Source of the DNA: Sulfurovum sp.
GTDB lineage: Bacteria > Campylobacterota > Campylobacteria > Campylobacterales > Sulfurovaceae
Assembly (NCBI GenBank): GCA_027068485.1
Contig: JAMOSB010000023.1
Location: 1 to 43,697 of the forward strand
Direction of reading: 5' to 3'
Length of the DNA: 43,697 bases
The notes beneath the pieces are model-generated. The model was not told the DNA's origin and searched no databases. It saw only the letters and a list, made by a program, of their open reading frames with translations. The position numbers were made by a program, and so were the translations under genes. Within the stretch, counting starts at the first letter, position 1, and each line of letters opens with the position of its first letter. Of the stretch, positions 1 through 43,697 are shown one piece after another.

Positions 1-690
1 GCTATAGGTGATCTTCACATCTCCTATCTCTGGTCTATCAGGAGCATACCCGATATACAAAAAGCTATGGTAGTTTCTCGCCACACCAATCTCCTCAGGG
101 AGAGAGGCGAGTCCTGTATAGGTCTGTGAGGTACTAATCTGCCCCACCATACTTCTATCGAGATAGTACCCACCAAGCTGTGCATCTGTCACATAGGTCT
201 GACTCTTGTGGTGCATCGCAGGGTTGTGGTGTCCCTCAGGGTGTTTAAAGGAGGAGGAGTCCGTCGCAAAAGAGGACCACTCTTTGACATAATCATAGGT
301 CGTAGTCGTCTCTGTTGCTCCCCCTAGCTTCTCCTCTGTCTTGGTAGAGGTGTTCTCTTTCCACTGGTACATCTGGACATTTTTTCGGAGTACCAGTGCA
401 TCTGTCTGCACCCCAAACTCAGGGTCGACCACCGCATTGAGTGGGGTGACAAGCCCTTGGACCAAGACTGCTTTACCCTCATACTTCGCATCATACTTAC
501 TATCAGGAAGGGTGACAATCTGTTGTTGCATCTCTCCGAGTGCTTCGGTCATCTCGACACTGCGTCCTTCGTTCCACCACAGTAGGATAATCGACCCAAT
601 GATGAGTAGAAACCCTATAAAAATCCCCTTAAAGGAGTTACCTATATTCTCTCCGTAACTGGTACGACTCGTCTCTGTAAAATGATCCAT
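1..690 (-). CDS. TMEM43-family membrane protein, C-terminus beyond window
   Basis: The open frame begins at ATG 690 behind a good AGGAGAAG ribosome site and runs through 230 codons to the window edge, so the C-terminus is missing. A short polar N-terminus is followed by a hydrophobic helix (about residues 17-36, GIFIGFLLIIGSIILLWWNE), then a long soluble region. The helix ending in WWNEGR and the downstream pattern of PLNAVVDPEFGV and VQMYQWKE resemble bacterial members of the TMEM43 (DUF1625) family. In animals TMEM43/LUMA is an inner nuclear membrane protein; the bacterial role is unknown. It starts 12 bp after the stop of the AIM24-like gene and is probably cotranscribed with it. The family call rests on pattern recall, not a search. 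Confidence 0.7.
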   Translation of the reverse strand, partial: MDHFTETSRTSYGENIGNSFKGIFIGFLLIIGSIILLWWNEGRSVEMTEALGEMQQQIVTLPDSKYDAKYEGKAVLVQGLVTPLNAVVDPEFGVQTDALVLRKNVQMYQWKENTSTKTEEKLGGATETTTTYDYVKEWSSFATDSSSFKHPEGHHNPAMHHKSQTYVTDAQLGGYYLDRSMVGQISTSQTYTGLASLPEEIGVARNYHSFLYIGYAPDRPEIGDVKITYS

Positions 691-702
691 CTTCTTCTCC
701 TA

Positions 703-1734
703 TTAACTAAATCTGTCACCCATAGCCAAATCACCAAGGATTCCTAATGCTGAGCCTTCACCCTTATCACTACCACCATGCTGTGGTGCGGCTGCAAGCA
801 TCCGCCCTGCCAAGCGTGAAAATGGCAACGACTGTATCCATATCTTACCAGGACCTCGAAGTTTGGCAAAGAAGAACCCCTCTCCCCCAAACAGACCCGT
901 CTTGATACCTCCTGCTTGCTCTATCTCCATCTGGATATGTGGCTCCATCGCAACCAGGCACCCTGTATCGAGGTGGAGTGTCTGCCCCTCTACAAGGTCG
1001 ATCTCTTTGAGCATCCCCCCTGCATGGATAAAGGCCATCCCATCCCCTTCGAGTTTCTGCATGATAAACCCCTCTCCACCAAACAGACCCGTAAGGATCT
1101 TCTTCTGGAGGTGAATCCCCACAGAGACCCCCTTAGCCGCACACAAAAAGCAATCTTTTTGACAGATAAGTGTCCCACCAAACGCCTCTAGATCTACAGG
1201 GATAATCCGCCCAGGGTAGGGAGCAGCAAACGCCACAGTGGCTTTGCCCTCACCTGTGTGGGTGAAGACCGTCGTAAAGAGACTCTCTCCAGTGATAAGG
1301 CGTTTACCCGCTCCTAGCATCTTATCCATAAAGCCACCCGTATCCTCTTTGGAGCCTGATCCATCCCCAAAGACCGTATCCATAACGATATGGCTATCCT
1401 TGTACATCATCGCACCCGCCTCAGAGATAGCACTCTCATAAGGGTCTAGCTCGATCTCTACATACTGAATATCCTCACCAAAGATCTCATAATCAATCTC
1501 ATCTGCCTTATTGGTCTTGCCTAAGGTCACCCGTGAAGGGGGTGCGGTATGGGCAAGGTGTTGGGCTTTGAGACTACTGAGCTCTGCGACATCGCCCATA
1601 GGCTTCCAGTCGGCAAACCCCTCTGTCCACGCATACCCTTGGGTATCCTCCCCCACTAGCCGTACCGCCTCTTCGGTACTGATAGGACCATACTTTACAC
1701 CATTATCATACTCTAAAAACCACTGTGTTGCCAT
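703..1734 (-). CDS. GYF-like plus AIM24 (TIGR00266-type) domain protein
   Basis: This 343-aa protein has two parts. Residues 1-55 look like a GYF_2/DUF4339 domain (WFLEYDNGVKYGPIS at 5-19, then AWTEGFADWKPM), a fold that binds proline-rich peptides in other proteins. Residues about 75-320 look like the AIM24/TIGR00266 beta-rich domain, with repeated glycine-rich segments of the form TGLFGGEGF seen twice (LTGLFGGEGFIMQKL and KTGLFGGEGFFFAKL). No signal peptide or membrane helix is evident. AIM24 homologues affect mitochondrial inner-membrane organisation in yeast; the bacterial function is unknown. ATG 1734 is preceded by GGAGGT. The gene lies directly upstream of the TMEM43-like gene on the same strand, suggesting a two-gene membrane-associated operon. 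Confidence 0.8.
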   Translation of the reverse strand: MATQWFLEYDNGVKYGPISTEEAVRLVGEDTQGYAWTEGFADWKPMGDVAELSSLKAQHLAHTAPPSRVTLGKTNKADEIDYEIFGEDIQYVEIELDPYESAISEAGAMMYKDSHIVMDTVFGDGSGSKEDTGGFMDKMLGAGKRLITGESLFTTVFTHTGEGKATVAFAAPYPGRIIPVDLEAFGGTLICQKDCFLCAAKGVSVGIHLQKKILTGLFGGEGFIMQKLEGDGMAFIHAGGMLKEIDLVEGQTLHLDTGCLVAMEPHIQMEIEQAGGIKTGLFGGEGFFFAKLRGPGKIWIQSLPFSRLAGRMLAAAPQHGGSDKGEGSALGILGDLAMGDRFS

Positions 1735-1763
1735 CTTCTACCTCCTAAAATTGATCTATGCAA

Positions 1764-1769
1764 ATTATA
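1764..1769 (-). promoter_or_regulatory. -10 element of the AIM24/TMEM43 operon
   Basis: On the minus strand TATAAT lies about 30 bp ahead of the start codon at 1734, in the 73-bp gap behind the LolD-type gene. The -35 region is poor, which is usual for sigma-70 promoters of this phylum. This is a motif match only. Confidence 0.4.
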
Positions 1770-1807
1770 CTCTCTTAATTATAGTCACAAAGTGTGCCAA
1801 AAATGTG

Positions 1808-2461
1808 TCAAACTCCCTCAAGTATCAATTTTTTGTCACTAAGCCGATAGGTCTGGTCACACCGCTGTGCCATCTGCATATCGTGGGTGACCAGTACCAA
1901 CCCCGCCTGATGCTCTTGGGTATAGGCGAGTAGGACATCCATCACCAGTGTAGCGGTCTCTTTATCAAGGTTGCCCGTAGGCTCATCGGCAAAGATAATA
2001 CGAGGGGACTTGCTCAGTACCCGTGCGATAGAGACACGCTGTTGCTCTCCACCCGAAAGCTCTGAGGTCTTATGCTCCATAAGGTGGGCGATCTCTAGCC
2101 TCTCTAGGAGTTTGGGGTCGATAACAGAGCCTGAGAGCATCGTAGCAACACGGATATTCTCCATCGCTCGCATCCCTTTGAAGAGGTAGTGAAACTGAAA
2201 GATAATCCCCACATCATACCGTCGCAGTGCCTCGATCTGCTCTAGGGGTAGGCGGTAGAGATCCTCCCCCAATAGCGTCACACGCCCTGCATCGGGAGGG
2301 AGAAAAGTAGAGAGAATATGAAGAAGCGTAGACTTCCCACTCCCACTGCGTCCTACGATTGCGACACTCTCTCCTGCCATAACGGAGAGATCCACTGTGT
2401 CAAAGAGTCGATAGTCAAATGCCTGTGTAAGTCCTGTAGCGTCTAAAAGAGGGGGTAACAT
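1808..2461 (-). CDS. LolD-type ABC transporter ATP-binding protein
   Basis: This is a stand-alone nucleotide-binding domain of 217 aa. Walker A is GRSGSGKST (37-45), the Q-loop is IIFQFHYLF, the signature is LSGGEQQR, Walker B is [13 protein letters not shown], and the switch histidine is in LVTHD. The EPTGNLD and HYLF features match the LolD/MacB/FtsE group, which powers lipoprotein release or other mechanotransmission transporters at the inner membrane. No permease gene (LolC/E-like) is adjacent in the window, so the partner is unknown. The ribosome site before ATG 2461 is weak, so the exact start is less certain than the family. Confidence 0.85.
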
Positions 2462-2542
2462 AGCGAGAGCCTTGTAAGTATTTTAGGCGTATTTTAACAT
2501 AAAAAAGGAGAGGTAGTATAGAAAAAAAGGGAGAGAGAAGGG

Positions 2543-2567
2543 GGTGCATACCCCAAGGGTACACACC
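2543..2567 (-). terminator. Hairpin downstream of rpsB-tsf
   Basis: An 11-bp stem (2543-2553 with 2557-2567, including two G-U pairs in the minus-strand RNA) with a 3-nt loop lies 17 bp past the tsf stop. A run of seven U follows about 14 nt further on, more distant than in a textbook intrinsic terminator. Confidence 0.55.
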
Positions 2568-2584
2568 TCAAAAGTGTTGAGGGA

Positions 2585-3646
2585 CTATGCCATCTGTGCA
2601 GCAACTTCAGCAGCAAAATCCTCTTCTGCTACTTCGATACCTTCACCCACTTCAAGTCTTGTAAAGCTTACAATCTCTGCGGTACCACCCGCAGCTTTTG
2701 CTTGCTCTTGGATATACTGAGCAACTGTTTTGCTGTCATCCATTACAAAGTTTTGATCAAGGAGGCACTGCTCTTTGTCAAGTGTTGTGTTGTCAGAGAT
2801 AAATCGAGCAATTTTACCTGGGAGGATTTTATCCCAAATTTTCTCTGGTTTACCCTCTGCTTTAAGCTCCTCTTTGAGTCGCTCTTCTGCTTGTGCAAGT
2901 ACCTCATCAGTCAATTGACTCATAGAGATATACTGAGGGATGTTTTTGAGTGGTTTACCTAGACGGCTAAGCTCTTCATTCTCTTTTTCGATAGCGATGA
3001 TTCTACCTTGAGTCTCTTCTGCGACATAGTTCGCATCAAAGTCTTTGTAAGAGAGTGTAGAAGGACTCATCGCCGCTGCGTGCATCGCCACAGATCTAAG
3101 TGCTTCACCCATCGCTTCTGCTGTCTTAGCAGAGTCACATTTTGCTTCAATGATGACACCATTTTGTCCGTTTGAGTGGACATATCCACTGACCGTTGTT
3201 GTCTCATCTGCATTGATCAACGCTGCGCGTCTTACAACAAGTTTCTCACCGATTGTTGCAATCTGCTGAGAGAGGTAATCAGCAAATGGCTCGCCATTGA
3301 TAGTAGAAGCATTGATCGCCTCAGCATTGGCAAGGTTGTTATCAAATGCGTGATTCACTACATCTGAAAGGAGTGCTTTAAACTTATCATTTTGTGCCAC
3401 AAAGTCAGTCTGAGAGTTGATCTCTACGATGACAGCTTTGTTCCCCTCTACCTTAAGAGCGATCGCTCCCTCAGCAGCTACTTTGTTGGCTTTTTTCGCC
3501 GCAGCACCCATACCTTGGTCACGCAACCACTCAACGGCTTTGTCCATATCACCATCAGACTCAGCCAATGCCTTCTTACAGTCCATCATCCCTGCATCTG
3601 TCATCTCTCTGAGTTTTTTGATATCTTTAGGTCCGAAATTTGCCAT
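2585..3646 (-). CDS. tsf: Elongation factor Ts
   Basis: EF-Ts is the guanine nucleotide exchange factor that recycles EF-Tu from GDP to GTP form. The 353-aa product has the N-terminal UBA-like helix region and the signature VKKLREMTDAGMMDCKKAL-type segment at residues 9-27, followed by the conserved TDFVAQND motif near residue 80. It is longer than the E. coli protein, as is usual in Campylobacterota. It follows rpsB by 2 bp, the near-universal rpsB-tsf arrangement, and a hairpin lies just downstream. Confidence 0.98.
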   Translation of the reverse strand: MANFGPKDIKKLREMTDAGMMDCKKALAESDGDMDKAVEWLRDQGMGAAAKKANKVAAEGAIALKVEGNKAVIVEINSQTDFVAQNDKFKALLSDVVNHAFDNNLANAEAINASTINGEPFADYLSQQIATIGEKLVVRRAALINADETTTVSGYVHSNGQNGVIIEAKCDSAKTAEAMGEALRSVAMHAAAMSPSTLSYKDFDANYVAEETQGRIIAIEKENEELSRLGKPLKNIPQYISMSQLTDEVLAQAEERLKEELKAEGKPEKIWDKILPGKIARFISDNTTLDKEQCLLDQNFVMDDSKTVAQYIQEQAKAAGGTAEIVSFTRLEVGEGIEVAEEDFAAEVAAQMA

Positions 3647-3648
3647 AC

Positions 3649-4461
3649 TTACGCCTCCTCAGTTGTCGCTGCTTTCTCTTCAGCAGGTGTCTCAGTTGTC
3701 TCTTCTTTTGCACTCTCTTCTACGACTGCTGCCATCTCTTCACTAGAGACAACCTCTTCGACTACTTCACCATTTGCTTCTGCATACGCTGCTTTACCTT
3801 CGATGATCGCTTCTGCCATCTCTTTACAGAAAAGGTTGATAGAACGGATTGCATCATCGTTTCCTGGGATTGGGTAGTCGATGACATCTGGGTCACAGTT
3901 TGTATCGAGTGGTGCAACGACTTTCATACCAAGTCTTCTTGCCTCTTTGACTGCGATATGCTCTTTAACTGCATCGACAACAAACATCATCTCAGGCAAT
4001 TTTTTCATATGTCTGAAACCTTCGAGGTAAGAGCTTAGTTTCTCTTTTTTTCTCAAAAGCATCAATGCCTCTTTTTTTGTCAACATATCAAGTTGACCAT
4101 TCTCTTCCATCTGCTCGATGATTTCGAGTTTTCTGATTGATTTTTTCATGGTTGGGTAGTTTGTCAACATTCCGCCCAACCATCTTGTCGCTACATAAGG
4201 CATACCACATCTCTCAGCATGCTCTTTGACTGCTGATCGTGCTTGTTTTTTAGTCCCTACGAAGAGTACAGTTTGACCCTCAGCCGCAGCATCTCTTACG
4301 ACATTGTAAGTATATTTGAAGTATCTAAGTGTTTTTTGAAGATCGATAATATAGATATTTTTTCTAGCACCGAAAATGAATTTTTTCATTTTTGGATTCC
4401 ATCTTCTTGTTTGGTGTCCGAAGTGTACACCACATTCGAGTAAGTCTTTCATTGTTACCAT
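3649..4461 (-). CDS. rpsB: 30S ribosomal protein uS2
   Basis: uS2 sits on the back of the 30S head and helps recruit S1 and mRNA. The 270-aa product starts [23 protein letters not shown], the family N-terminus, and carries the [14 protein letters not shown] and [10 protein letters not shown] segments. The last 40 or so residues are rich in Glu, Ala and Thr and form a low-complexity acidic tail beyond the E. coli length. A clear AAGGAGA site precedes ATG 4461. It is the first gene of rpsB-tsf and has a long leader that may carry S2 autoregulation. Confidence 0.98.
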
Positions 4462-4608
4462 TTTGTCTCCTTGGTATAAATATAATTGTTTGGAAGCATC
4501 TGCTTCAAGTTAGGTTTGAACCCACTACAGTCATCAACGCACACTGCGCAACCGTTCAAGGAATAACCATAGCTGTATTTCCACAACTCCAGAGAGTAGA
4601 GGAACGCG
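4462..4608 (-). promoter_or_regulatory. rpsB 5' leader, candidate S2-responsive RNA
   Basis: From the TATAAT at 4609-4614 the predicted rpsB transcript has about 140 nt of untranslated leader. In the minus-strand RNA an arm TTGAAC (4553-4558) can pair with GTTCAA (about 4514-4519), enclosing a small CGCA/TGCG hairpin. In other bacteria the rpsB leader is bound by S2 to repress rpsB-tsf; that function here is inference from position and structure only. Confidence 0.4.
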
Positions 4609-4614
4609 ATTATA
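4609..4614 (-). promoter_or_regulatory. -10 element of rpsB-tsf
   Basis: A consensus TATAAT on the minus strand, preceded by GGG, lies just past the bcp stop codon and about 150 bp ahead of rpsB. It is the best promoter candidate in the gap. No clear -35 is visible. Confidence 0.5.
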
Positions 4615-4630
4615 CCCAAAATGACTTAAA

Positions 4631-5098
4631 CTAGCTCTGAAGCTCTTGGAGCTTTGCTTTGACCGCCTCAATATGCCCCTTGACCTTGACCTTCTCCCAC
4701 ACCGCGACGATAGTACCCTCAGGGTCGATGATATAGGTGCTTCGTACCACACCCATATACTCCTTACCCATAAACTTCTTGAGTTGCCACACCCCATAGC
4801 GACTACAGAGGCTCTTCTCCTCATCGGACAGTAGTGTAATCTCCAGTGATTTTTTGGTGATAAAGTTACGATGTTTTTGAGGACTATCAGGACTCACCCC
4901 CAAGATATAGGCATCAAGTGCCTCAAACGCTGGTAACGCCTCCGTAAACCCACACGCCTGTGTCGTACACCCTGGCGTGTTGTCCTTAGGATAAAAATAG
5001 AGTACAATCCAACGCCCCCGTATATCCCTAAGACAGATCTCCTCCTCATCCTGATTTGGCAGACAAAAAAGCGGTGCTGGTGTTCCTACTTCTAACAT
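4631..5098 (-). CDS. bcp: Peroxiredoxin, Bcp/PrxQ type
   Basis: This thiol peroxidase reduces H2O2 and organic hydroperoxides using thioredoxin as donor. The 155-aa product shows the thioredoxin-fold core VLYFYPKDNTPGCTTQACGF, with peroxidatic Cys44 and resolving Cys49 spaced five apart, the alpha2-type atypical 2-Cys pattern of PrxQ. VSPDSPQKHRNFI and the STYIIDPEG strand follow as expected. The protein is cytoplasmic with no signal peptide. AAAGGAT precedes ATG 5098. It is divergent from the orphan gene at 5137, with only 38 bp between the two starts. Confidence 0.95.
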   Translation of the reverse strand: MLEVGTPAPLFCLPNQDEEEICLRDIRGRWIVLYFYPKDNTPGCTTQACGFTEALPAFEALDAYILGVSPDSPQKHRNFITKKSLEITLLSDEEKSLCSRYGVWQLKKFMGKEYMGVVRSTYIIDPEGTIVAVWEKVKVKGHIEAVKAKLQELQS

Positions 5099-5136
5099 AG
5101 TGTATCCTTTGAGAGTTTTTTTGGTAGTATAACAGA

Positions 5137-5352
5137 ATGCAAACCAAAAATGAACCCACCAAAGAGACCCTCCTTACGGAGATTGAGACACTCATCGCGT
5201 ATGGACGGAGTGAGCCAACTATCCATCCTGATCTACTTGCCTACCTAGAGATAGCGGAGCTTCAGAGTATCAAGCAGAGCCTCACACAAAAAGTAAACAC
5301 ACTCTCCTCTGAGGAGTCGGCGTGGCTAGAGCAGTTTAAAAAATATGAGTAG
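5137..5352 (+). CDS. Small orphan protein ahead of pta
   Basis: This 71-aa, mostly helical acidic protein is of a family I do not recognise. It has no Cys, membrane helix or signal peptide. It precedes pta by 17 bp on the same strand and so is probably in the pta-ackA operon. There is no convincing ribosome site before ATG 5137, and a TATAAC-like -10 lies only a few bases upstream. Either it is translated as a leaderless message, or the real promoter is further back inside bcp, or the start is misjudged. Whether it acts in acetate metabolism is unknown. Confidence 0.6.
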   Translation: MQTKNEPTKETLLTEIETLIAYGRSEPTIHPDLLAYLEIAELQSIKQSLTQKVNTLSSEESAWLEQFKKYE

Positions 5353-5369
5353 TATGAGAAGAGGGTGTA

Positions 5370-7466
5370 ATGTTGCCTAAGAGTATCTATATCGCTTCAC
5401 TTCAGCCCCGTGCAGGGAGTCTTATCATCTCTATCGGATTTATGGAGATGCTTAAAGGACGCTACCAACGGGTTGCGTTTTTTCGTCCGATTATCCCTGA
5501 TGGAGAGATGCGGGAGGGAGATATCGACTTTATGCTTCAGCACTTTGGGCTAGATATCCCCTATGCGGAGTGTTGTGGGTTTCCCGTGAGTGACTACGCC
5601 AAAGCCTACGCAGAGGAGAGCCAAGAGGAGCTCTATGAAGCCCTCATCCACAAGGTCGACCAGCTCCACAAACACTACGACTTTGTACTGATTGAGGGGT
5701 ACCCCCGCAACCTCTTCGCCTCGGTCTTTGACTTCGATATCAATCTCAAGATCGCACGCAACCTCGGCACCGTCTTCATCCCCGTCCTCAATGCCAAAGG
5801 CAAATCCTCCTCCAAGCTCATCCATGAGATACAGATCATCTCAGAGACGGTACACACAGAGGGGTGTACACTGCTTGCGACCTTTGTCAACCAGTGCGAT
5901 AGCACCGTCATTGGTACGATCAAAGCCTATCTTGATGCCCAGACGACAGAGGAGCAGGTCTATCTACTCCCAACCCTAGAGGAGCTAGAGACTCCCACCC
6001 TCGCCCAAGTCATCACCGTACTCCAAGCCAAGATGCTCATTGGCAATCCTAAACAGTTAGAGCATCTCGTCTACGGTAACAAGATCGCCGCGATGGGGGT
6101 GGAGAACTACCTCACCCGTATCAAGACAGGTGATCTCATCATTGTCCCAGGTGATCGTATCGATATTATCCTCGCATCACTCTTTGCCTTTCATGCCAAG
6201 AACCACCCCAATATCTCAGGGATGATACTCAGTGGTGGTATCACCCCTAGTCCACAGATCATCACCCTTCTTGAGGACTTCCATACCATCCCCGTACCTA
6301 TACTGAGTGTTGAGAGTGACAGCTACCAGACCGCTATCGCCCTAGAGCATGTCACTGCCGAGATTACCCCTGAGAGTACCCGCAAAATCACCCTCGCCAA
6401 AGGACTTTTTGATGCCTCAGTCGACAAGCTCAAGATCACCCAACGCTTCCAGCACTCCCCCCAAGAGATGGTCACTCCGATGATGTTCCAGTATCGGCTC
6501 TTTGAGCAGGCACGCTCTCAGCGTGTGCGGATTGTCCTCCCAGAGAGTAGTGATGTGCGTATCTTGCGTGCCACAGAGATACTCATCCATCGTGATATCG
6601 TCGAGGTGATCTTGCTAGGTGATCCCCTCGAGATCGAACACCAAAGCGTCCTACTCGGACTCAACCTCTCCCAAACTACCATCATCAACCCCCATGACAA
6701 AGCCCTCCAAGAGCAGTTTGCACGCCGTTTTTATGCAATACGACGCGACAAAGGGCTGACACTCGATGTGGCAAGAGATGCGATGACTCACCTCAACTAC
6801 TTTGCGACGATGATGGTCTATGAGGGGATGGCAGAGGGGATGGTCTCAGGAGCGATACACACCACCACCGATACCGTGCGTCCCGCCCTCCAGATCATCA
6901 AGACCACACCCGATATCTCCATCGTCTCTAGCCTCTTTTTTATGTGTCTAGCCGATCGGGTACTCGTCTACGCTGATTGTGCGATCAACCTTGACCCCTC
7001 CGCAGAGGAGCTAGCTCAAATCGCCCTCTCCTCCGCAGAGACCGCCTCTCAGTTTGGTATCACCCCCAAAGTGGCGATGCTCTCCTACTCCACAGGGAGT
7101 TCAGGGAGTGGCCCTGAGGTGGAGAAGGTACGCCGTGCCACCCAACTTGCCCAGACCGCACGCCCCGATCTGCTCATCGAAGGCCCTATCCAGTATGACG
7201 CAGCAATCGACCCCAAAGTCGCACAGCAGAAACTCCCTCAGAGCAAAGTAGCAGGAGAGGCGACGGTCTTTATCTTCCCCAATCTCAATACAGGGAACAA
7301 CACCTACAAAGCCGTACAACGCGCCACCCATGCTCTCGCCATTGGACCCATACTCCAAGGGCTTCGCCTCCCCATCAATGACCTCAGCCGTGGGTGTCTT
7401 GTAGAGGATATCGTCAACACCGTCGCCATCACCGCCATCCAAGCACAGCAGGAGGTACAATCATGA
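5370..7466 (+). CDS. pta: Phosphate acetyltransferase
   Basis: Pta interconverts acetyl-CoA and acetyl phosphate. The 698-aa product is the long three-domain type: an N-terminal P-loop-like BioD-type domain (about 1-220) with degenerate loop residues as is normal in Pta, a DRTGG-type domain (about 225-340), and the catalytic PTA_PTB domain (about 375-695). The last carries RVRIVLPESSDVRIL, the VSGAIHTTTDTVRPALQI segment and the SYSTGSSGSG motif. The gene ends in an ATGA overlap with ackA, so the two are translationally coupled. Together they make ATP from acetyl-CoA or activate acetate. Confidence 0.97.
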   Translation: MLPKSIYIASLQPRAGSLIISIGFMEMLKGRYQRVAFFRPIIPDGEMREGDIDFMLQHFGLDIPYAECCGFPVSDYAKAYAEESQEELYEALIHKVDQLHKHYDFVLIEGYPRNLFASVFDFDINLKIARNLGTVFIPVLNAKGKSSSKLIHEIQIISETVHTEGCTLLATFVNQCDSTVIGTIKAYLDAQTTEEQVYLLPTLEELETPTLAQVITVLQAKMLIGNPKQLEHLVYGNKIAAMGVENYLTRIKTGDLIIVPGDRIDIILASLFAFHAKNHPNISGMILSGGITPSPQIITLLEDFHTIPVPILSVESDSYQTAIALEHVTAEITPESTRKITLAKGLFDASVDKLKITQRFQHSPQEMVTPMMFQYRLFEQARSQRVRIVLPESSDVRILRATEILIHRDIVEVILLGDPLEIEHQSVLLGLNLSQTTIINPHDKALQEQFARRFYAIRRDKGLTLDVARDAMTHLNYFATMMVYEGMAEGMVSGAIHTTTDTVRPALQIIKTTPDISIVSSLFFMCLADRVLVYADCAINLDPSAEELAQIALSSAETASQFGITPKVAMLSYSTGSSGSGPEVEKVRRATQLAQTARPDLLIEGPIQYDAAIDPKVAQQKLPQSKVAGEATVFIFPNLNTGNNTYKAVQRATHALAIGPILQGLRLPINDLSRGCLVEDIVNTVAITAIQAQQEVQS

Positions 7467-8641
7467 AGATCCTAGTCCTCAACGCAGGAAGCTCCTCTCT
7501 CAAATCCCAATACTTCATCGACCAAGTCGCCATCGCTTCGGTGAGTATCGGACGGATTGGGGAGGCTCAGAGTGAGACTACTATCAGCTATGAGGAGGTC
7601 ACACACCACGACACCACCCCCATAGCCAACCACGCCCATGCTCTGAAGCAGCTCTTGGAGCATCTACACCATACCCTACCTGATTTCTCTATCACACAGC
7701 TTGACGGGGTAGGACACCGTGTCGTCCATGGGGGGAGTACCTTTAGTCACTCTGTACGCATCGATGGGCAGGTCATAGAGACTATTAAGAATCTCATCCC
7801 ACTCGCCCCCCTACACAACCCCGCCAACCTCGAAGGGATCACCTACCTCTCTCACACCTACCCCAATCTCCCCCAAGTAGCCCTCTTTGATACCGCCTTT
7901 CATCAGACCCTACCACCCCATACTGCCCACTATCCACTCCCCCTCAACCTCTATGAGGAGTCGGGGGTTCGCCGTTATGGGTTTCATGGTATCTCTCACG
8001 CCTATGTTGCCCATCAGAGTACCATCTACCTCAAAAAACCACTCCATCAGCTCAACCTCATCACCCTACACCTTGGCAATGGTGCTAGTGCCACGGCGAT
8101 TAGGGCGGGGAGGAGTGTGGATACCTCTATGGGGTTTAGTCCGCTAGAGGGGTTGATGATGGGGACACGCTCGGGCGATATCGACCCTGCGATTATCCCC
8201 TTTCTCTCTCGTACCCTTGCGATGTCTCTGGAGGAGATCGACACCCTCCTCAACACCCAAAGCGGACTCAAAGGCATCTGTGGTACCAATGAGATGCGAG
8301 AGATCCTCTCCCAAGCAGAAGATAACGACCGCCATGCCCTTCTCGCACTAGAGATGTTCACCTACCGAATCCAGAAGTATATCGGTGCCTACTGGGCGAT
8401 CTTGGGGCGAGTGGATGCGATCATCTTCACAGGAGGCATCGGAGAGCATGCCCCCCAAGTGCGTGAGCAGATCATCCATGGACTAGAGGAGTCCATAGGA
8501 CTCCGACTCAACCCCTCTAACAACCAACACAACACCCCAACCATACACCACCCCCAAAGTACCATCCCCCTCCTCATCATCCCCACCAACGAAGAGCAAG
8601 CTATTGCCCTAGAGACTGAGGTACTACTCCAACACAACTAA
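7463..8641 (+). CDS. ackA: Acetate kinase
   Basis: AckA converts acetyl phosphate and ADP to acetate and ATP. I chose ATG 7463 because it overlaps the pta TGA, follows AGGAGG, and gives the family N-terminus MKILVLNAGSSSLK. This yields 392 aa; an earlier in-frame start would add 23 unrelated residues. Visible motifs are GHRVVHGG, the VALFDTAFHQTLP segment, YGFHGISHAYV, the HLGNGAS phosphate-binding loop and FTGGIGEHAP. The 3' end overlaps the convergent DUF523 gene by 3 bp. Confidence 0.97.
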   Translation: MKILVLNAGSSSLKSQYFIDQVAIASVSIGRIGEAQSETTISYEEVTHHDTTPIANHAHALKQLLEHLHHTLPDFSITQLDGVGHRVVHGGSTFSHSVRIDGQVIETIKNLIPLAPLHNPANLEGITYLSHTYPNLPQVALFDTAFHQTLPPHTAHYPLPLNLYEESGVRRYGFHGISHAYVAHQSTIYLKKPLHQLNLITLHLGNGASATAIRAGRSVDTSMGFSPLEGLMMGTRSGDIDPAIIPFLSRTLAMSLEEIDTLLNTQSGLKGICGTNEMREILSQAEDNDRHALLALEMFTYRIQKYIGAYWAILGRVDAIIFTGGIGEHAPQVREQIIHGLEESIGLRLNPSNNQHNTPTIHHPQSTIPLLIIPTNEEQAIALETEVLLQHN

Positions 8642-9093
8642 CTTAAAGCCTCTTCAGATAGGGCAAACTGCTCCGCATCAATCGTAGGGATACCATACGC
8701 CTCCGCCTTCTCTGCCATCACCCCCCTGCCCTGCGTAGAGCGTAGGGTTTTGGAGGAGTCATAGACTTTGGCACTCTTCACTCCACAGCTTGGGCTACGA
8801 TCTTTACCAATAAAGAGTTCGATATCGGGGTGTTGCTCAAAAAATGCTTGGGCGTAGTGACGCAAGGGGGCGGAGAGGTTCTCCCCTGTGGCATTGGAGT
8901 ACGCCTCAATCCCCTCAGCTGTCTCGATGAGATCCATCGAGGGGCGGGGGGTACCGTAGCAGTAGTCCTCAGGGCAAAAGGGAACAAGCTCCAGACCATC
9001 GAGCATCTCTATGAGCCTATCATCGCGTTTGATCTCACCATTGTAGCGACAGTTGGTACCTAGTAGGCACGCAGAGATAGCAATCTCTCTCAT
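8638..9093 (-). CDS. DUF523 family protein
   Basis: This 151-aa soluble protein matches DUF523: an N-terminal SACLLGTNCRYNG segment with two Cys, VPFCPEDYCYGTPRP with two further Cys, and the strongly conserved KDRSPSCG motif. The cysteines suggest metal or sulfur binding, but the biochemical function is not established to my knowledge. The start ATG 9093 directly abuts the stop of the upstream DUF420 gene, so the two are likely cotranscribed. Confidence 0.88.
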   Translation of the reverse strand: MREIAISACLLGTNCRYNGEIKRDDRLIEMLDGLELVPFCPEDYCYGTPRPSMDLIETAEGIEAYSNATGENLSAPLRHYAQAFFEQHPDIELFIGKDRSPSCGVKSAKVYDSSKTLRSTQGRGVMAEKAEAYGIPTIDAEQFALSEEALS

Positions 9094-9573
9094 CTACAAC
9101 ACAAAGAGGAACAGATAGACCCCAATCCCGCTCAAGGAGGTGAGAACAATCCCCATAAAGGTACGCCGTCCCGCTCTTTTGTGAAGTTGACTGTAGAGTC
9201 CAGGGAGCGTACCGCGTCGGTAGTCGGCACGGGCGTGTAGGAGAGTATAGCTCCAAATCCCCAGTGTCACCACAGCGATTAGGATATGAAGGAGCAGTAC
9301 CCCTTGAATGTAAAGCAACGAGACACCACTCCCCTCAGAGAGTCTCTCATAGCCTCCAATCAGACGCACCCCATACTCAAAGTACCCGACCACCAATACC
9401 GAGACCCAAAAGATAAGTATCTGTAGTAGCCGATGGGTTGCGTAGCGTCGTTTGCGGGCAAACCCTACAGCAATCCCCACAAGCAGAGGGAGTAGCCCCA
9501 CAATCAGTGTCACAAAATCCATAAAAAATGGGGCGCGTGTCCCCAAAAATCCTACCTCAAACATATACCCCAT
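9094..9573 (-). CDS. DUF420 membrane protein
   Basis: This 159-aa inner-membrane protein has four to five hydrophobic helices (about residues 17-38, 49-66, 84-106 and 137-158) and histidines in the ATHRLLQ and YIQGVLLLHILIAV segments. The pattern fits DUF420, a family found near cytochrome oxidase assembly genes (CtaM/YozB-like) that may take part in haem-copper oxidase maturation. It sits between the aldehyde dehydrogenase (9-bp gap upstream) and DUF523. The role in this organism is inferred only. Confidence 0.8.
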   Translation of the reverse strand: MGYMFEVGFLGTRAPFFMDFVTLIVGLLPLLVGIAVGFARKRRYATHRLLQILIFWVSVLVVGYFEYGVRLIGGYERLSEGSGVSLLYIQGVLLLHILIAVVTLGIWSYTLLHARADYRRGTLPGLYSQLHKRAGRRTFMGIVLTSLSGIGVYLFLFVL

Positions 9574-9582
9574 ACGCTCCTC

Positions 9583-11031
9583 CTAGCAGATTACGATTGA
9601 TTTGACCTCGGTAAACTCCTCCAATGCCCACTTGGGTCCCTCACGCCCGACTCCTGAGAGCTTAGAGCCTCCATAGGGTTGCACATCAAAACGCAGTGTA
9701 GGGATGTCGTTGATGACTACCCCACCACACTGAGCATCATCGATAAACGCCTGCGTCATACGCAAATCATTGGTAAAGATCGAAAACTGCAACCCATACG
9801 GGGAGTCATTCATCTTGGCTATGGCACTCTCATACCCCTCAACAGATACCAAGCTCACAATTGGAGCAAAGACCTCTTCACAGACAATCTTCATCTCATC
9901 GGTTACCTCTGCCATCACTGTAGGAGGGAAGATACCCTCAATCACCTCACCCCCTGCTACCACCTTGGCACCCTCTGCTTGGGCAGAGGCGATCCAACTA
10001 CTCGCTCGCTCATTGGCTTCACCATCGACGAGGGGTCCCATAAAGGTCTCCTCCTCATACGGAGAGCCGACCTTCAGACTCTGGGTCTCTGATGCCATCA
10101 ACGCTGTAAACGCCTCATAGACCGCATGGTGGACATAGATACGCTGAAGCGAGATACAGACCTGTCCAGAGTTGACAAACGCACCAAAGGCACACCGCTT
10201 GGCAGCTAGTGCCAAATCCGCACTGCTATCGATATAGGTCGCGGCATTGCCCCCAAGCTCTAGGCTCACCTTCTTGATCCCTGCTTGTTTGGTGATGATA
10301 TTGCCCACGGGGACAGAGCCTGTGAAGCTAATCACCCGTGGGATAGGACTCTGCACCAAAGCAGACCCCACCTCTGCGTCCCCATAGACTACACTGAGGG
10401 CATCTGCTATGGCATACTCCGACTCGATAAAGAGTTTGGCAAGGAGATAGGCGGTCATAGGTGCTTCAGGGGTGGGCTTGAGTACGACCGCATTTCCCGC
10501 ACCAAGAGCAGGAGCGATCTTATGGGCGACAAGGTTGAGAGGGAAGTTAAACGGGGTGATACACGCCACCACCCCAACAGGCTCACGGCGGTAGTAGGCG
10601 AGGGTTTTTTTGCCACTAGGCATAATATCTGTAGGGATCGTCTCCCCGTGGAGGTTGGCAAGCTCCATCGCAGTGAGCTTGATCGTCTCGATACAGCGAT
10701 CGACCTCAATACGCGAAAAGGTGATCGGCTTGGCGACCTCTTTGGTCAACATCAATGCGATAGACTCACGCGTCTCTTGGAGTCGTATGGCGACATCTTC
10801 AAGCCACGAGATACGCTGAGAGAGGGGGACGCTTCGGCTCTCTTGTGAGGCACGCTGGGCGATACGCAACGCCTTGTGGGTATCCTCTGCGTTACAGACA
10901 GGAGCGACACTCACCACACTCCCATCAAAAGGGCTTTTGCGTTGTGTCACCTGCTCTCGACCCTCTTGGGTCGAACCAAAAAATATCTTCGCTTCAGAGA
11001 CCTCTACCATACTATCAAATAACTCTAACAT
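9583..11031 (-). CDS. NAD(P)-dependent aldehyde dehydrogenase
   Basis: The 482-aa cytoplasmic enzyme belongs to the ALDH superfamily. It has the Rossmann entry CITPFNFPLN, the general-base segment SLELGGNAAT, the catalytic Cys in NSGQVCISLQR, and the C-terminal EEVFAPIVS strand. The GQVC-I-S-x-Q-R form recalls archaeal lactaldehyde dehydrogenase and phosphonoacetaldehyde dehydrogenase, but the substrate cannot be read from sequence. ATG 11031 is preferred over GTG 11040 because AAGG lies 8 nt before the ATG and only 0-1 nt before the GTG. The gene begins a short operon with DUF420 and DUF523. Confidence 0.9.
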   Translation of the reverse strand: MLELFDSMVEVSEAKIFFGSTQEGREQVTQRKSPFDGSVVSVAPVCNAEDTHKALRIAQRASQESRSVPLSQRISWLEDVAIRLQETRESIALMLTKEVAKPITFSRIEVDRCIETIKLTAMELANLHGETIPTDIMPSGKKTLAYYRREPVGVVACITPFNFPLNLVAHKIAPALGAGNAVVLKPTPEAPMTAYLLAKLFIESEYAIADALSVVYGDAEVGSALVQSPIPRVISFTGSVPVGNIITKQAGIKKVSLELGGNAATYIDSSADLALAAKRCAFGAFVNSGQVCISLQRIYVHHAVYEAFTALMASETQSLKVGSPYEEETFMGPLVDGEANERASSWIASAQAEGAKVVAGGEVIEGIFPPTVMAEVTDEMKIVCEEVFAPIVSLVSVEGYESAIAKMNDSPYGLQFSIFTNDLRMTQAFIDDAQCGGVVINDIPTLRFDVQPYGGSKLSGVGREGPKWALEEFTEVKSIVIC

Positions 11032-11061
11032 ATCACGCACCTTATGATGTAAAATTAGATG

Positions 11062-11067
11062 ATTATA
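11062..11067 (-). promoter_or_regulatory. -10 element of the aldehyde dehydrogenase operon
   Basis: TATAAT on the minus strand lies about 30 bp before ATG 11031, in the gap after the last nap-cluster gene. No clear -35 is visible. It supports separate transcription of the ALDH-DUF420-DUF523 group. Confidence 0.4.
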
Positions 11068-11115
11068 GCAGATTGAGGGTTAAAAGAGTTATGGGAGAGG
11101 GGACTTTAGGGCGTG

Positions 11116-11358
11116 CTACTTGGACTTGGGCTTCACTTGACACGCACCACTCTCACAGTAACGCTTCTTGAAGACAAACTTCATAATGAGATCTTTGGTC
11201 ATGAGTGCAAGGGAGTAGACCCAGAGTAGATCCATAATAAGATTGGGTTTATACTCCAACCCATAGAGCAAGATAGGCCACCCAATGAGGATAAAGTACT
11301 TACTATAGTAGAAGAAGAGTATCCCCGTACCATATAGCTCTTTGAGTATCTTGCTCAC
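11116..11358 (-). CDS. Small membrane protein at the end of the nap cluster
   Basis: This 80-aa protein of unrecognised family has two hydrophobic stretches (about 11-32 and 40-58), the first rich in Tyr and Phe. A basic cytoplasmic tail with two Cys follows (KKRYCESGACQVK). It is likely an inner-membrane protein with two helices. It follows the 109-aa orphan by 3 bp and is the last gene of the apparent nap transcript. Function is unknown; a link to nitrate reductase assembly or electron transfer is inferred from position only. Confidence 0.6.
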   Translation of the reverse strand: MSKILKELYGTGILFFYYSKYFILIGWPILLYGLEYKPNLIMDLLWVYSLALMTKDLIMKFVFKKRYCESGACQVKPKSK

Positions 11359-11361
11359 ACC

Positions 11362-11691
11362 TTAGCCTTGGAAGTTGGGGGTACCATCAGGCTGATGGGT
11401 GGTGTTTTGGTCAGGGGAGATACCACTCTCTTTGAGTGCCTCTTGCTCCGCCTCATACGCCATCATCTGCTGGCGTACCTCATTGATCTGGATAGGGGTT
11501 ACCCCCTCATCACTCGACCATGCGATCTCAATCTCACCATTGTACTCCTCTCCCATCATCTCGATCTTTTGAGCATACTCATGGATATCCAAACAGATCT
11601 CCATACTCTCATCTTTCATTGTATCGCTCAATTCGATATACCAACGCCCCACGGGATTTGTCTTGATGACTGATTCTATAATAGTTGACAT
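11362..11691 (-). CDS. Orphan soluble protein in the nap cluster
   Basis: The 109-aa acidic protein shows no family I recognise. It lacks Cys motifs other than a single Cys in SMEICLDI and has no signal peptide or membrane helix. The first 65 residues look like a compact alpha/beta fold (NPVGRWYIELSD, GEIEIAWSSDEGV); the last 30 are polar and probably disordered. It lies 8 bp after napD and just before the small membrane protein, and is probably cotranscribed with nap. A chaperone or assembly role is possible but unproven. Confidence 0.6.
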   Translation of the reverse strand: MSTIIESVIKTNPVGRWYIELSDTMKDESMEICLDIHEYAQKIEMMGEEYNGEIEIAWSSDEGVTPIQINEVRQQMMAYEAEQEALKESGISPDQNTTHQPDGTPNFQG

Positions 11692-11699
11692 ACTAACTC

Positions 11700-12050
11700 C
11701 TAAAAGCGTTTTCTAAGATCGCCATTGTAGACGATTTTTCTTGGGTCTGTGTTGCCATCATTGAGCATCGCAGGGACAGGATCTTCTGCTTCTAGTTTAC
11801 GCACCTCTTCATCGAGTTGATCCTCTTGGTAGGTCATCATCATATCCGCAGCGATGACATAGTCAAAACATTGTATATCGACTAGCTTATTCACCTCTTC
11901 TTCGACATCTTTCCCCTCTACGGTGACGATAATCTTCCCTTTGGGGTCATGGAGATGATACTCACATATCTCAGGGTTTTCCTTGATGATCTCGATCACC
12001 TTCTCTACATTTTGGGGTAATGTCTGTATTACAATACTGGAAATATTCAC
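11700..12050 (-). CDS. napD: NapD-like nitrate reductase chaperone
   Basis: NapD binds the Tat signal peptide of NapA and holds back export until the molybdenum cofactor is inserted. The first 80 or so residues show the NapD ferredoxin-like fold pattern: NISSIVIQTLPQNVEKVIEII, then ICEYHLHDPKGKIIVTVEG, then a final strand and YVIAADMMMTYQED. At 116 aa it is longer than E. coli NapD (about 87 aa), with an acidic C-terminal extension ending in RKRF. It follows the thioredoxin-like gene by 1 bp, and napD normally closes epsilon-type nap clusters. Confidence 0.85.
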   Translation of the reverse strand: MNISSIVIQTLPQNVEKVIEIIKENPEICEYHLHDPKGKIIVTVEGKDVEEEVNKLVDIQCFDYVIAADMMMTYQEDQLDEEVRKLEAEDPVPAMLNDGNTDPRKIVYNGDLRKRF

Positions 12051-12051
12051 G

Positions 12052-12384
12052 CTACTGCTCCTTGAAATTTATGATTTGGTTGATATCTTCTGCGAGAATT
12101 ATACCCTCTTTCTGATAGAGAATGGTTTGATCTTTGTCATAGATCACCAGTGTAGGAAGTGTAAAGATATCATACTCCTCTGCCAACTCTGGGGACTCAT
12201 CAGTATCAATAGAGAAGATTGTAAACTCCTCTTGGGAGTCGGCTAACTCCTCTAGCTCCATATCCAACGCCTGACACCCACTACAGTACTCCGATCCAAA
12301 CTTCAAGATCACTGGCATCTCTCTCTCAAATGCCTTGGTCAACGCTTGGGAGAAGCTCTCCTCATCGACTTCTATTATCGCCAT
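12052..12384 (-). CDS. Thioredoxin-like protein inside the nap cluster
   Basis: The 110-aa cytoplasmic protein has a thioredoxin fold with the active site CSGC (Cys34, Cys37) in place of CGPC, followed by IDTDESPELAEEYDIFTLPTLVIYD with the conserved cis-Pro. I chose ATG 12384 because it gives the natural N-terminus MAIIEVDEESF and sits 1 bp after the napL stop; a longer frame would begin inside napL. It lies between napL and napD. It may reduce a Nap component or a chaperone, but this is inference from position. Confidence 0.8.
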   Translation of the reverse strand: MAIIEVDEESFSQALTKAFEREMPVILKFGSEYCSGCQALDMELEELADSQEEFTIFSIDTDESPELAEEYDIFTLPTLVIYDKDQTILYQKEGIILAEDINQIINFKEQ

Positions 12385-12385
12385 C

Positions 12386-13333
12386 TTAGGGAAGCTCCCA
12401 GTAGTTGATCTCACGGCTATCCGTGGAGGTAAAGAGTCGCTTTTCATCTAAGAAGACAATCGCACTCAGTGTTGCCTTGTGGGAGCCTAGGGTATAGAGA
12501 TCTGCCTTGGTTGTGGTATCAAATAGGGTGACTTGGTTGTTCTCATCTGAGGCGTAGGCTCCAAGCTTAGCACTCGGACTCAACCCTGCACTATAGATCA
12601 AAAATGAGGCATCTTTGTAGTAGGCGGTGCGTCCATCACGCGAGTAGAGTGCCGCTCTACGATCCTGTCCTGCGGTGAGGATATAGCCATGTTTGTAATC
12701 TACCTGAAAAATATTATCGACATTTTGCCCTTTGAGTATCTTGAGGACTTTCCCCTCTTTGACGGAGACGAGTTTCAGCTCCCCACTCTCATCTGCGATG
12801 ACGACCTCATCGTGTGCCTCATTGAGTGCAAAGCTCGAAAACTTAGACGCAGAGATCTGCTGACGATAGAGTGCTTTTTTCTGAGCGATATCAAAGAGTA
12901 TCAGCTCATTACTTAGCAGTGCGATGAGTAGGTGGTTACTATCGACAAACTTTGATTTGGCAATGGTGTAGGATTGAGCGATGGAGATCACTTCGGTGAG
13001 TTTGCCTTGCTCATAGAGGTGTACCCGACGGTAGCCCATCTTCCCTTGAGAGGTGATCATCACACGCCCTGCTATCTCATCAACAGAGTAGAGCTTGGAG
13101 GGGACTTTATCACCGATAAAATCAGTGATATCAGGAACCTTAATCATCTCAACACGCTTCTGTGTCGTGGTATCGTAGATATCGACTATCCCCTCCGCGG
13201 TTGCGACATAGAGTCTGCTATCGTGGTAGACCATATCGGTCACCCCCCCACTCCCCGTGTAGACAGTGGTGGGTTTTAGTAGTGAAGCGTTAAGGAGGAC
13301 AAGACTCCATAGCATAAGGATAAAAATACGCAT
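12386..13333 (-). CDS. napL: NapL, periplasmic beta-propeller protein
   Basis: The 315-aa product starts with a signal peptide (MRIFILMLWSLVLLNASL, cleavage about residue 17-20). Repeated WD40/quinoprotein-like blades follow: VTDMVYHDSRLYVATAEGIV, IYDTTTQKR, and a repeat ending LFTSTDSREINYWELP. This architecture and its place after napF match NapL of Campylobacter, Wolinella and Sulfurimonas. In Wolinella loss of NapL lowers nitrate reductase activity; the exact function is not known. Its stop lies 1 bp before the thioredoxin-like start. Confidence 0.88.
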   Translation of the reverse strand: MRIFILMLWSLVLLNASLLKPTTVYTGSGGVTDMVYHDSRLYVATAEGIVDIYDTTTQKRVEMIKVPDITDFIGDKVPSKLYSVDEIAGRVMITSQGKMGYRRVHLYEQGKLTEVISIAQSYTIAKSKFVDSNHLLIALLSNELILFDIAQKKALYRQQISASKFSSFALNEAHDEVVIADESGELKLVSVKEGKVLKILKGQNVDNIFQVDYKHGYILTAGQDRRAALYSRDGRTAYYKDASFLIYSAGLSPSAKLGAYASDENNQVTLFDTTTKADLYTLGSHKATLSAIVFLDEKRLFTSTDSREINYWELP

Positions 13334-13345
13334 AATTCTCTCTTT

Positions 13346-13849
13346 TTAAGTAGTTTTGGGGGTAATGGTGATCGCCTGTGTGGGACATCGATAGAGACAG
13401 TATCCACACGCAGTACACTTCTGCTGATCAATGGTGGGTCTAAACATACCTAGAAATTCAATGGCGTTATCAATACACGGCTCTTTACACGAAAAACACA
13501 TGGTTTGATTCCACGCTAAACATTTAAGTATATCTATCTCGATAGTTGCATCGATAGTACGCATCTTCTCCACTTGAAGCACATCCGCTTCACACACTTC
13601 CGCACACGCATCACAAAAGGTACACCCCGTAGGGGTTGTCAAGTCGAGTCGCGGGGTACCATCATCTTGGATAAGGATAATCTCCTCTTCACACGCAGTA
13701 GCACACGCTTTATCCGCACACTCACCACACTGCTCAAATGCTTCAAGCGACACATAGTAAGGGGGTCGGATAGGACTCTCCTTGACCTCCTCTTGCGTGT
13801 CACCACGCAAGGAGGTACCAAGAGAACGAAAGAGTTCTCTTCTTTGCAT
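13346..13849 (-). CDS. napF: NapF-type polyferredoxin
   Basis: The 167-aa cytoplasmic iron-sulfur protein has four cysteine sets: Cys41/44/49/53, 76/79/82/86, 110/118/121/125 and 145/148/151/155. These could hold four [4Fe-4S] clusters. In E. coli NapF interacts with NapA and may supply electrons or clusters during maturation. ATG 13849 (MQRRELFRSLG) is the natural start, 1 bp after the napB stop; a longer frame would begin inside napB. The N-terminal RRELFRSLG resembles the conserved NapF beginning and is not followed by a hydrophobic signal. Confidence 0.92.
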   Translation of the reverse strand: MQRRELFRSLGTSLRGDTQEEVKESPIRPPYYVSLEAFEQCGECADKACATACEEEIILIQDDGTPRLDLTTPTGCTFCDACAEVCEADVLQVEKMRTIDATIEIDILKCLAWNQTMCFSCKEPCIDNAIEFLGMFRPTIDQQKCTACGYCLYRCPTQAITITPKTT

Positions 13850-13850
13850 C

Positions 13851-14855
13851 TTAGTGACCTGAATCCATATGACCCGCAGCAGAGTGCTCATTGGCAAGGT
13901 CTTTTGCAGTCACTACAGAGTCTTTCTCTCCTACTGTAGCCAAGTCATCATTCATATGATCATACCAGGTAGAAGCACTCTTACCATTGGCTTCAGAGAA
14001 TCCACCCTCAAATGTGTTAGAGACAGCAAGATCCCCTTGAGATTGTGGTGCGTGACACTGAGAACAGTTAAAGCGCGCTTGAACCAATGTATCTTTAGGT
14101 TTAGAGATCGCTGTCTCATTTCTCAAGTTATCAATACTCTTCTGAAACTTCCCATCAATCACTTTATGCTTAGGTCTAAAGTCTGTGAAGTGAGACTTTG
14201 GAATTGGTGTAGCACCTACCCCTTTAGCAACCTCAGGCATGTGACATCCGATACACTGGTTATTACCTCTTTTGATAGGAAGAAGCCCTTCAACAGAGTG
14301 AGGGATCATTGGAGGAGCATCTTGGAACGCTCTCTCCAATCTTTTTGAAGTACCAGGTGCTGCTGAGATGTAGTTAGTCTTCATCCCTGTTGTATCATCT
14401 GTTTCACTATAGAGGTCTGTTTTTCTAAGTCCAAGCACCTCTTCAGTAACCACTTTTTTATTACCAAGATCATCTTGAGAGAGTCTCTCTTTTGTGATCA
14501 CCTTTGCATTGATATTGACAACAGTAACCGCTTTGGCTTCCGTTGCTACAGGAGCAGCAGCACTCGCACCCCCTTTGATACTCGCAGCAAGTGCTTCCAT
14601 ATCTGCATCACTCAACGCAGCTACTTGCCCCTTCATCATCGCTTTCATTGCACCACCATAGGTACCTGCTTTATAGCCTTTGAGTGCCGCCACGATATCA
14701 GCTTTACTCATCTCTTGAACAACCTTTGATTTACCCATTGCTTTCTTCTCAAAGCTAGCACCATGACATCCTATACATGCTGCTGTACTCGCACCATATA
14801 GTGTTGGTACAATCAGTGAAGCCAAAGCTGCTACTTTTATCACTTTTTTCATCAT
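13851..14855 (-). CDS. napB: Cytochrome c553-NapB fusion (triheme)
   Basis: NapB passes electrons to NapA in the periplasm. This 334-aa protein is nearly twice the usual length. It has a signal peptide (1-24), then a small class I cytochrome c domain with heme motif CIGCH (27-31) and probable Met ligand near 70-74. A linker (about 95-135) leads to a NapB domain with heme motifs CIGCH (201-205) and CSQCH (264-268), preceded by the NapB-typical APPMIPHSVEGLLP. Three hemes are thus predicted in one chain. A strong GGAGAAG precedes ATG 14855. It lies between napH and napF in normal order. Confidence 0.92.
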   Translation of the reverse strand: MMKKVIKVAALASLIVPTLYGASTAACIGCHGASFEKKAMGKSKVVQEMSKADIVAALKGYKAGTYGGAMKAMMKGQVAALSDADMEALAASIKGGASAAAPVATEAKAVTVVNINAKVITKERLSQDDLGNKKVVTEEVLGLRKTDLYSETDDTTGMKTNYISAAPGTSKRLERAFQDAPPMIPHSVEGLLPIKRGNNQCIGCHMPEVAKGVGATPIPKSHFTDFRPKHKVIDGKFQKSIDNLRNETAISKPKDTLVQARFNCSQCHAPQSQGDLAVSNTFEGGFSEANGKSASTWYDHMNDDLATVGEKDSVVTAKDLANEHSAAGHMDSGH

Positions 14856-14892
14856 CTTCTCCTTTTTGATCTCTTATAAACTCTCTTAGATA

Positions 14893-15705
14893 CTACTGCT
14901 CTTTTTTGAGATAGTTTCTAATACTAAATTTTAATGCATCGTCCCCACAAACATCGATACAGCGTCCACAGTTTGTACACTCTCCATCGGTCACCATAAT
15001 ACTCTCTTTGTTGACCATATGGAGGACATGACTCTCAGGACACACTACCTTACACTTCATACAGTTGGTACACGCTTCATGGTCATGATCGACCCGAATC
15101 AGACTCGCTTTTCCGATGAGAGAGTAGCTCGCCCCTAGAGGACAGAGGTGTCCACACCATCCATTTTTGACCCCAAAGAGATCAAAAAGGAAGATCGCAA
15201 TCACCACAGAGACTCCCGCACCAAAACCAAAGATAATCCCCCGTTGCATGATGGTAATCGGACTCAATACCTCAAATGCAGCGATACCCACAACTGCGGA
15301 TACAATGAGTCCTAAAACCATAATCCAGTAGCGTGCCTTGCGTTTCAAAAAACGGTGTGTCGTCTGCTCTTTATCTAGCTGAAGCTTGCGTCTTAGCCAG
15401 TTGGCAAGGTCAGTGACCATATTGATAGGGCAGATCCATGAACAGAAAGCCCGTCCCCCTACCACAAAGTAGAACAGCGTAATAATCGCTGCCCCTAAGA
15501 GTACATCACTCCCCAAGACAAACCCTGTCGCCAACACTTGTAGTGTGGTATAGGGGTCTGCTAATGGGACACTCCCAAAGAGTAGTGAGGAGCCAAATGT
15601 ACCAGAGAGGATACTCCAACCATACGCATTGGCACCAAAATAGAGCAGTAAGATACCAATCTGTGTCACCCGTCTAAGCAGTAAATATTTTATATTTTTC
15701 ATCAA
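14893..15705 (-). CDS. napH: NapH, membrane quinol dehydrogenase subunit
   Basis: NapH oxidises menaquinol in the membrane and passes electrons to NapG. The 270-aa product has four hydrophobic helices (about 11-33, 55-85, 125-146 and 155-178). Cytoplasmic CSWICPINM and CGHLCPLGA motifs sit at helix ends. Two [4Fe-4S] sets (CTNCMKCKVVCPES and CTNCGRCIDVCGDD) fill the C-terminus. It overlaps napG by 4 bp, so translation is coupled. There is no napC here, as is usual for this phylum, so NapGH is the expected electron route. Confidence 0.96.
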   Translation of the reverse strand: MMKNIKYLLLRRVTQIGILLLYFGANAYGWSILSGTFGSSLLFGSVPLADPYTTLQVLATGFVLGSDVLLGAAIITLFYFVVGGRAFCSWICPINMVTDLANWLRRKLQLDKEQTTHRFLKRKARYWIMVLGLIVSAVVGIAAFEVLSPITIMQRGIIFGFGAGVSVVIAIFLFDLFGVKNGWCGHLCPLGASYSLIGKASLIRVDHDHEACTNCMKCKVVCPESHVLHMVNKESIMVTDGECTNCGRCIDVCGDDALKFSIRNYLKKEQ

Positions 15706-16532
15706 TACAAATCTCCTGAGTTAAGGTAACCCGCAGCCGTTCCCTCTTTTGAGAGTTCGGTGACGGTCTCTTCTGCTTTGGCATTTTCGATACGCGCTTC
15801 ATCCGCTTTATCCCATCCTTTGACATAGTGATCCCCCGCGACTCCTTTGGCTATCTCATTGGGTAGTACAAAGATCGCTGGTTTCTCTGTCACACAGGCT
15901 GCCTCACACAATCCACACCCCGTACAGACTGTATCATGTACGATAGGCAACATAAAAGTGTGTTTACCTGTCCGCTCATTGCGGTGCATCTCAATCGTAA
16001 TCGCCTCACCAAGAAGCGGACACGCACGGTAGCACGCATCACACTGAATCCCCCAAAAGGCGATACAGGACTCTTTATGCACGACAGCCAATCCCATACG
16101 GGACTTATTGATATCTAGCTCTCCCGCCTCATTGGAGACAGAGAGCTGATCGAGTGCTCCCGAGGGACAGACAGGAACACACGGGATATCCTCACACATA
16201 TAACACGGCACCTCAGTAGGGACAAAGAAAGGGGTACCAATCAACTGATGATCCCCCCCCTTTGCCATCTGAAGGGTTCCTGCTTTGGAAAGTCCTGTAT
16301 GTCTATCGATATTTGTTTCTCGGTTTTGACACGCCTCGGCACACAACCCACACTTGATACAGGCTTTGAGGAAATCCTCCTCTTTGATAGCCCCAGGGGG
16401 TCGTAGTACCAGTGCTGAGGCTTTCACCTCATCACTATAACCACTCCACAACAATCCACCAAGTGCCGTCAAGCCAACGCTTTGAAGGGTCGTTGCTATA
16501 AACTTTCGTCTGTTGTTGTCGGAGGTAGCCAT
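15702..16532 (-). CDS. napG: NapG, periplasmic ferredoxin subunit
   Basis: NapG carries electrons from NapH toward NapB/NapA. The 276-aa product begins with a twin-arginine signal, NRRKFIATTLQSVGLTALGG (7-26), so it is exported folded. It shows four [4Fe-4S] motifs: CIKCGLCAEACQ (58-68), CYMCEDIPCVPVCP, CIAFWGIQCDACYRACP and CTGCGLCEAAC. It lies 4 bp after napA and overlaps napH by 4 bp. Confidence 0.97.
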   Translation of the reverse strand: MATSDNNRRKFIATTLQSVGLTALGGLLWSGYSDEVKASALVLRPPGAIKEEDFLKACIKCGLCAEACQNRETNIDRHTGLSKAGTLQMAKGGDHQLIGTPFFVPTEVPCYMCEDIPCVPVCPSGALDQLSVSNEAGELDINKSRMGLAVVHKESCIAFWGIQCDACYRACPLLGEAITIEMHRNERTGKHTFMLPIVHDTVCTGCGLCEAACVTEKPAIFVLPNEIAKGVAGDHYVKGWDKADEARIENAKAEETVTELSKEGTAAGYLNSGDLY

Positions 16533-16536
16533 CTAG

Positions 16537-19377
16537 TTATACCTTGGTAATCTTAACTGCACACTTCTTGTAATCTGTCTGTTTAGACATTGGACAAGTA
16601 GCATCAAGGCATACTTTATTGATAAAGACTTTCTCATCAAACCAAGGTACAAATACCAATCCTCTAGCAGGTCTATTTCGCCCTCTAGTCTCAACTCTGG
16701 CTTTGACTTTTCCTCTTCGTGACTCTATCCAACAGAGACCACCTTGTTTGAGTCCTTTAGCTTTTGCATCTTTAGGGTGCATATAGCAGAGTGCTTCAGG
16801 TACAGCACGGAAGAGCTCTGGAACTCTCATTGTCATCGTACCTGAGTGCCAATGCTCAAGAACACGCCCTGTACACAACCAAGTATCATACTCAGTATCT
16901 GGCATCTCTGGAGGATCCATATACGGTCTAGCAAAGATCTTCGCTTTGTTTGGCAACGCTTTTTTACCCAACTTCTTATCTGGAGCGGTTAGGCTACCTT
17001 GGAGAAGTTTTTTTGCCAACTTACCATAGAATGCGTGAGAAGAACCATTACCTGAATCTTTAACCGCCTTCGCTGCATACGGGTCATACTTGACATTAAA
17101 TCTCCATTGTGTCTCTTTACCATCAACAACTGGCCACTTAAGTCCACGCACTTTGTGGTACATATCAAATGGAGCAAGGTCATGTCCATGCCCTCTACCA
17201 AATGCTGCATACTCTTCAAAGAGGTACTTATGGATAAAGAATCCATACCCTTTAAACTCTTTACCATCAGAACCGATAACTTTTCTGCTATCTCCATATC
17301 CTTCAGTATTATCATACCCTTTTTGGATTGGATCATTTTGGTCAAGTTTATAGCTTCGTGCTATCTCATTACCAAAGAGGATATCAAACATGGTTGTATC
17401 TTCTGAGTATCCCATCTTTTTCGCTTCTTCGATAACACTTGGAAGTGCTTTCTTTCTTGGTCCACTTGGTGCTTGCTCACCCCAAAGATCTTTGACGGTA
17501 AATCTCTTAGAGAACTCTACCCACTGCCATGTATCACTCATCGCATCCCCTACAGGAAGGACTTGTTGTCTCCAGTGTTGTGTACGACGCTCAGCGTTTC
17601 CATACGCACCCCACTTCTCATAAATCATCGCAGAAGGAAGAACAAGGTCAGAAACTTTTGCTGAGATACCAGGGTATCCATCAGAAGTTACGATGAAGTT
17701 ATCCATCTCTCTAGCTGCTTTGATCCAGTGTGTTGCACTTGCACTATCTTGGTAGGCATTACAGACATTAACCCATGCAAACTTCACAAGACCATCTTCG
17801 ATATCTCTATGGATCTTCATGATGTGTTGTTTACCTACACCATTGAGTGTCCCTTGTGGGATCATCCATTTTTTCTCTGTAATCGCTCTGTGTTTAGGGT
17901 TTTTGACCATCATATCTGCTGGGAGTCTATGGGTAAATGTACCAACCTCTCTAGCCGTACCACATGCTGATGGTTGACCTGTAAGTGAGAATGCTCCAGA
18001 ACCAGGAACGGCTTGTTTGTTAAGCATAAAGTGAACATTGTAGCTTAGTGTATTGACCCAAGTACCTCTTGTGTGTTGGTTCATACCCATTGTCCAGAAT
18101 GATACGACTTTTCTACCTTTTTCAATATAGAGTTCTGCGAGTGCTTGAAGCTTCTTCTTGAACGCTTCGATATCCTCATCTGGATCACCCTTCACGATTT
18201 TTGCAGTATAGTCAAGTGTATACGGCTCTAGTGATTTTTTGTAATCCTCAAAAGAGATATGCCAGTGCTTGAGTGTACCAGCGGTATTCTCCATCACATC
18301 ACCCTCTTTGTATCCAAATGGTGCGAGTGCAGGTGCCTCTTTAGCAGAGACAACTTTTTTCATCTCTTTGTTGATGATCTCCATCTCTTTAGCATTATAT
18401 TTACCCTCTTTGAGTGACTTCTCACCCGCTCGTCTCATACCATAACCGATATTGACTGGACCTGCTGCAAAAATCATATTTTGATTGACAAAATCCCAAT
18501 CAATAATGTCCTCTTTACCGCCACCTTTTTTGTCTCTCATGACAATCTCACGCGCAACATAGTTCCAAAGAGCCAAGTCAGTGTTTGGTGAGAAGAGGAT
18601 TTCGATATCTGCGATATCTGAAGTTCTGTGTGTATAGGTCTGGATTGAGACAACTTTTACTCTATCTGGATCAGAGAGTTTTCTGTCTGTTACACGAGAC
18701 CAAAGGATTGGGTGCATCTCTGCCATGTTTGATCCCCAAGAGATAACGGTATCTGTTAACTCAATATCATCATAACATCCACTTGGCTCATCGATACCAA
18801 ATGTTTGGTAGAATCCAACAACCGCAGATGCCATACAGTGTCTAGCATTTGGATCGATCGCATTTGAACGGAATCCTGCTTTCATCATCTTCTGAGCAGC
18901 ATACCCTTCCATAACAGTATATTGACCCGAAGCAAAGACCGCTACACCTTCAGGACCAGATGCCTTGAGTGCTTTCTTCGCATGTTTTTCCATCTCATCA
19001 AAGGCTCGTTGCCATGAGACAGGTTTGAAGTTACCTTTTTTATCAAACTCACCTTTATCATTCATTCTAAGAAGTGGTTGCTTCAATCTATCCGCACCAT
19101 ACATAATCTTAGCGTTGAAGTACCCTTTGATACAGTTAAGCCCTCTGTTGACTGGTGCTGCTGGATCACCTTTGACTGCAACAATCTTACCACCCTTAGT
19201 TGCCATCATGATACCACAACCCGTACCACAGAATCTACATGCTGCCTTATCCCATCTCCAATCTTTTTGCGCCTCATTTGATGACGCTTCAAGTGTTGAT
19301 GGAACAGCAATCCCTACTGCAGAAGCTGCTGACGCTGCTGCTGCACTTTTTAGAAACTCTCTTCTATCTAAAGCCAT
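16537..19377 (-). CDS. napA: Periplasmic nitrate reductase catalytic subunit NapA
   Basis: NapA reduces nitrate to nitrite with a Mo-bis-MGD centre and one [4Fe-4S] cluster. The 946-aa product begins [20 protein letters not shown], a twin-arginine signal. The cluster Cys are 47, 50, 54 and 82 (CX2CX3CX27C), and NARHCMAS supplies the molybdenum ligand Cys181. ATG 19377 is chosen because it follows TGGAGG and gives the Tat signal; an earlier in-frame ATG adds 13 residues with no ribosome site. The length matches epsilon NapA. It is the first gene of the cluster and lies under an FNR-type promoter. Confidence 0.98.
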
Positions 19378-19454
19378 ACTATTTCCTCCATAGTTTAATT
19401 TTTCTATACACCACAAATCGATAAAACTGATTTATACTATAAAGATACCTAATC

Positions 19455-19496
19455 ATTATAGCTATCGAAAACTATGGAAATGTTGATTTATATCAA
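19455..19496 (-). promoter_or_regulatory. napA promoter with perfect FNR-type box
   Basis: TTGATTTATATCAA at 19483-19496 matches the FNR consensus TTGAT-N4-ATCAA in all ten fixed positions. On the minus strand a TATAAT (19455-19460) follows after exactly 22 nt. That puts the box centre at about -41.5, the class II activation geometry. The predicted start is near 19448, giving a leader of about 70 nt before napA. Confidence 0.85.
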
Positions 19497-19601
19497 AAAA
19501 AGAGGATTTAATAGATGGAGTTTAAGGAGAGATACAAAAGGGTACACTTTTTTGAAAGAGACCCCTAATCTCAATCAAAAGATAATCATTCTAAGGGTCA
19601 A

Positions 19602-19624
19602 ACTAGGAGAAAAATTCTCCTAGT
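19602..19624 (-). terminator. Perfect 10-bp hairpin after the DUF59 gene
   Basis: ACTAGGAGAA (19602-19611) and TTCTCCTAGT (19615-19624) form a perfect stem with a 3-nt loop, 6 bp past the DUF59 stop. Only a short U stretch follows in the minus-strand RNA, so it may be a weak terminator or an mRNA 3'-end stabiliser. It would separate this operon from napA. Confidence 0.5.
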
Positions 19625-19630
19625 GTACCA

Positions 19631-19939
19631 CTACGCACCACCGAGAGCCTGCTTGACATTCTCATCTGCCATAGAGATATTCCATGCGGGTTTCCACACG
19701 ACTTCGACCTCAACCGTACCCACACCTTCGAGCTTCTCAACTGCCTCTTGTACCCACTGCTTAATCATCTGATGGAGTGGACACCCTTGGGTTGAGAGTG
19801 TCATTACAACATGGACATTACACGCCTCATCAACGATAACATCATAGATCAATCCCATCTCTACGAGATTAAATCCTACTTCAGGATCGATTACCGTACT
19901 GATGGCTTCAAATGCCGTCTCTTTGGTTATATTACACAT
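19631..19939 (-). CDS. DUF59 (MIP18/SufT/PaaD-like) protein
   Basis: The 102-aa protein matches the DUF59 family of iron-sulfur assembly and maturation factors: AISTVIDPEVGFNLVEMGLIYDV at the N-terminus and MTLSTQGCPLHQMI with the conserved Cys. Family members help insert clusters in target proteins. Here the gene is last in an operon with a 12-TM NnrS/CcoN-like protein and a 113-aa orphan under an FNR-type promoter. That suggests a metal-centre repair or assembly job during nitrate or NO respiration; this role is inferred. Confidence 0.88.
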   Translation of the reverse strand: MCNITKETAFEAISTVIDPEVGFNLVEMGLIYDVIVDEACNVHVVMTLSTQGCPLHQMIKQWVQEAVEKLEGVGTVEVEVVWKPAWNISMADENVKQALGGA

Positions 19940-19959
19940 ACTACTTTCTCCTATTATTA

Positions 19960-21195
19960 TTATTGACCATAGGCCAACATCTTTTTGGTCGTGATATAGA
20001 GGAAGATTGCCCCCGCAAAGAGGAAGCTCCCCCCTGCCTTAAAGAGGATATCACACTCAAAGAGTAGACCCAATCCACCCAACACAACACCTGACGCAGT
20101 AAACCCAAACATCACAGAGGCACCCTCTTTAGAGTACATCTCATGCAACATGGGAACCTTCTCCTTACCGACAAGCGGGGCATAGCGTTCAAACCATACC
20201 AAAAAGGGGATGATTTTGTAGAGGTGTCCGATAATCATCAACGAGACAAACCCCAAGAGGAAAAACCACACCGCAGTATGGAGCATACTTTCCGCATCGG
20301 TCAAGAGATAGACCATCCCTGCCATCATCGCAAAGATCAATGAGCCAAAAGCAAAGATCATCGATTTTGCCCAAACATCCACCTCTTTACGCACGGTGAG
20401 CATCGCGATGATATAGATCTGCCAAATATAGAAGAGTGTACCCGCAAAGCTAAGGAGATAGCCTAGTAGCATCCCCCACTCTGTACCCAAAAGGGCTCCA
20501 ATAAAGACTGTACCCACGCCCAAGACAACAAGCTTAAACGCTTGACGAATCGGCATCTCATCAAACCCATGTGCGAGTGAGAACATCGGAATAAGGGTCA
20601 AAGAGAGTCCCATAATCGTCAAGAGTACATACCCTCCAAGCACCGCGTAGACATGGGCTTTGAGCATCAGTGCTACATCGATACTCACACTCCCCGCAAA
20701 ACCTAATGCGATAGAGAAGCCTGTCAAGATACCCAATAGAAGATAACCATTACTCCACTTCACCGTATCTACCGTGAGGTTACGCAGTGCACTCTTTTTG
20801 AGTGTGGCGATATTTTCAAAGGCGAAGATAACCATCCCTGTAAGGACAAGGAGTCCCCCATAGGAGAGGAGTGGAGGCACAAGCCAAAACCCCGCAATCA
20901 TCATCGTCGTCCCCACACCTAGAAGCGGAAGTATCACATAGTAGACATCGACAACCACATGCCCCACCTCAAGTACCACAGGGATCAGCTGTGCCATCGC
21001 ACCGAAGATCACCATCATCACAAAGCCCAATAAAAAGAGGTGCAACCACCCCGCTACCTCCATCTGCTGATAGCTAAATGATGGATCAAAAAAGAGTAGT
21101 GCCATCATGGAGAGAAGATAGAAGATCACCCCATAACGAAAAAATGGGGCGATGAGTTTGAGAGGGGGTGCAAAATCACTAGAGATTGCATTCAT
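19960..21195 (-). CDS. 12-TM NnrS/CcoN-like membrane protein (copy 1)
   Basis: The 411-aa protein is almost entirely hydrophobic, with about 12 helices. Histidines inside or at the ends of helices occur in GWLHLFLLGF (His52), LKAHVYAVLGG and IGHLYKIIPFLVWF, which could bind heme or copper as in NnrS and haem-copper oxidase subunits. The C-terminal block YKIIPFLVWF...PMLHE is shared with the protein at 42011-43303, so the two are paralogues. NnrS-type proteins protect against NO in other bacteria. I cannot confirm that this is a true NnrS family member. It lies between the 113-aa orphan and DUF59. Confidence 0.75.
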   Translation of the reverse strand: MNAISSDFAPPLKLIAPFFRYGVIFYLLSMMALLFFDPSFSYQQMEVAGWLHLFLLGFVMMVIFGAMAQLIPVVLEVGHVVVDVYYVILPLLGVGTTMMIAGFWLVPPLLSYGGLLVLTGMVIFAFENIATLKKSALRNLTVDTVKWSNGYLLLGILTGFSIALGFAGSVSIDVALMLKAHVYAVLGGYVLLTIMGLSLTLIPMFSLAHGFDEMPIRQAFKLVVLGVGTVFIGALLGTEWGMLLGYLLSFAGTLFYIWQIYIIAMLTVRKEVDVWAKSMIFAFGSLIFAMMAGMVYLLTDAESMLHTAVWFFLLGFVSLMIIGHLYKIIPFLVWFERYAPLVGKEKVPMLHEMYSKEGASVMFGFTASGVVLGGLGLLFECDILFKAGGSFLFAGAIFLYITTKKMLAYGQ

Positions 21196-21201
21196 GGTCG
21201 A

Positions 21202-21543
21202 TTAACCATCACAACTGTTTTTGGTCAAATCAGCCTTTTCACTCTCTCCCACCTTGTAAGAAAAGGTAAGCTTTACCGTACCATCTTCAAGGTTCTCTGT
21301 AGCGATATCATAGTTCTCTCCAATCTTAGCAATCAACCCTCCAGGGTTTTTATGGTTGATCATCACCACTTTTTTGGTCGCACTATCGATAAGTTTAAGT
21401 CCTGCCATCGCATTGACCATTGGATCTGGTGGTCCACACTTAGAGGTATCAAACTCAAAATATTGATCCTCACCCATAGTATAGGTAAAAAATGGAACCG
21501 TTGCTCCTGCTACTTCTATTACTTCTTTTGTTATCTCAGACAT
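21202..21543 (-). CDS. Orphan 113-aa protein, first gene of an FNR-type operon
   Basis: I do not recognise this family. The protein is soluble, without signal peptide, and looks mainly beta: VEVAGATVPFFTYTMG-like start, KKVVMINHKNPGGLIAKIG, then TVKLTFSYKVG. It has two Cys, Cys36 in SKCGPPDPMVNAMAG and Cys111 in the C-terminal NSCDG, and one His in INHKNP, which might form a metal site. The start is well supported by AGGAGT and a leader of about 18 nt from a well-defined promoter. It is followed after 6 bp by the NnrS/CcoN-like gene, so a joint role is likely. Confidence 0.7.
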   Translation of the reverse strand: MSEITKEVIEVAGATVPFFTYTMGEDQYFEFDTSKCGPPDPMVNAMAGLKLIDSATKKVVMINHKNPGGLIAKIGENYDIATENLEDGTVKLTFSYKVGESEKADLTKNSCDG

Positions 21544-21568
21544 ATTTACTCCTGTTTTAATTTTTTGT

Positions 21569-21610
21569 ATTATATTAACTTCTAATTAATATAAGCTTGA
21601 CCTATGTCAA
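21569..21610 (-). promoter_or_regulatory. FNR-type promoter of the 113-aa/NnrS-like/DUF59 operon
   Basis: TTGACCTATGTCAA at 21597-21610 is a palindromic box with arms TTGAC/GTCAA, one base per arm from the FNR consensus. On the minus strand TATAAT (21569-21574) lies exactly 22 nt from the box, identical to the napA promoter. The predicted start is near 21562, about 18 nt before the start codon. Confidence 0.8.
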
Positions 21611-21621
21611 TAGCGTTTAAC

Positions 21622-22188
21622 TTACCGAAAGTGCTTCTGAAAGTACCCCTTAACCAGTCCATCAAAGTAACGCATACGCGATTTACCTTTGGGCATTGTA
21701 GCACGCAAAGACTTCATCTGTTGCAAAAAATCTCCGATAGAGTCGGGAAGTGCCTGCTCAAAGTAGCGTCGTATCTGCTTGGCAAATGCGGGAGAGGCTC
21801 CCCCTGTAGAAAATGCCACAGTCAAGTCCCCTTTTTGGACATAAGAGGGGAAGATAAAGTCACAATAGGCGGTGTTATCTACGGAGTTGACCAAGATACG
21901 ACTCCCTCGTGACTCCTTATAGATAGCGTGGTGAAGCGTGGGGGTATCAGTCGCAACAATCACCATATCAAACCCCTCAATATCTCCATGTTGGTAGGCT
22001 CGTGTATGGAAAGTGAGCTGATGGGCATCAATGAGCTTCTGGGTAGAAGGGACGACGGCTAACGCAATCACCGTAATCTCTTGGGTAAAGTCCAAAAGTT
22101 TTACCAACTTCTCGGAGGCGATCACCCCACCACCTACAACCAAGACACGACATGCGTTCATATCCATATACATCGGGAAAAATGCCAT
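21622..22188 (-). CDS. Precorrin-2 dehydrogenase (CysG-N/Met8 type)
   Basis: This enzyme oxidises precorrin-2 to sirohydrochlorin with NAD and may also insert iron to make siroheme. The 188-aa protein has the Rossmann motif VLVVGGGVIASEKLVKLL (14-31) and the conserved VNSVDNTAYCDFIFPS segment whose Asp is the catalytic residue in CysG/Met8, then TVAFSTGGASPAFAKQIR. It has no SUMT domain; SUMT is a separate gene at 24125. It stands divergent from nirDL and shares its FNR box, which ties it to siroheme/heme d1 supply during nitrite respiration. Confidence 0.9.
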   Translation of the reverse strand: MAFFPMYMDMNACRVLVVGGGVIASEKLVKLLDFTQEITVIALAVVPSTQKLIDAHQLTFHTRAYQHGDIEGFDMVIVATDTPTLHHAIYKESRGSRILVNSVDNTAYCDFIFPSYVQKGDLTVAFSTGGASPAFAKQIRRYFEQALPDSIGDFLQQMKSLRATMPKGKSRMRYFDGLVKGYFQKHFR

Positions 22189-22217
22189 CTGCTACCTTTG
22201 TGTCAAAACGCTCCGAT

Positions 22218-22259
22218 ACTATAACAAAAGTTGCCCTCTGTTACTTTGATATGTGTCAA
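22218..22259 (-). promoter_or_regulatory. Minus-side promoter of the shared FNR box (precorrin-2 dehydrogenase)
   Basis: The box TTGATATGTGTCAA (22246-22259) read on the minus strand is followed after exactly 22 nt by TATAGT (22218-22223). The predicted start is near 22211, giving a 23-nt leader. The same box serves the divergent gene on the plus strand. Confidence 0.75.
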
Positions 22260-22287
22260 TCTTAGGTAGACTATGATTGACTATAAT
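22246..22287 (+). promoter_or_regulatory. Plus-side promoter of the shared FNR box (nirDL)
   Basis: TTGATATGTGTCAA (22246-22259) is followed on the plus strand after exactly 22 nt by TATAAT (22282-22287). The predicted start near 22294 lies downstream of the first in-frame ATG at 22273, so that ATG cannot be used from this promoter. This is why I place the nirDL start at 22318. Confidence 0.8.
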
Positions 22288-22317
22288 CCCAAACGATTTA
22301 TGATGGAGTACAACACA

Positions 22318-23313
22318 ATGAAAAACGAACTACTTTACGAGATGCAAAATGCCTTTCCCCTTATAGAGAGACCCTTTGAGGCGGTCGCACATAAACTCAA
22401 TACTACTGAGGAGGAGGTACTCTCCTTGGTCTCACAGCTTAAAGAGGAGCGAATCATCCGACAGACCTCTGCGATCTTCGATACCAAGCGGTTGGGCTAT
22501 CGCTCCTCCTTGGTCGCGTTCAAGGTTGACCCCTCTCAGATAGACCATGCAGTATCACTAATCAATGCCCACCCCGGAGTGAGCCACAACTACCTTCGTA
22601 ACCACGACTACAATATCTGGTTTACGATGGCTGTCGCTCCCGACTCCATACTAGGACTAGAGCAGACCATCGCCATACTCCAAGAGCAGAGTGGTGCGAG
22701 TGATGCGATCATCCTCCCAACACTCAAGATGTTTAAGATCTCTGTCAAGATGGATACCACAGGCAAACGAGCCAAAAAAGAGAAGGTCAAACGCGTCACA
22801 CACAAACCTCTAGCGCTAACCCCTAAGTATATCGCTGTCATCAAAGAGCTACAACAAGATATCAGTGTAACACCTGAGCCATTCAAAGAGGCTATCGAGC
22901 GATTGGGGATGGGGTATGAAGAGTTTTTTACCATCGCCACAACGCTCAAAGAAGCGGGGGTAATGCGTCGTTTTGCCACTATCCTCAACCACCGCAAAGC
23001 AGGCTTTGGTGCCAATGCGATGAGTGTCTGGGCTGTCCCTGAAGCAGAAGGAGAGCGTATCGGACGAGAGATGGCAGAGTTCTCAGCGGTAAGCCACTGC
23101 TACCTCCGCCCGAGCTACCCCAACTGGCCCTACAACCTCTTTGCGATGGTACACGCCAAGACCCAAGAGGCGTGTGATGCCCTCATTGATGAGATGGCAA
23201 AAGAGAGTGGACTCAGTGAGTATAGTAAACTCTACTCTACCCAAGAGTTCAAAAAACAGCGGTTGGTCTACTTCGATGAGAGCTTTGAGGCGTGGGAGAG
23301 AGCCAATAGCTAA
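22318..23313 (+). CDS. nirDL: Siroheme decarboxylase, fused NirDL type
   Basis: NirDL-type proteins remove two carboxyl groups from siroheme to give 12,18-didecarboxysiroheme on the way to heme d1. The 331-aa protein contains two AsnC/Lrp-like units: about 1-155 (HTH region, then HPGVSHNYLRNHDYNIWFTM) and about 175-331 (SAVSHCYLRPSYPNWPYNLFAM). These are the D-like and L-like halves. ATG 22318 is chosen because GGAG lies 9 nt upstream and the promoter start at about 22294 excludes the earlier ATG at 22273. NirG and NirH are not seen, so this one chain may do the whole decarboxylation. AhbAB for heme b is an alternative role. Confidence 0.88.
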   Translation: MKNELLYEMQNAFPLIERPFEAVAHKLNTTEEEVLSLVSQLKEERIIRQTSAIFDTKRLGYRSSLVAFKVDPSQIDHAVSLINAHPGVSHNYLRNHDYNIWFTMAVAPDSILGLEQTIAILQEQSGASDAIILPTLKMFKISVKMDTTGKRAKKEKVKRVTHKPLALTPKYIAVIKELQQDISVTPEPFKEAIERLGMGYEEFFTIATTLKEAGVMRRFATILNHRKAGFGANAMSVWAVPEAEGERIGREMAEFSAVSHCYLRPSYPNWPYNLFAMVHAKTQEACDALIDEMAKESGLSEYSKLYSTQEFKKQRLVYFDESFEAWERANS

Positions 23314-23324
23314 TGAGACAAGCG

Positions 23325-23341
23325 GGGGTTGTCACGACCCC
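23325..23341. terminator. Short hairpin between convergent nirDL and the regulator gene
   Basis: GGGGTT and GACCCC form a 6-bp stem with a 5-nt loop, 11 bp after nirDL and overlapping the last codons of the regulator gene. It lacks a U run in both directions, so it is at best a weak bidirectional terminator. Confidence 0.35.
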
Positions 23342-24036
23342 TTGTAGCCTATCTTCTGCTTAAACCCTGCTAGGCAGTTGGTACAATCTTTAAGCGTATT
23401 GGTCTCTACTATCATATTGAGTGCGGTGGGGTTTAGAATCTCTATCTGATGCTTCTGCACCGTGACAATCCCCTCTTTTTTAAACTTGGTCATAATACGA
23501 GAGAAGGTCTCAGGCGTAAGGTTAAGGATCGAAGCGATCTCATTATTTTTGAGACGGTTGAAGATATCGACCTTTTTAATCATCAAGTCTGCCACCTTCG
23601 CTTCAGAGGAGAGGATCGTCTCTTTGTGTACCAGTGCGGAGAGGAGTACCACCTTCCCTGTCAAGGACTTGATAAGCTCCAAGGAGAACTCAGGCTGACT
23701 AAGATACTCATAGAGTTTACTAAAAGGCAAAAGTCCAATACTCCCATCGGTCACAAACTCACAAGTGGCAGGAAAGCTCTCCTGCTCAAAACAGGCAAAC
23801 TCAGCGATGAGTGCGGGAGCAGTAAGGCGATTGATCTGGACTTGTGAACCTTTGGGAGAGGTCTTATAGAGCTTGGTACTCCCTTTAATCAAGATATGTA
23901 GATACTCACTCTTATCCCCCTCATAGAAGACGATACTATTTTTAGTAAAATGTTTGATATGGGTATAGTCTTGAAGCTCTTTGATATAGGATTTATCTAG
24001 AGCAGAGAAGAGTGGTAGATCATCTAGTTTCAACAT
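23332..24036 (-). CDS. CRP/FNR-family regulator, FNR-type DNA specificity
   Basis: The 234-aa protein has an N-terminal cyclic-nucleotide-binding-like beta domain (about 1-115), a dimerisation helix, and a C-terminal winged helix. Its recognition helix TPETFSRIMTKFKKEG contains Glu176, Ser179 and Arg180, the E-x-x-S-R pattern that reads TTGAT in FNR. The FNR N-terminal cysteine cluster is absent; Cys occur only at 82, 92, 218 and 221, the last two as CTNC near the C-terminus. It could therefore sense NO through heme as DNR/NnrR-type proteins do, or another signal. It lies amid four FNR-type promoters and is their best candidate activator. Confidence 0.9.
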   Translation of the reverse strand: MLKLDDLPLFSALDKSYIKELQDYTHIKHFTKNSIVFYEGDKSEYLHILIKGSTKLYKTSPKGSQVQINRLTAPALIAEFACFEQESFPATCEFVTDGSIGLLPFSKLYEYLSQPEFSLELIKSLTGKVVLLSALVHKETILSSEAKVADLMIKKVDIFNRLKNNEIASILNLTPETFSRIMTKFKKEGIVTVQKHQIEILNPTALNMIVETNTLKDCTNCLAGFKQKIGYKGS

Positions 24037-24060
24037 CTATACTCCTCATTTGATTGCATT

Positions 24061-24066
24061 ATTATA
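24061..24066 (-). promoter_or_regulatory. -10 element of the regulator gene
   Basis: TATAAT on the minus strand lies 24 bp ahead of ATG 24036, in the 88-bp gap after SUMT. There is no FNR-type box here, so the regulator does not appear to control itself by the same geometry. Confidence 0.4.
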
Positions 24067-24124
24067 TAACTTTGCTATATAGAAATCGTACTATACACCA
24101 CAAAGGATAAATATCTACTAATCT

Positions 24125-24868
24125 CTATGCGTTTTGCCCCTCAAACCAGCTGAGTTGTTGGCGTAGTTTGACCACCTCTCCTACCACAATCAATGCAGGT
24201 GTAGGCAACTCTTTTGCCTTCTCATGGATATCGGCTAGCGTCCCTACCACGGTCTGCTGATCGATACGCGTTCCACGGCTAATGACCGCAATCGGGTGAG
24301 AGGCAGGTTTGCCTATCTCCATAAGTTTTTTGGTAATCCTCTCTAGACGGTGAAGCCCCATCAAAAAGATAATCGTATCGTCTGTTTTGTAGTTCTCCCA
24401 AGGGATTTGAGAGTGATCTTTGCCACTCGATTCATGCCCTGTCACTACACGAAAGGAGACTGTCACCCCACGGTGGGTCACAGGGATCCCCGCATACTCA
24501 GGTACGGCTATCGCCGAGGTGATCCCTGGAATAAACTCAAACGACACCCCACGCTCTTGGAGATAGATCCCCTCCTCTCCTCCGCGTCCAAAAACAAAGG
24601 GATCCCCCCCCTTAAGACGCACCACCGTTGTATGTTTACAAGCATTTTGGTAGATGACCTCATTGATCTCCTCTTGGGGGAGGATATGGTGTGAATCCTC
24701 TTTGCCCACATAGACAAACTCACAGCCATCTTTTGCCTCTTTGAGTATCTCAGGGTTTGCCAATCTATCATAGATAATCACATCGGCCTCTTGTACGACA
24801 CGCAGTGCCTTGACAGTCAAGAGTTCAATATCTCCTGGTCCAGCTCCTGTTAAATAGACTTTTCCCAT
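24125..24868 (-). CDS. cobA: Uroporphyrinogen-III C-methyltransferase (SUMT)
   Basis: SUMT adds two methyl groups from S-adenosylmethionine to uroporphyrinogen III, giving precorrin-2, the branch point to siroheme and heme d1. The 247-aa product has the family motifs VYLTGAGPGDIELLTVKAL (4-22), VVRLKGGDPFVFGRGGEE, PGITSAIAVPEYAGIPVTHR and VGEVV near the end. It is the stand-alone form. Its ATG overlaps the nirJ stop (TAATG), so translation is coupled, and it is last of nirC-nirJ-SUMT. The name nirE would also fit, given this context. Confidence 0.95.
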   Translation of the reverse strand: MGKVYLTGAGPGDIELLTVKALRVVQEADVIIYDRLANPEILKEAKDGCEFVYVGKEDSHHILPQEEINEVIYQNACKHTTVVRLKGGDPFVFGRGGEEGIYLQERGVSFEFIPGITSAIAVPEYAGIPVTHRGVTVSFRVVTGHESSGKDHSQIPWENYKTDDTIIFLMGLHRLERITKKLMEIGKPASHPIAVISRGTRIDQQTVVGTLADIHEKAKELPTPALIVVGEVVKLRQQLSWFEGQNA

Positions 24869-25998
24869 TATTGTTTTCCTTTAATCTCTTCTTCGGTAAG
24901 GTAACATGAGGGATCTTCTGCCCACATATCACCATAGATAGCGTAGGCACGACTGCGTGAGCCTCCATTACAAATACTCAGATATTGGCATGTGTTACAT
25001 CGCCCCTCTAGCGCTCTAGGGTGCACTCTCAGTTTTTCAAGTAACTGAGTTGGTTGATTTGTCCAGATATCTGAGAAATCTTGGTGGAGGATATTGCCTA
25101 TCTTGACAGGGAAGAAGGGGTCAGGCTTGACAAACCCTTCACTGTCGATATTGAGCAGTTTGCGTCCTGCGGAGTTACCACCCCATGCGAGTAGTCGAGA
25201 CTCCATCTCATCGGCTAACGCAGGGTACTGTTGGCTAAATCGCTTCAAGAAGCGTATCGCATCCATCTCCATATTGCCCGTGACAATCTCAATATCTCTA
25301 CCACTCTCATGGTACTCAAAGGCTTTATCAAGGATATAGTCCACCGCAGTGAGGCGTTGGGTTTTGCTCAAATCCATCTCCAAGTTCTCTAATCCTCGTC
25401 CACTATAGACAAGGTGGGAGATATAGACTTTGGGGATATTGTGTCGTTCGGCAAGCTCAAAGATAAACGCCAAATCATCATAGGTATCTTTGGTAATCGT
25501 AAAGCGGATACCTACCTTGGTTTGACCATAACTATTGAGGAGATCGACCGCCTCCATCGACGCATCAAATGAGCCTTTGAGTCCACGAAACGCATCATGT
25601 ACCTCAGGACTTCCATCGATACTAATCCCAATATAGTCAAAGGTATCCAAAATCTTCTGAGCATTGCTCTTCTTGACATAGAGTCCATTGGTAGAGAGGT
25701 AGGTGACAATCCCTAGCGCTCTACAGCGTGTGGCAATCTCAAAGAGATCTTTGCGTGTGAGAGGCTCTCCCCCTGAGAAGATCAAAAATTTTACTCCATT
25801 GGCTTTGAGCTTGGGGAGGGTTGAGAGGATATCCTCTGTGGAGAGGGTATCGATAGCATCAAGATCTGCTTTGGAGTAGCAGTGTAGACACGAGAGGTTA
25901 CAGCGATTGGTAAAGTTCCAGATGGCAATACTCCCATTGAGTACCCGTGCGGGCTTACCCTCTGTGACACTTTTGAGTAGATTTGAGAGTCTGAACAT
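24868..25998 (-). CDS. nirJ: NirJ-like radical SAM enzyme of heme d1 synthesis
   Basis: NirJ replaces two propionate chains of didecarboxysiroheme during heme d1 formation. The 376-aa product has the radical SAM motif RCNLSCLHCYS (Cys33, 37, 40), the FSGGEPLTRKDLF segment, and a C-terminal SPASM-like cysteine region (RCNTCQYLSICNGGSRSRAY, then WAEDPSCYLTEEE). The last segment is very typical of NirJ. AhbC/AhbD of the alternative heme b route are close relatives, but SUMT, NirDL and a NirC-like cytochrome around it favour heme d1. It starts 2 bp after the cytochrome gene. Confidence 0.9.
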   Translation of the reverse strand: MFRLSNLLKSVTEGKPARVLNGSIAIWNFTNRCNLSCLHCYSKADLDAIDTLSTEDILSTLPKLKANGVKFLIFSGGEPLTRKDLFEIATRCRALGIVTYLSTNGLYVKKSNAQKILDTFDYIGISIDGSPEVHDAFRGLKGSFDASMEAVDLLNSYGQTKVGIRFTITKDTYDDLAFIFELAERHNIPKVYISHLVYSGRGLENLEMDLSKTQRLTAVDYILDKAFEYHESGRDIEIVTGNMEMDAIRFLKRFSQQYPALADEMESRLLAWGGNSAGRKLLNIDSEGFVKPDPFFPVKIGNILHQDFSDIWTNQPTQLLEKLRVHPRALEGRCNTCQYLSICNGGSRSRAYAIYGDMWAEDPSCYLTEEEIKGKQ

Positions 25999-26000
25999 GG

Positions 26001-26366
26001 TTAATTCTCCTTGGTGAGTGCGACGGTGGAGTAGCTCTCGTGTAGGGTGATGGTGGGCTTGGGTCTAAACGATAAAATATAATCTGTAATCGCTTGTAGT
26101 TCACTAGGATTCATCTTTGGAAAGGCAGGCATCGCATTGCGTGTATAGCCAAAGAGCTTGGAGACCGCTTGGGGATTGGTAATCATCGCGCGTATCTCAT
26201 CGGCACTTCGTTTGGATGCGATCTGGGTAAATGAGGGTCCAAATGCCATAGCAGTTTGATGATGACACCCCCAACAGTAGGTCTCAAACACACGCTTACC
26301 ACTCTGAGCTATCAGTGGTTGTGAGAGGAGATAGAGGATAAAGAAAGTGATAGAGAGTCTCTTCAT
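26001..26366 (-). CDS. NirC-like monoheme cytochrome c
   Basis: The 121-aa periplasmic protein has a signal peptide (1-20, MKRLSITFFILYLLSQPLIA) and one heme site CWGCH (31-35). A Met-containing NAMPAFPKMNPSELQAITDYIL segment typical of class I cytochromes follows, with a short tail. Position directly ahead of nirJ and SUMT suggests a NirC-like role, as electron donor to cytochrome cd1 or in heme d1 maturation. It could also be a general c-type electron carrier. AAGGAC precedes ATG 26366. Confidence 0.82.
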   Translation of the reverse strand: MKRLSITFFILYLLSQPLIAQSGKRVFETYCWGCHHQTAMAFGPSFTQIASKRSADEIRAMITNPQAVSKLFGYTRNAMPAFPKMNPSELQAITDYILSFRPKPTITLHESYSTVALTKEN

Positions 26367-26394
26367 AATGGTTGTCCTTGATATAATGTAGGGA

Positions 26395-26435
26395 TAATAA
26401 CAGCTTTTTTATGTTGGAGAGTTGATTTTAGACAA
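26395..26435 (-). promoter_or_regulatory. Weak FNR-type promoter ahead of the nirC-like gene
   Basis: On the minus strand TTGTCTAAAATCAA (26422-26435) has one perfect half-site (ATCAA) and one poor half-site. TATTAT (26395-26400) follows after 21 nt, giving a leader of about 22 nt. The layout matches the strong boxes in this window apart from one base of spacing, but the match is clearly weaker. Confidence 0.4.
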
Positions 26436-26554
26436 GAGTTGGGGAAATTACCTCTAAAGTGATACAACTTCCACCAGAGCTAAAAGGCTAGGGAGTAGAA
26501 ATAAAGAGGTTGTGAAGGTGATAATATCAAAAAAGTGGTTTAACCTTAAGGCTA

Positions 26555-26609
26555 GAGGGGAGCATACCAAATCCCCTCACCACATCATCCTACAGAGTCC
26601 TCAGACTCT
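26555..26609 (-). terminator. Tandem hairpins downstream of rpoC
   Basis: Two hairpins follow the rpoC stop: AGAGTC/GACTCT with a 4-nt loop (26594-26609), and GAGGGGA/TCCCCTC with a 10-nt loop (26555-26578). No long U run follows, so termination may depend on Rho or these may protect the mRNA end. The rest of the 248-bp gap holds only the nirC promoter candidate. Confidence 0.4.
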
Positions 26610-26614
26610 ATAGG

Positions 26615-35330
<8,716 letters not shown>

Positions 35331-35456
35331 TTAATTAGTTGATTAATATCGTCGGTTTAGAGTGATTTCCAAAAGCTAGATACACAAAGAAACTATTAGA
35401 GGAGGGTATGAAATGTCTCCAAATAGCTTTTAACTATATCTATAGAGTGTATGGGT

Positions 35457-35476
35457 GTCTAGGCGAGAGCCTAGAC
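35457..35476 (-). terminator. rplL-rpoB attenuator hairpin
   Basis: GTCTAGGC and GCCTAGAC form a perfect 8-bp stem with a 4-nt loop, just after rplL and about 160 bp before rpoB. There is no U run. In other bacteria a partial terminator at this place lowers rpoBC expression relative to the ribosomal genes; that role is inferred. Confidence 0.55.
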
Positions 35477-35482
35477 TGCGTT

Positions 35483-35500
35483 AAATAAGTAGACTTATTT
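35483..35500 (-). repeat. Small hairpin covering the rplL stop codon
   Basis: AAATAAGT and ACTTATTT can form an 8-bp AU-rich stem with a 2-nt spacer that includes the rplL stop codon. It is next to the GC-rich attenuator hairpin. It may influence mRNA processing, but the AU content makes it weak. Confidence 0.35.
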
Positions 35501-35863
35501 AAGCTCACAAGAAGCACCAGCTTCTTCAATTTGTTTTTTGAACTCTTCAGCTTCTTCTTTAGAAACAGCTTCTTTAAGTACTGATGGAGTCTCTTCAACT
35601 GCTGCTTTAGCCTCTTTAAGACCAAGACCAGTGATTGCTCTTACTACTTTAATTGCATTGATTTTCTTAGCACCTGCATCTGTAAGAACCACACTAAACT
35701 CTGTTTGCTCTTCAACTGCTTCAGCTGCTGCACCAGCACCTGCTACGACTGTAGCTTGCGCAGATACGCCAAATTTCTCTTCAAATTCTTTTACTAGCTC
35801 AGAGAGCTCAAGTACTGACATGTTTGAGATAAACTCAAGAACATCTTCTTTAGTTGTTGCCAT
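35495..35863 (-). CDS. rplL: 50S ribosomal protein bL12 (L7/L12)
   Basis: bL12 forms the flexible stalk that recruits translation factors. The 122-aa protein has the N-terminal dimerisation helices ([25 protein letters not shown]), an Ala-rich hinge (about 35-50), and the factor-binding domain with [20 protein letters not shown]. It follows rplJ by 59 bp in the usual order. Confidence 0.98.
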
Positions 35864-35922
35864 TGTTAATTCCTTAAAATTATTATTTTTTAAATCAAAA
35901 GAGCCTCATGGCTCTCACCACT

Positions 35923-36411
35923 CTATGCCTCTTCTTCTAGTTTTTTAGCGAGTGCATCCATACCGATCGTAAAGTTCTGTACTGGTGCATTCCAAACATT
36001 AAGAAGCATACCAAGAAGCTCATCTCTCGTTGGAAGTTTAGCCATAGCATTGATAGTATCCATGCTTGCCACTTCACCTTCGATAAGACCAGTTTTGATA
36101 GAGAAGCTCTCTTTGTTATCTGTAGCTGCTTTATCTGCTACTTTACAAGGAAGAACTTGTGTGTCACCCCAGATAACAAGGTTAGTATCTGTAAAAACTA
36201 CATCTTCACACCCAGCATCTTTTAGTGCAAGTTGTGCAAGTTTATTCTTGACAACTCTTACTTTACACTCTTCATTACGCGCATTGTTTCTTACTGCTTC
36301 AAGGGCTTCAACGGTCATACCTTTGTAGTCACAAACTACGATAGCTCCCGCTTCCTTGAACTCAGCCGCCATCTCTGCAACGATCTGTGCTTTTTCTGTT
36401 CTAGTTAACAT
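35923..36411 (-). CDS. rplJ: 50S ribosomal protein uL10
   Basis: uL10 anchors the bL12 stalk on 23S rRNA. The 162-aa protein starts MLTRTEKAQIVAEMAAEFKE and has VCDYKGMTVEALEAVRNNAR and VRVVKNKLAQLAL in the rRNA-binding domain. The C-terminal helix that binds bL12 dimers is present. A structured leader that fits the L10 autoregulatory RNA lies just upstream. Confidence 0.98.
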   Translation of the reverse strand: MLTRTEKAQIVAEMAAEFKEAGAIVVCDYKGMTVEALEAVRNNARNEECKVRVVKNKLAQLALKDAGCEDVVFTDTNLVIWGDTQVLPCKVADKAATDNKESFSIKTGLIEGEVASMDTINAMAKLPTRDELLGMLLNVWNAPVQNFTIGMDALAKKLEEEA

Positions 36412-36430
36412 TTTTTCTCCTTTCGACCTC

Positions 36431-36500
36431 TAGTAGGGTGTAGCATCTGCTACATGAACTACTCTTTCAAGTAACCCCTATTAAGCTCTCGCCCCTACTA
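36431..36500 (-). ncRNA. Ribosomal L10 leader-like RNA
   Basis: Upstream of rplJ the minus-strand RNA has a long-range stem TAGTAGG/CCTACTA (36494-36500 with 36431-36437). It encloses a perfect inner hairpin GTAGC-AGAT-GCTAC and a purine-rich GAAAGAG segment that could form the kink-turn. This fits the L10 leader known in many bacteria, where the L10(L12)4 complex represses rplJL. Confidence 0.6.
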
Positions 36501-36518
36501 TCTTTGACCTAAAATTAA

Positions 36519-36534
36519 TTGAGAATATTCTCAA
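36519..36534. repeat. 16-bp perfect palindrome upstream of rplJ
   Basis: TTGAGAATATTCTCAA is a perfect palindrome in the rplA-rplJ gap, just upstream of the L10 leader. On the minus strand it is preceded by a T-run. It could be a repressor operator, an RNA hairpin, or chance; I know of no standard regulator of L10 with this site. Confidence 0.4.
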
Positions 36535-36577
36535 AAAAAGCTGTCGAAACATATTTTTTTGAAAATAGTCTAAGAGG

Positions 36578-36606
36578 CTTCAATATCTCCCAAGGAGATA
36601 TTGAAG
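36578..36606 (-). terminator. Hairpin after rplKA
   Basis: A perfect 13-bp stem (36578-36590 with 36594-36606) with a 3-nt loop lies 18 bp after the rplA stop. It is the strongest hairpin in the ribosomal cluster. The following sequence has only short T runs, so it may be a partial terminator or an RNase III processing site between rplKA and rplJL. Confidence 0.55.
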
Positions 36607-36623
36607 TGATAAAAAACTATGAT

Positions 36624-37328
36624 TTATTTAATGTCCATTACTTCTGAAGCACTCATCTTAACAGATGGACTCATGGTAAGTGATACAGCTACATTTGTCA
36701 TATATCGACCTTTTGCAGAAGCTGGTTTTGCTTTATTCACTGCTTCGATTAATGTTGTAAAGTTCTCTTTGATCTTCTCATTACCAAAACTTACTTTACC
36801 AATACCTGCGTGGATATTCCCTTTTTTGTCTACTCTAAAGTTAACTTTTCCACCCTTAGCTTCTGTAACAGCTTTTGTTACATCCATTGTAACAGTACCT
36901 GTTTTAGGGTTAGGCATCAAACCTTTTGGCCCAAGGATTCTTGCTACTTTACCAAGAACACCCATCATATCAGGTGTAGAGATAACAGTATCAAAGTTGA
37001 TATTACCTGCTTGAATCTCTTCGATAAGGTCTGCTGCACCAACGATATCAGCACCTGCCGCTCTTGCTTCATCTGCTTTTGCATCTTTAGCAAAGACTGC
37101 TACACGCACAACTTTACCTGTACCATGAGGAAGTACTACCGAACCTCTTACCATCTGGTCTGCATGTCTTGGATCAACATTAAGATTTAATGCGACTTCA
37201 ACAGTCTCATCAAACTTTGCTGACTTAAGCTCTGCAAGTGTTGCAATCGCTTCATCAACACTATACTCTTTTGTTGCATCTACTTTCTTAAGGAGTGCTT
37301 CTCTTTTTTTTGTTAATTTCTTTGCCAT
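36624..37328 (-). CDS. rplA: 50S ribosomal protein uL1
   Basis: uL1 forms the mobile stalk near the E site and in many bacteria represses its own rplKA mRNA. The 234-aa protein has the family motifs [20 protein letters not shown] (41-60), [13 protein letters not shown] and [18 protein letters not shown]. It follows rplK by 64 bp, in which there is a 7-bp hairpin. Confidence 0.98.
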
Positions 37329-37350
37329 TCTATTCTCCGCTTTTATGCTC

Positions 37351-37371
37351 CCACACCTTATAAGGGTGTGG
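37351..37371 (-). repeat. Hairpin between rplK and rplA
   Basis: CCACACC and GGTGTGG form a perfect 7-bp stem with a 7-nt loop, 22 bp before the rplA start. It could be part of an L1-binding site or a processing signal; the sequence alone does not decide. Confidence 0.4.
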
Positions 37372-37392
37372 TATTATAGTTTATACGATAGA

Positions 37393-37818
37393 TTACTCAG
37401 TAATCTCAACACCCATACTTCTACAAGTTCCAGCAATAATTTTTGCTGCCATCTCTTTATTGTCTGTGTTAAGGTCGACAATTTTTCTCTCGATAATCTC
37501 ATCAAGTTTTGCTTGAGAGATAGTACCTACTTTTGTAGTGATAGGGTTATCTGTACCTTTCTTAATCCCCGCAGCTTTCATAATAAGCTCCGATGCAGGT
37601 GGTTGCTTAGTCTCAAAAGTAAAGCTTCTATCGGAGTAAACTGTTACTTGAACAGGTACTTTAAAGCCCATCATCTCTTTTGTTTTCTCATTGAACGCTT
37701 TACAGAATTCCATAATATTAACACCACGCTGTCCAAGTGCAGGACCTACTGGTGGTGATGGATTTGCTGATCCAGCAGGGATCATCATTTTGAACTTTTC
37801 AGTTATCTTTTTTGCCAT
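37393..37818 (-). CDS. rplK: 50S ribosomal protein uL11
   Basis: uL11 lies at the base of the stalk and takes part in factor binding and the stringent response. The 141-aa protein has the conserved [20 protein letters not shown] (14-33), [11 protein letters not shown] and the C-terminal [10 protein letters not shown] that binds the 23S rRNA GTPase centre. Confidence 0.98.
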
Positions 37819-37845
37819 CTAATCTTCCTTTTAGTTAAATTTGTT

Positions 37846-37867
37846 AAAAAAGCTCTATCAAAGCTTT
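37846..37867 (-). terminator. nusG-rplK intrinsic terminator or attenuator
   Basis: In the minus-strand RNA AAAGCT pairs with AGCTTT around a 7-nt loop and runs straight into a U6 stretch. It lies 16-37 bp past nusG and 28 bp before rplK. It has the form of a weak intrinsic terminator, so it may reduce readthrough. Confidence 0.5.
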
Positions 37868-37882
37868 CCAGAGTTGCTTGGG

Positions 37883-38413
37883 TTAGAGTATCTTCTCTAC
37901 TTGTGTATAGAGAATCTCTACAGGCGTATTTCGACCAAAGATTGAAACATTAAGTTTCAACTTACCATGATCGAGATCATACTCCTCTACCATACCAGTA
38001 AAGTTTGCGAAAGGACCATCAACAATACGGACAATCTCTCCCGTCTCAAAATCTACCTTAGGTCGTGGTGCAGCTTTCTTCTCCATTTTGTCTAAAATGA
38101 CTTTAATATCTGCTTCTGTAAGTGCTGTTGGAGTCTTCTGCTCACCGATAAATCGAGAGACTCTTGGTAGAGATTGGATCTTATGCCAAAGATCGGTATC
38201 GAGATCGATATGAGCAAAAGCATACCCTGAGTAGAGTGTTCTCTCAGTGATCTTTTTCTTACCGTTTTTGACTTCGATAACCTCTTCAGTCGGGACAACG
38301 ATACGCTCTACCTTCTCTTCGATACCATGATCAACTACAAGTTGCTCAATTGCTCGTTTGACAGATTGTTCACTTCCCGAATATGTTTGGATTGCATACC
38401 ATTGATAAGCCAT
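37883..38413 (-). CDS. nusG: Transcription antitermination factor NusG
   Basis: NusG binds RNA polymerase and links it to Rho or the ribosome. The 176-aa protein has the N-terminal NGN domain (QWYAIQTYSGSEQSVKRAIE, then GYAFAHIDLDTDLWHKI) and a C-terminal KOW domain (FETGEIVRIVDGPFANFTG). It is 8 bp after secE, in the standard order. Confidence 0.98.
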   Translation of the reverse strand: MAYQWYAIQTYSGSEQSVKRAIEQLVVDHGIEEKVERIVVPTEEVIEVKNGKKKITERTLYSGYAFAHIDLDTDLWHKIQSLPRVSRFIGEQKTPTALTEADIKVILDKMEKKAAPRPKVDFETGEIVRIVDGPFANFTGMVEEYDLDHGKLKLNVSIFGRNTPVEILYTQVEKIL

Positions 38414-38421
38414 TTATAACC

Positions 38422-38601
38422 CTATAAAACTGATGATACGATGGATGACATCATAAAGTCAACCAATGCTAAAAATATTGATATCACAGTTACTACGAGA
38501 ATAACTGCTAAAAATGCTTGTCTTACTTGTACTTTTGTTGGAAATATTACTTTTTGAATCTCTGATTTTGCGTGTGCAATAAATGTTGAAATTTTTTCCA
38601 T
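38422..38601 (-). CDS. secE: Preprotein translocase subunit SecE
   Basis: SecE holds the SecYEG channel together. This short form of 59 aa begins MEKISTFIAHAKSEIQKVIF, the amphipathic helix, followed by PTKVQVRQAFLAVILVVTV and one membrane helix (about 29-50), typical of most bacteria outside the gammaproteobacteria. It lies between tRNA-Trp and nusG. The start ATG 38601 is 19 bp after the tRNA end and is preceded by AAAAGGTAA. Confidence 0.95.
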   Translation of the reverse strand: MEKISTFIAHAKSEIQKVIFPTKVQVRQAFLAVILVVTVISIFLALVDFMMSSIVSSVL

Positions 38602-38620
38602 GATGTGTTACCTTTTGTTA

Positions 38621-38696
38621 TGGCAGGCCAAGAGGGACTCGAACCCCCGGCACCTGGTTTTGGAGACCAGTGCTCTACCAACTGAGCTATTGGCCT
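38621..38696 (-). tRNA. tRNA-Trp (CCA)
   Basis: The 76-nt cloverleaf has acceptor AGGCCAA/TTGGCCT, anticodon stem CTGGT/ACCAG with loop CTCCAAA (anticodon CCA), T-loop GTTCGAGTC and an encoded CCA end. It lies between rpmG and secE, a common place in bacteria. Confidence 0.97.
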
Positions 38697-38758
38697 AAAT
38701 ACTATTTAGGATGTCACCTGAGCCAAAGCTCAAATGACAAGCCTGTTACAAAGAGTGA

Positions 38759-38911
38759 TTAAAGTTTCATCTCTTTGTGAACAGTATGGCATTTACACCA
38801 CTTACAATATTTCTTAAGTGCAAGTTTTTCTGTAGTTGTTTTTTTATTCTTATTGGTGTGATAGTTTCTTCTTGTACACTTTTCACAACCTAAATGAACT
38901 GTTTCTCTCAT
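38759..38911 (-). CDS. rpmG: 50S ribosomal protein bL33
   Basis: The 50-aa protein [20 protein letters not shown]... is a zinc-ribbon L33 with Cys9, Cys12, Cys36 and Cys39 (plus Cys41). It is thus the zinc-binding form. The order tuf-rpmG-tRNA-Trp-secE-nusG is conserved in this phylum. AGGAGA precedes ATG 38911. Confidence 0.96.
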
Positions 38912-38935
38912 CTCAATCTCCTATTAGATCGTATC

Positions 38936-38961
38936 ATGTAAGAGGGAGAACCCTCTCACAT
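38936..38961 (-). repeat. Hairpin between tuf and rpmG
   Basis: In the minus-strand RNA ATGTGAGAGGG pairs with CCCTCTTACAT (11 bp with one G-U) around the loop TTCT. It lies 5 bp past the tuf stop. The G-U pair would be an A-C mismatch in plus-strand RNA, so it is meant for the minus-strand transcript. No U run follows, so it is more likely a processing or stability element. Confidence 0.5.
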
Positions 38962-38966
38962 CATAC

Positions 38967-40175
38967 TTATGCAATAATTTTACTTACTACACCAGCACCA
39001 ACAGTTCTACCACCTTCACGGATAGCGAATTTAGTACCTTGCTCAAGTGCTACAGGAGCGATAAGCTCAACATTGATTTTTACATTGTCTCCAGGCATAA
39101 CCATCTCAGTACCCTCTTGGAGTTTAACTGAACCTGTTACATCTGTTGTACGAACATAAAACTGTGGTCTATAGTTGTCAAAGAATGGAGTGTGTCTACC
39201 ACCTTCTTCTTTAGTCAATACATAGACTTCAGCTTCGAACTGAGTATGAGGAGTAATTGAACCTGGTTTACAAAGAACCATACCTCTTTGTACTGCTTCT
39301 TTGTCGATACCTCTAACAAGAACACCACAGTTATCACCAGCAAGACCACAATCCATCTCTTTACGGAACATCTCAACACCAGTTACTGTTGTTTTTTGGT
39401 TATCTTTGATACCTACGATCTCAATCGCATCACCAACACATACTTGACCACGGTCAACTTTACCAGTTACAACTGTACCACGACCTTGGATAGTAAAGAT
39501 ATCTTCGATAGGCATCAAGAAGTCTTTATCAGTCTCTCTTACAGGCTCAGGGATATAAGCATCTACTTCATCCATAAGTTTATAGATTTTTTCTGACCAC
39601 TCACCTGCTGTACCAGATTTTGCTTCTTCCAATGCTTGGAATGCAGAACCAGCTACGATTGGAGTATCATCACCAGGGAACTCATACTCTTCAAGAAGCT
39701 CACGAACTTCCATCTCAACAAGCTCTAACATCTCTTCTTTATCTTCATCATCAAGTTGATCTTCTTTATTCAAGAATACAACGATGTAAGGGACACCTAC
39801 TTGCTTAGAGAGAAGAATATGCTCTCTTGTTTGAGCCATTGGTCCATCAGTTGCAGCAATAACAAGAATTGCACCATCCATTTGAGCAGCACCAGTAATC
39901 ATGTTTTTAACATAATCGGCGTGACCTGGACAGTCTACATGAGCGTAGTGTCTTGATTCTGTTTCATACTCAACATGAGAAGTAGCAATTGTAATTCCTC
40001 TTTCTCTCTCTTCAGGAGCATTATCAATTTGATCATAATCCATAGTTGCTTGACCATTTTTAAGCCCCAAACACATAGTGATTGCTGCTGTAAGTGTAGT
40101 TTTACCGTGGTCAACGTGACCAATAGTACCGATGTTTACATGCGGTTTTGTTCGTTCGAATTTTTCTTTAGCCAT
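38967..40175 (-). CDS. tuf: Elongation factor Tu
   Basis: EF-Tu brings aminoacyl-tRNA to the ribosome. The 402-aa protein has the G1 motif GHVDHGKT (19-26), RGITI (switch I), DCPGH (switch II), NKED in place of the more usual NKXD loop, and SAF for G5. All three domains are complete. It follows the tRNA cluster and appears to have its own -10 element. Confidence 0.98.
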
Positions 40176-40210
40176 GCTTTTCTCCTAGCTTTAAATGTTT
40201 TAAAGGCAGT

Positions 40211-40216
40211 ATTATA
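40211..40216 (-). promoter_or_regulatory. -10 element of tuf
   Basis: TATAAT on the minus strand, with a TTTTAGG sequence before it, lies 36 bp ahead of ATG 40175. No clear -35 is visible. It suggests that tuf is transcribed both from here and from the upstream tRNA promoter. Confidence 0.45.
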
Positions 40217-40242
40217 CCTAAAATTTCTTAGACCCCATAGCC

Positions 40243-40286
40243 ATATGGACAAAACTATTACAGAGCTGTAATACTTTTGTCCATAT
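40243..40286. repeat. 44-bp imperfect palindrome between tRNA-Thr and tuf
   Basis: Two 21-nt arms (40243-40263 and 40266-40286) are reverse complements with a single C-C mismatch, separated by two bases. The hairpin is far longer than other hairpins in the window and has no U run on the minus strand. It could mark the tRNA transcript end, an RNase III site, or a remnant of a small mobile element. Confidence 0.75.
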
Positions 40287-40298
40287 AATTTTAGAGAG

Positions 40299-40373
<75 letters not shown>

Positions 40374-40483
40374 ACTATTAAATAGTGTGTTTTGATTAGT
40401 TACATAATACAGTAAATTGTGGAAAGCTTTTGAATGTGAAGTTATTATCATTTAAGTACATAATTCACACAGCTCCCAGTTTA

Positions 40484-40559
40484 TGGAGCGGGCGAAGAGA
40501 TTCGAACTCTCGACAGCCTGCTTGGAAGGCAGGAACTCTAGCCACTGAGCTACGCCCGC
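40484..40559 (-). tRNA. tRNA-Gly (TCC)
   Basis: The 76-nt cloverleaf has acceptor GCGGGCG/CGCCCGC, anticodon stem CCTGC/GCAGG with loop CTTCCAA (anticodon TCC), T-loop GTTCGAATC and an encoded CCA end. Confidence 0.96.
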
Positions 40560-40575
40560 ATTATGACTTAACGAA

Positions 40576-40660
<85 letters not shown>

Positions 40661-40710
40661 ACTTATATTGTTTGTCGTTTACTGGTCAAACACTGATAAT
40701 TATATTTCTA

Positions 40711-40787
40711 TGGAGCTGGTAAAGGGACTCGAACCCCCGACCTGCTGATTACAAATCAGCTGCTCTAGCCAACTGAGCTACACCAGC
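40711..40787 (-). tRNA. tRNA-Thr (TGT)
   Basis: The 77-nt cloverleaf has acceptor GCTGGTG/TACCAGC (one G-U), anticodon stem GCTGA/TCAGC with loop TTTGTAA (anticodon TGT), and an encoded CCA end. It is the first tRNA of the Thr-Tyr-Gly-Thr-tuf unit. Confidence 0.96.
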
Positions 40788-40825
40788 GCCAACATAAAAA
40801 GCTGTTATGCTTTAAATGGACGAGA

Positions 40826-40854
40826 ATTATAGACAAAAATAAGATGAATGTCAA
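40826..40854 (-). promoter_or_regulatory. Consensus sigma-70 promoter of the tRNA-tuf cluster
   Basis: On the minus strand TTGACA (40849-40854) and TATAAT (40826-40831) are both perfect and 17 nt apart. This is the strongest classical promoter in the window. The start is predicted near 40819, about 32 nt before the first tRNA. Confidence 0.85.
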
Positions 40855-40944
40855 GGGTTTTTAGAAAAAAGTCTAAGAATTTCTCTTTTTTATCTTTTTA
40901 TACTAGAATACTTTCCATAATATATAGCATTAAAAGAGAAAATC

Positions 40945-41682
40945 ATGAAAATACTACTAGCACCTAGTGAGAGCAAGCGAGCAGGAGGGGAAAATGCCTT
41001 CCATCTTGAGCAACTACTCTTTGAAGATCTCCTCTCCTCTCGCACCCAACTCCTCCATCACTATAGCAATCTGCTTCAACAGAGAGATCTCTCCAAACTC
41101 TCTAAGATGTTTGGACTCAAAAAAGAGGCGGATATCACCTATCATATCAAGGAGCTAATCCATGAACCTACAATGAAAGCTGTGGCACGCTATAGTGGGG
41201 TCGCCTTTGAGTACCTTGACTACCCAAGCCTCAGCCTCTCAGCACAGACCTATATCGATACGCATCTACTTATCTTCTCCAATCTCTTTGGTATTGTGCG
41301 TGCCAATGATCACATTCCTGAGTATCGACTCCAACAGGGCAAAGCGATAGGGGAGATTAAACCTGCACAGTTCTACAAGCCACTCCTCCAACCACGACTC
41401 GATCACTACTTGGAGGGGGAGGAGATCTTGGATCTGCGAGCAGGATTCTATGACAAATACTACAAACCCTCTCTCCCCTATACGACACTGAAGTTTATCA
41501 AAGAGGGGAGAGTCGTAAGCCACTGGGCAAAAGCCTATAGAGGGATTGTATTGCGAGCGATAGCCAAAGCAGAGGTGACCCGCCTTGAAGCCTTTATGCG
41601 TCTACCCATTGAGGGACTGACCCTCTACGAGATACAGACCAAAAAGCAACATACCGAGATCATCTATACGATTACAGCGTAA
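40945..41682 (+). CDS. yaaA: YaaA (DUF328) peroxide stress protein
   Basis: YaaA in E. coli limits free iron and oxidative DNA damage under peroxide stress; the family binds DNA in vitro. The 245-aa product starts MKILLAPSESKR, and shows YSGVAFEYLDYPSLS (about 82-96), the LIFSNLFGIVRANDHIPEYRL segment and ILDLRAGFYDKYY, the family core. An A/T-rich region with TATACT and TATAATA-like sequences precedes ATG 40945, and AAAGAG is a modest ribosome site. Confidence 0.93.
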   Translation: MKILLAPSESKRAGGENAFHLEQLLFEDLLSSRTQLLHHYSNLLQQRDLSKLSKMFGLKKEADITYHIKELIHEPTMKAVARYSGVAFEYLDYPSLSLSAQTYIDTHLLIFSNLFGIVRANDHIPEYRLQQGKAIGEIKPAQFYKPLLQPRLDHYLEGEEILDLRAGFYDKYYKPSLPYTTLKFIKEGRVVSHWAKAYRGIVLRAIAKAEVTRLEAFMRLPIEGLTLYEIQTKKQHTEIIYTITA

Positions 41683-41691
41683 GGAGCTACT

Positions 41692-42021
41692 ATGAGAGAG
41701 AATCTATTTGAGATGGGGAGTCAGTTTGAGTCAGGATGGTCTGCGGACAATAAAACACCCTCCTCTGTAAGTACCCATGAGGTCAAATCCCCCCAATCCC
41801 ATCAACTCTATCTACAAAAAGAGCGACGCAGAGGTAAGATCGTAACTCTTGTTCAGCCATTTTTTCTAGAGAAATCCACACAACAAGCACTTCTCAAACA
41901 GCTTAAAAAATCACTAGGAAGAGGGGGAACATCCAAAGACGATAGACTGGAGTTTCAAGGAGAGGTGGGAGATACCCTACGCCAACAGCTTGAGGCGTTG
42001 GGGTATCGCTTTAGACGGTAG
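41692..42021 (+). CDS. SUI1/eIF1-like translation factor (YciH type)
   Basis: The 109-aa protein has a SUI1 domain in residues about 40-108: RRRGKIVTLVQPFFL, then LLKQLKKSLGRGGTSKDDRLEFQG and a final LEALGYRFRR. This is the pattern K-x-L-G-x-G-G-T-x-K of the family. YciH acts on start-codon choice in E. coli under stress. The N-terminal 40 residues are poorly conserved and polar. It starts 9 bp after yaaA and ends in an 11-bp overlap with the convergent NnrS/CcoN-like gene. Confidence 0.9.
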   Translation: MRENLFEMGSQFESGWSADNKTPSSVSTHEVKSPQSHQLYLQKERRRGKIVTLVQPFFLEKSTQQALLKQLKKSLGRGGTSKDDRLEFQGEVGDTLRQQLEALGYRFRR

Positions 42022-43303
42022 CTCCCATCTGCATATCAAACTTCTCTCCCGTGGCTTGTGTCTTCTTGTAGAGTTGCCACGCATGGATTACCTGATAGCC
42101 AATCCACCCAAAGAGCAGTATAGTCAAGAGTCCCGCTACCATAATGAACCCATCGATCCAGAGGGCGAGTAGAAAACTCCCCATCGTTGCTAGATAGATC
42201 ACAAGATGCTGTTTGGCCGTTTTGGGGTGGATCACTTCATGCATCATTGGAGCCGTGAAGTAGCCTTGTGAGTTGAGATGAAACCATGTCAAAAATGGGA
42301 CAATCTTATAGAACATCGCAAAGACGATACTCAGAGCAAATGAGGTAAAAAAGAGATAACTCATCTGCCCAACGATAGGATCAGCCCCCCACCCAAAAGC
42401 CAAGCGGGTCAACATACTAAGCAGTAGACTCCCCAACCCTATACGCCAAAACCACACCGTCGCATCGGTAAGGGGGCGTTTACGCTCGGTAAGACGCTTG
42501 AGTGTCAAGAGTGCATACCCCCCAAGCAGTAGTGCCAAGAGAGGATTACTCACCTGCCATATCCACGGCACAACAAGTGAGAGGAGTGTCGAGAGTCCCA
42601 AGATACCCACCAATGCCATCGGGAGATAGCGACTCACCAAAGAAGGATAAGAGGGGGTGACATAGAACATCTCAATCACCTGAAAAGAGATCGAGATAAT
42701 CAGCAGAGCCACCCACCCAAAGAGTCCAAACGAGTAGTGTGCCTCTTTGAGCAGGAGATAGTGGCTCCCACTCCCAAGCCCTGTCAGTGTAGCGGTGAGA
42801 TAGAGTGCCAAGAGTACGACAACCATCAACGCACCCAGTGCCATCAGCATACCTCGCGAGGAGGCACTGTGGTGCTGAAGTCTCAACAGCCGAGAGAGCA
42901 TCACCACCCCAATCGAGAGGATACTCCCACCCAACAGTAGTGAGGCGATTCCAAAGAGTAGCGTACCGTCAGATTGGTTAAAGGCGATAAGAAGTGCTAA
43001 AACCCCCGTGACCAGTGGGTACTGTACCCAGTTAGCTTTCTGGACAGGAGTGGTGAGGGTCACACCTGCGATCACAGGCAACATCTGAAAGAGTGCCGCA
43101 AACATAAACGAGAGCATCACGCCCAGTGTCAAGGTGTGTGTCAGAGTCACCGCCCCCACACTCGTAGCATCAAAGATATCAACACCATACCAAAGCACTA
43201 AGCCCCCCGCCACCATACCAAAGAGGGCACCAGAGAGAAAAAACCGAAACACCACAGAGATCGGCGGGGCTTGATCTAGGGAGAGTCCATTTTGACTAAA
43301 CAT
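42011..43303 (-). CDS. 12-TM NnrS/CcoN-like membrane protein (copy 2)
   Basis: The 430-aa protein has about 12 hydrophobic helices. It shares the pattern TLTHTLTLG...FAALFQMLPV (His56) and the C-terminal MFYKIVPFLTWFH...PMMHEV with the protein at 19960-21195, so they are diverged paralogues. Buried histidines could bind heme or metal, as in NnrS. A role in NO tolerance is inferred from the DUF2249 and hemerythrin-like genes before it (8-bp overlap with DUF2249). The family assignment is uncertain. Confidence 0.75.
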   Translation of the reverse strand: MFSQNGLSLDQAPPISVVFRFFLSGALFGMVAGGLVLWYGVDIFDATSVGAVTLTHTLTLGVMLSFMFAALFQMLPVIAGVTLTTPVQKANWVQYPLVTGVLALLIAFNQSDGTLLFGIASLLLGGSILSIGVVMLSRLLRLQHHSASSRGMLMALGALMVVVLLALYLTATLTGLGSGSHYLLLKEAHYSFGLFGWVALLIISISFQVIEMFYVTPSYPSLVSRYLPMALVGILGLSTLLSLVVPWIWQVSNPLLALLLGGYALLTLKRLTERKRPLTDATVWFWRIGLGSLLLSMLTRLAFGWGADPIVGQMSYLFFTSFALSIVFAMFYKIVPFLTWFHLNSQGYFTAPMMHEVIHPKTAKQHLVIYLATMGSFLLALWIDGFIMVAGLLTILLFGWIGYQVIHAWQLYKKTQATGEKFDMQMGATV

Positions 43304-43556
43304 CCAGATACTCGTGTAGCTCTACAGAGGGATCTTTACTAATCAAAATATGCCACACCGCGTCACTATCCTCTTGACTTAGTAGCGTAAAGCCCTGCTC
43401 TTTTGCCAAATCAAGTAAGGGGATAGGGTTTTTACGATGAATCATATAGAGATAACTCTCACGATCCAATGCTCGTAGTGCTTGCATCGCCAGTTCGAGT
43501 GGCTTGGGATGCTCTAACTCTCGTGCATCGAGTACAATCTTTCTAAGCTCCCCCAT
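43296..43556 (-). CDS. DUF2249 protein
   Basis: The 86-aa soluble protein begins MGELRKIVLDARELEHPKPLELAMQAL, the DUF2249 (TusA/SirA-like fold) pattern, followed by LYMIHRKNPIPLLDLAKEQGF and a terminal AVWHILI strand. DUF2249 genes occur beside hemerythrin-like and NO-related genes in denitrifiers. The biochemical role is unknown. ATG 43556 is preferred; GTG 43559 directly before it is also possible. It starts 4 bp after the hemerythrin-like stop and overlaps the next gene by 8 bp. Confidence 0.85.
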   Translation of the reverse strand: MGELRKIVLDARELEHPKPLELAMQALRALDRESYLYMIHRKNPIPLLDLAKEQGFTLLSQEDSDAVWHILISKDPSVELHEYLDV

Positions 43557-43560
43557 CACG

Positions 43561-43697
43561 CTATAGCTCGACTGCTTTCATCTTCTCTAGTGTCGCCTCT
43601 TTCATCTCTACAGGCAGGACTCTATCACACATCGCATAGAGCATCTGCTCCTCTTTCATATTGTGCTGTTGGAGCAGAATCATCATCGATTCACACA
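43561..43697 (-). CDS. Hemerythrin-like protein, C-terminal end only
   Basis: Reading into the window edge on the minus strand, the last 45 codons give ...LLQQHNMKEEQMLYAMCDRV... before a TAG stop at 43561. The H-N-x-K-E-E-x-x-L-Y pattern is the metal-binding helix of hemerythrin-like and RIC/YtfE-type di-iron proteins. The N-terminus lies beyond the window. YtfE-like proteins repair iron-sulfur clusters or handle NO in other bacteria. It is first of three visible genes of a DUF2249/NnrS-like operon. Confidence 0.8.
   Translation of the reverse strand, partial: CESMMILLQQHNMKEEQMLYAMCDRVLPVEMKEATLEKMKAVEL

Follow-up and report, generated by a model that had tools for sequence, protein, structure and literature searches.

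Can one operator drive two divergent promoters of the same pathway, and are the two promoters equivalent? The question is raised by the region between the precorrin-2 dehydrogenase gene (pdh) and nirDL in Sulfurovum sp., which spans 129 bp and holds one operator. We analyzed this region within a 43,697-nt stretch of DNA (contig JAMOSB010000023.1, assembly GCA_027068485.1; hereafter the window) and compared it with 175 family genomes (Sulfurovum and allied Campylobacterota). We consider it probable that a single class II site, bound by a Crp/Fnr-type activator, co-induces pdh and nirDL from two unequal promoters.

One box between two divergent promoters

The region comprises the following elements (positions are those of the window):
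21622 to 22188, minus strand: pdh, precorrin-2 dehydrogenase of the CysG N-terminal family (TIGR01470, 132.7 bits, above cut-off)
22218 to 22223, minus strand: -10 hexamer TATAGT (ACTATA on the plus strand) of the pdh promoter; 22-nt gap to the box (22224-22245), predicted start ~22211
22246 to 22259, no strand: Crp/Fnr-type box TTGATATGTGTCAA, common to both promoters, identified by sequence and by conservation in relatives
22282 to 22287, plus strand: -10 hexamer TATAAT of the nirDL promoter; 22-nt gap to the box (22260-22281), predicted start ~22294
22318 to 23313, plus strand: nirDL, fused siroheme decarboxylase AhbA-AhbB/NirD-NirL (NF040708 and NF040707, both above cut-offs); likely start ATG 22318

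The positions of box and hexamers and the 22-nt spacing on each side had been proposed in a first-pass annotation and were confirmed base by base from the sequence. With the hexamers taken as -12 to -7 and the starts predicted from spacing, the box centre (22252.5) falls at -41.5 for both promoters, and the predicted starts (22211 and 22294) are 83 bp apart. The annotation had also described overlapping polymerase sites. The box is indeed common to both, but the core elements do not otherwise overlap, and only the expected alpha-CTD positions reach into the spacer of the opposite promoter. SD sequences AAAGG (22199-22195, minus strand) and GGAG (22305-22308) precede the ATG codons of pdh (22188) and nirDL (22318), respectively; the longest-ORF start of nirDL (22273) is unlikely to be used because it lies upstream of the predicted transcript start. 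Farther along from nirDL are genes for NirJ, uroporphyrinogen methyltransferase and cytochrome c. The family assignments of pdh and nirDL, together with their common box, support the proposal that siroheme formation is tied to siroheme decarboxylation through one site.

Conservation and natural rearrangements in relatives

NirDL is present in 94/175 family genomes. We compiled 48 loci with pdh and nirDL in divergent orientation and, between them, a box of no more than one mismatch; in relatives this box is often the perfect palindrome TTGATATGTATCAA. TAnnnT hexamers flanked the box at exactly 22 nt in both directions in 39/48 of these divergent loci and within 21-23 nt in 45/48, compared with 0-2 of 48 for any other symmetric gap. 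On the nirDL side, TAnnnT was found at 22 nt in 42/48 loci (TATAAT in 36). On the pdh side it was found there in 43/48, as opposed to 4/33 loci in which nirDL is not divergent from pdh (Fisher p ~1e-12, relatedness ignored); nirDL's own hexamer was still at 22 nt in 25 of those 33. All four exceptions belong to a single genus, where the divergent gene is napA, mostly equipped with a box of its own; several loci of this genus have a pair of boxes, one for each promoter, and each box has a hexamer on its own side only. In another genus, the regulator gene, pdh and nirDL are co-directional, with a box before nirDL and none before pdh. These counts are not independent events because the sequences are related by descent; several genera are involved.

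The window also holds one-way boxes:
21597 to 21610, minus strand: control box TTGACATAGGTCAA of the operon of a 113-aa gene; TATAAT at 21574-21569, 22 nt away
19483 to 19496, minus strand: box TTGATATAAATCAA upstream of napA; TATAAT at 19460-19455, 22 nt away

In relatives, the box of the 113-aa gene, which adjoins pdh, had TAnnnT at 22 nt on its own side in 49/49 cases and behind it in 0/49. We favor a shared site because the exact 22/22 arrangement is kept in relatives, the pdh-side hexamer tracks gene order and one-way promoters are single-sided. The first-pass view of one FNR-type box with two divergent class II-spaced promoters is thereby upheld by geometry and conservation.

Loss of the box in relatives that keep the gene pair had been named in advance as evidence against this view. 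The view withstood this check. A single shared box was retained in 49/53 pair-keeping loci (the 48 above, one whose box was identified separately (L069), L036, L040, L089 and L092), with one split (L036) and three losses (L040, L089 and L092). At the split locus, a ~1 kb insertion parts pdh from nirDL: pdh retained the box and its hexamer, the old nirDL -10 has degenerated into TATCTG, and a box of its own, with TATAAT 22 nt away, precedes nirDL. The retention of box and pdh hexamer after the separation of nirDL indicates that the box serves pdh by itself. The three loci that keep the gene pair without a good box count against the shared-site reading. L040 and L092 carry a hairpin-rich insert between pdh and nirDL, coinciding with the loss of a recognisable shared box. 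Sulfurimonas has the same divergent pair with one common box and, for nirDL, mostly TACAAT at 22 nt; its best pdh hexamer (mostly TATGAT or TATTAT) lies at 21-23 nt, in most cases with G at -14. Exact symmetry is thus not a requirement in this genus.

Promoter asymmetry and the proposed use of both promoters

The first-pass annotation had assigned the same geometry to both sides. The equal spacing stands, but the promoter types differ, the pdh side having an extended -10, a weak hexamer and a conserved spacer:
22224 to 22226, minus strand: extended -10 element TGT, directly 5' of TATAGT, with G at -14
22224 to 22245, minus strand: pdh-side spacer, with the consensus AGCAATTATGnTArACTTnnGn in relatives, from which the window's copy has diverged

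G at -14 was present on the pdh side in 45/47 relatives versus 2/47 on the nirDL side, and mean pairwise spacer identity in the same 47 genomes was 65% versus 37%. The relatives' pdh hexamers are weaker (TAAATT, TACATT, TAGAGT) than the TATAAT of the nirDL side. The extended -10 covers part of the pdh spacer, and AATTATGnTArACTT is conserved beyond that. An NssR-like box (TTAACAAAAGTTTA) was considered for this spacer and rejected, since the base between G and TA is not constrained and the pattern shared by all clades, GnTAnAnT, is that of an extended -10, without a palindrome. Class II activation does not call for a spacer this conserved, which counts against the shared-site reading and may point to an additional factor or to a promoter of another type. 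The literature that we searched contained no description of such an asymmetry between a plain strong and an extended weak promoter.

We hypothesize that a dimer on the operator, at -41.5 to both starts, would activate polymerase in the class II manner in either direction, so that siroheme synthesis (pdh) and decarboxylation towards heme d1 (nirDL) would be induced together under nitrate or NO. With its consensus -10, nirDL should depend on the activator. The extended -10 and weak hexamer of pdh probably permit basal, less activator-dependent transcription, or may ease a clash between two polymerases. In class II complexes of CRP and FNR, alpha-CTD binds DNA upstream of the activator; the extended -10 of pdh may lower the need for such contacts, which would fall on the nirDL spacer. 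A role of basal pdh expression in supplying a siroheme-dependent nitrite or sulfite reductase was considered and is unsupported, as a genome search found no NIR_SIR domain.

Two readings compete with this one over the use of the promoters. According to the first, which we judge unlikely, the box activates nirDL only, pdh is a stand-alone extended -10 promoter that is constitutive or even hindered by the activator, and the 22-nt spacing is incidental. The nearly invariant G at -14 and the strongly conserved pdh spacer are as expected of a promoter recognized on its own, and in an engineered bidirectional promoter of Escherichia coli with a shared -10, CRP at -40.5 or -60.5 activated one direction and repressed the other (PMC12825309). 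However, a box-independent promoter would not need its hexamer at exactly 22 nt, as found in 43 of the 48 divergent loci, and at the split locus the box and pdh hexamer persist without adjacent nirDL. The second reading, that the dimer recruits one polymerase at a time and pdh and nirDL alternate or compete, we regard as rather improbable. The starts are 83 bp apart, the alpha-CTD site upstream of the activator is the other promoter's spacer, and polymerase competition is known at activated bidirectional promoters, there sharing one -10 (PMC12825309). Against this, the core elements overlap only at the box, and genes of one pathway would gain nothing obvious by alternating. At the nirS/nosR2 site of Dinoroseobacter shibae, both directions are active under the same condition; this does not settle competition, because they were measured in separate fusions.

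Regulator, regulon and known systems

The shared-site reading calls for an activator, for which the window offers a candidate next to nirDL:
23332 to 24036, minus strand: Crp/Fnr-family regulator (PF00027 and PF13545), convergent with nirDL

The first-pass choice of FNR as the binding protein did not hold. A single HTH_Crp_2 regulator was found in the genome; it does not have FNR's N-terminal cysteine cluster, nor was the N-terminal Cys motif of FNR found in its 80 sequences; judged by sequence, the protein is not a 4Fe-4S FNR oxygen sensor. C92, C218 and C221 are conserved in 79/80 of these sequences and C82 in most, and the CxxC (C218, C221) that follows the HTH at the C-terminus points to a metal or redox site different from that of FNR. 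The C-terminus of the AlphaFold model (pLDDT 73) is too uncertain to place C92 relative to the CxxC. Comparison with DNR (3dkw) gave a weak sequence match (E 4e-9) and Foldseek rank 6, with ~20% identity and TM ~0.47 for a model of only pLDDT 73. The recognition helix in most of the 80 orthologues is LTPETFSR, with E181, S184 and R185 and with P180 instead of R180 (CRP numbering), which agrees with the FNR-type DNA code of E181, S184, R185 and no R180, for TTGAT half-sites (PMC1274295). NssR of Campylobacter has the motif TTAAC-N4-GTTAA and A180/Q181 (PMC1274295), in contrast to the TTGAT/C-type box and the P180/E181 helix found here.

The protein encoded at 23332-24036 likely binds the box. 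Binding by another protein, such as a distant Crp/Fnr member, seems very unlikely to us. In its favor, PF13545 may overlook a divergent second regulator, and fold and sequence searches place the candidate in Crp/Fnr without a close solved relative. Yet the candidate is the sole HTH_Crp_2 match in 1.73 Mb at 98% completeness, its gene lies close to nirDL in many relatives, and its helix carries the FNR-type code. Elsewhere in the genome, boxes also precede nirS, nosZ, a nos gene and a hemerythrin-type operon (names read from translations); together with those before napA and the 113-aa operon, they make a denitrification regulon likely. The signal (NO, nitrate or O2) is a guess from this regulon content. 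A degenerate box (TTGTCTAAAATCAA, 26422-26435, minus strand), with TATTAT at 26394-26399, 22 nt away, lies upstream of the cytochrome c-nirJ-uroporphyrinogen methyltransferase operon and probably is part of the same regulon.

How often such an arrangement might arise by chance was estimated by simulating DNA of intergenic composition. One fixed symmetric gap with a 5/6 match on the minus and a 6/6 match on the plus side gave p ~1e-5, and a match of 5/6 or better on each side, at any common gap from 15 to 30 nt, gave p ~0.0025. The box alone is unconvincing because the window contains 45 loose palindrome matches versus 31 expected. The comparative data are stronger evidence against chance than the simulation. 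The idea that the 22/22 arrangement is a chance product of AT-rich DNA, where TATAAT-like hexamers are common and the any-gap probability is as given, has a negligible probability and is refuted by the comparative data, with exact spacing kept across several genera and gene-order and one-way controls in agreement.

A census of the dual pattern over the 175 genomes returned 84 matches versus none for a reversed control and revealed a second recurrent locus. It consists of divergent genes for small membrane proteins (127-131 and 121 aa, without a match in Pfam or NCBIfam) that adjoin genes read as norCB and cytochrome cd1 (nirS). Among 68 such loci, the left hexamer is TATACT (three TATAAT) and lies at exactly 22 nt in 66, whereas the right hexamer is at 22 nt in 48 and at 23 nt in 20. 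G at -14 occurred in 0/64 on one side and 65/66 on the other, the same asymmetry as at pdh/nirDL. In examples from relatives (L257, 7007-7895; L258, 6261-7155), the pair shares a single box, the hexamers lying 22 nt and 22-23 nt from it. The 121-aa protein was found in 87/175 family genomes. The locus is absent from the window's genome, where nirS adjoins an ilvE-like gene (L008, C12:122086-125099) at the place at which relatives have norCB and the membrane pair; another norB-like gene of this genome, on C33 (L320), neighbors the gene of an Rrf2-like regulator. A palindrome of the same genome that is flanked by a hexamer on either side (L010) was dismissed as a second dual site, as it lies between co-directional nos genes.

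The asymmetry is thus found at two unrelated loci (pdh/nirDL and the membrane pair beside norCB) and on the pdh side of Sulfurimonas; the one-way promoters counted for the regulon did not show it. We tentatively propose, with somewhat less than even confidence, a design rule in Sulfurovaceae: a shared dimer acts on two promoters at class II spacing, of which one carries a consensus -10 and the other combines an extended -10 with a weak hexamer, and it is this asymmetry that lets both be used.

Single-site divergent control is already known in kind from D. shibae and E. coli. In D. shibae, one Fnr/Dnr site between nirS and nosR2 lies 39.5 and 41.5 bp from the starts; reporter fusions and regulator mutants showed that DnrD is required, and FnrL used, in both directions, and nirS expression is lost when the box is mutated (PMC5398030). 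A similar intergenic Fnr/Dnr site serves hemA3/dnrE (41.5 and 39.5; PMC5398030). The Sulfurovum arrangement resembles these in that divergent denitrification genes share one Fnr/Dnr-type box, which stands at class II distance from the (here predicted) start of each. It differs in gene pair, phylum and half-site (TTAAC-N4-GTCAA in D. shibae), and in having 41.5/41.5 with one predicted regulator rather than 39.5/41.5 with several. Eleven divergent pairs with a single CRP site, of any CRP position class, are reported in E. coli (PMC3105977, in which El-Robh and Busby 2002 is cited as the model study of single-CRP-site divergent promoters); these likewise combine one dimer with two divergent promoters, but use CRP with TGTGA half-sites. 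The E. coli bidirectional promoters of Warman 2026 (PMC12825309) share the short symmetric divergent region and possible polymerase competition; they have one common -10, whereas here two separate -10s flank the activator site. As in the DNR/NnrR regulons (PMC1274295), an FNR-type box precedes nitrogen-oxide respiration genes under a one-component Crp/Fnr regulator, although the regulator here is only ~20% identical to DNR by fold alignment and has a conserved C-terminal CxxC. The pdh/nirDL site adds a further case, marked by unusually strict conservation and by the promoter asymmetry.

According to a 2019 review, Campylobacterota have no known orthologue of FNR, ArcA or NarP (PMC6682613). We predict that in Sulfurovum-like bacteria a single Crp/Fnr-type protein governs a compact denitrification regulon, whose promoter grammar (box, 22 nt, -10) is sufficiently precise for start prediction. 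The natural rearrangements, in which the pair is kept, split, replaced by napA or co-directional, make the question of one dimer and two polymerases testable on existing sequences, and the consistent split between a plain strong and an extended weak promoter is a specific idea that can be falsified.
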